Assembly: GCA_947644195.1 (NCBI GenBank)
Contig: CANRZB010000026.1
Coordinates: forward strand, 1 to 51,253
Source: an uncultured Clostridium sp.
Lineage (GTDB): Bacteria > Bacillota > Clostridia > Lachnospirales > Lachnospiraceae
Direction of reading: 5' to 3'
DNA: 51,253 nucleotides
In this document: positions 1-51,253 of the stretch, one piece after another
Position numbering within the stretch: position 1 is the first letter of the stretch
Layout of the letters: every line of letters begins with the position of its first letter
Translations under genes and position numbers: made by a program
Notes under the pieces: generated by a model
The model's input: the letters and a program-made list of their open reading frames with translations, nothing else
Told to the model about the DNA's origin: nothing
The model's database searches: none

Positions 1-151
1 TTTGGTATAGAGGCTTTTGGATGATTGGATTTCAAAAAATGGGGAAAGTCAAATACAGAAACCGTCGTCAAACGTCGAATTATGTGATATGATTATGGTA
101 TCTATCCAAAATGATACAAAATAGAAACAAGATGATTCCATAATACCAAAT

Positions 152-221
152 CAGGCAAACGCAAGTGCCTGTACCTTAGTATGCTAATCTTATGTTTTCA
201 CAAACCCGCTTAGTATACTAA
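152..221. promoter_or_regulatory. Putative operator pair upstream of the flavin reductase gene
   Basis: Two near-identical 12-bp palindromes, TTAGTATGCTAA at 176-187 and TTAGTATACTAA (perfect) at 210-221, lie 34 bp centre to centre just before the gene at 252. A short CAGGCA/TGCCTG hairpin sits at 152-171. Duplicated palindromes in a promoter region usually bind a dimeric repressor. Which regulator is unknown, and no regulator gene is adjacent in this window. The rest of the first 248 bases shows no gene. Confidence 0.4.
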
Positions 222-251
222 TTTCCGTATGGCACAAACAGGGAGAAAATG

Positions 252-887
252 ATGAATCCTAATCAAAATAAGAAAACCAGATCCACGAACACGGATACGG
301 CAAAAATAGAATTTAAGCCCGGCAATATGCTTTACCCGCTGCCCGCCGTTATTGTCAGCTGCGGCGATTACAACGGCAATTCCAACCTATTGACGATTGC
401 CTGGACCGGTACAGTCTGTACTAATCCTCCCATGGTCTATATTTCTGTGCGACCGGAACGATACTCCTACTCCCTGATCCATGACTCTGGCGAATTTGTC
501 ATTAACCTTACCACGGAGCAGATGGCACATGCTACCGATTACTGCGGCGTCCGTTCTGGCAGGGATTACAACAAATGGGCAGACTGCGGCCTTACCCCCA
601 TTCCGGCAAAGACAGTGGCCTGTCCCATGATTGGTGAATCTCCGGTAAATATTGAATGTAAAGTAACACAGATCCAGGAGTTAGGATCCCATCATATGTT
701 TCTGGCGGAAGTGACAGCGGTACAGGTAGATGCCAGATATATGGATGAGAAAAATACATTTCATCTGGAAGACGCCGGATTGCTGGCATACTCCCACGGA
801 ACCTATTTTCATCTGGGAGATACCCTGGGCAGTTTTGGATATTCCATCCGGCGGAAACCAACACATAAACACAAAAAACGCCAGTAA
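252..887 (+). CDS. Flavin reductase-like domain protein (FMN-binding split barrel)
   Basis: The protein is 211 residues and matches the flavin reductase-like family. It has the N-terminal pattern of a core that opens with 'GNSNLLTIAWTG' and 'NPPMVYISVRP', followed by 'FVINL' and a mid-protein 'DYCGVRSGRDYNKW' segment. Members bind FMN or FAD and either reduce flavin with NAD(P)H or act as small flavoproteins; the substrate here is unknown. There is no signal peptide, so it should be cytoplasmic. An upstream ATG at 249 lies too close to the GGGAGA ribosome site at 241-246, so the second ATG at 252 is preferred. It appears to be a single-gene unit, with paired palindromes upstream suggesting repression and induction by a small signal. 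The family assignment is good; the specific function is not known. Confidence 0.85.
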   Translation: MNPNQNKKTRSTNTDTAKIEFKPGNMLYPLPAVIVSCGDYNGNSNLLTIAWTGTVCTNPPMVYISVRPERYSYSLIHDSGEFVINLTTEQMAHATDYCGVRSGRDYNKWADCGLTPIPAKTVACPMIGESPVNIECKVTQIQELGSHHMFLAEVTAVQVDARYMDEKNTFHLEDAGLLAYSHGTYFHLGDTLGSFGYSIRRKPTHKHKKRQ

Positions 888-998
888 TGCATGTATCTCT
901 GTAAGATACTTCTTACCTTGCTAACATCATACAAATGGATTTCGACAAAACATACACCAGATGTTTCGCTCTTCATATAATATAAAGGGGGATTGTTC

Positions 999-2858
999 AT
1001 GAGAATTACCTATTTAAAAATTTGCAATTATAAATCCATCCGTGAACTGGTAATCGAGGATGTAGAAAATGCACTGATCCTGGTAGGGAAAAATAATACC
1101 GGTAAAACTGCTGTCATTGACGCAGTTCTCACTGCCGCAGGAATTCGCAAGCCCGCCGACTGGGAGTACCTGGATCCGGGCAAACCCATTTCCATTTCCC
1201 TTCAGTTTGAACTCTCGGATATTGACCTGCAATACTATCATTCCAAAGGAATTTTCAGTAAAGCAAAAGACTATGAAAAGTGGTTGGAAGAATTTCAACA
1301 AAAACTGCCTTCCTACCAGGATCATACCTTATCCTTTACATTCCTTGCCAAACCGGATCACCAGATCCGTTATCGGGATGGTTATACCAAGAACAATCCG
1401 GAAATACAAAATATCTTCCCAAAGATATACCATATTGACCAAACCCGAAATCTCGAGGCGCTGCAGAATGATGTATTTAGTTTCTATGATAAAGAGTCTT
1501 TTCAGATGCTAAAGGACAACGAATGTACTTTTGATTCTACGAGAAAATGCAATCGCTGTTTTCAGTGTATTGGATTAATTAATAAAAAAGCACCGGAGGA
1601 ACTAACCCTTTTTGAAACTGCGCGCCTTTTACAATATAAATTATTTCATACAAACCTGACTACTTTTGCAGAAAAGGTCAACCGCCATTTTCATGCAAAC
1701 GGCAGTCCGTCCCAGGAAATTCGTTATGTCCTGGACTATGATATGGATAAACTGCTCCATGTCGAAACACAGGTATATAACCGCGACCGAGGCGGAATTG
1801 TCGGACCAATCAACCTGCTGGGAGAGGGTCTTCGCAGCATCTATGCACTATCTTTACTGGAAGCATATGTGGAGGAAGAGGATACCTTACCATGCATTAT
1901 ACTCATGGAAGATCCCGAAATCTATCTGCATCCACAATTGCAAAAAGTAGCAAGCGAGATCCTCTACCGGCTCTCTAAAAAGAACCAGATCATGTTTTCA
2001 ACCCACTCTCCCAACATGATCTTTAACTTTTCTTCCCGCCAAATTCGGGAAATCATTCTGGATAAAGATTATTACACCATTGCACAGGAAAATAATTCCG
2101 TCGACAAAATTCTGGATGATCTGGGATATACCGCAAACGATTTGATGAACGTAAGTTTTGTATTTATTGTTGAGGGGAAACAGGACAGCAACCGTCTGCC
2201 AATGCTTTTGGAGAAGTATTATTCTGAAATATATGACGAAAACGGCAACCTGCAGCGGATCACGATTATTCCGGTCAATAGCTGTACCAACATTAAGACA
2301 TATGCAAATTTAAAATACATCAATAAACTGTATCTGAAAGATCAGTTTCTCATGATTCGCGACAGTGACGGAAAAAACCGGAATTACCTTCGGAAACAGC
2401 TCTGCAGCTATTATTGCCAGCGTGCCAAAGAAGATATTGGAAATCTGCCCCGGGTAGAACCCAAAAATGTATTGATTTTAAAGTACTATTCCTTTGAAAA
2501 CTATTTTTTGGACCCTATCGTCATGGCAAAAATTGGCGTGATAAAAAAAGAGGAAGATTTTTATGATATCTTATATAAGAAATACAAGGCTTATCTATAT
2601 AAATTAAACAGCATGAAAAGATTGCTGCGCACAAAAGGGATACGGATCCGCAGCAAACAGGATATCAAAGATAATCTGGAAGACATCAAAATATATGTCC
2701 GTGGGCACAATCTGTTCGATATCTTTTACGGAAAATACCACGGATCAGAGGAACAGGACATTCTTCGGCGCTATATTGATACCGCACCAAGAGAAACTTT
2801 TCAGGATATCTTTGACGCCATTGATTCTTTTGTCTATTTTGAAAACAGAAAAAGATAA
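999..2858 (+). CDS. OLD-family ATPase with C-terminal TOPRIM nuclease domain
   Basis: The protein has 619 residues from the ATG at 999 (a TTG at 993 is also possible; the AAGGGGG ribosome site fits 999 better). The N-terminal ABC/SMC-type ATPase shows Walker A GKNNTGKT (30-37), an 'LLGEGLRS' signature, Walker B with E304-D305 in 'MEDPEIYLHP', and the switch histidine H336 in 'STHSP'. The C-terminal TOPRIM domain has the glutamate E392 in 'FIVEGKQDSNR' and D455-S-D457. This is the architecture of overcoming-lysogenization-defect nucleases, which cut DNA and often act in phage defence (GajA of Gabija is a relative). No UvrD-like helicase gene follows, so it is a stand-alone form. A cluster C176-x7-C184-x2-C187-x2-C190 sits in the insert between the ATPase halves and could bind zinc. 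There is no clear operon partner. Confidence 0.8.
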   Translation: MRITYLKICNYKSIRELVIEDVENALILVGKNNTGKTAVIDAVLTAAGIRKPADWEYLDPGKPISISLQFELSDIDLQYYHSKGIFSKAKDYEKWLEEFQQKLPSYQDHTLSFTFLAKPDHQIRYRDGYTKNNPEIQNIFPKIYHIDQTRNLEALQNDVFSFYDKESFQMLKDNECTFDSTRKCNRCFQCIGLINKKAPEELTLFETARLLQYKLFHTNLTTFAEKVNRHFHANGSPSQEIRYVLDYDMDKLLHVETQVYNRDRGGIVGPINLLGEGLRSIYALSLLEAYVEEEDTLPCIILMEDPEIYLHPQLQKVASEILYRLSKKNQIMFSTHSPNMIFNFSSRQIREIILDKDYYTIAQENNSVDKILDDLGYTANDLMNVSFVFIVEGKQDSNRLPMLLEKYYSEIYDENGNLQRITIIPVNSCTNIKTYANLKYINKLYLKDQFLMIRDSDGKNRNYLRKQLCSYYCQRAKEDIGNLPRVEPKNVLILKYYSFENYFLDPIVMAKIGVIKKEEDFYDILYKKYKAYLYKLNSMKRLLRTKGIRIRSKQDIKDNLEDIKIYVRGHNLFDIFYGKYHGSEEQDILRRYIDTAPRETFQDIFDAIDSFVYFENRKR

Positions 2859-2915
2859 GATTTTGTTACATTTATATTACAAGATATTAATTTTATGACA
2901 GAAACTTTTTTCTGG

Positions 2916-2943
2916 TTGACAGAAGCGTGGAATTGATTATAAT
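2916..2943 (+). promoter_or_regulatory. Strong sigma-A type promoter for murA
   Basis: TTGACA (2916-2921) and TATAAT (2938-2943) are both perfect consensus, with a 16-bp spacer. They lie 45 bp before the preferred murA start. Confidence 0.8.
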
Positions 2944-2987
2944 ATAGATTTGTGTTTGTGAATCAAACGAAATGTGTGAGGTGCAAT

Positions 2988-4289
2988 ATGGAAAACCAGT
3001 ATATAATAAAGGGGGGCACACCTCTGCACGGCGAGGTTACTATCGGCGGTGCTAAGAATGCGGCTTTAGGGATTCTGGCAGCGGCGATTATGACCAATGA
3101 TACCGTTGTGATCGATAATCTCCCCAATGTTCGGGATATTAATGTTTTATTGGATGCCATTGCTGGTATCGGTGCTACCGTCAGACGCATCGATCCACAT
3201 GTAGTAGAAATCAATGGCAGTACCATCGGAGATGTGGCAATTGACTCCGATACCATCCGAAAAATTCGTGCTTCTTACTATTTATTAGGAGCTTTATTAG
3301 GTAAATATAACAGTGCTAACGTTTCTCTGCCAGGAGGCTGTGATATTGGCAGCCGTCCCATTGACTTGCATTTAAAAGGATTTCGTGCATTAGGGGCAAC
3401 CGTCAGTATTGAGCATGGTATGATTAATGCAAGTGCAGATCACTTAACCGGAAACCATATCTTTTTGGATACCGTTTCTGTGGGTGCAACCATTAATATT
3501 ATGCTTGCCGCTTGTATGGCAGAAGGCAAAACTGTCATCGAAAATGCAGCCAAGGAACCACATATTGTAGATGTCTCCAACTTTTTGAACAGTATGGGCG
3601 CTTCGATCAAAGGTGCCGGAACCGACAAAATTCGTATTACCGGTGTGGAATCTCTGCATGGCAGTGAATATTCTATTATTCCCGACCAGATTGAAGCCGG
3701 AACCTTTATGATTGCGGCAGCAGCGACCCGCGGCGACGTTTTGATCAAGAATGTCATTCCAAAGCATTTGGAAGCAATCTCTGTCAAATTAGTGGAAATC
3801 GGCGCTACTGTGGAAGAATTGGACGACGCTGTCCGAGTTACCTGTAATGACCGTTTAAGCCATACACAGATCAAAACCCTGCCGTATCCCGGATTCCCTA
3901 CGGATATGCAGCCACAGATCGCTACCTTGCTGGCATTGTCCACAGGAACCAGTACCGTAACAGAGAGTATCTTTGAAAATCGGTTCCGATATGTCGACGA
4001 ATTAACCCGTATGGGAGCTTCCATCAAAGTAGAGGGAAATGTTGCAATCATCGAGGGCGTAGAAGGTCTGACAGGTGCTTCCATCAGTGCCCCAGATCTC
4101 CGTGCAGGCGCTGCTTTAGTCGTAGCTGCGTTGGTTGCTGAAGGATACTCTACGATTGATTCGATCCATTATATTGAACGGGGTTACGAAAATTTTGAAG
4201 ACAAAATAGCAGCTCTGGGCGCCTCAATGGAAAAGATCCCCATTGATGATGACCGCGCCGTACAAAAATTTAAACTTAAAATTGGATAA
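2988..4289 (+). CDS. murA: UDP-N-acetylglucosamine 1-carboxyvinyltransferase
   Basis: MurA transfers enolpyruvate from PEP to UDP-GlcNAc, the first committed step of peptidoglycan synthesis, in the cytoplasm. The protein has 433 residues, in the normal family range. The catalytic loop 'LPGGCDIGSRP' carries the PEP-binding, fosfomycin-reactive cysteine at C118. Near the C-terminus are 'PGFPTDMQPQ' and 'ENRFRYVDELTRMGA', typical of the EPSP synthase fold. An upstream in-frame start at 2952 exists, but the ATG at 2988 has a GTGAGGTG ribosome site and gives the canonical N-terminus 'MENQYIIKGG'. The gene has its own consensus promoter and ends at a strong hairpin terminator, so it looks monocistronic. 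Many Firmicutes carry two MurA paralogues; which one this is cannot be told from the window. Confidence 0.97.
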   Translation: MENQYIIKGGTPLHGEVTIGGAKNAALGILAAAIMTNDTVVIDNLPNVRDINVLLDAIAGIGATVRRIDPHVVEINGSTIGDVAIDSDTIRKIRASYYLLGALLGKYNSANVSLPGGCDIGSRPIDLHLKGFRALGATVSIEHGMINASADHLTGNHIFLDTVSVGATINIMLAACMAEGKTVIENAAKEPHIVDVSNFLNSMGASIKGAGTDKIRITGVESLHGSEYSIIPDQIEAGTFMIAAAATRGDVLIKNVIPKHLEAISVKLVEIGATVEELDDAVRVTCNDRLSHTQIKTLPYPGFPTDMQPQIATLLALSTGTSTVTESIFENRFRYVDELTRMGASIKVEGNVAIIEGVEGLTGASISAPDLRAGAALVVAALVAEGYSTIDSIHYIERGYENFEDKIAALGASMEKIPIDDDRAVQKFKLKIG

Positions 4290-4297
4290 TCATTACT

Positions 4298-4333
4298 GAT
4301 AGGACTTCCGGCTGGCAGGTCCTATCTTTTTTT
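4298..4333 (+). terminator. Rho-independent terminator after murA
   Basis: GATAGGAC (4298-4305) pairs with GTCCTATC (4319-4326) and is followed by a run of seven T. Confidence 0.9.
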
Positions 4334-4495
4334 CTAAGTATTTCCAATTGTGACACATTGTTACGCCCTTTCCCACCCGCTTTGCTATTTACTGTCTGAT
4401 ATTTTTTCCTATGCCCATGGTTTACTTGCAAAAGCTGCAAAAAAAGCGTATGATTATAATAACTGTACTTCTACACTTTAAAGGAGATGATTGAT

Positions 4496-6640
4496 ATGAG
4501 GAAACGCAAACCATATATATTTTGTCATGTCTTTACGCTCTGCACAATTTTACTGTTATCCTGTGCATTTGGGATATCTATCACAGGTACAGATGCCTCT
4601 GCTGCCAAGAAGACGACACTGAAAACTAAAAGTCAGTCCCTATACATCAACGGGACATACACCATTCCTTTGAAAGACAAGAAAAAAAAGGCAACCTACT
4701 TTTATACCTCTAACAAGACCAAGATTGCTAAAGTAAACTCCAAAGGAAAAATAACGGCACGTGGAAAAGGAAGCGCCAAAATAAAAGTGCGCTATAAATA
4801 TAAAAAGAGAACCTATTCTGCAGGAACATTCAAAGTATCTGTGCAAAAAGCAACCCTGCGAAGCGATATCCGAACCTTAGTAACCACGGTAGGTTCTCAG
4901 ATTCCTGTGACTTCCTATCTCAACGACAGAAACCCTTCTGCCACCTATGAGATCAGCGGAACAAATTCTGCCGTGGCATCCGGCAGATCAGATGGTACAA
5001 TCACCGTAAATAAAGCAGGAACAACGACACTTACCATCGTTGAAAAGTATAATGGCAAGAAGCGCACACTAGGCAAGTTTTCTATCTCTGCCAGTGGAGC
5101 TTCCCTCAGTACCAATCGTATAAAAATGGCTTATGGAACCTCCTATCATGCAAACTCCCTTATTGTGGATAAACTGCCGGGAGCTTCCTACAGTCTAGCT
5201 TCTACCAACAATAACATGCTGGCAGTCTCTGGCATGGATCTGACGGCAGGCGCAGATCCTGGATATAACAGTGAACAGCAAGTTTATGTTTATGAGATCA
5301 ACGCCGGACAGATGCGACTGATTGGATACTTTTCCGTTTCTTTGATTCAGACGGTATATGTTGCACAGAATGACCGTAATATATCCGTTGGCCTAGGTGC
5401 AAAACTTACGGTTTCCAACGACTGCATCCGGCTGACAAATCCGGATCCTGCTGCCAGCTATTCCTTGATTACCAAAAATAAAGCAGTCATAGATGAAGAA
5501 TTAACCGCCATAAATTATGGTACTGCAGAAATCGCAATTCAGGAACAGAAACCGGGAAGCGCTGTAAAGGTATTGGATGAAACGGTAACGGTTACCGTAA
5601 CCTCATCTACGATCAAATCCGAACTGATCACAAACGGCCTGGATCTGACAGTGGACCAGGTTGCCTACAATGATTATCCCGTCAATAACCGTAACCATAT
5701 GGTAAAATATTTTTACAAGTCTTCCAGTGATTCCATCTGCCAGGTAGGCACCGGGGGAGATGGAGAAGATCAGGACTATCTGGTGCTGTATCCGAAAAAT
5801 GCAGGAACTGTGACTATCACAGTCTTTGAAATTGCCCTGGGTAATGCTTCCCAGAGAACCATCGGCTCCTTCGAGGTTCGTGTGGCAAAAGATACGGCGG
5901 AGATCGAAAATGTAGATGATCTGATGGCAGCCGACCTCTTATCTTCCTGCTCACTCTATTACAAAGGCAAAACCTTTACCGCCAAGCTGGAAGAAGGCAC
6001 CCGAAACTGCCGTTTTGTTGATGAGAATGGCGTCGGTATCCTGGACTATGGTATGAATTATAACCGCATTACGAACGGCAGTTTCATGCTTACGCCAGTT
6101 CGAAACCGTTTTCTGATAGACCATCTGGAGAGAAATGACGATGATCCATCCGAGTGGACTGTATATATTGATATCCAGAATGAAACCAGTGACCACGGTA
6201 CCGATATCATTCCGCTGCGTATCTATCTGGAGGAAGCACCGCTAGACGCTGCGATTTTATTCCAGGGCATCCAAATCAATGTTGGAGATTCCCGTGGAAC
6301 CATCAATCAGTGGTCCACAATGCCAGACGATGACCAGACACTGCAGTTTGCAAATTCCAACACAGAGTTTGCCTACCAGTTTACCAAAAAGCAGTTCCTC
6401 GCTGCCGGTGCAACGCAGTTTGACCCGAATGAATTAAATCCGGTTCATATCAAAGATTTAACAAATATATTCTGTACACCGATTCAGGCTACCTGGAGTA
6501 GCACCAATCCGAACGCAAGCGTGGCAGTAACCGCTGTTTCCGGCGCTACTTCCAGCGACAACCTGCATTGGAACTATACCGTTTCCTTTGAAAATGGCAC
6601 CAAACAGGATTTTAAGGTTACTTTAAACGTTGCGGAATAG
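4496..6640 (+). CDS. Secreted protein with N-terminal lysine-rich Ig-like (Big_2-type) domain
   Basis: The protein has 714 residues. The ATG at 4496 is preferred over 4487, because AGGAG at 4482-4486 is correctly spaced only for 4496. The N-terminus is a signal peptide (basic start, hydrophobic stretch, 'ASAAKK' as likely cleavage); 'LLSC' inside it could alternatively be a lipobox. Residues ~35-120 form a basic Ig-like domain with the typical 'YTSNKTKIAKVNSKGKITA' pattern, followed by further beta-rich repeats of the same flavour (for example 'GTNSAVASGRSDGTITVNKAGTTTLTIV'). The C-terminal half is not recognised. No LPXTG motif or cell-wall hydrolase motif is visible. tmk starts 10 bases after the stop, so this surface protein may be cotranscribed with a nucleotide kinase, although the functional link is obscure. 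Its role is unknown. Confidence 0.75.
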   Translation: MRKRKPYIFCHVFTLCTILLLSCAFGISITGTDASAAKKTTLKTKSQSLYINGTYTIPLKDKKKKATYFYTSNKTKIAKVNSKGKITARGKGSAKIKVRYKYKKRTYSAGTFKVSVQKATLRSDIRTLVTTVGSQIPVTSYLNDRNPSATYEISGTNSAVASGRSDGTITVNKAGTTTLTIVEKYNGKKRTLGKFSISASGASLSTNRIKMAYGTSYHANSLIVDKLPGASYSLASTNNNMLAVSGMDLTAGADPGYNSEQQVYVYEINAGQMRLIGYFSVSLIQTVYVAQNDRNISVGLGAKLTVSNDCIRLTNPDPAASYSLITKNKAVIDEELTAINYGTAEIAIQEQKPGSAVKVLDETVTVTVTSSTIKSELITNGLDLTVDQVAYNDYPVNNRNHMVKYFYKSSSDSICQVGTGGDGEDQDYLVLYPKNAGTVTITVFEIALGNASQRTIGSFEVRVAKDTAEIENVDDLMAADLLSSCSLYYKGKTFTAKLEEGTRNCRFVDENGVGILDYGMNYNRITNGSFMLTPVRNRFLIDHLERNDDDPSEWTVYIDIQNETSDHGTDIIPLRIYLEEAPLDAAILFQGIQINVGDSRGTINQWSTMPDDDQTLQFANSNTEFAYQFTKKQFLAAGATQFDPNELNPVHIKDLTNIFCTPIQATWSSTNPNASVAVTAVSGATSSDNLHWNYTVSFENGTKQDFKVTLNVAE

Positions 6641-6649
6641 GAGGACTCC

Positions 6650-7273
6650 ATGAATCCAAAAGGACATTTCTTCGCTTTTGAGGGAATCGACGGAAGTGGA
6701 AAAAGCACACAGATTAAATTATTAAAAGAACAAATTGAGGCTAGCGGCGTCCGCTGTCTGGAAACCAGAGAACCTACAGACGGGCCGATCGGATCCCTGA
6801 TCCACCAATGTATGACGGGACGTACCTATGCTGAAGAACAGACCCTGGCTGCATTATTTGCAGCCGATCGTCTGGATCATCTGCTTAATAAAACAGACGG
6901 TTTATGTCAAAAACTTCAAGAGGGCATCAGTGTTATCACGGATCGTTACATCCTTTCAAACTACGCTTATCAAAGTGTACAGGTGCCACTGGATTGGTTG
7001 ATACAGCTCAACTCCCAGGCCGCACAGCTCCTGAAACCAGACAGTTATATCTTTATTGATGTAGATCCCGAAGTATCGTTAGAGCGCATGGCAAAAGGAA
7101 GATTCCATACCGAATTATATGAGACCAGGGAACGCCTGACGGAAGTACGGAACCGATACTTTGATCTGTTTACCCGGCTAAAAGAACAGGAATCCGTATT
7201 CATTGTCGATGGCAACCAATCGGTAGAAGTTATTGCCAAAGAAATCTGGAAACATGTGGCACAATTTTATTAA
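6650..7273 (+). CDS. tmk: Thymidylate kinase
   Basis: Tmk phosphorylates dTMP to dTDP with ATP in the cytoplasm. The 207-residue protein has the P-loop 'FEGIDGSGKST' (GxxGxGKS at 12-19), 'ETREPTDGPIG', the 'DRYILSNYAYQS' motif and a lid segment around 'RMAKGRFHTELYETRERL'. The ATG at 6650 follows GAGGA six bases after the stop of the upstream surface protein. It begins the conserved run tmk-yaaR-holB-ricT-trmN6-rsmI that is also seen in B. subtilis. Confidence 0.97.
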   Translation: MNPKGHFFAFEGIDGSGKSTQIKLLKEQIEASGVRCLETREPTDGPIGSLIHQCMTGRTYAEEQTLAALFAADRLDHLLNKTDGLCQKLQEGISVITDRYILSNYAYQSVQVPLDWLIQLNSQAAQLLKPDSYIFIDVDPEVSLERMAKGRFHTELYETRERLTEVRNRYFDLFTRLKEQESVFIVDGNQSVEVIAKEIWKHVAQFY

Positions 7274-7341
7274 AAACCATATATTTTAGTTTACCATACG
7301 AGCGACCGACGAATTTCCAGAAATAAAAAGGAGGTGTGACC

Positions 7342-7782
7342 GTGGATCTGAAAATAAATCCCTTACAGCAGTTACAGCAGCCGGAATTAAAAGCTCCCAC
7401 CAATGAAGCAGACGGAAGTTTCCGTTTCACGCTGTTAAGCAACATAGAAGAACATGAATTACAGGCACAGCTCACGGTCATGATGGAAGAAATTACACAG
7501 CAGGGACACCGACTAGGAAAACGCAGAGATATTCGTGACATGAAACAATACCGTAAACTCATTCAGGAATTTATGAATGAAATCGTCAGTCACTCCCATG
7601 AATTCAGCCGCGAAAACTTTTTGGACAAAAAGGGACGTCATCGAGTGTACGGTATCATCCGCCAGGTAAACCAGGCGCTGGATGAATTGGCGGAAGAACT
7701 ATTGGCAGAAGAAAAAGATAATCTCTCGATCCTCAGTAAAATAGACGAAATCCGTGGGTTGCTACTGGATATTTTCACTTGA
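7342..7782 (+). CDS. yaaR: YaaR family protein (DUF327)
   Basis: The protein has 146 residues starting at GTG 7342, which is seven bases after a strong AAGGAGG at 7328-7334; the in-frame GTG at 7336 is too close to it. The '[47 protein letters not shown]' region and the '[26 protein letters not shown]' C-terminal part match the helical YaaR family found between tmk and holB in many Firmicutes. The function is not established. Here it sits directly between tmk and holB, and its end lies 20 bases before the holB start. The yaaQ gene that precedes yaaR in B. subtilis is missing. Confidence 0.85.
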
Positions 7783-7801
7783 TCAGAAAGGAATACTTTT
7801 T

Positions 7802-8791
7802 ATGGCATATTTCAAAGATATTATAGGACAAATTCAGATAAGGAATCATTTACAGACCGCTTTACTGCAGAAAAACATATCACATGCCTATCTATTTACC
7901 GGAGACACTGGATCTGGCAAGCATACGATGTCTGCTGCATTTGTTAAGGCTCTGCTCTGCGAATCTCCAACCGAAGACGGCGATTCCTGCGGTCGTTGTA
8001 AATCCTGTTTACAGGCGGAATCTAAAAACCACCCGGACATTCACTATATTTCTCATGAAAAATTCAATATCCGTGTGGACGAGATTCGGGAGCAATTAAA
8101 TAATGACATACAGATCAAACCATACAGCAGCCCTTATAAAGTATATATTATTTCGGACGCTCAACGTATGAATGAACAGGCACAAAATGCATTGCTGAAA
8201 ACACTGGAAGAACCACCATCCTACGCTGTCATTATCTTATTATGTGATAATGCATCCTCTTTACTGCCTACCATTACCTCACGCTGCATTACTTTGCAGA
8301 TGAAACCCGTCTCCAAAGAGGAAATCGCAGAATATCTCATGACCAAGATGCAGATGGAAGCGGATCGGGCACAGATTGCCGCCGGATTTTGCCAGGGCAA
8401 TATTGGACAGGCGATTCGTTTTGCCAGTTCCGAAGATTTCCAGCAAATGAAAACACAGGTATTAAATTTACTTAAGCGTATTGATGATATGTCATTGCCC
8501 GCCATTACAGAAATTATCCATGACTTCTCCAGAGATAAGGGAAATTTCTATGATTACCTGGATCTCATGCTGTTGTGGTATCGTGATATATTAATGTACA
8601 AAGCAACGAAAGATAATAATATCCTGTTATTTCACGAAGAATACAGTTCTATTAAAGATCAGGCAAGCAAACGCAGTTACGAAGATATAGAACGGATCAT
8701 CCAGGCCATTGATAAGGTCAAAATTCGACTAGATGCAAATGTAAATTTTGATCTTGCTATTGAATTATTACTGCTGACGATCAAAGACTAA
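7802..8791 (+). CDS. holB: DNA polymerase III delta-prime subunit
   Basis: HolB is part of the clamp-loader complex that loads the DnaN sliding clamp. The 329-residue protein starts at ATG 7802 (AAAGGA upstream; the longer frame from 7754 overlaps yaaR). It has an AAA+ fold with 'GDTGSGKHT' (34-42), a zinc-binding Cys4 set C53, C63, C66, C69, 'VYIISDAQRMNEQAQNALLKTLEEPP' and 'ITSRC'. It retains a Walker A-like loop, as Gram-positive delta-prime proteins often do. The gene order with ricT downstream is the conserved one. Confidence 0.95.
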   Translation: MAYFKDIIGQIQIRNHLQTALLQKNISHAYLFTGDTGSGKHTMSAAFVKALLCESPTEDGDSCGRCKSCLQAESKNHPDIHYISHEKFNIRVDEIREQLNNDIQIKPYSSPYKVYIISDAQRMNEQAQNALLKTLEEPPSYAVIILLCDNASSLLPTITSRCITLQMKPVSKEEIAEYLMTKMQMEADRAQIAAGFCQGNIGQAIRFASSEDFQQMKTQVLNLLKRIDDMSLPAITEIIHDFSRDKGNFYDYLDLMLLWYRDILMYKATKDNNILLFHEEYSSIKDQASKRSYEDIERIIQAIDKVKIRLDANVNFDLAIELLLLTIKD

Positions 8792-8818
8792 AAGCGAACA
8801 GAAAGGATCCTTGTAATC

Positions 8819-10081
8819 ATGATTATAATTATAGGCGTAAAATTCCGCAAATCCGGTAAAGTATACTACTTTGACCCTGTCGGATTACCAATTGAGAAGG
8901 GAAATCATGTCATTGTAGAAACGGCGCGTGGAATTGAATATGGTAAAGTAGTTCTGCCGCCCAAGGAAGTAACCGATGACCAGGTGGTACAACCACTGAA
9001 ACCTGTGATCCGCTTGTCAACGGAGGAGGATGACCGCACTGCAGAAGAAAATATAAAAAGCGAAAAAGAAGCATTTAAAATTTGCTTGGAAAAAATTAAA
9101 AAGCATCAATTACAGATGAAATTAATTGATTCTGAATATACTTTTGACCGCAATAAACTACTCTTTTATTTTACTGCGGATGGACGCATTGACTTCCGGG
9201 AGTTAGTCAAGGATCTCGCTTCGGTTTTTCATACCCGTATTGAACTGCGTCAGATCGGTGTGAGGGATGAGACAAAGTTGATCGGTGGAATCGCCATATG
9301 TGGCAGACCTCTTTGCTGCCACTCTTATCTGACGGAATTTGCGCCGGTTTCCATTAAAATGGCAAAGGAACAAAACCTATCCCTGAATCCATCCAAAATA
9401 TCAGGAGTCTGTGGACGTCTGATGTGCTGCCTAAAGAATGAACAGGAAGCCTATGAGGACCTTAACCGCTCCCTTCCACATATCGGCGCTGAAGTTACCA
9501 CCGACGACGGAAACCAAGGTGTTGTGCAGAGTGTCAGCGTATTACGACAGCTTGTCAAAGTCATTATCGAAAACGAAAGCGGCGTTCGGGAAGTCAAGGA
9601 ATATCATGTCAGCAATTTAAATTTCCACTCAAAAAGAAATTCCCATGCCCCTATTGCACCGGTTCTTCCTGACGAATCTCTGGATGAATCAGAACTGCGG
9701 GAATTAGAAAATCTGGAAAAAGAAGATCTGGATGAAGCTGCCGATATCGCTTACGAAGAAGAAAAGAAAGTACAGAATAAAAAGAAACCCCGCAACACAA
9801 ACCGTTCCAAATACCATGACAATTCCTATCAGCCAGAACGCAGCGGCCGCAGAGACAGAGAAAACCGAGAGCGGAAACCATATCACGAGAAAGACCACAA
9901 GCGAGAAGGCCGTGAACGAAAAGAACGGCATGAAACCCACTACCACAAAGACCCAACTGACAACAACCGAACAAACCGAAATAAGGAATATTCTGCCAAC
10001 CGGGATAACCGTCGCAGAAACCGGAATAACCGCCGTCCTCGAAGAAATAATAACGGCGGTGCCAATGGAGATAATGAATGA
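8819..10081 (+). CDS. ricT: RicT/YaaT, PSP1-domain regulatory iron-sulfur protein
   Basis: The protein has 420 residues. In B. subtilis RicT acts with RicA and RicF in an Fe-S-containing complex that promotes RNase Y-dependent mRNA processing and affects sporulation, competence and biofilm decisions. Two CxxxxCC motifs are visible: C161/C166/C167 in 'CGRPLCC' and C198/C203/C204 in 'CGRLMCC'. These are the family's conserved cysteines. The N-terminal PSP1 core is normal. After residue ~275 comes an acidic stretch and then a ~95-residue tail very rich in Arg, Asn, Glu and His, with no hydrophobic core, that B. subtilis RicT lacks. Such tails are typical of RNA-interacting disordered regions. 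The stop overlaps the next gene by four bases (ATGA), which suggests translational coupling. Confidence 0.92.
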   Translation: MIIIIGVKFRKSGKVYYFDPVGLPIEKGNHVIVETARGIEYGKVVLPPKEVTDDQVVQPLKPVIRLSTEEDDRTAEENIKSEKEAFKICLEKIKKHQLQMKLIDSEYTFDRNKLLFYFTADGRIDFRELVKDLASVFHTRIELRQIGVRDETKLIGGIAICGRPLCCHSYLTEFAPVSIKMAKEQNLSLNPSKISGVCGRLMCCLKNEQEAYEDLNRSLPHIGAEVTTDDGNQGVVQSVSVLRQLVKVIIENESGVREVKEYHVSNLNFHSKRNSHAPIAPVLPDESLDESELRELENLEKEDLDEAADIAYEEEKKVQNKKKPRNTNRSKYHDNSYQPERSGRRDRENRERKPYHEKDHKREGRERKERHETHYHKDPTDNNRTNRNKEYSANRDNRRRNRNNRRPRRNNNGGANGDNE

Positions 10082-10851
10082 ACAAAGATTCCCTGCTCCG
10101 GGAAGGAGAACGTTTAGATGACCTTCAATGCAATTACCTAAAGATCATTCAAGATCCTGGTAAATTTTGTTTTGGAATGGATGCTGTTTTACTCAGCGCT
10201 TTTGTAAAAATAAGACCGGATACCCGTATCATTGATTTGGGAACCGGAACCGGCGTCATCCCCATTTTGCTGTCGGCAAAAACAAAAGCAAAACATTTGG
10301 ACGCCCTGGAAATACAACCCGACATGGCTGACATGGCAAAACGAAGCATCCAATGGAATCAACTGCAGGACCGCATCACGGTCATTCAGGGGGATCTAAA
10401 GGAAGCATCCTCCCTCATCGGTCGCGGAATATACGATGTGGTTACCGTCAACCCACCCTATATGACGGAACATCATGGACTCAAGAACCCCCATTTGCCG
10501 AAAGCCATTGCCAGACATGAAATTCTCTGTACCCTCGAAGACGTCATTCGCGAGAGCCATGCCCTGTTAGTGCCCGGCGGACAGTTTTACATGGTTCACC
10601 GTCCATTTCGTTTGGTGGAAATTTTTACTGTCATGACAAAATACCACATAGAACCCAAACGGATCCGACTGGTGCATCCTTATGTCGATAAAGAGCCTAA
10701 TATGGTTCTGATTGAAGGAATCCGGGATGGAAAATCCAGGATAACAATAGAGCCACCGTTGATCGTCTATCAATCGGACCGAACATACACCCAGGAAATA
10801 CTACAATTATATGATCATGGATCAGAACCTTCTGAAACGAACCAGAAATGA
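10078..10851 (+). CDS. trmN6: tRNA1(Val) (adenine37-N6)-methyltransferase
   Basis: This is a SAM-dependent N6-adenine methyltransferase of the TrmN6/YfiC (B. subtilis YabB) family, 257 residues. It shows motif I 'IIDLGTGTGVIPILLS' and the catalytic NPPY at 125-128, diagnostic for N6-adenine methylation. Its place between ricT and rsmI is the same as yabB in B. subtilis. The ATG at 10078 overlaps the ricT stop, and the stop at 10849-10851 lies eight bases before rsmI. The substrate is inferred from the family. Confidence 0.92.
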   Translation: MNKDSLLREGERLDDLQCNYLKIIQDPGKFCFGMDAVLLSAFVKIRPDTRIIDLGTGTGVIPILLSAKTKAKHLDALEIQPDMADMAKRSIQWNQLQDRITVIQGDLKEASSLIGRGIYDVVTVNPPYMTEHHGLKNPHLPKAIARHEILCTLEDVIRESHALLVPGGQFYMVHRPFRLVEIFTVMTKYHIEPKRIRLVHPYVDKEPNMVLIEGIRDGKSRITIEPPLIVYQSDRTYTQEILQLYDHGSEPSETNQK

Positions 10852-10858
10852 GGCTGTT

Positions 10859-11701
10859 ATGTCAGGAACATTATACCTTTGTGCGACCCCGATCGGGAAT
10901 TTGGAGGATATTACACTCCGTGTACTGCATACACTGCAAGAAGTGGATCTCATCGCAGCCGAAGATACCCGCAATACTCTTCGGCTGCTCAATCATTTTG
11001 AGATTAAAACGCCCTTGACCAGTTACCACGAATATAATAAATACGACAAGGCTGCCGCTTTGGTAGAAAAACTTCTGGATGGCACCAATATTGCCCTGGT
11101 CACAGATGCCGGCACTCCTGGGATCTCCGATCCCGGAGAAGAACTGGTACGGCAGGCGCATACCGCCAGCGTTCCTGTCACCTCTCTGCCCGGAGCTTGT
11201 GCCTGTATTACAGCTTTGACGGTCTCAGGATTGCCAACTAGACGTTTTGCCTTTGAAGCTTTTTTGCCATCAGACAAAAAGGAACGTCGCAGAATACTGA
11301 CCGCGCTACAAACAGAAACCCGAACCATTATTCTGTATGAATCCCCTCATCATCTCAGGGATACGTTGTCCACACTCTATGAAAATCTTGGAAACCGCTC
11401 CCTGACAATATGCCGTGAATTAACTAAAATTCACGAAACCATTTGGCTAACTACCTTGTCCGATGCTGTCGCTTATTACCAGGATCATGACCCCAGAGGA
11501 GAATATGTACTGGTCATAGAAGGACGTAGTCCCGCTGATTTGGAAGCAGAAAAACAAGCATCCTGGGAAGCGGTACCTTTGGAAGAACATATGGAACGCT
11601 ATCTGTCCGAGGGACTATCCCGTAAGGATGCCATGAAACGGGTTGCAGCAGACCGCGGCGTTTCAAAACGTGAAATATACCAAAGCCTGCTGCCATCTTA
11701 A
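10859..11701 (+). CDS. rsmI: 16S rRNA 2'-O-ribose C1402 methyltransferase
   Basis: RsmI methylates C1402 in the ribosomal P-site of 16S rRNA. The 280-residue protein opens with 'GTLYLCATPIGNLEDITLRVL' and carries 'AAEDTRNT', 'ALVTDAGTPGISDPGEELVR' and 'PGACACITAL', all hallmarks of the tetrapyrrole-methylase fold of RsmI. The ATG at 10859 is chosen because GAGG (10850-10853) precedes it and it gives the canonical N-terminus; the in-frame ATG at 10811 lies inside trmN6. It is the last gene of the conserved tmk-rsmI run. Confidence 0.96.
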   Translation: MSGTLYLCATPIGNLEDITLRVLHTLQEVDLIAAEDTRNTLRLLNHFEIKTPLTSYHEYNKYDKAAALVEKLLDGTNIALVTDAGTPGISDPGEELVRQAHTASVPVTSLPGACACITALTVSGLPTRRFAFEAFLPSDKKERRRILTALQTETRTIILYESPHHLRDTLSTLYENLGNRSLTICRELTKIHETIWLTTLSDAVAYYQDHDPRGEYVLVIEGRSPADLEAEKQASWEAVPLEEHMERYLSEGLSRKDAMKRVAADRGVSKREIYQSLLPS

Positions 11702-11755
11702 CTTTCATTTATTTTCAATCAAAATTTTTGCATAAAGAATGAGGATCTGGTAAAA

Positions 11756-11782
11756 ATGATAACAGAAAGGAGCTGTTATCAT
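11756..11782 (+). promoter_or_regulatory. Perfect inverted repeat displaying the ribosome-binding site in its loop
   Basis: ATGATAACAG (11756-11765) and CTGTTATCAT (11773-11782) are a perfect 10-bp inverted repeat, and the 7-nt loop AAAGGAG is the ribosome-binding site of the next gene. The right arm includes the first two bases of the start codon. It could be an mRNA hairpin affecting initiation, or a DNA operator. Confidence 0.55.
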
Positions 11783-12152
11783 GAAAAAACTGAATTCACG
11801 TTATTTACGATCTTCCGGCACACATGTCCCCCGGTACTTCGTCCTTGGCTTAGCTATATTCTGCTGGTTTGCAGCGTTAATTCAATGTTTAAAATCACAA
11901 AAAGATAGTTCTTTTATACGTCCATTTATTGAAACAGCGGTACCTGCTTATTCTACCCAATGTCTCAAAGATTCTTCCTCCTACTGTATCTATTCCCATG
12001 AAGCTGACGATTATTATGATTACTATTTTTATAGTCCACTGATAGAAGCAGCCGGTGTAAAACCAATTGGCCAGGGCTATAATGTTCATGTTGCTGTCAA
12101 AAAAGACGGTTCTGTCTATCTGGGCTTTCCAAATATTACCTGTGACTTTTAA
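11781..12152 (+). CDS. Small membrane-anchored protein of unknown function
   Basis: The protein has 123 residues. One hydrophobic segment (about residues 19-36, 'YFVLGLAIFCWFAALIQC') is preceded by a basic N-terminus, giving a type II or uncleaved signal-anchor with the C-terminal part outside. The external part has three cysteines and a tyrosine-rich stretch 'DDYYDYYFYSPL' and ends 'VAVKKDGSVYLGFPNITCDF'. I do not recognise a family. The ribosome site sits in the loop of a perfect inverted repeat. The gene converges with, and overlaps by 3-4 bases, a minus-strand gene at 12149. It lies between rsmI and the surface-protein cluster. Confidence 0.6.
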   Translation: MKKLNSRYLRSSGTHVPRYFVLGLAIFCWFAALIQCLKSQKDSSFIRPFIETAVPAYSTQCLKDSSSYCIYSHEADDYYDYYFYSPLIEAAGVKPIGQGYNVHVAVKKDGSVYLGFPNITCDF

Positions 12153-12496
12153 TGAAATCTGCGGCCTCTCCCATGAGGTGGATGTGGTGGGCGTGGTCTG
12201 TTCTTTTTACACCCCTCTCTACGGCACCCCATCTCATGGCATAGCAATACCTGCACCAGGGAATGAAACGATGAATCATTTTTCCGATCCCCACAGATTT
12301 GGTCCGTAATCCATTCTACCGTTACACGATCCGGATACTCATCATACATGGGACTTCCTGCATACTCCATGCTGTCACAGGCTTTTACAATACTCTCCTG
12401 CAGCAATGCAGCCTCTCTGGGCAAAAGATGCTGGCAATCCCAAGATTCCTTTTTCTCTGGAATCTCAGATTTTTCCGGCTCCACTTGAAATGTCAT
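12149..12496 (-). CDS. Small conserved hypothetical protein, clostridial type
   Basis: The protein has 115 residues from the ATG at 12496, which is preceded by AAAAGG; an in-frame ATG at 12526 would add ten residues. It carries the segment 'CDSMEYAGSPMYDEYPDRVTVEWITDQI' and a C-terminus rich in Arg, Cys, Pro and His ('CRREGCKKNRPRPPHPPHGR'). From memory, similar short proteins with an 'EYEGS-MYDEYPD' core and an Arg-rich tail occur in many Clostridia without assigned function. It is the only minus-strand gene in the first 20 kb and converges on the small membrane protein with a few bases of overlap. Confidence 0.6.
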   Translation of the reverse strand: MTFQVEPEKSEIPEKKESWDCQHLLPREAALLQESIVKACDSMEYAGSPMYDEYPDRVTVEWITDQICGDRKNDSSFHSLVQVLLCHEMGCRREGCKKNRPRPPHPPHGRGRRFH

Positions 12497-12652
12497 AATA
12501 CAACCTTTTCCATATGGTGGATTCATATCGATACCTGCTTTTTTCTTTTCATATTATTGTATGAGGCACAATCTAATATGTGTAGGTCAATCTATAAAAA
12601 AACATAATTTTCCTCCAATTTTAACGATTCTATGAAAATCAATTTCCCTTTA

Positions 12653-12681
12653 TTGCCTTTTTCTCTCAAACCTTTTATACT
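12653..12681 (+). promoter_or_regulatory. Predicted promoter for the C39-like surface protein gene
   Basis: TTGCCT (12653-12658), a 17-bp spacer and TATACT (12676-12681) lie 34 bases before the TTG start at 12715. AGGAGG follows at the right distance for translation. Confidence 0.6.
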
Positions 12682-12714
12682 ATAGTAAAACGCAGGATCA
12701 TTAGGAGGACTATT

Positions 12715-15231
12715 TTGAAACATTTATATAAATTTACCATTTTATTATTCATATTTATTGGTTCCATCTTTTATTTTAAAAAAGAAATTCCATCCATCTC
12801 AGTGGCTACCACGACAGCTACCAGTTTACAGGACTCTACATTTCCGATTGTCTATCTGCAAAATGACAAATATATGATGAATACGCTGCACGGATACAGC
12901 AGTGAATTAAACAGTGGTAATATCCGCGAATCCATCACTCCATTAAATACCAAAAAATCATTTCAGGTAAAAATTGATGAAAATGCTTCCAAGATCAAGC
13001 AGTTAAACTATGCTTTAAAGGACATTTCTAATAATGAAATTATTGAGGAAGGCAAAATCAATGCATTAGAAAAAAAAGAAAAATATAAAGTGGCAAAAAT
13101 CACACTCAAGGAAGCTCTGGAATCCAGCACGGAATATGGAATTCAGATTACTTTGACGACCAATCTCAGCAAAAAGATCCATTTTTATTCCCGAATTAAA
13201 TATTATGAAAACGATTTCTTTCTCTCGGAGAAGATGAATTTTGTTTCCAATTTCCATGAAGCATGTTTTGACGGCGGAAAGTCAATGGATTTGACGAGAT
13301 ATTTGGAGGCAAATACCAGGGATGATTCTACTTACGCGGATGTGGATATTCATTCCAATTACAAACTGATTACCTGGGGGAAACTGAATCCCAAACGATT
13401 GACCACTCCCATTCCAACCATCAAAGAAATTAATATTGAGACGGCTGCCATCCAGCAAACCTATTATATTTCAGCGACCACATCTTCTGGCAAAGAAACC
13501 TTTCAGGTCAAGGAATTTTATCGCATCCGTTATTCTGGTGGGCAGATCTATCTCCTGTATTTCCGGCGTACCATGGAAGCAACCTTTGATCCCAAGCTGA
13601 TTTCTTTGGCAAAAAGTGAATTTAAAATCGGGATCACTGCAAAAGAAGACCTGGAAATTAATTCCAGCGATTCTAACAACAAAGTAGCATTTGTGCGAAA
13701 CGGCTCACTCTGGTACTACGATATGAAAATCAATAAATTATATGAGGTTTTTACCTTTGAGAAAAACTCCAAGGATTACCTGCGGGACTGCTATGATCAG
13801 CACGATATCAAGATTATTAAAGTCGATGACCAGGGAAATATGAGTTTTGTCGTTTATGGTTATATGAATTGCGGCGATTATGAAGGACATGTTGGAATTT
13901 TGCTCTACGATTACAGTGCAGAGGATAACCGTATTACAGAACGCGTATATTTACCAATTTCCACAACCTACCAACAGCTCAAAGAGGACTTCGGAGATTT
14001 TTGTTATGTCAATGACAAAAACATCTTCTATTTCTCTCTGAACGATACGGTATATGCCTATAACATTTCTTCAAAACGATACGACATTCTGACAGAAAAT
14101 GCATCCAACGATCATTTTCTGATGTTGGAAAATGCACACTGTTTCGTCTGGTCGAACGCTTCCGACACAGGGGAAGCGAACAAAATTACCATTTTGGATC
14201 TGAACACCTCCCAGGATCTGACCGTTACCTCTGCCAAAAACGAGAGCATCGTGGTTCTGGGCACTATTGACGCTAACATTGTGTATGGGTTTGTGCGAAA
14301 CAAAGATATTCATGAGTCTACCACAGGCGATGATATTCGTCCGGCGTACAAACTTATCATCTCTGATTGTCAGGGAAATATTCTTCGGGAATATTACAAC
14401 AAAAACAAATATGTTACGAGTGCAACCGTGGAAGGCAATGTCATCCGCCTCAATCGAATCAAAAAAGTGGGGGGAGTGTGGAAGAAAGCATCGGATGACA
14501 GTATTATGAACCAAAAAAATTCCTCGGTGGAATCCATTAATCTGACATCCCGTGTTACGGATATTTCGCTGACAGAAAAATACATTTCCCTGCCTGCTGG
14601 ATTCATTATGCAGCAACAGCCAGATGTCCTTTCCACAAAATATGTGATGGTTACCGAAAATACGACAGCACGGATCACAGAATCCGACCATAAAACAAAA
14701 AAATACTATATTTATGCATACGGAGGCATTACAGCATCTTTGACCAGCGCCTCCGAAGCCATCCAATTGGCAGATGAGCAAATGGGCGTGGTAATGGATA
14801 ATGCATCCCATATTGTCTGGGAACGCGGAGGAAAATTCTTAAGCAAAGAATTATCCAATATCTCATACCCGGATGATACCTCAAATACAGTAAAAGCATG
14901 TACACAAATGCTGCTACAAGCTGCACAGATTACCACCTCCGTGTCACAACTAAAAGGGAATTCCATCATGAAAATGCTTCGTAACTACCTGGATACCCCT
15001 GTCAACCTATCAGGCTGTACCATGGATGAAGTTCTCTACTTTGTGAGCAGTGAACGTCCTGTCATTGCTATGCTGGGCGATCAACACGCTGTCCTGTTGA
15101 CGGGTTACACCTCATCTACCGTAACCTGGATGGATCCGGCAACCCGCAGAAGTACCACCATGCCGCTAACCAGGGCAGAAGAAACATTTAAAAATGCTGG
15201 ATATACGTTTGTTAGCTATATCTCTAATTAA
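12715..15231 (+). CDS. Membrane-anchored extracellular protein with C-terminal C39-like cysteine peptidase domain
   Basis: The protein has 838 residues with a TTG start at 12715 behind AGGAGG. Residues ~5-21 form a signal anchor. Residues ~40-700 are beta-rich, with repeats reminiscent of a propeller ('NKVAFVRNGSLWYYDM', 'GNMSFVVYGYMNCGDYEGHVGILLYDY'). The last ~130 residues resemble the papain-like C39 fold: a candidate catalytic C729 in 'KACTQMLLQAA', H791 in 'GDQHAVLLTGY' and D807 in 'WMDP', with the spacing and hydrophobic context of this family. The peptide substrate is unknown. No ABC transporter domain is attached, so it is not a classical bacteriocin exporter. The gene has its own promoter and is followed by a terminator. 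A pseudo-peptidase is possible, because the residues before the cysteine are not the usual 'CGPA'. Confidence 0.65.
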   Translation: MKHLYKFTILLFIFIGSIFYFKKEIPSISVATTTATSLQDSTFPIVYLQNDKYMMNTLHGYSSELNSGNIRESITPLNTKKSFQVKIDENASKIKQLNYALKDISNNEIIEEGKINALEKKEKYKVAKITLKEALESSTEYGIQITLTTNLSKKIHFYSRIKYYENDFFLSEKMNFVSNFHEACFDGGKSMDLTRYLEANTRDDSTYADVDIHSNYKLITWGKLNPKRLTTPIPTIKEINIETAAIQQTYYISATTSSGKETFQVKEFYRIRYSGGQIYLLYFRRTMEATFDPKLISLAKSEFKIGITAKEDLEINSSDSNNKVAFVRNGSLWYYDMKINKLYEVFTFEKNSKDYLRDCYDQHDIKIIKVDDQGNMSFVVYGYMNCGDYEGHVGILLYDYSAEDNRITERVYLPISTTYQQLKEDFGDFCYVNDKNIFYFSLNDTVYAYNISSKRYDILTENASNDHFLMLENAHCFVWSNASDTGEANKITILDLNTSQDLTVTSAKNESIVVLGTIDANIVYGFVRNKDIHESTTGDDIRPAYKLIISDCQGNILREYYNKNKYVTSATVEGNVIRLNRIKKVGGVWKKASDDSIMNQKNSSVESINLTSRVTDISLTEKYISLPAGFIMQQQPDVLSTKYVMVTENTTARITESDHKTKKYYIYAYGGITASLTSASEAIQLADEQMGVVMDNASHIVWERGGKFLSKELSNISYPDDTSNTVKACTQMLLQAAQITTSVSQLKGNSIMKMLRNYLDTPVNLSGCTMDEVLYFVSSERPVIAMLGDQHAVLLTGYTSSTVTWMDPATRRSTTMPLTRAEETFKNAGYTFVSYISN

Positions 15232-15314
15232 CCCAGGAGAAATACCTGGTCTCCTCAAACATTAGAATACAACCAAGAAAACCGTCGCCGTAACAAGGAA
15301 TTCCGTGATTTTAT

Positions 15315-15355
15315 ACAAACATATGTCAAAAAACATGACATATGTTTGTTATGTT
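15315..15355 (+). terminator. Terminator after the C39-like protein gene
   Basis: A perfect 14-bp stem is formed by ACAAACATATGTCA (15315-15328) and TGACATATGTTTGT (15336-15349), with a 7-nt loop, followed by TATGTTTT. Confidence 0.75.
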
Positions 15356-15361
15356 TTACTA

Positions 15362-15390
15362 TTGCCATTTCCAGTGTTTTTTGTTACAAT
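15362..15390 (+). promoter_or_regulatory. Predicted promoter for the kinase-LRR cluster
   Basis: TTGCCA (15362-15367), a 17-bp spacer and TACAAT (15385-15390) lie directly after the preceding terminator and 40 bases before the ATG at 15430. Confidence 0.6.
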
Positions 15391-15429
15391 ACTTTACACA
15401 TTAGATCTGGAAGGGAGAAAGGAGTTTCT

Positions 15430-16461
15430 ATGAAACTAATTTTTCCACTTCTAACCATTTCACTTATTTTAGGCACTATGCGATATCCGATTTCTACGGT
15501 ATCTGCCTCTGCACAGCAACACCATTCCTTTGCGACCGCAAGGAATCTCTACATGGAACAATATGTTTCCGTTACGATTGCTGCCAATGCTTCCGAATAT
15601 TGTTATTTTCATTCTCTCCATTCCCAAAAAGATACCGAAAGCTACCAAATAACGGTATCAAACTCTTCATCGATTTCTATCTCTGCTTATAACGACCAGG
15701 GAAACATGGTATCATTCAAAACTAGCGAAACCAGTGGCTCCACATGGACAGGTTCTTTGAATTGTGAGTTAGGCAATGAGCGTTTTTTTCTAGTGCTTCA
15801 AAATTTGTCGAAAAAAGATGTCTCGATTCAATTATTGGTTCAAAATCAATCTGTTTCGACCAATCCACCTTCACGAAGGCCGTACAATGGCAGCACAGGA
15901 TCTGCCACGAAAAAACCTCGAAAAACTTCAAGGCCAAAAAATTGCTCAACGAAAAAACCATCACAAAAACCTCGAAAAACCTCAAGGCCAAAAACTTTCT
16001 CATCGAAAAAACCACAGAACTCTTTTGCTCCAAAAAACATTGTAGATCCACCGTGTTTACCAAAGAAATCTGGGCAGTCCTCAAAAAAATATCAGAGGGC
16101 TTTCCCACACAATACAGAGATACCCAAAGATAATCTCAACAAATCTTCTGCCAAACCCTCACCAACAAACGCAACAAGACCCAAAACCGACACAAAGCAA
16201 CCCAACCACACCCTTTTCAGATCTAATTCCATAGTATCCTCACATTTTGTCCGAATGACCGAAGGATACTCTGTCTCTGCTTTTGAACTGCTGCCAATTT
16301 ATCTGCCAGAAAACCAATTTACCCTGGAAAGTTTAACACCCGATTTTCTATCCCTTCAAAACAACATTATCTATGCCAAAAAATCTGGTCTAGGTGTACT
16401 CCGCATCCAATATTACGGCCACACCACAACATGTACACTTTATATTCAGAAAAAAACATAA
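15430..16461 (+). CDS. Secreted basic protein, first gene of the kinase-LRR cluster
   Basis: The protein has 343 residues; the ATG at 15430 follows AAAGGAG. A signal peptide ends near 'VSASA'. Residues ~30-140 look like a beta-sandwich of the prepeptidase/PPC type ('VTIAANASEYCYFHS...', 'GNERFFLVLQNLSKKDVSIQLLV'). A low-complexity region (~150-260) rich in Lys, Pro, Ser and Thr contains two copies of an 18-residue repeat starting 'PRKTSRPK'. The C-terminal ~70 residues resemble an Ig-like (Big_2) domain ('IIYAKKSGLGVLRIQYYG'). The highly basic linker is suited to crossing or binding the anionic cell wall. The kinase-LRR gene starts 13 bases after the stop, so the two are almost certainly cotranscribed. 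I do not recognise a function. Confidence 0.65.
   Translation: MKLIFPLLTISLILGTMRYPISTVSASAQQHHSFATARNLYMEQYVSVTIAANASEYCYFHSLHSQKDTESYQITVSNSSSISISAYNDQGNMVSFKTSETSGSTWTGSLNCELGNERFFLVLQNLSKKDVSIQLLVQNQSVSTNPPSRRPYNGSTGSATKKPRKTSRPKNCSTKKPSQKPRKTSRPKTFSSKKPQNSFAPKNIVDPPCLPKKSGQSSKKYQRAFPHNTEIPKDNLNKSSAKPSPTNATRPKTDTKQPNHTLFRSNSIVSSHFVRMTEGYSVSAFELLPIYLPENQFTLESLTPDFLSLQNNIIYAKKSGLGVLRIQYYGHTTTCTLYIQKKT
15916..16023 (+). repeat. 54-bp in-frame tandem repeat (2 copies)
   Basis: Copies at 15916-15969 and 15970-16023 each encode 18 residues beginning 'PRKTSRPK'. The copies differ at several bases, so the duplication is not recent. It makes up part of the basic linker of the secreted protein. 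Confidence 0.8.
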
Positions 16462-16474
16462 AAAGGAGGTCGTC

Positions 16475-18010
16475 TTGTCCGTTACTACAAACGCATTATC
16501 CAAAAACCAAGCGGTTAATCAATCCATAGCTCTGCCAAAATTTCTGTCCATAAAATGGGATATCAACCAATGGCTACGTGTCACAAAAAAACATAGTATT
16601 CTCTCTGCATATAACAAAGAAAGTAATGCCCTTCAAATTTTAGAACTAATTCCCAACAGATTTTACAACAAAAGGCTATGGAAAACTTTACTCCACTTGC
16701 CAGATGACAAACTATTAGTGCCAGAGAGAATTTACCCCATAGAACAAATGCACGTCCTGGTTTTCCCTTATCATACTTCACTCAAAGAATTGGTACGAAC
16801 GAAAGGGATCTCTTTTCCTCAAATAGTACAATTAATCTTGAATCTGTGCGATAGTCTTTTCTGCCTGCATCGTGCCAATATACTACATGGAGATATCAGT
16901 GTAGACAATATTTATCTAACTGACAATAAGCAATTCATCCTGGGAGATTTCTCAGAATCCTATTTCTTGGATAAAACTATATCACTATCTAAAAAGCCTC
17001 CCTCTACTTCCATGAGCTCTTACCATGATAAAAAAGCTATTTCCACTCAGACAGATTTGACTTCTCTTGGCAAATTATTTTATCAACTCTGTAATCATGG
17101 AAATCCCCTGCTGGAAAACGACAGCCATCTTTCTCTGGTAGATCTACCAATCTTCCAAACAGATCCAGATCTATTAGAAACCTTTCTTCCCATCTTATCT
17201 AAATTACTTACTAAAAATTCTATGGAACAATATGCTGATCTTCTTTCTTTCCAGAAGGACCTAAAAACTTTGTCTTTACAGCGTATGGAACAAGTGAATT
17301 ATCAATTATTTCTGCCTGAGGAAACTCATGTGTTTCACCAGACTATAACCAGACAGGAAACTGAACCAAAATCTAATATTTGCCATTTTTTCTTTTCTAT
17401 TCCATTCATCCTTTTGTCGGCGGTAACATTTATTCTGTTACTCTTTCTGCTACTATGGCCTCATTTTATGGATTCGGGAAAAAATATGATACCTACAAAA
17501 TCCAATACAAACCATGCTACAATTTCTTCAGGCGCTGCCATTACCGCCACAACGATATCTCCTGCCTCTGCACATCCTATTTTAGATATTGCCAATCAAA
17601 ATCTTACCTTACTAACCCCTGACCTATGGAATAACCAACTTAAAGAGGAAATCTATGTATTATTGGCAGAAGAAAATGAAATTTCCGATCTGTCTACTCT
17701 GACAGCACTTCCCAATTTGCGGGAAATTTATCTCAGTAATAATCAGATTTCCGATCTTCAATCTCTTGCATCCTTGCCAAACCTGGAGATCGCTGTTTTA
17801 TCGGATAATTATTGTAACAACCTATCCGGACTTGAGGAATTAGACCATCTGCGCTTTTTAGATTTATCCGGGAATCAGAAACTAGAAAATATCGACCCTC
17901 TATTCCATCTTGCTTCTCTGGAAACTTTAATTTTAACTGACACTTCCCTATCCAAAAATTCTATCGAAGCACTTCAACAATCCCTACCGGATTGCAACAT
18001 CATATTTTAA
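16475..18010 (+). CDS. Transmembrane protein kinase-like protein with extracellular leucine-rich repeats
   Basis: The protein has 511 residues; the TTG at 16475 follows AAAGGAGG with 5-base spacing (an earlier in-frame ATG lies inside the preceding gene). Residues ~30-290 form a protein-kinase-like domain. It has the catalytic loop 'HGDISVDNIYL' with D140 and N145, and 'GDFSES' with D158 in the DFG position. The beta-3 lysine site reads 'NALQILELI', with Q54 where Lys is expected, and no glycine-rich loop is evident. Residues ~309-331 are one transmembrane helix, then a Ser/Thr-rich spacer, then about five leucine-rich repeats (~380-505) of the 'LPNLREIYLSNNQISDL' type. With no signal peptide, the kinase should be inside and the LRR outside, the same topology as PASTA kinases. 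It may be a divergent kinase or a pseudokinase. It sits between two secreted-protein genes. Confidence 0.75.
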   Translation: MSVTTNALSKNQAVNQSIALPKFLSIKWDINQWLRVTKKHSILSAYNKESNALQILELIPNRFYNKRLWKTLLHLPDDKLLVPERIYPIEQMHVLVFPYHTSLKELVRTKGISFPQIVQLILNLCDSLFCLHRANILHGDISVDNIYLTDNKQFILGDFSESYFLDKTISLSKKPPSTSMSSYHDKKAISTQTDLTSLGKLFYQLCNHGNPLLENDSHLSLVDLPIFQTDPDLLETFLPILSKLLTKNSMEQYADLLSFQKDLKTLSLQRMEQVNYQLFLPEETHVFHQTITRQETEPKSNICHFFFSIPFILLSAVTFILLLFLLLWPHFMDSGKNMIPTKSNTNHATISSGAAITATTISPASAHPILDIANQNLTLLTPDLWNNQLKEEIYVLLAEENEISDLSTLTALPNLREIYLSNNQISDLQSLASLPNLEIAVLSDNYCNNLSGLEELDHLRFLDLSGNQKLENIDPLFHLASLETLILTDTSLSKNSIEALQQSLPDCNIIF

Positions 18011-18030
18011 CGAAAGGACTCTGATACACT

Positions 18031-20469
18031 ATGACATTCCATATCAAATATTTATCTCGATCTCTGAATGGTTTAATAATTACTGCCATTACATTATTCT
18101 GTATTATTTGTCTTCTTCCCGTGACCAGTCATGCAAAAACTGCCAGGCTTACATGGAAAAAAGAACGTTCTTCCATTGAAATCGGACAATCTTTTCGATA
18201 CCGAATCAAACACTGCCCCAAAAAAGCAAAGGTACAGTTTTCTTCCAGCCATACCTCACGGGCTACCATTCATCCAAAAACAGGATTATTTCGGGCAAAG
18301 AAATCAGGAAATGTAGTAATTACAGCAAAGATATTTCAGAAGCGAAAAAAAACAAAACGACTGAAAACCAGAATTCGGATCATCAAAAAAAGTAAAATTA
18401 CTAAGAAAAATACCACGTCCGATCTACCGAAAAAAGTCTCAAAAAAAGAATCTACCTCTGATCCATCTAGAATAGTAACCAATGCTACATTTACTGTGGC
18501 AGAATCTATTCATCCCTGGAATCATTCTATTATCCTTTATAGCAACCGCATATTACTCCAATCTGAAGTTCAGGGCACAAGCCTGTCTCTGATGCAACAT
18601 ACTACCGATACCCCAACAAAGAAAGACCTTGGCTTAACTGCATATTTTCACTCACTTTCTGACGATGGAAAATCTGTGACATACCTGCTAAATGAGGATT
18701 CTACCCGCAAGATGTGTCCTGGAAACGGGACATTTGACGGTGAATACCTCATTACCAGCGACTTTTTCCAAAAGCCCTTACGCACCAGATATCAAGAACG
18801 ATTAAGTTTCCATTGTGTGAACGGATTCGTGCTCGATTCTCAACAAAAATCCCTGCCTCAAGTTTCTGTCAAATTATATTCGGAGAATGGGAATATCCTT
18901 GTCGCAGAAACCATGACAGACCAAAATGGATACTATCAATTTCAAAATATCTCAAAAAAGAATGTAATGCTAACAGCAGAATTAGAAGGTTATAATCGTT
19001 ATTCCCTTCCCTCTCTACATCCAATCAATCAGAATATATGCCAAAATATTATTTTGCATCCCTCTTCCACAAAAGATCTGGCTGTTACCTGCCAAATCTT
19101 AGACGAACAAAATCGACCGATTACTGATACAGCCGTAGTGCTAACGACAGAAAGTAACATTACCTCTGACGGAGGCCTTCTTAATGCAAACCAAAAACCA
19201 GGACAATTATTTTTAAAAGGATTTGTCGATTCTAAGGGAACCATTCAATTTGCGAATGAAAATTCTATTTCCGGCAAGGGTTACACTAAAATCAAGCATT
19301 ATTATGATCAATCCTTGCCAGAATACTGTGAAAAAAAGATACCAATATCTGATTCTGTGATTTGTGATCCCTCTTATTCTCTCAATCGTCAGGTAAACTA
19401 TGTACTCCTTGTCTTTCCAAAAACAGATGGTTCCCGTATGCCAAGAGATTATGAAATGACTTCCTTTTCATTTTCTTTTGCCCCTCTGCTCTCTAATCAC
19501 CTGCTGGTGCAAGTCCATTTACGGAAGCTCCCTTCCACATCTGCCGAAAAACTATCCATTTTAGCAAATGATTTGGACATACTACCCAGCAATTATCACT
19601 ATACACTTTTTGATGAAAATGGCCATATGTTATTTCAGACCAACCTATCTCCCTTATCCGAAAATCAAGAACAGGATTATTCCAAACAATTAATTTTAGC
19701 ACTACAGGATCAAGAGATCTGTCTGCATAACGGTAATTATTTCGCCGCTGTTACCGCAAATTCCTCTACCGATAGCGTTTGTTCTGCTGTTGCCATTCAG
19801 CCAGTACAAATTGTAAATCAAAAACTATCTGCCACTCATTTTCAGCTTTCCACCTACCGTACCTTGCACGCTCTTGTTTTAGCAGATTATAATTCCAAAC
19901 AAGTAGAACCTGTTTCCTTTATTCTGTACCAAAAATCGGACACCACATGGATACCTATAGGGACCTATGCAACATCTTCCTTTACCGATATATATTCAAA
20001 GCAGAAAGCTTACCTTGATATTCCCGTCACCTTATCAGATGCAACCTATCGTCTCGTGCCTGCCCATCAAAAATATCATATTTCAGCAGGCGCCACTCTA
20101 ACCGTATCATCTGGGCAAACAATCATTACTTCGGTTCCAGAACATCAAATTCATATCAAAAACAATTTGATGGACCCAGAGATCTCCATAACACAGCAAA
20201 TTACATCGGAACTGTTACAATTTTCTCCTCTTGCTCCTATTCAAATTTCCTTTGACCCTGCTTATTATAATTCTTCCACGACCTATCCAAATACTGTTTA
20301 CGCCTATTACCAACCAAATGGAGAATTTACCAGCCTTCTCTTTACAACACCAGGTCTTTCCTCCATTCTCAACACGCCGTCTTCTTTCATCTGTGATCGT
20401 CTGCAGAATGGAACATCTATTTCTACAACACAAATCGCCTATTCCACAACACCATTTTTTGTCACATAA
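18031..20469 (+). CDS. Secreted protein with basic Ig-like and carboxypeptidase-regulatory-like domains
   Basis: The protein has 812 residues; the ATG at 18031 comes after GAAAGGA, 20 bases after the kinase gene. A signal peptide (1-~35, ending 'SHA') precedes a lysine-rich Ig-like domain (~36-115). A Lys/Ser linker follows, then at ~260-340 a carboxypeptidase-regulatory-like fold with 'VNGFVLDSQQKSLPQVSVKLYSE' and 'TDQNGYYQFQNISKK'. A second, weaker copy ('VTCQILDEQNRPITDTAVVL') follows. The remaining ~450 residues are beta-rich and unrecognised. There is no LPXTG motif. It is the third gene of the unit and a plausible ligand, scaffold or adhesin for the kinase-LRR protein. Its 3' end overlaps the convergent pdp gene by 31 bases. 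Confidence 0.65.
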   Translation: MTFHIKYLSRSLNGLIITAITLFCIICLLPVTSHAKTARLTWKKERSSIEIGQSFRYRIKHCPKKAKVQFSSSHTSRATIHPKTGLFRAKKSGNVVITAKIFQKRKKTKRLKTRIRIIKKSKITKKNTTSDLPKKVSKKESTSDPSRIVTNATFTVAESIHPWNHSIILYSNRILLQSEVQGTSLSLMQHTTDTPTKKDLGLTAYFHSLSDDGKSVTYLLNEDSTRKMCPGNGTFDGEYLITSDFFQKPLRTRYQERLSFHCVNGFVLDSQQKSLPQVSVKLYSENGNILVAETMTDQNGYYQFQNISKKNVMLTAELEGYNRYSLPSLHPINQNICQNIILHPSSTKDLAVTCQILDEQNRPITDTAVVLTTESNITSDGGLLNANQKPGQLFLKGFVDSKGTIQFANENSISGKGYTKIKHYYDQSLPEYCEKKIPISDSVICDPSYSLNRQVNYVLLVFPKTDGSRMPRDYEMTSFSFSFAPLLSNHLLVQVHLRKLPSTSAEKLSILANDLDILPSNYHYTLFDENGHMLFQTNLSPLSENQEQDYSKQLILALQDQEICLHNGNYFAAVTANSSTDSVCSAVAIQPVQIVNQKLSATHFQLSTYRTLHALVLADYNSKQVEPVSFILYQKSDTTWIPIGTYATSSFTDIYSKQKAYLDIPVTLSDATYRLVPAHQKYHISAGATLTVSSGQTIITSVPEHQIHIKNNLMDPEISITQQITSELLQFSPLAPIQISFDPAYYNSSTTYPNTVYAYYQPNGEFTSLLFTTPGLSSILNTPSSFICDRLQNGTSISTTQIAYSTTPFFVT

Positions 20470-21758
20470 CCTAAAATTGCTTTCGGCTGTTCCGGTTTAC
20501 AAGAAGAAATTTGGTAGCTTTCTTTTAATTTTTCCAGAGCTGCTTCCGCTTTTTCAAATTCTGAAGTATATACAGTTGCTAAGAGATCTCCTTTTGATAT
20601 CTTATCCCCAGTTTTGTGGTAGAAACGGATTCCGGCTGTCATGTCAATCTGGTCCTCTTTCGTTTCTCGGCCAGCACCTAATAATACAGAAACTTTCCCA
20701 CATTCCTCTGTGTTCATTTGATTGATATATCCATCCTCCCATGCAATCAGATCCCTTTGTACAGCGGCTTTTCCAAATTTTTCAGGATAATAGATATATT
20801 CTGTATCACCACCCTGTGCACGCACCATTTCTACTAATTTTTGAAATGCACTTCCATTCTGTATGACCTGATCCACCATTTGAATACATTGTTCCCTGCT
20901 GCCAATCTCTGCCAACTCCAACATAATTGCTGCAATAGCACGACAAATTTCTACAAAATCATCTGATCCCTTTCCCTGTAACGTTTCAATCGCCTCAACG
21001 ACTTCAATACTATTTCCAACGGTATTGCCTAAAGGAATATCCATATTGGTTAAAATTGCAACGGTTTCCCGTCCAGCTCCCTCACCAATAGCAATCATCT
21101 TCTCTGCTAAAAGCGTTGCCTGTTCCACATCTTTCATAAACGCACCGCTTCCCACCGTCACATCCAGTACAATTTTATCACTTCCTGCCGCCAATTTTTT
21201 ACTCATAATGGAGGAAGCAATTAATGGAATACTATCAACGGTTGCTGTAACATCCCGCAATGCATAAATTTTCTTATCAGCCGGAGCTATACTCGCCGAC
21301 TGTCCCATGACAGCCAATCCAATCTGATTCACTAATTCAAAAAACTTCTTTTCAGGTATTGTCGTCTGTAATCCGGGAATCGCCTCTAACTTATCAACCG
21401 TTCCACCCGTGAAGCCCAATCCACGACCACTCATTTTAGCCACTTTTCCACCACATGCTGCAACAATGGGTGCTACCGCCAGCGTTACTTTATCTCCCAC
21501 TCCTCCTGTACTATGTTTATCCACTTTGATTCCCTGGATTGCCGACAAATCTACCTGATCTCCAGAGTTCGCCATAACTTCAGTAAGGGCTAGCAATTCA
21601 CGATCGGTCATTCCCTGAAAATAAATTGCCATTAACAGGGCAGAGACCGAATAATCTGCTATGCTGCCCTCCACATATCCATTAACAAATTTCTCAATTT
21701 CTTCTCTCGTTAATTCCATACCTTTTTTCTTCTTATCAATGATATCATATAGATTCAT
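20439..21758 (-). CDS. pdp: Pyrimidine-nucleoside phosphorylase
   Basis: This enzyme phosphorolyses uridine, deoxyuridine and thymidine to the base and (deoxy)ribose-1-phosphate. The 439-residue protein has the N-terminal helical domain with 'LTREEIEKFVNGYVEG', the phosphate site 'KHSTGGVGDKVTL', 'MSGRGLGFTGGTVDKLEAIPG' and 'AADKKIYALRDVTATV'-type segments. The start is taken as the second of two adjacent ATGs (21758), with GGAGG six bases upstream. cdd lies upstream on the same strand, so cytidine is deaminated by Cdd and the product split by Pdp. Its 3' end overlaps the convergent surface-protein gene by 31 bp with no room for a separate terminator. Confidence 0.96.
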   Translation of the reverse strand: MNLYDIIDKKKKGMELTREEIEKFVNGYVEGSIADYSVSALLMAIYFQGMTDRELLALTEVMANSGDQVDLSAIQGIKVDKHSTGGVGDKVTLAVAPIVAACGGKVAKMSGRGLGFTGGTVDKLEAIPGLQTTIPEKKFFELVNQIGLAVMGQSASIAPADKKIYALRDVTATVDSIPLIASSIMSKKLAAGSDKIVLDVTVGSGAFMKDVEQATLLAEKMIAIGEGAGRETVAILTNMDIPLGNTVGNSIEVVEAIETLQGKGSDDFVEICRAIAAIMLELAEIGSREQCIQMVDQVIQNGSAFQKLVEMVRAQGGDTEYIYYPEKFGKAAVQRDLIAWEDGYINQMNTEECGKVSVLLGAGRETKEDQIDMTAGIRFYHKTGDKISKGDLLATVYTSEFEKAEAALEKLKESYQISSCKPEQPKAILGYVTKNGVVE

Positions 21759-21828
21759 CATTATCCTCCGTTCTCTATAACAATAACAAAATCCACCATC
21801 CATAGAATAAACTAAATAGATAATTCCA

Positions 21829-22020
21829 TTTATCAAATATCAGCTGATCAAGACACGAGTGTCTTGTCTCGTTGATAATTAGGCAAACCAACTTGTCAAT
21901 TTGCACATCTGCTACGTTGAATTTTCTAACCGTAGCCACCGCTACGCTGTCGAAAATTCGCCTTGCAGATGAACAAATATACCTGCGTTGTTTTATCAAA
22001 TATCAACGAGATAAGACACT
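21829..22020. repeat. Palindromic (MITE- or REP-like) element between cdd and pdp
   Basis: Nineteen-base arms at 21858-21876 and 22002-22020 are inverted copies with one mismatch. Between them the sequence continues as an imperfect palindrome: GAATTTTC (21919-21926) with GAAAATTC (21952-21959), and CGTAGC (21931-21936) with GCTACG (21941-21946), centred on CACC. A 14-bp direct repeat TTTATCAAATATCA occurs at 21829-21842 and 21992-22005. The right arm supplies the last five codons and the stop of cdd. The size and structure fit a non-autonomous mobile repeat; no second copy was noticed in this window. Confidence 0.65.
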
Positions 22021-22413
22021 AGGCCCAAATCCTAATGGTAAAAGTTCCTTTAAATAATACACTTGATAGGAGCCATCCTCTTTTCCCAAAATAATTTCAA
22101 ATGTATCTGGATCACAAAACTCCATCATCACCTGCCTGCATACTCCACAAGGCGGGCAAATTTCATCCGCCTTTGTTTTTCCACCCACTATGGCTATTCT
22201 GCGAAATTTCTTATTTCCATCACTAACTGCCTGGAAAAAGGCGGTACGCTCTGCACAATTTGTCGCGGTATAACCTGCATTTTCCACATTACATCCACAA
22301 TAAACAGTCCCATTCTCCGCTTCTAAACAGGCACCTACCTTAAAATTTGAATAGGGTGCATATGCTTTTTCACGTACTTTGATTGCTTCTCGAACAAGAT
22401 CTTTATTATCCAT
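22003..22413 (-). CDS. cdd: Cytidine deaminase
   Basis: Cdd hydrolyses cytidine and deoxycytidine to uridine and deoxyuridine. The 136-residue protein, the usual tetrameric-type length, shows 'YSNFKVGACLEA', 'GCNVENAGYTATNCAERTA' with zinc ligand C53 and catalytic E55, and 'PPCGVCRQ' with the other two zinc cysteines, C89 and C92. The core ends with the typical 'LLPLGFGP'; the following 'SVLSR' and stop codon are encoded by the terminal arm of the palindromic element. The enzyme should still be functional. It is upstream of pdp on the same strand. Confidence 0.96.
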   Translation of the reverse strand: MDNKDLVREAIKVREKAYAPYSNFKVGACLEAENGTVYCGCNVENAGYTATNCAERTAFFQAVSDGNKKFRRIAIVGGKTKADEICPPCGVCRQVMMEFCDPDTFEIILGKEDGSYQVYYLKELLPLGFGPSVLSR

Positions 22414-22688
22414 TTCGTTTTCCCCTTTCCTATAACTTTTGTAATTTTATTTGTAAGATTTTTTTCACTATTTTATTCTTTATTCTTCAATACTTTCATG
22501 TTATAGTTATAATACATTCAGGCAATAATAGTACTGTGATAAGATTAGCGTAACAAAAAATAATTGGAATGTCAAAGATCTCTATCTTCATTCTATTTAT
22601 TAGGAACCTGTTTCGTCAATAGAAGTATTTTACCAGGTTTGCTTATCATGTTATTATAATAAATTTATATTACAGAATGGAGACTGTT

Positions 22689-23705
22689 ATGAAATTATTA
22701 ACAATTACAATTCCTTGCTACAATTCACAGGAATATATGTCCCATGCGATTGAATCTGCATTGGTTGGGGGAGAAGAAATAGAACTGATTATTGTAGATG
22801 ATGGTTCCAAAGATGATACACTAAAAATTGCAAAAGAATATGAAGAAAAATATCCAAGTATTGTTCGGGTGATCCATAAAGAGAATGGAGGACATGGTTC
22901 TGCTGTCAATACTGGAATTGCTAATGCGACCGGATTATATTTTAAGGTTTTAGATAGCGATGATTGGCTAGATGCCACCAGCCTGCAAAAAATTGTCAAA
23001 TTTCTTCAGGAAGTTGTAATGGATTCCGTATCCTTGGATATGTTGATTTCCAATTATGTGTATGAAAAGCCAAGCATCCACAAACGAAAGGTTATAAAAT
23101 ATACATCTGCAATACCATCTGGTCGGTTTTTTACCTGGAATGATGCCAAACATTTTAAGATGAGCCAAAATTTATTAATGCATTCCATCATATATAGGAC
23201 AAAAATATTGAGAGATTGTCATTTACATTTACCAGAGCATACTTTTTATGTGGACAACCTTTATGCCTATACTCCACTACCACTGATTAAAAAGATGTAT
23301 TATCTGGATTTGGATTTCTATCGGTATTATATTGGAAGAGAAGACCAATCTGTCAATGAAACTATTATGACAAACCGAATTGACCAACAAATTAAAGTAA
23401 CCAAATTAGTAATAGACTCCCACAATCTATCAAATATACGAAATAGAAAACTAAGGGATTATATGATTAAATATCTGGCTATGTTAATGATCGTCAGCTC
23501 TGCACTCTTGGTAAACAGTGGATTGCCAGAAAATTTAGAAAAACGTGATGAGCTCTGGGCTTATCTCAAAAACAGAAACAAATCTGTTTACCGAATTATT
23601 ACACACCGTAAATTAGGCTATCCACTACAATTTAAGAAAAAATTTGGACAAAAAATAATTATCTGGGGATATCATTTTTATAACCGTGTCTATGGATTTA
23701 ATTAA
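22689..23705 (+). CDS. Family 2 glycosyltransferase
   Basis: The protein has 338 residues; the ATG at 22689 follows GGAG at 22679-22682. The GT-A fold is evident from 'LTITIPCYNSQEYMSHAIESAL', 'VDDGSKDDT' (36-44) and the metal-binding DxD in 'LDSDDWLD' (88-95). After ~240 residues comes a basic C-terminal part with no transmembrane helix. Such stand-alone GT2 enzymes usually decorate cell-wall or capsular polymers or lipids; donor and acceptor are unknown. It is alone on the plus strand between cdd and the DUF4446-parB group, ending at a bidirectional terminator. Confidence 0.9.
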   Translation: MKLLTITIPCYNSQEYMSHAIESALVGGEEIELIIVDDGSKDDTLKIAKEYEEKYPSIVRVIHKENGGHGSAVNTGIANATGLYFKVLDSDDWLDATSLQKIVKFLQEVVMDSVSLDMLISNYVYEKPSIHKRKVIKYTSAIPSGRFFTWNDAKHFKMSQNLLMHSIIYRTKILRDCHLHLPEHTFYVDNLYAYTPLPLIKKMYYLDLDFYRYYIGREDQSVNETIMTNRIDQQIKVTKLVIDSHNLSNIRNRKLRDYMIKYLAMLMIVSSALLVNSGLPENLEKRDELWAYLKNRNKSVYRIITHRKLGYPLQFKKKFGQKIIIWGYHFYNRVYGFN

Positions 23706-23742
23706 ACACACCAAATTTATCAAAAATCTTTTCTCTTTTTGA

Positions 23743-23788
23743 AACAAATGCAAGGCAAACTTATCTCCTTCGTTGCCTTGCATTTGTT
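23743..23788. terminator. Bidirectional terminator between GT2 and DUF4446 genes
   Basis: AACAAATGCAAGGCAA (23743-23758) and TTGCCTTGCATTTGTT (23773-23788) form a perfect 16-bp stem with a 14-nt loop between two convergent genes. T-rich sequence follows on the plus strand and A/T-rich sequence on the other. Confidence 0.85.
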
Positions 23789-23831
23789 ATTTCTATTTCA
23801 TTCTTCGTATTGAAATTCTTATTAACTCTAT

Positions 23832-24353
23832 TTATTCCACTATTTTCTGTAATCCCATATTTCTCTTAGCTTCCTCTAATGCTTGCTGCTCCTCCTCAGA
23901 CAAAATCACATAAACTTCTCCATTTATTACTTCCTTGGTATAAGTATAGCAACCGTCTTTTGTGCTATGCATAGAATTTAAAATAAAGCCATTATCTTCT
24001 GCTGTTAATAACACTAACACAAAACTTAATTTTCCGCCAATCTCCTTAAAGGCATCGTACTTTACAATACCAATTTTCTGATAAGCAGTTACCAATTGTG
24101 AGTTAATCGCATCCAACTCTTCATAAATATTTTTAACATCAATCTCCAATTGATCTATGGAACGGAACTTTTCTAAAATCGCCGTTTCCATACTTTTTCC
24201 ATCTTCTCCACTCATAAATTGTTTGTATCTTTTTCTTAGACTATGATCTCGTATCATCAAAACAATGGTCATAATAAATAATAATAGAATAATTCCTGCC
24301 ATGCCAATGACTACATATCCTATATCAATTCCAAATTGATCAAAATATTGCAT
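23832..24353 (-). CDS. DUF4446 family membrane protein
   Basis: The protein has 173 residues with one transmembrane helix (~12-33, 'YVVIGMAGIILLLFIMTIVLMI'), a short coiled region ('SMETAILEKFRSIDQLEIDVKNIYEELDAINSQL') and a C-terminal domain with 'QKIGIVKYDAFKEIGGKLSFVLVLL' and 'GFILNSMHSTKDGCYTYTKEV'. This pattern is that of DUF4446, a family commonly found next to parB in Clostridia, whose function is unknown. It lies 55 bases downstream of parB on the same strand, probably cotranscribed, and ends at the bidirectional terminator. Confidence 0.88.
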   Translation of the reverse strand: MQYFDQFGIDIGYVVIGMAGIILLLFIMTIVLMIRDHSLRKRYKQFMSGEDGKSMETAILEKFRSIDQLEIDVKNIYEELDAINSQLVTAYQKIGIVKYDAFKEIGGKLSFVLVLLTAEDNGFILNSMHSTKDGCYTYTKEVINGEVYVILSEEEQQALEEAKRNMGLQKIVE

Positions 24354-24408
24354 TTTATCTACCTTCCTCTTTATGTGTTTTATGTATTTATGATCCAGTA
24401 TCTTACTC

Positions 24409-25329
24409 TCATGAAATCTTTGTCATCATATCCATGATTCGGTCAAATTCATCTGTTGAAAAATATTCAATTTCTATTTTTCCCTTTCCATTTTTCTTCT
24501 GATTTATATTCACCTTTGTTCCAAAAGTATTTTTCAACTTTTCTTCATACTCTTGATAAATTACAGAAATCTGATCATTTTGACTATCCTTTTCTGCTTT
24601 TATTTCCTTAGGAGCAGCCAATACTTTCTTCACTAATTTTTCTGTCTCTCTTACACTCATTCTCTGATCAAAAACTGTTGTGGCTGTTTTATACTGTAAC
24701 TCTTTATCTTCGATCGCCAATAATGCCCTGGCATGTCCTCCTTTTATCTTTTCATCTATAACCATTGCTCTGACTCTTTCATCTAGTTTCAATAATCTCA
24801 AAGAATTAGTCACTGCTGCTCTACTTTTTGAAACTTTTTCCGCAACTTCATCCTGTTTTAACTGATATTCTTCAATTAATTGCTGATATGCTTCTGCTTC
24901 TTCAATAGGATTTAAGTCCTCTCTTTGAATATTTTCAATGAGAGCAATCTCCATCACTTCCTGATCACTATATTCTTTCACTATGGCAGGGACTGTTTTT
25001 AATCCAGCCAAACGAGATGCCCTCCAACGACGCTCTCCTGCTATGATCTGATAAAATCCTTTTTTTCCTTTTTTCAATACCAATGGCTGAATCAAACCAT
25101 GTTGTTTAATAGAATCTGCCAGATCATTCAAAGCGTCTTCATCAAAATTTTTCCTTGGCTGATTTGAATTCGGCTCTATTTTATTGATGTCAATTTGATC
25201 TGTTTCTTTTACTACTTCTTTGACTATTTCTTTGACAACTTCTTTTGTTTTGACCTTCGTATCTTTTCCTGTTGATTTTTCTACTTCTGGAATCAATGCA
25301 TCAATTCCTTTTCCTAATCCTCTAGCCAT
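24409..25329 (-). CDS. parB: Chromosome-partitioning protein ParB (Spo0J)
   Basis: ParB is a CTP-dependent DNA clamp that loads at parS and spreads, recruiting SMC/condensin. The 306-residue protein begins with the ParA-contacting 'MARGLGKGIDALIP'. A Lys/Glu/Val-rich linker (~25-43) follows, then the CTP-binding region with 'QPRKNF' and GERRWRA (98-104), then the parS-binding helix-turn-helix 'LKQDEVAEKVSKSRAAVTNSLRLLKL' and a C-terminal dimerisation domain. The ATG at 25329 has GGAGG just upstream; a TTG at 25341 overlaps that site and is less likely. It follows parA by 15 bases. Confidence 0.96.
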   Translation of the reverse strand: MARGLGKGIDALIPEVEKSTGKDTKVKTKEVVKEIVKEVVKETDQIDINKIEPNSNQPRKNFDEDALNDLADSIKQHGLIQPLVLKKGKKGFYQIIAGERRWRASRLAGLKTVPAIVKEYSDQEVMEIALIENIQREDLNPIEEAEAYQQLIEEYQLKQDEVAEKVSKSRAAVTNSLRLLKLDERVRAMVIDEKIKGGHARALLAIEDKELQYKTATTVFDQRMSVRETEKLVKKVLAAPKEIKAEKDSQNDQISVIYQEYEEKLKNTFGTKVNINQKKNGKGKIEIEYFSTDEFDRIMDMMTKIS

Positions 25330-25344
25330 TTTTTCCTCCAATCA

Positions 25345-26109
25345 TTATAATTCTCGATTAATCACTTCATCTGCTAAACTACGATACCCATCTGCACCTG
25401 CAGATTTTGGTTCATATAAATTAATAGGTAATCCATGACTTGGCGCTTCTGCCAACCGGACATTTCTTGGAATAATTGTTTTATAAATATTTTGATGTAA
25501 ATTCTCTTTCACATTTTCTACAACCTGTAGAGATAAACAGGTGCGAGCATCATACATTGTAAATACAACACCCTCAATTTGTAGACTATTGTTTAACCGA
25601 TCTTTCACAAGATCAATTGTATAGATTAATTCACTCAAACCTTCCAACGCATAATATTCACATTGAATCGGAACTAATACGGTATCCGCAGTTGTCATTG
25701 CATTAACTGTCAAGGTGTTCAGAGAAGGAGGACAATCAATAATTACAAAATCATAATTATCTCTTACTTTATCTACCTCTTTCTTTAAAATGTACTCTCG
25801 ACCATCTTTTCCAATTAATTCTATTTCTGCACCAGCTAAACTTCGATCAGATGCAATTACAGTTAATCCTTGTACAATAGAAGGTGTCATTGCTTCCCAA
25901 ATCGTCGTTTCATCCATCAGCAATTCATAACTTGTATGTTCTACTTTACTTTTTTCGATTCCCAGACCACTAGTAGTATTTCCCTGTGGATCCATATCAA
26001 TGACTAATACCCGTTTACCTTTTTCTGCTAGACACGCAGATAAGTTAATAGCCGTTGTGGTTTTACCCACTCCACCCTTTTGATTTGAAATTGCTATTAC
26101 TCTTCCCAT
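25345..26109 (-). CDS. parA: Chromosome-partitioning ATPase ParA (Soj)
   Basis: ParA/Soj is a Walker-type ATPase that works with ParB in origin segregation and, in B. subtilis, regulates DnaA. The 254-residue protein has the deviant Walker A 'KGGVGKTT' (11-18), 'VLVIDMDPQGN' and 'FVIIDCPPSL'. A longer in-frame start at 26160 would begin inside the parS site, so the ATG at 26109 with AAAGGA upstream, giving 'MGRVIAISNQKGG', is preferred. A perfect parS lies 34 bp upstream, so ParB binding probably represses this promoter. Confidence 0.96.
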   Translation of the reverse strand: MGRVIAISNQKGGVGKTTTAINLSACLAEKGKRVLVIDMDPQGNTTSGLGIEKSKVEHTSYELLMDETTIWEAMTPSIVQGLTVIASDRSLAGAEIELIGKDGREYILKKEVDKVRDNYDFVIIDCPPSLNTLTVNAMTTADTVLVPIQCEYYALEGLSELIYTIDLVKDRLNNSLQIEGVVFTMYDARTCLSLQVVENVKENLHQNIYKTIIPRNVRLAEAPSHGLPINLYEPKSAGADGYRSLADEVINREL

Positions 26110-26143
26110 TTTTTTCCTTTCTAATTCTGAGATCATTTCCTTT

Positions 26144-26159
26144 TGTTTCACGTGAAACA
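26144..26159. other. parS site 1 (perfect)
   Basis: TGTTTCACGTGAAACA is the full 16-bp palindromic ParB-binding site, located in the parA promoter/leader. Confidence 0.95.
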
Positions 26160-26345
26160 TCCCATCTTTATCATCTTGTTCCTTTTTATTTAATATTCAT
26201 GTCAAACATGAAATTATAAACTTACTATCATCATCTGTCTAAATTATTATAATCATTTTTCAATTAATTCCATTAAATCCATTCTATATTAGATCCCTAT
26301 TATCATCTCGGTTTTACTCTATCGTGTCCCCTCTTTATACAGTTA

Positions 26346-26361
26346 TGTTTCACGTAAAACA
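26346..26361. other. parS site 2 (one mismatch)
   Basis: TGTTTCACGTAAAACA differs from the consensus at one base in the right half. Confidence 0.75.
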
Positions 26362-26521
26362 TAAACAATAAAAAATCTCATAAATATCTCTACTAATATT
26401 AAGTCATATAACATTGCAAAGTTAGCAAATAGTCATCATGTCAAAAAAGAATTAATCAAATTAAACATTTAATTCTGTCTATATGATAGAGATTTTTGTT
26501 AGTTCTTAGGACAGTATTTCA

Positions 26522-26537
26522 TGTTTCACGTGAAACA
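26522..26537. other. parS site 3 (perfect)
   Basis: TGTTTCACGTGAAACA, identical to site 1. Confidence 0.95.
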
Positions 26538-26691
26538 TAAAGAACAAATTAAAATTTCTATTACTTCAAAATCAAAGCCAAAGTTCAAGGTTTTAGCCTT
26601 TATCCAAAACAGTACAAATAGGCAAGTAAATGAATCATAATCCTCATTATATAAAATAAGATAAAAATCTGTGTCTTCAAAGAAAAATCCA

Positions 26692-26707
26692 TGTTTCACG
26701 TGAAACA
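26692..26707. other. parS site 4 (perfect)
   Basis: TGTTTCACGTGAAACA. The 60-codon frame starting here on the minus strand is not considered a gene. Confidence 0.95.
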
Positions 26708-27193
26708 TTAACCCTTACATTTACTCCTATTCAGATAAAAACATCTGATAATGTTATATATAGGAAAAATCTTAGTCATTATCAATTCCTAATAAGTAAT
26801 CTACTACGGTGAGTATTAAGTATCTGATACTTCCATGCAGAAAGTTTGTAGCAGATACAAGAAAGTAAATCGACAGTGTATCAGGTGTTATAGTCAGATT
26901 TTCTTACATAATAGATGAACAATAGGACAAACAATAGTATCTGTTATTTCATATTTGTTGTACTAGTGTACTGACTTGTTAATATCTGGCAAAACTCAAA
27001 AAAATAATTATTCATCGACAAGGCATTTGAGAAAAGTGATGCAATGGCATCGTTGATCGAAAACAATGCTGTGCGATAGAAATTCAGACAAAGAGGTTTG
27101 ACTAAATATTAATCAGTACATTAGCATTATCTGAAAATTCTTCAATAATTATAATTCCACCATCTCTCATTTTTATCAAATATTTTTCATTAA

Positions 27194-27209
27194 TATTTCA
27201 CGTGAAACA
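27194..27209. other. parS site 5 (one mismatch)
   Basis: TATTTCACGTGAAACA has one base different from consensus in the left half; it lies just downstream of the rsmG stop. Confidence 0.75.
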
Positions 27210-27265
27210 TCATTTTCCTTTTAGACCTTATCCAATATTGTAACACAAATAACAAGCAATTTAAA

Positions 27266-27970
27266 TCATAATGGATCTTTTTTTACTTTTCCAGGCTGTC
27301 TAGGATATTTTTTTGAAAGACATTTAACCTTATCAAATATGACAAAACTACGATTCATATCTTCTAAGAGATCAAAACGAATTATTTGATTCAAATTACA
27401 TGATAATTCCGTCTGCGCTCTTTTTGATAAATCTACTTCCTCCAAAATATCTCCTGACTTATAAGAAATAAATTGTCCACCCGGTTTTACAAATGGAGAA
27501 CAATATTCTAACAATACTGACATATTGGCAACTGCTCTGGAAACACAAATATCATAATTTTCTCTTAATGTTCTCTCCCTACCCCCATCTTCTGCTCGAC
27601 TATGAATCAATGAAACATTGGATAAATGACAGGAAGAAACAACTTCTTCAATAAATTTAATCCGCTTATGCAAAGAATCTAATAAGAGAAATGTTGTTTC
27701 AGGACACATAATAGCTAAAGGAATTCCCGGAAATCCAGCTCCCGTTCCAACATCAATAACAGATTTGCCATCCAATCGAAGATATTTTAATACCGCAATG
27801 CTGTCAATAAAATGTTTCTTAACAACCTGTTCCATCTCCGTAATAGCCGTCAAATTCATTACTTTATTTTTTTCCATCAGTAATTGATAAAATAATTCAA
27901 ATTGCTCCAATTGATAATCTGTAATTTCTACCTCAATTTTTGATGCACAATCAGATAAGTATTTCTTCAT
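27266..27970 (-). CDS. rsmG: 16S rRNA (guanine527-N7)-methyltransferase
   Basis: RsmG (GidB) methylates G527 of 16S rRNA; its loss gives low-level streptomycin resistance. The 234-residue protein shows 'NLTAITEMEQVVKKHFIDSIAVL', the SAM-binding 'VIDVGTGAGFPGIPLAI' and 'CVSRAVANMSVLLEYCSPFVKPGG'. The ATG at 27970 is chosen because GAGGA lies five bases upstream; a longer frame from 28063 includes an unlikely hydrophobic extension. It is part of the mnmE-mnmG-rsmG order typical near oriC and overlaps the end of a possible small upstream gene by 20 bases. Confidence 0.95.
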   Translation of the reverse strand: MKKYLSDCASKIEVEITDYQLEQFELFYQLLMEKNKVMNLTAITEMEQVVKKHFIDSIAVLKYLRLDGKSVIDVGTGAGFPGIPLAIMCPETTFLLLDSLHKRIKFIEEVVSSCHLSNVSLIHSRAEDGGRERTLRENYDICVSRAVANMSVLLEYCSPFVKPGGQFISYKSGDILEEVDLSKRAQTELSCNLNQIIRFDLLEDMNRSFVIFDKVKCLSKKYPRQPGKVKKDPL

Positions 27971-28211
27971 AAAAATCCTCATTTCTGAGCAAATTATTGC
28001 GAAATATGGCAATCTCATCATTGTTATCACAATGACGAGAAAACTGCAAATACAGTTTTTCATCTGCCATCAAAGCTATTTGTTTTCGCTCAGAAACAAA
28101 TAGCCAACATAAATTACGTTTATGTTTAAAAAAACAGCAAGCACTTCCGTATGATTTTTCAAACATAATCTCCCATAAAATATTTAAAACAATTCGCTTC
28201 TTTTCAAACAT
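27951..28211 (-). CDS. Possible small gene (or remnant) between mnmG and rsmG
   Basis: The frame encodes 86 residues from ATG 28211, or 71 from ATG 28166; both ATGs are preceded by GGGAG at the same spacing because a 45-bp tandem repeat duplicates the start region. The C-terminal half, 'LCWLFVSERKQIALMADEKLYLQFSRHCDNNDEIAIF', looks like ordinary protein. The 20-base overlap with rsmG suggests coupling. A second frame from ATG 28285 ('MEEVLIGKELCLKRIELF...') runs into a stop at 28184, so the locus may be a gene broken by a frame change rather than an intact one. No family is recognised. Confidence 0.4.
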   Translation of the reverse strand: MFEKKRIVLNILWEIMFEKSYGSACCFFKHKRNLCWLFVSERKQIALMADEKLYLQFSRHCDNNDEIAIFRNNLLRNEDFYEEILI

Positions 28212-28256
28212 AATCTCCCATAAAATATTTGAAACAATTCAATTCTTTTCAAACAG
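28156..28256. repeat. 45-bp tandem repeat, about 2.2 copies
   Basis: Copies at 28156-28200 and 28201-28245 differ at only three positions, and a third copy begins at 28246 with 11 bases. On the minus strand each full copy contains a GGGAGATTATG ribosome site plus start codon. Confidence 0.85.
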
Positions 28257-28355
28257 AGTTCCTTGCCAATTAAAACTTCTTCCATAGTAATTTCATTTTC
28301 TGTCCCATCTCCATCAATATTTCACCTGAGCATAAAATAGCATTGAAATATAAAA

Positions 28356-30242
28356 TCATCCCTTTTCCTTTCCATAATGCTCTAAATAAATTAATAACAC
28401 GGAAATATCTGCAGGAGATACACCCGATATCCGGGAAGCCTGTCCAACAGATGCAGGCCGGAGTTCATTTAATTTTTGAACTGCTTCCAGACGCAAACTA
28501 TATACATCATTATAATCAATCCCTTCCGGTATTAATTTGTTTTCTAATTTCTGAAATTGTACTACCTGTCTTTCCTGCCTTTGAATATACCCCTCATATT
28601 TTAAATTAATATTTACCTGCTCTTTTACATCCTCAGGAAGTACTGGACGATCAACATCAATTGGAGCTATAATCTCATAAGATAATTCTGGCCGTTTTAA
28701 TAATTCTGCCAAAGTAATACCCGATTGTAATAAGGTACTATGATGTGCCTCTAATAATTTTTGTACTTCCTCTTGTGTTCCTACACTCGTATTACGCAGC
28801 CGATGAATCTCATCTTCAATCTGCATTTCCTTCTTCACTAATTGTTGATATCGCTCCTCAGAAATTAATCCAATCTCATAACCAATTTTAGTCAATCGAA
28901 GATCTGCATTATCCTGTCGAAGAAGCAAACGATATTCTGCCCGGGAAGTCATCATACGATATGGTTCATTTGTCCCTTTTGTAATCAAGTCATCAATCAA
29001 AACACCAATATATGCTTGTGAACGATCCAAGATAACAGGGTCTTCTCCTCTTATCTTTTTCACAGCATTAATTCCAGCAATAATACCTTGTGCACCTGCT
29101 TCCTCATATCCAGAACTTCCATTTGCCTGACCCGCACTAAAAAAGCCAGCAATATTTTTAAATTCCAAAGATGCTTTTAACTGCAAGGGATTAATACAAT
29201 CATATTCAATTGCATATGCATTTCTAACAATAGTAGCATGTTCTAATCCAGGCACCGTATGATACATCTGATACTGTACATCTTCTGGTAGGGAACTTGA
29301 CATACCTCCAATGTACATCTCATTCGTATAGTTCCCTTCTGGTTCCAAAAATACCTGATGTCTGTTTTTATCTGAAAATCTAACTACTTTGTCTTCAATA
29401 GAAGGGCAATATCTTGGCCCTGTTCCATGGATAGAACCGGAATATAAAGGGGAACGATCTATATTATCCATAATTATTTTATGTGTATTTTCATTTGTAT
29501 AAGTCAACCAACAAGACACTTGTTCTTTTTGCAAATCTTCTGCACGGTTTGTAAAAGAAAAAGGAACAATCGGATCATCTCCTTTTTGTTCTTGCATCTT
29601 GGAGAAATCAATGGTACGCTTGTCCACTCGAGCTGGTGTTCCTGTCTTGAACCTCCGAACCTCGATTCCTAAATCAACCAAAGATTTCGTCAAATGATTC
29701 GCCGCAGATAATCCATTCGGTCCGGTATTCTGACTGACATCCCCGTAGATACAACGTGCCTGTAAATACGTTCCGCTACATAAAATAACTGCTTTACAAG
29801 GATAAATTGCATCAGAAGTTGTGCGTACCCCAGTGACCTGATGATCCTCCACCAATACCTCTGCAACTTCACCTTGTTTAATTATCAAATTTTCTGTATT
29901 TTCCAAAACTTTTCTCATTGCCTGGCTATATTCTTTTTTATCTGCCTGCGCACGCAAAGAATGTACCGCAGGACCCTTTGACATATTTAACATCTTGGAT
30001 TGAATAAAAGTCTTATCAATATTTTTTCCCATTTCCCCACCCAGGGCATCAATCTCACGAACCAAATGTCCCTTAGAACTTCCTCCAATATTAGGATTAC
30101 ATGGCATCATTGCAATACTGTCTACACTGACAGTAAAAACCAGAGTACGCATCCCCATTCTGGCAGAAGCCAAAGCAGCTTCACATCCAGCGTGTCCTGC
30201 TCCAATTACTACCACGTCATAATCCTCATATGTATAAGTCAT
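28356..30242 (-). CDS. mnmG: tRNA uridine 5-carboxymethylaminomethyl modification enzyme, FAD subunit
   Basis: MnmG (GidA) works with MnmE to build cmnm5U34 in the wobble position of several tRNAs, using FAD and methylene-THF. The 628-residue protein has the N-terminal FAD motif '[22 protein letters not shown]', '[26 protein letters not shown]', '[17 protein letters not shown]' and a C-terminal helical domain ending near '[26 protein letters not shown]'. The ATG at 30242 follows GGAGG; the track-length extension from 30329 lacks a ribosome site. It is 97 bases downstream of mnmE on the same strand. Confidence 0.97.
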
Positions 30243-30338
30243 GACCCGAACCTCCACATAAAAATAATCAAACCAAAATATTACGTTATCATCTCTTGCA
30301 TGAAAAGTTAAGTTACCCCACAAAAACAAATCTTATCA

Positions 30339-31730
30339 TTATTTTCCCATACAAAATTCCTGAAAAATTTTATTTACCAAATCCTCGGATGCGGTTTCCC
30401 CATTGATAAATCCTAATTTCTGATATGCATCCATCATATCAATGGTAAAAAAGTCCTCTGTCATACCTGCATCAATAGCTGACAATACATGGTTCAAACT
30501 TTCACACGCCTGTTCCACAACATCCCGGTGTCGGATACTCGTCAAAAAAACTTGATCATTATATGAGATATTTCCCTGAAGAAAAGAATTTTTCAAATAT
30601 TCTTCTAATTCCTCAAATCCCTCTTTCGTCTTATTAGAAAAAGAGATACAATACCAAGGTAATTTTTGCTGAATTTCTTCCTGCGTTACCGCTTCTGATA
30701 AATCCGCCTTATTTAATAGAATAACACCTTTTTTATTTTGAATCAATGTAATAATCTGCTCATCTTCCTCGGATAATGGCACACTGGAATCCACTAAAAA
30801 CAAGACAAAATCAGCCTGATCCATATAGTGTACTGCTTTTTGTACACCAATATTTTCCACTAAATCATCCGTCTCATGAATCCCTGCCGTATCTACTAAA
30901 TTTAATATTAAATCTCCTAATCGCAATGTTTCCTCTAATACATCTCTGGTCGTTCCGGCAACTTCTGTGACTATTGCTCTCTCTTCATCTAATAATAAAT
31001 TCATTAAAGAAGATTTTCCGACATTCGGTTTTCCAACAATAATAGTATTAATCCCTTCCGACCTCATTCGTCCATCATCAAATTTAGATAACAATTTTTG
31101 AAGACTGTCCCATTCTTCCTGTGTCCGCTCTCTTAATTGTTCAGAAAATCCCTCTAAATCATAATGTTCTGGATCATCCAATGCACTTTCAATATAACTC
31201 ATATCGTACAAGATCTTCTGACGAATTTCTTCCATATATTTAGAAACGCTTCCCTCTAATTGATTTACCGCACTATTTAATGCAAAATCATTTTTGGAAG
31301 AAATCAATTTCATAACTGCTTCTGCCTGGGACAAATCTATTCTTCCATTCAAAAAGGCCCGTTTCGTAAATTCTCCTGGATCTGCCAGTCTGGCTCCGGC
31401 ATGTACTATCCTTTTCAGAATCTTCTGAACAATATAATCACCACCATGACAGTCAATCTCTACTACATCTTCTTTCGTATAAGTTGAAGGAGCTTTCATT
31501 AACAACAGAATCACTTCATCCAATATAGTGGCATCTTCATTTAGCAGATATCCATATTGTATTGTATGTGTTGGCTGTTGTTCTAAAAATGTTTCCTCAC
31601 AACTTTCACTATTTTTTTTACGAAACATTGCACTTACAATTCGAAATGCCTGATCCCCGCTAACACGGATAATTCCAATACTACCACCCATTCCACTGGC
31701 AATTCCAACAATTGTATCCTGATCTGCCAT
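30339..31730 (-). CDS. mnmE: tRNA modification GTPase MnmE
   Basis: MnmE (TrmE) is the GTPase and formyl/methylene-THF-binding partner of MnmG. The 463-residue protein has the N-terminal THF-binding domain ('GGSIGIIRVSGDQAF'), a central helical domain, a G domain with GKPNVGKS (233-240), 'DTAGI' and 'NKAD', and the C-terminal 'FCMGK' that holds the catalytic cysteine C460. It appears to be transcribed separately from jag, since a hairpin terminator lies between them. Confidence 0.97.
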   Translation of the reverse strand: MADQDTIVGIASGMGGSIGIIRVSGDQAFRIVSAMFRKKNSESCEETFLEQQPTHTIQYGYLLNEDATILDEVILLLMKAPSTYTKEDVVEIDCHGGDYIVQKILKRIVHAGARLADPGEFTKRAFLNGRIDLSQAEAVMKLISSKNDFALNSAVNQLEGSVSKYMEEIRQKILYDMSYIESALDDPEHYDLEGFSEQLRERTQEEWDSLQKLLSKFDDGRMRSEGINTIIVGKPNVGKSSLMNLLLDEERAIVTEVAGTTRDVLEETLRLGDLILNLVDTAGIHETDDLVENIGVQKAVHYMDQADFVLFLVDSSVPLSEEDEQIITLIQNKKGVILLNKADLSEAVTQEEIQQKLPWYCISFSNKTKEGFEELEEYLKNSFLQGNISYNDQVFLTSIRHRDVVEQACESLNHVLSAIDAGMTEDFFTIDMMDAYQKLGFINGETASEDLVNKIFQEFCMGK

Positions 31731-31822
31731 AGTTTACCTGCCTTTCATAAATAACAAATTCCAAAAAATCACTACATGATACAGTTACATCATCGAAACG
31801 CTAATCTTTTCTATGAAAGTAT

Positions 31823-31850
31823 AAAAAGGGACCTTATCATCAGCCCCTTT
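31823..31850 (-). terminator. Terminator of the rpmH-rnpA-yidD-yidC-jag operon
   Basis: On the minus strand AAAGGGGC (31850-31843) pairs, with one wobble, to GTCCCTTT (31832-31825), followed by a short T run. Confidence 0.65.
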
Positions 31851-31889
31851 CTATTGATTTCCAACTATTTAAATAATTTAAACGCTTGA

Positions 31890-32684
31890 TTACTCTTCTT
31901 CAGATACAGAATCACTAACCTCATCCGTAGAAGTATCAGAATCATGGTACTCTTTTTTATAATAATCATTTTTTCTGCGATATCCTCTATTTCCTCTGCC
32001 ATAGGAACGGCCATTTCCATAAGAATACCGATCTCTTCTTTCATATCCGGTATCGACCCCTGGCTTTAATGTAATCACAACTTTGCGGTATGGTTCTTCT
32101 CCCTCACTATGGGTCTCCACATATTTATCTTTCTGCAATGCAGAATGAATCACTCTTCTTTCATATGGATTCATCGGTTCTAAAGAAACAGAACGATGTG
32201 TCCTCTTTACTTTATGAGCCAAATTATGAGCTAGATTTTCTAAAGTCTCTCTTCTTCTTTCACGATAATTTTCAGTATCCAATTTAATTTTTACATAATT
32301 TTCAGTATTCCGGTTGACAACCAGGCTTACCAAATATTGTAAAGAATCTAATGTTATACCTCGCTTACCAATCAGGATACCCATTTCATTACCACTCATA
32401 TCAATGCTCATAACATTTTCTTCTTCATCCAAATCAATATCCAGTTCTGCAGTAATATCCATTGCTTGAAAAACTTGATTCAAAAAATCCGCAGCAATAT
32501 TGGGAAGAGTCTCTTTTACCCTGGCACGAATCTTTGCTGGTTTACTGAATAATCCTAATAAACCAGTAGATTCCTTTTCAATCACTTCATATTCTAATTT
32601 ATCACTGGTTGTTTCCAACTGAACAACTGCGCTAGTTAAAGCTTCATTTACTGTTTTTGCCGTAAATTCCTTCCATTCTGCCAT
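31890..32684 (-). CDS. khpB: RNA-binding protein Jag/KhpB
   Basis: The 264-residue protein has a Jag-N domain (~1-52, 'EFTAKTVNEALTSAVVQLETTSDKLEYEVIEKESTGLLGLFSKPAKI'), a KH domain with 'GILIGKRGITLDSLQYLVSLVVNR' and an R3H domain ('RTHRSVSLEPMNPYERRVIHSAL'). KhpB binds RNA and in streptococci controls cell elongation with KhpA. A ~45-residue tail rich in Arg, Tyr and Gly, then acidic, follows the R3H domain. The ATG at 32684 has GAGGG upstream; the longer frame from 32726 overlaps the yidC end without a ribosome site. It is directly downstream of yidC, the usual arrangement. Confidence 0.94.
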   Translation of the reverse strand: MAEWKEFTAKTVNEALTSAVVQLETTSDKLEYEVIEKESTGLLGLFSKPAKIRARVKETLPNIAADFLNQVFQAMDITAELDIDLDEEENVMSIDMSGNEMGILIGKRGITLDSLQYLVSLVVNRNTENYVKIKLDTENYRERRRETLENLAHNLAHKVKRTHRSVSLEPMNPYERRVIHSALQKDKYVETHSEGEEPYRKVVITLKPGVDTGYERRDRYSYGNGRSYGRGNRGYRRKNDYYKKEYHDSDTSTDEVSDSVSEEE

Positions 32685-32732
32685 ATTCGTTCCCTCTCTT
32701 CTACAATACATTTTTAATTTTCCCACATCTGA

Positions 32733-34016
32733 TTATTTTTTCTTTTGATCAGAATCCTGGTCTCTGGCCATCATATTTGCATAGGCTGCAATGCTGCCTT
32801 CTTTATATTTTTTATTAACATTCCCTTTATAATTCACATTTGATGCACGTTTGTTCATTTTTTGTGAAGTTGTTTCCTTTTTCGTCGGAGCAGAATTCTT
32901 CTTTTTTGTTTCAATATTGCTTGTCCTTTGCTTTGAAACATCCGAAAATACTGTGTTCGGATCAATACCAAGCTTTTCATAACGAGCCTTTGATTTTTCA
33001 ATATTAGCCGCTATCATATCATCAATATCTAATTTCTTAAAGTACATATTGATTAACAATGTCTGAAAAATTCGGAAGACATTACCTGCCACCCAATAAA
33101 TGCCTACACCAATTGGAAACATGAAACACATACCTCCAGTCACAAATGGCATAACCGTATTCATTGTTTTCATGGATGCAGCCGTTGGATTATTGGGATC
33201 CATTGGCTGGGAAGCCATACTTAACTTCGTTGAGATAATCTGTGTAATCACAGATAATACCGGAATTAATACACTTAAGGTTAATGCTGCTCCACCAATA
33301 AACGGAATGGTTGGAAGGTCTGCAATATTCAATCCCAAGAAGGAATTGATATTCATAGCATGTTCACCCAAATCGTTAATGTAATCTGCAATAGAAGGAC
33401 ACTGATTTGCCAACTCTTTCCAGGCATCGCTTCCAAACTGCCCTAATACATCAATATAATAATTGATATCTTTACTTTTTGCGTTTACAGCTGTAGAAAT
33501 AACATACGTATGATTGTTTGTCATTTTACTTAGCTGTTCTACGGTTACTCCCTGATCTTTAATTTTTTCTGCAACATCCAGATACATATTATAAATCGGA
33601 GTAACATAGGCTGGTATATTATAGATTACTCTGTATAAAGCAAACAGAATTGGCATAGTAATCAACATGGGAAGACAACCACCAGCTGGACTAACGCCGT
33701 ATTTCTGATATACTGCCTGTGTCTCCATGCTCATTCTCTGTTGTGATTCCTGGTCTTTTTTCTTTTTATATTTTTCCTGAATTGCCATAATTTCAGGATT
33801 CATGATACTAGACATCTTGGCAAATTTCTGCTGTTTTATGCTTAATGGAATCATAAGCATATTTACCAAAAAAGTAAATAGGATCATACAGATTCCTACA
33901 TTTTCAATACCAATCCGGGACAGTAATATATACAGCCATTCTAATATCTGTCCAAGCACTCTGGCAATGGGTCCCAAAATAGATCCCTGATAGGTTGTCA
34001 ATATTGCACTCATCAT
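32733..34016 (-). CDS. yidC: Membrane protein insertase YidC
   Basis: YidC inserts and folds inner-membrane proteins with or without SecYEG. The 427-residue protein has the conserved core 'NMLMIPLSIKQQKFAKMSSIMNPEIMAIQEKYKKKKDQESQQRM' and five to six hydrophobic helices, with the last ones at 'TVMPFVTGGMCFMFPIGVGIYWVAGNVF'. The C-terminal ~80 residues are highly basic, as in YidC proteins that contact ribosomes. No lipobox is seen at the N-terminus. Between helices ~140-250 there is a longer, family-variable loop. Two adjacent ATGs (34016, 34013) are both possible starts. Confidence 0.95.
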   Translation of the reverse strand: MMSAILTTYQGSILGPIARVLGQILEWLYILLSRIGIENVGICMILFTFLVNMLMIPLSIKQQKFAKMSSIMNPEIMAIQEKYKKKKDQESQQRMSMETQAVYQKYGVSPAGGCLPMLITMPILFALYRVIYNIPAYVTPIYNMYLDVAEKIKDQGVTVEQLSKMTNNHTYVISTAVNAKSKDINYYIDVLGQFGSDAWKELANQCPSIADYINDLGEHAMNINSFLGLNIADLPTIPFIGGAALTLSVLIPVLSVITQIISTKLSMASQPMDPNNPTAASMKTMNTVMPFVTGGMCFMFPIGVGIYWVAGNVFRIFQTLLINMYFKKLDIDDMIAANIEKSKARYEKLGIDPNTVFSDVSKQRTSNIETKKKNSAPTKKETTSQKMNKRASNVNYKGNVNKKYKEGSIAAYANMMARDQDSDQKKK

Positions 34017-34048
34017 TCCGTTAATTCCTCCTAAGCCAAACTATTCTG

Positions 34049-34261
34049 TCAAGGTACCGGATCATACCCGCCTTTGGCAAATGGATGACAACGTATAATT
34101 CGCTTTACAGCTAAAAAACTCCCTTTCAAAAAGCCATATCGTTCAATTGCTATCACGGCATACTGAGAGCATGTCGGTGTATAAATACAGGTAGGCCTTC
34201 CTTTTAAAGGAGATAAGTATTTCTGATATAATTTTATACAAAACAACATAATCTGTTTCAT
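34049..34261 (-). CDS. yidD: Membrane protein insertion efficiency factor YidD
   Basis: The protein has 70 residues with the family signature '[32 protein letters not shown]' and '[17 protein letters not shown]'. It aids YidC-dependent insertion. Its start overlaps the rnpA stop by four bases and yidC follows, so the three are translationally linked. Confidence 0.96.
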
Positions 34262-34599
34262 TTATAATCACTCTTTATAATATGATGTAACTTACCTAAA
34301 TGTAATAATGCGCTCTTTATATCATCATAATTTCTGTTTTTAGCTGTTGTCCTCGCAACTATAACAATGTCAAATCCTCTGTCGAACTTTTCCTCATTCA
34401 ATCGAATACTTTCACGAATCAACCTGGTAACCCTATGCCTGATTACACTATTTCCAACTTTTTTACTCACAGTAATGCCATATCTGTTCTGATCTAAATC
34501 ATTCTTTAGAATGTACATAACTAAATATTTATTGGCATAGGATTTTCCACGGTGATATACATTAACAAAATTACTATTCTTTTTAATTGATTCAAACAC
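34258..34599 (-). CDS. rnpA: Ribonuclease P protein component
   Basis: This is the protein subunit of RNase P, which matures the 5' ends of tRNAs together with the rnpB RNA (not in this window). The 113-residue protein uses a GTG start at 34599 behind GAGGGA. It shows '[26 protein letters not shown]', which includes the RNA-binding RNR motif region, and '[27 protein letters not shown]'. It lies between rpmH and yidD, the standard order. Confidence 0.96.
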
Positions 34600-34685
34600 G
34601 AACTCATCCCTCTACGTAAGCTAACCATTCTCAACGAATTCATAAGTAAACGTCTACATAGAAGAAAAGGCCACATAAATGCGAC

Positions 34686-34820
34686 CTATGCGGATAACTT
34701 ATGTCTTCCCTTTGCTCTTCTGCTTGCTAAAACTTTACGGCCATTCGCTGTCTGCATTCTCTTTCTAAATCCATGTACTCTGCTTCTGGATCTCTTTTTA
34801 GGTTGAAATGTCATTTTCAT
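34686..34820 (-). CDS. rpmH: 50S ribosomal protein L34
   Basis: A 44-codon gene on the minus strand encodes the highly conserved L34, starting '[22 protein letters not shown]' in pattern and ending '[11 protein letters not shown]'. AAAGGAGG lies upstream. It is the first gene of the rpmH-rnpA-yidD-yidC-jag operon, diverging from dnaA across the origin. Confidence 0.96.
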
Positions 34821-34891
34821 ATCTCATTACACCTCCTTTAACATACTAAATCACGGTTATTTCTATGCAACGCATAAAGCGCACAGGAGTT

Positions 34892-34920
34892 ATTATAGTA
34901 GTAAAAGCTGTATTCGTCAA
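34892..34920 (-). promoter_or_regulatory. Promoter of the rpmH operon
   Basis: Read on the minus strand, TTGACG (34920-34915), a 17-bp spacer and TATAAT (34897-34892) lie ~70 bases before rpmH. Confidence 0.8.
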
Positions 34921-34983
34921 GTATTTATTGATAATTTTCAGATTTTTAAATTTCATATCTATCATTCACTAACTCATTAACCT

Positions 34984-35453
34984 TTATCCACATTCTTATT
35001 AACATGTTGATATCTTTTTCTTAGAGTTGTTCATAAAATCATTTAAATATTGTGTTATTATAATAGGAAGAAACTCAAACATCCTACCCACCGCATATAA
35101 CATTTCTACAACAAGAGAATTCAAAAATTCACAAATCATACAGTCATAGTACTTAAACATTTTAAATCCATGAATTCTATAATTCTACAAAAGTAGATAG
35201 AATACTTGTTCCTATGGTAGTTATAAACATATTGTAAACAAAATGTGCATAACTCAGGTTCATTTATTCTCTTTATACACAGTTATCCACAAAGTTATCC
35301 ATATTATCAACTTTTATGGCTAAAATCCCTTATATTTATTGAATTTCTCAAAAAATTACATTTAATCCACAATTTTTGTGGATAACTTGCATTTTTATGA
35401 GGATAACTCCAGTTTAATATTTATGCACAGTTATCCACAAAATTTTGTCCACA
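34984..35453. other. oriC upstream part: DnaA-box cluster
   Basis: In the ~940-bp gap between rpmH and dnaA there are seven boxes matching TTATNCACA. On the plus strand they are at 34984, 35273, 35283, 35421 and 35431; on the minus strand at 35244-35252 and 35377-35385. Two pairs form the near-identical 19-mers TTATACACAGTTATCCACA (35273-35291) and TTATGCACAGTTATCCACA (35421-35439). One-mismatch boxes occur at 35295, 35363, 35398 and 35445. The surrounding sequence is very AT-rich. This matches the upstream half of a bipartite Gram-positive origin. Confidence 0.92.
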
Positions 35454-35580
35454 CTTTGTTTTGTATTTCATTACTCTTAAAAAAATAATAATAACAATGA
35501 TTGTGAATTTCTATCATTATTTATATTCTATTTATCTACTTATCTTAAAACACATCCGAAAAGGATATGCCATATTTCGC

Positions 35581-35609
35581 TTGTAATTTCCTCATATTTG
35601 ATATAAAAT
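35581..35609 (+). promoter_or_regulatory. Possible dnaA promoter
   Basis: TTGTAA (35581-35586), a 17-bp spacer and TAAAAT (35604-35609) lie ~150 bp before dnaA. A hairpin ATAGGCT/AGCCTAT (35629-35635, 35649-35655) would fall in the leader. The match is weak, so the call is tentative. Confidence 0.35.
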
Positions 35610-35761
35610 AGACGTATATGATTATTGAATAGGCTCTATGTCAAAAAAAGCCTATATGGGGGGGATAAGGTCTATCAACGCCGTAAAATGTATTTGTTGC
35701 TCTGACAGAAAATCAAGGGATCAGGATTGTCTGAGCAAATAGGAAATGTGAGGTAATACCA

Positions 35762-37126
35762 TTGGAAAACGAACTCTATCAAAGGTGGGATGAAATATTG
35801 AATCATATGAAGGAGGAATTTAACATTTCTGATGTTACCTTCCGTACCTTTATTAAAATTCTAAGTGTTTATTCTGTTGAGGACAAGAATCTTACCATAT
35901 TGATTGATGATGTAAAGATTGGTAACAGCCAATCCTTCATTGAACAGAAATATGGAGTATTTCTTTCTGTCACAATTGAAGAATTAACCGGAATCCAATA
36001 TGATATTACTTATCTGTCTCTATCTGAGCTGGATAGCCGCGGATCCGGGAATAAACCAAAAATGCCGCGAAAACATACGAATCCTTCCATTAACTCCAAA
36101 TACACGTTTGATACCTTTATTGTTGGAGATAATAATGACTATGCACATGCTGCTGCTCTCAAGGTAGCTGAAGAACCCGGAGATACCTACAATCCTCTGT
36201 ATATTTATGGAGGACCAGGACTGGGAAAAACGCATTTAATGCATGCCATTGCTAATTATATTGAAGAACATGATGATTCCAAAAAGGTAATGTATGTAAC
36301 CAGCGAAACTTTTATGAATGAGATTGTCGATGCTGTCCGGGAAGGCCGCAGTGAAAACACCATGTCAAAACAGGAGTTTCGCAATAAATATAGAAATGTA
36401 GATGTATTATTAATTGATGATATTCAATTTATAATAGGTAAGGAATCTACCCAGTTAGAATTTTTCCATACCTTTAACCATCTATATGAATCCCAGAAAC
36501 AGGTCATCATTTCCTCCGACAAACATCCATCCACGATGACAACGTTAGAGGAAAGACTTCGGTCCCGGTTTGAAATGGGTCTGACTGTTGATGTGAAAGC
36601 TCCTACCTACGAAACGCGTATGGCAATTCTCCGTAAGAAAGTAGAGGAAGAAAATATAGAAATTGATGATTCCATCCTGGATTACATTGCAACAAACATT
36701 ATATCCAACATTCGGGAATTGCAGGGAGCAATCAATAAGGTATTATCCTATTCTGATTTTTGTGAAACGGATATTACCCTTGATATGGCTAAAATGGCGT
36801 TAATTGATATTATTAATCCTAATATTAAACGCCAGATTACTGTAGATTATATTTTAGAGACCGTAGCAGATCATTTCAATATTACAGTCAAAGACCTGCT
36901 ATCCTCAAAACGCAACTCCACGATTGTCTATCCCAGACATATCTGTATGTACCTGTGCCGTAAATTGACAAATAGTACCTACGAAGAGATAGGCAGTAAA
37001 ATCGGAAACCGTCATCACTCCACTATTTTACATGGAGAAGAAATTATCAATACCAAAATTGAGGATGGTGACAACGAAACAATCAAAACTATTGATGTAT
37101 TAAATAAGAAGATTGATCCTCAATAA
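35762..37126 (+). CDS. dnaA: Chromosomal replication initiator DnaA
   Basis: DnaA binds DnaA boxes, oligomerises with ATP and melts the origin. The 454-residue protein has the N-terminal domain I ('LYQRWDEILNHMKEEF'), a short linker, the AAA+ domain with Walker A GGPGLGKT (150-157), 'LLIDDIQFI' and 'EERLRSRFEMGL', and domain IV with the signature 'RHHSTILHGEEII'. The start is a TTG at 35762 after a GAGG site; an inefficient start codon fits a tightly limited protein. DnaA boxes lie on both sides, so autoregulation is likely. Confidence 0.98.
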   Translation: MENELYQRWDEILNHMKEEFNISDVTFRTFIKILSVYSVEDKNLTILIDDVKIGNSQSFIEQKYGVFLSVTIEELTGIQYDITYLSLSELDSRGSGNKPKMPRKHTNPSINSKYTFDTFIVGDNNDYAHAAALKVAEEPGDTYNPLYIYGGPGLGKTHLMHAIANYIEEHDDSKKVMYVTSETFMNEIVDAVREGRSENTMSKQEFRNKYRNVDVLLIDDIQFIIGKESTQLEFFHTFNHLYESQKQVIISSDKHPSTMTTLEERLRSRFEMGLTVDVKAPTYETRMAILRKKVEEENIEIDDSILDYIATNIISNIRELQGAINKVLSYSDFCETDITLDMAKMALIDIINPNIKRQITVDYILETVADHFNITVKDLLSSKRNSTIVYPRHICMYLCRKLTNSTYEEIGSKIGNRHHSTILHGEEIINTKIEDGDNETIKTIDVLNKKIDPQ

Positions 37127-37138
37127 CGCTTCTGAATA

Positions 37139-37376
37139 TGTGGATTACGTTTCCACATATTCACAATATTTGTGGACAATCCATTTGATGACTAATGTAA
37201 TAAAAAAATGAGATTGTGAATAACTATGAGCTTTTACACAGCAATTAGAAAATTATTCAGGGACTTATCAAACAGTTCATGTTAAGGATTTTCGAGGGCT
37301 GAACCCACTTTTCCTCAAATTCACAACCTCTACTACTACTACTACTGAAAAGTATTTAAATATTATTTATTTATTT
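37139..37376. other. oriC downstream part: DnaA boxes, DnaA-trio array and AT-rich unwinding element
   Basis: Between dnaA and dnaN are a TTATNCACA box on the minus strand (37215-37223) and one-mismatch boxes at 37139, 37171 and 37232. A weaker box AAATTCACA at 37317-37325 is followed four bases later by five CTA triplets and a CTG (37330-37347), then an AT-rich tract to ~37376. In B. subtilis the DnaA-trio array (3'-GAT repeats, read as CTA on this strand) next to a DnaA box is where DnaA opens the duplex. The arrangement here is the same, so this is the probable unwinding site. Confidence 0.85.
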
Positions 37377-37406
37377 TTCGCTGAACATTCGAAAGGAGTT
37401 ATTCAC

Positions 37407-38510
37407 ATGAACATCATATGTGATAAATCAAACCTGATTGATGGAATCAATATTGTCATGAAAGCCATTCCTAGTAAAACCACAATGGAAATCCTGGAAT
37501 GTGTTGTGATTGAAGTCAAAGAAGATCATATCCGTCTGATTGCCAATGATTTGCAAATTGGAATAGAGACATTGATTCAAGGAGAAATCAAACAGGAAGG
37601 ATCTGTTGCCATCGGTGCAAAAGTATTTTTTGAAATTGTCCGTAAACTTCCTAACGATCAGGTTCATATCTCAGTAGATGAAACTTATCATATGAACATT
37701 ACTTGTGGCAAAGCAAAGTTCAATATTGCCGCTAGACCAACGGATGAATTCCCTTTCCTGCCTAATATCGTTAAAGAAAAAAATATTAAAATTTCGCAAT
37801 TTACTTTGAAGGACGTTATTCGTCAAACTGTCTTCTCTGTCTCTGACAATGAGAATTCCAAAGTTATGACAGGAGAGTTATTTGAAATTCATGGCTCAGA
37901 ATTAAAAGTAGTTTCTTTAGATGGACATAGAATATCTATTCGTAAAGTTCCACTCAAGGAGAGTTATGAAGATGTCAGTGTTATCATTCCAGGTAAAACA
38001 TTAATTGAGATCAGTAAAATTATTAATGGTGGTATGGAAGATGAAGTAGAAATATACTTTACAGATAAACATGTATTATTTGTATTTGAGGACACTTTAG
38101 TACTTTCCCGTTTGATTGAGGGAGAATATTATAAGATTGATAAAATGTTATCCAGTGACTATGAAACTAAAATTCGTGTCAATAAAAAACAGATGTTGGA
38201 GTGTATTGATCGAACAACATTGCTCTTGAAGGAATCTGATAAAAAACCAGTCATTATTGATGTAAAAGATGATCGCATGGGATTTGCCATGAATTCATCT
38301 ATCGGTTCCATGGATGAAGATATTGATGCTGAAAAAGAGGGAAAAGATATTTTGATCGGTTTTAATCCACGGTTTTTGATGGATGCGTTACGTGTCATTG
38401 ATGAAGAAGAAATCACGATGTATATGATAAATCCGAAAGCGCCATGTTTTATTCGAGATCAGGAGGAAAGCTATATTTATCTTATCCTTCCGGTTAATTT
38501 CAATGTATAA
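37407..38510 (+). CDS. dnaN: DNA polymerase III beta sliding clamp
   Basis: The 367-residue beta clamp encircles DNA and tethers the polymerase. Three repeated clamp domains are recognisable, with 'MNIICDKSNLIDGINIVMKAIPSKTTMEILECVVIE' at the start, 'RPTDEFPFLP' in domain 1 and a C-terminus ending 'ICFMINPKAP'-like '...YLILPV'. The ATG at 37407 follows GAAAGGAG. The dnaA-dnaN order with the downstream origin half in between is standard. Confidence 0.97.
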   Translation: MNIICDKSNLIDGINIVMKAIPSKTTMEILECVVIEVKEDHIRLIANDLQIGIETLIQGEIKQEGSVAIGAKVFFEIVRKLPNDQVHISVDETYHMNITCGKAKFNIAARPTDEFPFLPNIVKEKNIKISQFTLKDVIRQTVFSVSDNENSKVMTGELFEIHGSELKVVSLDGHRISIRKVPLKESYEDVSVIIPGKTLIEISKIINGGMEDEVEIYFTDKHVLFVFEDTLVLSRLIEGEYYKIDKMLSSDYETKIRVNKKQMLECIDRTTLLLKESDKKPVIIDVKDDRMGFAMNSSIGSMDEDIDAEKEGKDILIGFNPRFLMDALRVIDEEEITMYMINPKAPCFIRDQEESYIYLILPVNFNV

Positions 38511-38520
38511 CTAAAGTTGC

Positions 38521-38690
38521 GGAAGTGGTAAGAATCAAGTATCATTGGTCATTGCCATTTGAGCAACGCACATCATGAGCAAGGAACGTAGTGACATGCG
38601 AATGTGTTTGTGAGGAGTACAAAGGAACAAGAGAACACATGAATATGTAAAATATATTTATTATAAGTATGAAATTATAAAAACATGGAG
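38521..38690. repeat. Unexplained hairpin-forming spacer between dnaN and rlbA
   Basis: This ~170-bp spacer is less AT-rich than its surroundings. It contains imperfect inverted segments: GAGCAACGCACAT (~38573-38585) with ATGTGTTTGTGAG (~38602-38614), and ATGTGTT with AACACAT around 38602-38641. It has no convincing frame. It resembles an intergenic REP-like element, but no second copy was found in the window. Confidence 0.3.
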
Positions 38691-38697
38691 GATTGCA

Positions 38698-38913
38698 ATG
38701 GAGGCAATACAGATCAGTGATGAATATATAAAATTAGGACAGGCAATGAAATTGGCGGGTTTGGTATCTTCTGGGATAGAAGCAAAAATAGTGATTCAGG
38801 AGGGGGAAGTAACCGTCAATGGAGAGGTAGATACCAGGAGGGGAAGAAAACTTTATCCCCAAGATGTATTTTGCTATCAGAATCAAGAAGTAACCGTAAT
38901 AGGTGAATCATAA
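38698..38913 (+). CDS. rlbA: S4-domain protein RlbA/YaaA
   Basis: The 71-residue protein is a single S4 RNA-binding domain ('IKLGQAMKLAGLVSSGIEAKIVIQEGEVTVNGEVDTRRGRKL'). This is the YaaA family between dnaN and recF in Firmicutes, reported to act in ribosome assembly. GGAGG precedes the ATG. The stop overlaps the recF start by one base (TAATG), implying coupled translation. Confidence 0.93.
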   Translation: MEAIQISDEYIKLGQAMKLAGLVSSGIEAKIVIQEGEVTVNGEVDTRRGRKLYPQDVFCYQNQEVTVIGES

Positions 38914-39998
38914 TGTATATTGAGTCAGTAGAAGTAGGAGATTTTCGAAACTATCAGCAAGAAAAGTTAGAATTTCATCCGCATACAAATATCTTGTATG
39001 GTGATAATGCACAGGGAAAGACAAATATTTTAGAGTCTGTTTTCGTCTGTGGAACAACTAGTTCCCACAAGGGAAGTAAAGATCGGGAAATGATTCGGAT
39101 TGGGCAGGAAGAAGCACATATCCGAATGATATTAAATAAAAAACAAATGTCACATCGCATAGACATGCATTTGAGAAAGAATAAAGGAAAAGGGATCGCC
39201 ATTGATGGAATACCAATCAGACGGTCCAGTGAATTGATGGGATATCTTCATGTTATTTTTTTTTCTCCAGAGGATATGAGAATTATTAAAAATGGTCCGT
39301 CTGAGAGAAGAAGATTTATCAATATGGAACTTTGTCAATTAGATCAGATTTATCTGCATCATTTGGCAGAATATAATAAAGTGTTGCAGCAAAGAAATCA
39401 TCTGCTAAAACACATGATTCATCAACCTTCTCTTACAGATACCTTATCTGTATGGGATGAGAAGCTGATCGAATATGGAAGTCAGATTATTTCCAGAAGA
39501 AGATCCTTTGTAGAAAAAATGAATCAATTAATTCTACAAATATCCAGTCGTTTAACTGGGAACAAAGAAAAAATAAGTGTCATTTATGATCCTGATGTAG
39601 AGGAATCGGATTTTGAAAAACAGTTATCCTCTTCCTTAGAAAAAGATAAAAAATTTTGTTCTACAAATGTAGGACCGCATCGGGATGATTTATGTTTTAG
39701 TAATCAAGAAATGGACTTACGGAAATATGGATCGCAGGGTCAACAGCGCACATGTGCGCTTGCACTAAAACTGGCTGAAATTGAAATCGTTAAACAAATG
39801 ACAGGGGATTCCCCAGTATTATTATTAGACGATGTATTGTCAGAATTAGACCGCAGCAGACAAAATTATTTATTAGACAGTATCCATGATATACAGACAA
39901 TTATTACATGTACCGGATTGGAGGAATTTATAGATAGTCGATTGACACTAGATAAAGTTTTTCGTGTCAATGCTGGTTCGGTTACAGTTGAAAAATAG
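38913..39998 (+). CDS. recF: DNA replication and repair protein RecF
   Basis: RecF is an ABC/SMC-like ATPase that with RecO and RecR loads RecA at gaps. The 361-residue protein has Walker A GDNAQGKT (30-37), 'GPHRDDLCF', the signature region 'KYGSQGQQRTCALALKLAEIE' and Walker B 'VLLLDDVLSELD'. It starts one base inside the rlbA stop, and gyrB follows 85 bases later. Confidence 0.97.
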   Translation: MYIESVEVGDFRNYQQEKLEFHPHTNILYGDNAQGKTNILESVFVCGTTSSHKGSKDREMIRIGQEEAHIRMILNKKQMSHRIDMHLRKNKGKGIAIDGIPIRRSSELMGYLHVIFFSPEDMRIIKNGPSERRRFINMELCQLDQIYLHHLAEYNKVLQQRNHLLKHMIHQPSLTDTLSVWDEKLIEYGSQIISRRRSFVEKMNQLILQISSRLTGNKEKISVIYDPDVEESDFEKQLSSSLEKDKKFCSTNVGPHRDDLCFSNQEMDLRKYGSQGQQRTCALALKLAEIEIVKQMTGDSPVLLLDDVLSELDRSRQNYLLDSIHDIQTIITCTGLEEFIDSRLTLDKVFRVNAGSVTVEK

Positions 39999-40064
39999 AA
40001 ATAACAGTTATCGTTTTGTGTCTGCGTTACGGCACAAATACACAAAAAATAGACAAACAGGTAA

Positions 40065-42005
<1,941 letters not shown>

Positions 42006-42030
42006 TATATTTTGTGGAATGGAGGAATCG

Positions 42031-44553
42031 ATGGACGAAAATATTTTTGATAAAATTCAGGAAGTAAATCTGAAAGATAAAATGGAGACATCCTACATAG
42101 ATTATGCGATGTCTGTCATTGCTGCCAGAGCGCTTCCAGATGTGCGGGATGGTTTGAAACCGGTGCAGAGAAGAATTTTGCACGCCATGAGTGAATTAAA
42201 TAACGGACCCGATAAACCACATCGTAAATGTGCCCGTATTGTCGGCGATACCATGGGTAAATATCATCCTCATGGAGATAGTTCGATCTATGGGGCATTA
42301 GTAAATATGGCACAGGAATGGAATACCAGATATCCGTTAGTGGATGGACATGGAAATTTTGGTTCTGTCGATGGGGATGGAGCTGCAGCCATGCGTTATA
42401 CGGAAGCCAGACTGAGTAAGATTTCTGTAGAGATGTTGGCAGATATCAATAAAGATACCGTAGATTTCATTCCTAACTTTGACGAGACAGAGAAGGAACC
42501 AACCGTATTGCCGGCTCGTTATCCAAATCTTTTAGTAAATGGAACTTCTGGAATTGCTGTGGGGATGGCTACGAATATTCCGCCGCACAATTTGTCAGAA
42601 GTAATTAACGCAGTGGTTCGTTTGATTGATGATATTCAGGAAGAACAAGAGACGACAATAGAAGATATTATGGGAATTATCAAAGGGCCAGACTTTCCTA
42701 CCGGGGCTCAGATTATGGGAACAAGAGGGATTGAGGAAGCATACCGTACCGGACGAGGGAAAATTCGGGTGCGTGCCGTAACTGAGATAGAGCCAATGGA
42801 AAATGGCAAGAACCGTATTGTAGTTACAGAATTGCCTTATCTTGTCAATAAAGCTCGCTTGATTGAGAAAATATCAGAGCTGCACCGTGATAAAAAAGTG
42901 GATGGTATTGTGGATCTCCGGGATGAGACAAACCGAGAAGGAATGAGGATTTGTATTGAATTACGCCGGGATGCCAACCCTAATATTGTATTAAATCAGT
43001 TATATAAACATACACAGTTACAAGATACTTTTGGCGTAATTATGCTGGCGCTGGTAAATAATGAACCAGTCGTTATGAATATCATGCAGATGTTACGGCA
43101 TTATTTAAAGCATCAGGAAGAAGTTGTGACTCGCCGTACAAAATATGATCTGAATAAAGCGGAAGAACGGGCGCATATTTTACAAGGTCTGTTAATTGCA
43201 TTGGATCATATTGATGAAGTGATTAAAATAATCCGTGCATCGAAAAATACAGCGGAAGCGAAAACTTCTTTGATGGAACGTTTTGATCTGACAGAAGTGC
43301 AGGCACAGGCAATTGTTGATATGCGCCTGCGTGCACTGACCGGTTTGGAGCGGGAAAAAATTGAAAACGAATATGCAGAATTACAGAAGAAAATACAAGA
43401 GTATAAAGCAATTCTGGCAGACCGCAAATTATTGCTGGGTGTTATTAAAACGGAAATTCTCTTAATTCGGGATAAATTTGGGGATGAGAGAAGAACATCC
43501 ATCGGATATGATGTATTTGATATTTCTATGGAAGACATAATCCCGAATGAAAATACGATCATTACTATGACCAAACTAGGTTATATCAAACGTATGACCG
43601 TAGATAATTTTAAAAGCCAGCACCGCGGTGGAAAAGGAATCCGGGGCATGCAGACGATCGAGGATGATTATATTGATGATATGATTATGACGTCCACGCA
43701 TCATTATATTATGTTCTTTACAAATACCGGAAGAGTGTATCGCATGAAAGCATACGAGATTCCAGAATCCAGCCGGACAGCCAGAGGAACTGCAATTGTA
43801 AATCTGTTGCAGCTCATGCCGGGAGAAAAAATTACAGCAGTGATTCCTTTTAAAGAATATGAGGAAGAAAAATATTTATTTATGGCAACCAAAAAAGGAA
43901 TTGTTAAGAAAACGCCAATTATTGATTATATTAATATCCGTAAATCCGGCTTGCAGGCAATTATTTTGAAAGATGATGATGAATTAATTGAAGTAAAAAT
44001 TACAAATGGAGAGAAAGACATCATTATGGTAACGAAACATGGACAATGTATTCGATTCCATGAAAATGATGTGCGTGCAACCGGTAGAACGACCATGGGT
44101 GTCATCGGTATGAATATGACTTATGATGATGAAGTTGTGGCAATGCAGTTGAATACCCAGGGAAAATATCTGATGCTTGTTTCCGAATATGGAATGGGTA
44201 AATGTACCGACATTGATGAATTTACTTCCCAGCGCAGAGGTGGTAAGGGAATAAAATGTTATCGAGTTGCTGAGAAGACTGGTAATGTGGTTGCTGCTAA
44301 AATAGTAAACCCTAATAGTGAAGTTATGATTATTACCACAGAGGGAATTATTATTCAGATTATGGTAGATGAAGTTTCCGTCTTGGGAAGAATTACTTCC
44401 GGGGTTAAGTTAATTGATCTGGATCCGAAAAAGGAAGTGGTGGTAGCCAGTATCACAAAAGTAAGAAATACGATGGAGGCAGAATTGGCGGGAGTGGAAA
44501 CTACTTCCACGGAAAAAGAACCAACGCCGCAGATTGAAACAGAATCTTTATAA
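42031..44553 (+). CDS. gyrA: DNA gyrase subunit A
   Basis: GyrA is the DNA-cleaving subunit. The 840-residue protein has the winged-helix/tower region with '[13 protein letters not shown]' (catalytic tyrosine), a coiled-coil gate and six C-terminal beta-pinwheel blades including the GyrA box-like '[13 protein letters not shown]' and '[11 protein letters not shown]'. The ATG at 42031 with GGAGG five bases upstream is preferred over 42019. In the quinolone-resistance region the sequence is '[15 protein letters not shown]': S84 matches E. coli S83, and G88 replaces the acidic residue usual at position 87. Confidence 0.98.
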
Positions 44554-44577
44554 AAATAATAAAATTTAATAAACATT

Positions 44578-44623
44578 AATTAGATCAGATATTCTGCAAT
44601 TTTGCGGAATATCTGATCTAATT
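44578..44623 (+). terminator. Terminator after gyrA
   Basis: AATTAGATCAGATATTC (44578-44594) pairs perfectly with GAATATCTGATCTAATT (44607-44623), a 17-bp stem. The T tract after it is short. Confidence 0.75.
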
Positions 44624-44683
44624 ATTGCCATTAATAATTAACAGGAAGTAAATGTCACTATTTCATAGAATAGGAGGAATAAG

Positions 44684-45526
44684 ATGAGGACTATAACAAC
44701 AGATCTTTTGATAGAAAATATCAAAGAAATGTGTATTGAAGCAAACTATGAATTATCCGAGGATGTGAAGTGCAGAATGTTAGCTTCCATGGAGACAGAA
44801 CCAAATGAACTGGGAAAACAGATTTTATCACAATTAAAGGAAAATCTGGACATTGCCAGTCAAGATCAGATCCCGATTTGTCAGGATACTGGTATGGCCG
44901 TGGTTTTCTTAAAAATTGGACAGGATGTTCATTTGGAAGGAATGAATTTGGAAGATGCTGTAAATGAAGGAATTCGTCAGGGATATCAGGAAGGTTATCT
45001 CAGAAAATCAGTCGTGGGGGATCCTTTGATCCGTGAAAATACGAAAGATAATACTCCTGGTGTTATTCATTATGAGATCGTTCCTGGAGATCAGATTGAG
45101 ATTACAGTTGCGCCGAAAGGGTTTGGCAGTGAAAATATGAGTCGGATCTATATGCTCAAACCGGCAGATGGCATAGAGGGAGTGAAAGATGCTGTCTTAG
45201 AAACTGTAAAACTGGCTGGTCCAAATGCCTGCCCTCCTGTGGTGGTAGGAGTGGGAATTGGTGGAACTTTTGAAAAATGTGCTTTATTAGCAAAAAAAGC
45301 TCTGACTAGAAATTTGGATCAACGCAGTGAGATTCCCTATGTGGCGGATTTGGAAAAAGAATTATTTACCAAGATAAATGAATTAGATATTGGACCGGGT
45401 GGTTTGGGTGGTTCCACCACAGCGCTGGGTGTAAATATAGAAGTATATCCTACCCATATTGCCGGACTGCCAGTAGCAGTAAACATGTGCTGTCATGTAA
45501 ACCGCCACAAACATCGGATAATATAG
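44684..45526 (+). CDS. Class I fumarate hydratase, alpha subunit
   Basis: The 280-residue protein is the N-terminal-type subunit of the two-chain, 4Fe-4S fumarase/L(+)-tartrate dehydratase family. It interconverts fumarate and malate (or acts on tartrate). Motifs are 'PICQDTGMAVVF', 'DNTPGVIHYEIVPGDQIEITVAPKGFGSENMSRIYML', 'GVGIGGTFEKCALLAKKAL' and the C-terminal 'NMCCHVNRHKHR', which provide Fe-S cysteines. GGAGGAA precedes the ATG. The beta subunit gene follows after 80 bases. The substrate cannot be decided between fumarate and tartrate from sequence, though fumarase is more common in this setting. Confidence 0.93.
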   Translation: MRTITTDLLIENIKEMCIEANYELSEDVKCRMLASMETEPNELGKQILSQLKENLDIASQDQIPICQDTGMAVVFLKIGQDVHLEGMNLEDAVNEGIRQGYQEGYLRKSVVGDPLIRENTKDNTPGVIHYEIVPGDQIEITVAPKGFGSENMSRIYMLKPADGIEGVKDAVLETVKLAGPNACPPVVVGVGIGGTFEKCALLAKKALTRNLDQRSEIPYVADLEKELFTKINELDIGPGGLGGSTTALGVNIEVYPTHIAGLPVAVNMCCHVNRHKHRII

Positions 45527-45606
45527 TTCATTTTTGCTTTGAAAGTACACGGACGTGTCGGTTTCAGTGGCATCATAAAGGATATCAAAGAAAGGGATAG
45601 GTAGTT

Positions 45607-46134
45607 ATGGAAAAATACATTACAACTCCAATTACAGAAGAAACTGTCTCAGAATTACATGCCGGAGATTTTGTTTATCTTACTGGGACAATTTATACTG
45701 CCAGAGATGCAGCTCATAAAAGATTATATGAAGCATTACAGAGGGGAGAAGAATTACCCATTGATTTAAAAAATAATACTCTATATTATCTTGGACCTTC
45801 CCCTGCCAGAGAGGGTCAGGTCATTGGTTCTGCCGGTCCTACCACAAGCAGCCGGATGGATAAATATACTCCCCTCCTATTGGAGAAAGGGTTAAAGGGA
45901 ATGATTGGAAAAGGAAAACGTTCACCGGAAGTCATTGATGCCATGGAAAAGAATCAGGCAGTTTATTTTGCAGCAATCGGCGGCGCTGGCGCACTTTTAT
46001 CCAAATGTATTAAAAAAGCAGAAATCATTGCTTATGAAGATTTGGGAACTGAGGCAATCCGAAAATTAGAGGTAGAAAAATTACCAGTTATTGTGGTAAT
46101 TGATTCGCAAAGAAATAACTTGTATGTTCGCTAA
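45607..46134 (+). CDS. Class I fumarate hydratase, beta subunit
   Basis: The 175-residue protein is the C-terminal-type partner of the alpha subunit. It shows 'LHAGDFVYLTGTIYTARDAAHKRL', 'YLGPSPAREGQVIGSAGPTTSSRMDKYTP' and 'GKGKRSPEVIDAM', all typical. Together the two chains correspond to a fused class I fumarase. An AAAGGGATAGG site precedes the ATG. It is the last gene before a 360-bp gap. Confidence 0.93.
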   Translation: MEKYITTPITEETVSELHAGDFVYLTGTIYTARDAAHKRLYEALQRGEELPIDLKNNTLYYLGPSPAREGQVIGSAGPTTSSRMDKYTPLLLEKGLKGMIGKGKRSPEVIDAMEKNQAVYFAAIGGAGALLSKCIKKAEIIAYEDLGTEAIRKLEVEKLPVIVVIDSQRNNLYVR

Positions 46135-46235
46135 AATTGTATTATAATAAGACCAATTTATGTGAAATTTTTTTGAAGATTTCATGAAATATTATTGATT
46201 AAATTGTTTTATATCGATGTAATTTTTTTAATGTG

Positions 46236-46261
46236 AAAAAATGATATTGATATCATTTTTT
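46236..46261. terminator. AT-rich hairpin after the fumarase genes
   Basis: AAAAAATGATAT (46236-46247) and ATATCATTTTTT (46250-46261) form a perfect 12-bp stem with a TG loop and T-rich 3' arm. It is probably a terminator, or possibly an operator. Confidence 0.5.
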
Positions 46262-46340
46262 GATAAATGGAATTATGTCAAAGTATAATATAATTTTATA
46301 TACATATGTAGCAAAGCTTTTCTTATCATCGTATATAATA

Positions 46341-46382
46341 AAAAGTCCTATTTTGATGATTCCATTGAAATAGGACTTTTTT
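46341..46382 (+). terminator. Rho-independent terminator in the fumarase-GH5 gap
   Basis: AAAAGTCCTATTT (46341-46353) pairs with AAATAGGACTTTT (46368-46380), a 13-bp stem, and the T run continues to 46382. The remainder of the 360-bp gap (46135-46494) shows no gene; an AT-rich stretch and a GGAGGAGG-like site follow before the next gene. Confidence 0.85.
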
Positions 46383-46494
46383 AGAATTTTATTTAATTAT
46401 TTAAATAAAAACTATGAAAAAAAGGGAGGAGGTAATACAAAAAAGAAGAATTAATTATTAAAGTACAGCAAACACGAGAAAGGGGAAAACAAAC

Positions 46495-49400
46495 ATGAGG
46501 ATTAGACTCAAAAAACTAAGTGCACTGATGTTATCATTTGCAATGGTGGTAACTTCAGTAACGCTTCCAGGAGGGAAGGAGGCAAGTGCAGCACCAAGTC
46601 CTGAAGTAGAAAAATATGAAACGGATGCAGATGCTACTTTGCCTGAAGCAGAATGGACGGAACAATTGATTACCGGTGCAGATATGAAAGAAGCTGGTAT
46701 TGATGTGGCAGCATTGCAAAATAAAAAGGTTACAATTTTACCAATTATTCAGATAACCAAAGCACATGATCGTTCCTATGTCCGCTTTACGGGAGGATCT
46801 TATAAATGGGAGGAAGTACCAAAGAGCACAGAGGCACCAGGCAGCACAGAGGCACCAAGTAGTACAGAAGAACCAATTATGAAGTTCGTCAGCTATGGAT
46901 CTAATAAAGCATTAATCGGTATTAAGCATGCAGGTGTAGACGGTGCTTCTTCTTCAAAATTTGTTATCCATAATGGATATGGTACCGGCAAAGAAGGTAC
47001 GGGTGTAGGAGCTGCAGGAACAGGTATCTATAATAAGATACCAAACATTGATACAGGAAGATTTGCCGGTGGTGGTAGTGTTGCAAATCCGGATACAGAC
47101 CACGTATTTGTTCGGTTACAGATTCGTACAAGAGACACAGAAGCCAGAATCATTGGTGTTAAATTCGGTGATGGGCAGAGCTTTTCTGTGGATGCAGAGG
47201 GTAAATGTACCACTGGTTTTGATGATAATAAATACAAATATGAATCTGATGTACCAGATGAAACAGACGTTGCTCCGTTGAGTGCAAAAGAAAAGTTAGA
47301 AGCAGATTTAATTACTGCAAAGGGAATTAAACAGGAAGACTGTATTGATGATGTTTCTTGGCAGGCTCTGCAGGCTGCAATTACTGATGCAGAAAGTGTA
47401 TTAGATACTGCAGATGATGAGACATTAAGCCAAAAACAGACTATATTAAAACAGAAAATCACTGCTGCTACCAGTAAAAATCGTATGGGATTAAAGAGTT
47501 CTATTGATTATTGCAGCAATCTGAAAGCAGATGATTATACATCAGATACTTTCAGTAAGTTACAGCCTGCTATTGCAGCAGCCACTGCTATTCTTAATGA
47601 CACGACAAAGACGGATCTGGAATATAAGGATGCCAGAGATGATTTGGAGATTGTACGTACCAAATTGGCAAAAATTCCTACGACAGATCCTGGAAAACCA
47701 AAGGCTTTCCGTGTTTTATCGAAAGATGAAGTAGTGAAAGAAATGGGTGCTGGTACAAACTTAGGTAATACCTTCGATGGTGGTTTGAATAATGCAACAG
47801 AGACAAACTGGCAGGCATTTAGAACTACAAAAGAATATATCAAAGCACTTCATGATGCTGGCTATAATACTGTTCGAATTCCGGTAACATGGAATGGTTA
47901 TATTGAAAAAGATTACAAAATTAAGGAAGAATGGATTAGCCGTGTACAGGAAGTTGTAGATTACTGTATTGACCAGGATATGTATTGTATCATTAATATC
48001 CATCATGATGGAGCAGCAAACCACGATAATCGTGGAGACAATGCAATCTGCTGGTTAGATACTTATGCTTATGATATTGAAAGTGTCTATCAAAAATTTG
48101 AAGGTGTTTGGAATACCATTGCCAACCGTTTTAAAGATTATGATGAGCACTTAATCTTTGAGAGCATGAATGAGGTAACTGACGCACATGGTACAGCGCC
48201 AAATGAAGATACCAAAGTATTAAATTGTCTGAATCAGTTATTTGTTAATACGGTTCGTGCTACCGGTTCTAATAATGCAAAACGTTGGCTCGGAATTACA
48301 GGCCGTTTTGCTACCTTTAGTACTGGTACAACAAAGCCAGATGATACGTTAGTAGCAGATGGTATTGATACGACACGTTTAATGTTTGCCGTTCATATTT
48401 ACAAGGATAACACTGCGACTCGTTGGTCTTATGATTCTTTAAAGACATGGGAGAGTTCTTTGCACAGTAGTGTAAATAATGTTGCAAAACTGGATCCGAA
48501 TATGCCGCTTTATGTTGGAGAGTATGGTGTAAGAATTCAGGCACAGCCGGGTTCTGAAACCGGATACAACAATGTAGAAAGAGCATTAAATTATGAAGTA
48601 TGTACAGCGATTGCAAAATATTACAATGCAGTCAATGTTGTCTGGGATCAGGGTGCCGGCGATTATAACAGAGAAGAAATAGAAACAGGCCTGTTCACAG
48701 ATTGGAATCGCCCAGCGCTAAAACCATATTTTGAGGATACCGTGCAGGCTTTGATCCGTGGTACTTATGACAGCTATACAGAAGAAAATGTATTAGATAT
48801 TATGGCTGCTATCTACAAGAGCTATGGTCATGAAACTGTTGAAAATAATGATCTTTCTACCAATCCTGAGATTGCTAAAGCAACTACTATGACATTGGAT
48901 AAAACTTCTGTTTCCATGAAAGCAGGAGAATGGGAAGAAATTAAAGCAACAACAGATTCTGCCAAAGACATTGTACTTTGGAGTACAGATGACGATTCTA
49001 TTGCTACGGTTTCTCAAGGAAAAATCCGTGCAAAGAAAATGGGTATCACTACCATTCATGCTTATACCCAGAGTGGATCTGTGAAAAAAGATGTTCAGGT
49101 CGTTGTAGCTTCTAGTGGAGAGGAAACCTCTACGGCTGTTACAGTGAAAAAGTCATTAGTTGAATTAAAAGTAAAAGATACTGCACAGATTAAGGCAACA
49201 TTGACTCCTGCAGATAGCCAGGATGAGATTACCTATAAATCTTCTAACCCTGAGATTGCATCTGTATCTAAAACAGGAAAAATTACAGCATTAAAAACAG
49301 GGCTTACCTACATTACAGTCTCTACTGCCAGTGGCGTTTCAACTATTGTAAAAGTTGTTATTCCTGCCAGTGAAGGCGGAGACCAGGTAGATGTTACTAT

Positions 49401-50934
49401 GAATATTCTGTATGGCACTGGCCATGAAGAAACAAGCAAACCGGTTACTTTGTCAGAAAATAAGCAGTATACCGTAAGCTATGACTTAGAAACAGAGTTA
49501 TCAGAAGAAGGGAAAACAGCAGGAATTACAAAAATTGCAGATGTGACAGCAATTTATCTGAAAGATACAAATAGCGAAGACAGAAAAGTAGTTGCTGCAA
49601 AAATCCGTTATGACAAGTTAGTTGTCAATGATACAGAAATTCCTTTGGACATGCAGAATGAGGCAAAACAGGATGGTATCATTGTCGATGAGGATGGTTT
49701 TAAGGATTTCCTGAAGAAAGGTGGAGAACTGAATTCCAATACTCCGGTTAATGCATGGGACAAATGTGCAGCAGAGGCAGGATTGAATATTGATTCTTCC
49801 TCTCATACAGCAAGTTTCAAGGATATTGAGAATCCTACAAAGATTACTTTGACCTTTACCATTAAAGATTTAGAATTTGTGGCTGGTATGGATAAAGAAA
49901 ATCCAGCAACAGAGATTACTAGTGTTACAGAACAGAAAATTGTGATACCTCAGGTAGGAGAATCCAAAGAAATTGTTCTGAATTTATCTCCAAAGGGAAC
50001 TGATTCAGAGATGACATTCTTCTCTGCTGATTCTTCCATTATTGATGTAAATAGCAATGCAGTATTGGCAGATAAAGATGGTAAAATCAGTATTAAGGTA
50101 ACTGCAATGGGTGCTGGTACTACAACAATTGCAGGAATTACCGAAAACGGATTATTGGTACTTTATACGGTAGGTGTAGGTGATATGGAAGCGGCAACCT
50201 TGCCGAACCCAACGAATATTCTTCCAGAGGGAATTCCATCAGAGCCTTGTACTTCTTACACACCAACGCCGGGAGAGAACCCATCAGAGTCTCCTACTCC
50301 TTCAACGGATCCAAGTGAGAAGCCTTCTTCTTCACCGAATCCAGGGGGACAGCCAACAAATCCAACGGCAAAACCGCCAGTATCAAATCCAACGGCACAG
50401 CCGAAAGATACGGTCAGTGTGGCAAAGAGCTCTGTTATTATAGCTGCTGGTAAATCAGCAAAAATTGCCTTAACGACAACTGGTACAGCAAACCTTTCTG
50501 TAAAATCTTCTAATAATAAGGTAAAAGCAAGTATTTCTGGCAATACCTTGTTGATCAATGTAGATAAGAAAGCAGTCAAGGGCGCTTCCTACAATGTAAC
50601 TGTTACTCGTGGCAGCGCAAGCGCAGTGATTAAAGTTACTGTCAGAAACAAGGCAAAAGCAGTCAAAGCGGCTAAAACGAAAGCTACAATTAAGAAAAAA
50701 GGAAAGACAACGAAGATTGTTATCAAAGTTACAAAGGCTGAGAATAAGAAAAAAGCAGTAACAGATAGTATCAAAGTTAAGTTTTCCAAGAAAAAAATTG
50801 CCAAAGTTGCTAGTATCAAAGCAGCAAAAGGTAAAATTACAATCACGATCAAGGGATTGAAAAAAGGAAAAACAAAAGTAAACGTAAAAGTAGGCAGTAA
50901 ATCAGCGAAAGCAATTCAGCTGACAGTAAAATAG
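46495..50934 (+). CDS. Secreted multidomain GH5 glycoside hydrolase (cellulase/mannanase type)
   Basis: The protein has 1479 residues. Rough order is: signal peptide (1-~33); beta-rich N-terminal module with a 'STEAP' repeat linker near 110-125; two FIVAR-like helical repeats (~262-400); GH5 catalytic domain (~410-765) with general acid/base E560 in 'SMNEV' and nucleophile E676 in 'YVGEYGV'; two Big_2 domains (~800-960); a second beta-module (~960-1135), perhaps carbohydrate-binding; another Ig-like domain; a Pro/Thr/Ser linker (~1235-1305); and two C-terminal Ig-like domains, the last very lysine-rich. Such enzymes cut beta-1,4-glucans or mannans outside the cell; the exact substrate is not decided. 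There is no sortase motif, so the basic C-terminus may hold it on the wall. Confidence 0.92.
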   Translation: MRIRLKKLSALMLSFAMVVTSVTLPGGKEASAAPSPEVEKYETDADATLPEAEWTEQLITGADMKEAGIDVAALQNKKVTILPIIQITKAHDRSYVRFTGGSYKWEEVPKSTEAPGSTEAPSSTEEPIMKFVSYGSNKALIGIKHAGVDGASSSKFVIHNGYGTGKEGTGVGAAGTGIYNKIPNIDTGRFAGGGSVANPDTDHVFVRLQIRTRDTEARIIGVKFGDGQSFSVDAEGKCTTGFDDNKYKYESDVPDETDVAPLSAKEKLEADLITAKGIKQEDCIDDVSWQALQAAITDAESVLDTADDETLSQKQTILKQKITAATSKNRMGLKSSIDYCSNLKADDYTSDTFSKLQPAIAAATAILNDTTKTDLEYKDARDDLEIVRTKLAKIPTTDPGKPKAFRVLSKDEVVKEMGAGTNLGNTFDGGLNNATETNWQAFRTTKEYIKALHDAGYNTVRIPVTWNGYIEKDYKIKEEWISRVQEVVDYCIDQDMYCIINIHHDGAANHDNRGDNAICWLDTYAYDIESVYQKFEGVWNTIANRFKDYDEHLIFESMNEVTDAHGTAPNEDTKVLNCLNQLFVNTVRATGSNNAKRWLGITGRFATFSTGTTKPDDTLVADGIDTTRLMFAVHIYKDNTATRWSYDSLKTWESSLHSSVNNVAKLDPNMPLYVGEYGVRIQAQPGSETGYNNVERALNYEVCTAIAKYYNAVNVVWDQGAGDYNREEIETGLFTDWNRPALKPYFEDTVQALIRGTYDSYTEENVLDIMAAIYKSYGHETVENNDLSTNPEIAKATTMTLDKTSVSMKAGEWEEIKATTDSAKDIVLWSTDDDSIATVSQGKIRAKKMGITTIHAYTQSGSVKKDVQVVVASSGEETSTAVTVKKSLVELKVKDTAQIKATLTPADSQDEITYKSSNPEIASVSKTGKITALKTGLTYITVSTASGVSTIVKVVIPASEGGDQVDVTMNILYGTGHEETSKPVTLSENKQYTVSYDLETELSEEGKTAGITKIADVTAIYLKDTNSEDRKVVAAKIRYDKLVVNDTEIPLDMQNEAKQDGIIVDEDGFKDFLKKGGELNSNTPVNAWDKCAAEAGLNIDSSSHTASFKDIENPTKITLTFTIKDLEFVAGMDKENPATEITSVTEQKIVIPQVGESKEIVLNLSPKGTDSEMTFFSADSSIIDVNSNAVLADKDGKISIKVTAMGAGTTTIAGITENGLLVLYTVGVGDMEAATLPNPTNILPEGIPSEPCTSYTPTPGENPSESPTPSTDPSEKPSSSPNPGGQPTNPTAKPPVSNPTAQPKDTVSVAKSSVIIAAGKSAKIALTTTGTANLSVKSSNNKVKASISGNTLLINVDKKAVKGASYNVTVTRGSASAVIKVTVRNKAKAVKAAKTKATIKKKGKTTKIVIKVTKAENKKKAVTDSIKVKFSKKKIAKVASIKAAKGKITITIKGLKKGKTKVNVKVGSKSAKAIQLTVK

Positions 50935-50959
50935 TATAAGAAGTTTCATATTTATATTC

Positions 50960-51010
50960 ATTTCGCAGGAAGATTTTTAGGAAAAATTTCTAAGAATTTT
51001 CCTGCGAAAT
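50960..51010 (+). terminator. Long hairpin after the GH5 gene
   Basis: ATTTCGCAGGAA (50960-50971) pairs with TTCCTGCGAAAT (50999-51010), with further partial pairing inside. It ends two bases before the -35 box of the tRNA promoter, so it probably insulates the tRNA gene from GH5 transcription. Confidence 0.65.
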
Positions 51011-51012
51011 TG

Positions 51013-51041
51013 TTGACATGACGATAAAGACTTGCTATAAT
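51013..51041 (+). promoter_or_regulatory. Consensus promoter of tRNA-Ser
   Basis: TTGACA (51013-51018), a 17-bp spacer and TATAAT (51036-51041) are perfect consensus boxes. They lie 34 bp before the tRNA. Confidence 0.9.
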
Positions 51042-51075
51042 GGTTCTTGCTGACGGTTACAGCAAATCGTCATGT

Positions 51076-51163
51076 GGAGAAGTACTCAAGTGGCTGAAGA
51101 GGCGCCCCTGCTAAGGGTGTAGGTCGTTTGCGCGGCGCGAGGGTTCAAATCCCTCCTTCTCCG
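51076..51163 (+). tRNA. tRNA-Ser (anticodon GCU)
   Basis: An 88-nt type II tRNA: acceptor GGAGAAG pairs with CTTCTCC, discriminator base G, T-loop GGTTCAAATCC, a long variable arm, and anticodon loop CTGCTAA with GCT. It reads AGC/AGU serine codons. CCA is not encoded. Confidence 0.95.
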
Positions 51164-51185
51164 TTTTGTCAAAGTTATTTTTATT

Positions 51186-51253
51186 TTGACAATTTATGAA
51201 AAAAAGTGTTGACAAGTCATTGCGAGCGTGATAATATATATCTCGCTGACGCA
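51186..51253 (+). promoter_or_regulatory. Promoter region for a gene beyond the window end
   Basis: TTGACA at 51209-51214 is followed, with a 17-bp spacer, by TAATAT (51232-51237). Another TTGACA lies at 51186. The sequence CGCTGACG just after it echoes TGCTGACGG after the tRNA-Ser promoter, so another tRNA or rRNA-type transcript probably starts here. Confidence 0.5.

Follow-up and report, generated by a model that had tools for sequence, protein, structure and literature searches.

Organization of the locus

The window, the whole stretch of 51,253 nucleotides that was analysed, lies near oriC in a Lachnospiraceae genome whose genus also holds Butyribacter intestini. Three genes lie together on its plus strand: A (15430..16461), encoding a secreted protein of 343 aa; B (16475..18010), with a TTG start, encoding a 511 aa protein with the order kinase, transmembrane (TM) segment and leucine-rich repeats (LRR); and C (18031..20469), encoding a secreted, almost all-beta protein of 812 aa. 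The spacing is 13 bases between A and B and 20 bases between B and C. The upstream boundary is a plus-strand terminator-like hairpin (15315..15349; 14 pairs, T-rich tail), followed by a plus-strand promoter-like site (15362..15390; TTGCCA-17-TACAAT, with TG before the -10) that is a consensus match only (10/12). Downstream, a convergent gene (20439-21836) overlaps the final 31 bases of C. These coordinates and open reading frames (ORFs) agree with a first-pass annotation of the window, which had described three plus-strand genes, so spaced, between a terminator/promoter pair and a convergent gene. The preceding plus-strand gene (12715..15231) encodes 838 aa with an N-terminal hydrophobic segment and a C39-peptidase-like C terminus. 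In each of the three genera carrying the A-B pair it lies ahead of A, and it is probably a separate transcription unit.

Judged by eye, ribosome binding sites of the GGAG type precede A (AAAGGAG) and B (AAAGGAGG), with a weaker one before C (GAAAGGAC). Across the region, predicted sites are about as numerous as expected by chance (promoters 35 vs 29.3, terminators 10 vs 6.3). For the hairpin at 15315-15349, shuffling the bases of the gap in which it lies gave nothing as good in 50 trials, and a terminator-like hairpin before A beats all 50 shuffles at 11/22 loci. As to transcription boundaries splitting the genes, which the first-pass annotation had named as counting against a unit, the hairpin before A speaks for an intact unit, but three weak plus-strand terminator-like matches (5-6 pairs) were seen inside B and C in a scan of the window only. 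On these signals, cotranscription of A, B and C is likely, if unproven.

Distribution among relatives

B is present in 25 of 28 genomes of the genus. The other three are uninformative: G007 has a contig break, and G023 and G025, at 60-65% completeness, have no copy of the neighbour gene either. At each of the 24 genus loci whose contig extends far enough, A lies before B, and the A-B order recurs in two other genera, making three in all. C is found in 20 of the 25 genomes and follows B on the same strand at 19/19 loci with both on one contig; it was not found in five genus genomes or in either outgroup genus. Rare co-occurrence, the other observation said to count against the unit, is thus not what was seen. 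The proposed three-gene order holds for A-B everywhere that contigs reach, but C is missing from one clade and both outgroup genera. On gene content, therefore, A-B is the apparent core and C an accessory gene, seemingly dispensable to A-B.

The genomes without C (G001, G015, G002, G022 and G019) are also those without the N-terminal domain of A. All five form one clade on the B tree; on the core-gene tree the C-less clade comprises four, with C changing once (G019 has its flanks on another contig). Both outgroup genera keep the N-terminal domain of A without C. The joint loss was therefore dropped as evidence for contact between A and C.

Wider scans at E 1e-32, scoring at most three candidates per genome, returned the window's own genome alone among 392 order-level and 398 phylum-level genomes, a threshold that would miss G298 (E 2.5e-31). 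Alignments comprised 24 of 25 B sequences (G010, cut, left out), 22 of 24 A sequences (without G015, containing Ns, and G021, cut) and 18 of 20 C sequences (without G026, split, and G020, cut). Gene starts in relatives come from a mechanical longest-ORF caller. Structure prediction was run for B and C, with alignments of 20 and 14 sequences, respectively.

Domain structure of B

Profile matches and the model divide plus-strand gene B into a kinase domain (residues ~20-291), a TM segment (~309-333), a Ser/Thr-rich stalk and an LRR (~369-511). In the predicted structure, a full two-lobed kinase fold is followed by a single TM helix and then by an LRR of internalin-like form, as expected from the membrane kinase-LRR protein of the earlier description. 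With Pfam, the Pkinase match (E 1.8e-6) is under the gathering cut-off, PK_Tyr_Ser-Thr exceeds its own cut-off, and LRR_4 is matched with E 1.5e-11; Pkinase and LRR_4 are both matched by 24/24 aligned homologues. A single TM segment is found in 24/25 B proteins, the remaining one adding a hydrophobic stretch within the kinase. The charges flanking the segment do not decide orientation; the single segment, together with a kinase fold on its N-terminal side, implies that the LRR would be outside and the kinase inside.

The LRR consists of tandem repeats of ~22 residues of the internalin type, about six as counted from model strands. It classes as internalin-like, and many internalins are among its best PDB sequence matches. 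In 275/276 B pairs conservation is higher in the LRR than in the kinase; this was dropped as evidence, as the conserved positions are mostly scaffold (non-scaffold 0.304 vs 0.25).

The HxD Asp, the catalytic-loop Asn and the DFG Asp are kept in 25/25 genus homologues (window included), with the DFG position reading DFS/DYS. No GxGxxG Gly-rich loop was seen by eye in 24/24 homologues. The beta-3 Lys is present in 22 of the 24 homologues having that region (window included), the exceptions being Glu57 in the window and Leu in G011. By these motifs B carries an apparently atypical Hanks-type kinase domain. The kinase-like domain of the first-pass annotation is therefore borne out in fold and profiles, but is atypical, and lacks the beta-3 Lys in the window species. 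Given this loss and the missing Gly-rich loop, catalysis by B in the window species is doubtful; with the Lys gone, B may there be a pseudokinase or have altered catalysis.

The secreted proteins A and C

Plus-strand gene A encodes a signal peptide, an N-terminal beta-type domain (~15517-15855), a Lys/Ser/Thr/Pro-rich linker with a 54-bp tandem repeat (15911-16014), and a C-terminal Big_2-like domain. At a threshold of 0.01 Pfam yields nothing for the A of the window, but Big_2 is matched by 6/22 members of the alignment, and a profile of the family finds a chain of solved structure that bears Big_2 (E 2.6e-7). The N-terminal domain has no convincing Pfam match (best E 0.0018, in 1/18 members); in the PDB its matches are a T-cell receptor chain, with E 0.31, and the collagen-binding domain of ColH, at no better than E 0.45. 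We suspect a PPC-type domain, as yet unproven. A is hardly detected by single-sequence search (3/61 genomes, own included), and blastp finds it at 5/23 other genus loci.

Plus-strand gene C encodes, by Pfam and the model, a signal peptide, a Big_2 domain (residues ~38-121), a beta region (~150-260), a transthyretin-like CarboxypepD_reg domain (259-346) and further beta domains. CarboxypepD_reg is matched in 18/18 aligned C proteins and Big_2 in 9/18, so that the Ig-like parts proposed earlier are present in both families. Big_2 proteins are abundant in these genomes, so that A and C belong to a class that is nothing unusual there. Their description as secreted is upheld by N-terminal hydrophobic segments in 20/24 A and 16/20 C proteins (crude scan, contig-cut proteins included). 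"Basic", however, fits A (net charge +13 to +68, basic in 24/24) but not C (-7 to +58).

LPxTG is absent from the last 60 residues of both A and C. This bears on the reading in which A and C serve the wall as structural or adhesin-like components, with B a scaffold that places them and its kinase fold a docking platform. We regard this reading as unlikely: besides the missing sorting motif, the catalytic Asp, Asn and DFG Asp are retained throughout at a mean kinase identity of 27%, and a pure scaffold needs none of them.

Evolution of A, B and C

Mean pairwise identity is low (A 0.21, B 0.29, C 0.28). All three genes evolve faster than 10/12 flanking genes compared, and than the PASTA kinase of the same genomes. 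Rapid change is not by itself a link among A, B and C, as two small genes of the flanks share it (mean identity 0.35 and 0.48). In the pairs tested, dN/dS is well under 1, indicating purifying selection on all three, and the ORFs that were read are of expected size except for contig-cut genes and the C of G026, which is split between frames. B could still be a kinase in decay or put to a new use, its constraint relaxed, with A and C as fast exported proteins merely sharing its promoter. The low identities, the replaced beta-3 Lys in the window and G011, and the two fast neighbours fit such a history; the dN/dS values, the intact ORFs and an A-B order held across three genera do not, and make it decidedly improbable.

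In a first partial Mantel test with one slow gene as control, partial r among A, B and C was 0.38-0.65 (control pairs -0.14 to 0.25). In a stricter test, which used ranks and a quadratic fit and took its controls from fast linked genes, the partial rank correlations shrank to 0.18-0.42 (p 0.002-0.022), against -0.05 to 0.29 for the controls, and only A-C (0.42) was clear of them. Strong co-divergence was therefore rejected, and co-divergence beyond background is weak.

The B tree agrees with the core-gene tree, and the locus holds one near-oriC slot. Mobile defence islands differ in this respect, which tells against an anti-phage or competition defence kinase system. The kinase region does match PADLOC MkoA, PD-T4-6 and mad6 (best E 8.8e-13) and NCBIfam MADS6 (E 2.3e-12, but 46 bits vs a cut-off of 460), and fast evolution would suit defence. 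However, no PADLOC match extends beyond the kinase and the region next to it, neither A nor C is matched at E 0.01, and the full-length match with partner genes that marks known anti-phage kinases was not found at the locus. A defence role thus seems very unlikely.

A candidate receptor module

The reading that we favour, at roughly even chances, takes A-B(-C) for a receptor module, encoded on the chromosome, that senses the envelope, with A as dedicated exported partner and C as accessory. Of the three-gene envelope-sensing module first suggested, the kinase-LRR protein and the co-occurrence of A and B in three genera stand, while C proves accessory and the kinase atypical. The roles of ligand, scaffold or target of the LRR that were suggested for A and C are putative, and the co-divergence seen is weak. 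For this module we infer wall binding, partner binding, ATP use, phosphorylation, a signal and an output, as follows. B would be a single-pass membrane protein with its kinase in the cytosol and, beyond the Ser/Thr-rich stalk, an LRR sensor outside. A would be retained in the wall through its linker, polycationic and rich in Lys, Ser, Thr and Pro, and would present the Big_2 domain, and C, where present, would be a longer surface beta-sandwich protein working with A and B. The LRR of B may bind A, most simply through the Big_2 domain, since this is the part of A kept everywhere. The state of the wall, or of A or C, would then alter LRR occupancy; this could reorient or pair the kinase domains of B, and so alter phosphorylation or recruitment of cytosolic targets.

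A more specific proposal, which we think quite unlikely, makes A, alone or together with C, a ligand or co-receptor that the cell itself produces and exports for the LRR to read. The whole set, its cytosolic kinase included, would then diverge fast between species and give each a private channel, comparable to peptide quorum sensing except that an LRR kinase is the reader. If the partnership of the envelope-sensing module is real, the locus offers a compact setting for studying how a protein embedded in the wall is read by an LRR and how, through a single helix, that reading drives a kinase. Two testable questions follow: whether an atypical kinase without a Gly loop is active in the relatives, and whether the window species signals despite its missing beta-3 lysine.

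Comparison with known systems

To our knowledge, the YukC/EssB pseudokinases of type VIIb secretion carry no LRR. As is predicted for B, their kinase-like domain is cytosolic and a single TM helix comes after it (PMC9600267). They belong to a secretion machine, whereas none was seen among the window proteins scanned. That B regulates a secretion system is suggested by L156, from another genus, where the kinase-TM-LRR gene is followed, four genes on, by an ATPase of the FtsK/SpoIIIE type that weakly matches FHA. No FtsK/SpoIIIE match was found among the window proteins scanned, which comprised part of the window's larger ORFs, and we hold this role to be extremely unlikely. In internalins the LRR is on a wall-anchored or released protein, whereas in B it follows a kinase and a TM helix; B lacks the signal peptide and anchor that surround the LRR in whole internalins, and NCBIfam internalin scores are far below cut-off.

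Bacteria are already known to have kinase-TM-repeat receptors. Close to B are PASTA-type Ser/Thr kinases (PrkC/Stk1/PknB), whose known role is envelope sensing (PMC5786024, PMC12077195). B shares with them an N-terminal, predicted cytosolic Hanks-type kinase, one TM helix and a C-terminal repeat region, predicted as an ectodomain, but has LRR where they have PASTA, departs from the usual catalytic motifs, has conserved secreted-protein neighbours and no adjacent PP2C, and evolves far faster than the same genomes' own PASTA kinase. No PASTA repeats were matched in B, the genome's own PASTA kinase lying elsewhere (G000:C1); of four PP2C matches in the genome, none is on the window's contig.

In the open-access PMC literature searched, no membrane kinase was found with an LRR ectodomain, its own secreted partners and a fixed near-origin slot. 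The earlier statement that no such system is characterised stands to that extent, but an LRR-bearing kinase in Pseudomonas aeruginosa is named in the available part of a 2005 survey (PMC1262709). This kinase and the Mycobacterium NHL-repeat kinase Mbk likewise join a kinase to a repeat-type interaction domain, although Mbk has different repeats and the topology of the P. aeruginosa kinase is not stated in that text, which gives no A-like or C-like partners for either (PMC1262709). In the available text of a 2011 survey including 884 bacterial genomes, LRR receptor kinases outside land plants are found only in eukaryotes (PMC3268121). Like plant and other eukaryotic LRR receptor kinases, B has one TM helix, with the LRR predicted outside and the kinase inside; unlike those of plants, its order is reversed (kinase-TM-LRR), its LRR is short and internalin-like, and its kinase is atypical. 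If its partnership with A is real, a gut commensal lineage would use the same logic as the immune and growth receptors of plants.

Arrangement and chromosomal location

Three plus-strand genes were reported in the first-pass annotation, and these are borne out by the reading of the ORFs: A (15430-16461), encoding a secreted 343-aa protein, B (16475-18010, TTG start), encoding a 511-aa kinase-TM-LRR membrane protein, and C (18031-20469), encoding a secreted 812-aa protein; A and B are separated by 13 bases, B and C by 20. A 14-pair hairpin at 15315-15349, followed by a T-rich tail, and a promoter-like site at 15362-15390 lie 5' of A, and a convergent gene, which we take from its sequence to encode pyrimidine-nucleoside phosphorylase, overlaps the end of C by 31 bases. 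Among 22 loci, a terminator-like hairpin in the gap before A was equalled by none of 50 shuffles in 11, and by one of 50 in two more. As dnaA is ~15 kb away, and the window also holds parA/parB, gidA/gidB, dnaN and gyrB/gyrA, the unit appears to lie near the chromosome origin. The linker of A carries a 54-bp tandem repeat (15911-16014) and repeat-like linkers are also found in relatives (e.g. loci L083 and L084), suggesting that linker length varies.

Conservation within and beyond the genus

B is present in 25 of the 28 genus genomes (window's counted), and the gene order rsmI, small genes, 838-aa C39-like protein, A, B, (C) is maintained as far as the contigs reach. A lies 5' of B and shares its strand at 24/24 loci that extend to A (the G010 contig begins inside B, A is cut by the contig end in G021, and A contains Ns in G015). 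C is found in 20/25 genomes with B. This count includes G020, where most of C is on a different contig; in the other 19, C is downstream of B on the same strand. The C of G026 is split between frames. The five genomes without C have only partial matches elsewhere, nearly all to its N-terminal Big_2 part. In the clade lacking C, very long convergent ORFs (1232-1241 aa) follow B in three genomes (L065:5982-12999, L067:3375-10499 and L080:643-4341), with a second long ORF in L065 and L067.

A is poorly detected by single-sequence search (3/61 genomes, own included; 5/23 other genus loci). Its homology is strengthened by leave-one-out profiles, which recover every held-out member (24/24 with the C-terminal 85 aa, 18/18 with the N-terminal domain). 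When 269 ORFs at these loci were searched with the C-terminal profile, it matched the 24 A ORFs and three more: C proteins or a fragment directly after B, as expected from the shared Big_2 domain.

Outside the genus, A-B is carried by two other genera (G298 and G336), the only ones with whole-length B-like proteins among the matches followed up in a family scan of 397 genomes. The pair occupies the same slot in G298. In G336 a gene, presumably deoB, separates the 838-aa gene from A; A-B adjacency is likely rather than directly read, since the pieces of A at either side of a contig break overlap but differ slightly. Full-length C was found in neither genome. Order (392 genomes) and phylum (398) scans gave no further B-like protein at E 1e-32 with up to three candidates per genome scored, a cut-off that would miss G298 (E 2.5e-31 in the family scan).

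Kinase domain of B

The HxD Asp, catalytic Asn and DFG Asp are retained in 25/25 B proteins, the DFG motif reading DFS in 23 and DYS in two. The beta-3 Lys is present in 22 of the 24 having that region (exceptions: Glu57 in the window, Leu in G011), and no Gly-rich loop could be seen by eye in 24/24. On these motifs the family resembles an atypical kinase that selection has retained, and catalysis may be changed or lost in the window's copy.

Of 13 Pkinase matches in the window's genome, B alone falls under the cut-off, and among the remaining 12 B's profile matched no LRR portion. Four PP2C matches are all on other contigs. In two clusters of this genome (G000:C4:47000-66900, L184; G000:C19:28000-45000, L185), PP2C genes occur together with several kinases, some of them transmembrane.

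Evolution of the genes and their neighbours

Mean pairwise identity is 0.21 for A, 0.29 for B and 0.28 for C, and 0.59-0.79 for ten flanking genes (4 to 22 genomes per gene). Fast divergence is shared by two small flanking genes (0.35 and 0.48). B is 23-31% identical in 23 relatives (whole alignments), whereas for the PASTA kinase of the same genomes identity is 59-80% in 24/24 (local alignments). Values of dN/dS, rough because dS is high, are 0.21-0.53 for A and 0.17-0.29 for B (six close pairs), 0.10-0.19 for C (three pairs) and 0.02-0.19 in 13 flank comparisons (≤0.11 in 12). The main clades of B's tree are those of the core-gene tree, which speaks for vertical inheritance. Thus, judged from these sequence comparisons, the set is old, selected and unusually fast evolving, B's cytosolic domain included. 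Co-divergence of A, B and C above background is weak.

The two small fast-evolving flanking ORFs, at 11781-12152 (+, 123 aa) and 12149-12526 (-, 125 aa), have no Pfam match. The 838-aa protein (12715-15231; mean pairwise identity 0.65) has a C39-peptidase-like C terminus, whose presumed catalytic residues are kept in 16/22 (Cys729) and 18/22 (His791), so several members may be inactive. Beside thymidylate kinase, the 717-aa protein at 4487-6640 matches Big_2 below threshold.

Proposed role and comparison with known systems

The simplest account is that A-B-C is an envelope receptor, in which B would sense via its LRR, A would be an exported protein dedicated to B as its partner, and C would play an accessory part at the surface. 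Membership tests exclude B as a PASTA kinase, a whole internalin or a known defence protein, and domain order excludes a plant-type LRR receptor kinase; in function, B may be a receptor kinase.

Related architectures suggest a loose set of kinase-LRR systems in Lachnospiraceae. In the same genus, L164:15-6168 (G007) encodes a further kinase-TM-LRR protein of 742 aa; next come genes for a PP2C phosphatase and for a secreted protein with LamG and five Big_2 domains. A kinase-LRR protein without a TM segment recurs among multi-TM proteins in four genomes (L157, L158, L159, L162); in L157, the one scanned, PP2C and an ABC-2 transporter lie beside it. In L156:1-8537 (G150), the fourth gene downstream of a 727-aa kinase-TM-LRR protein encodes an FtsK/SpoIIIE-type ATPase that also matches FHA weakly, an arrangement resembling type VII secretion; by analogy, phospho-regulated secretion is possible there.

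No paper on an operon of a kinase-TM-LRR protein with secreted partners turned up in searches of open-access PMC. In a 2011 survey, which took in 884 bacterial genomes and sought the plant-like architecture, LRR receptor kinases outside land plants are reported in eukaryotes only (PMC3268121). A 2005 survey names an LRR-bearing kinase in P. aeruginosa, along with the NHL-repeat kinase Mbk (PMC1262709).
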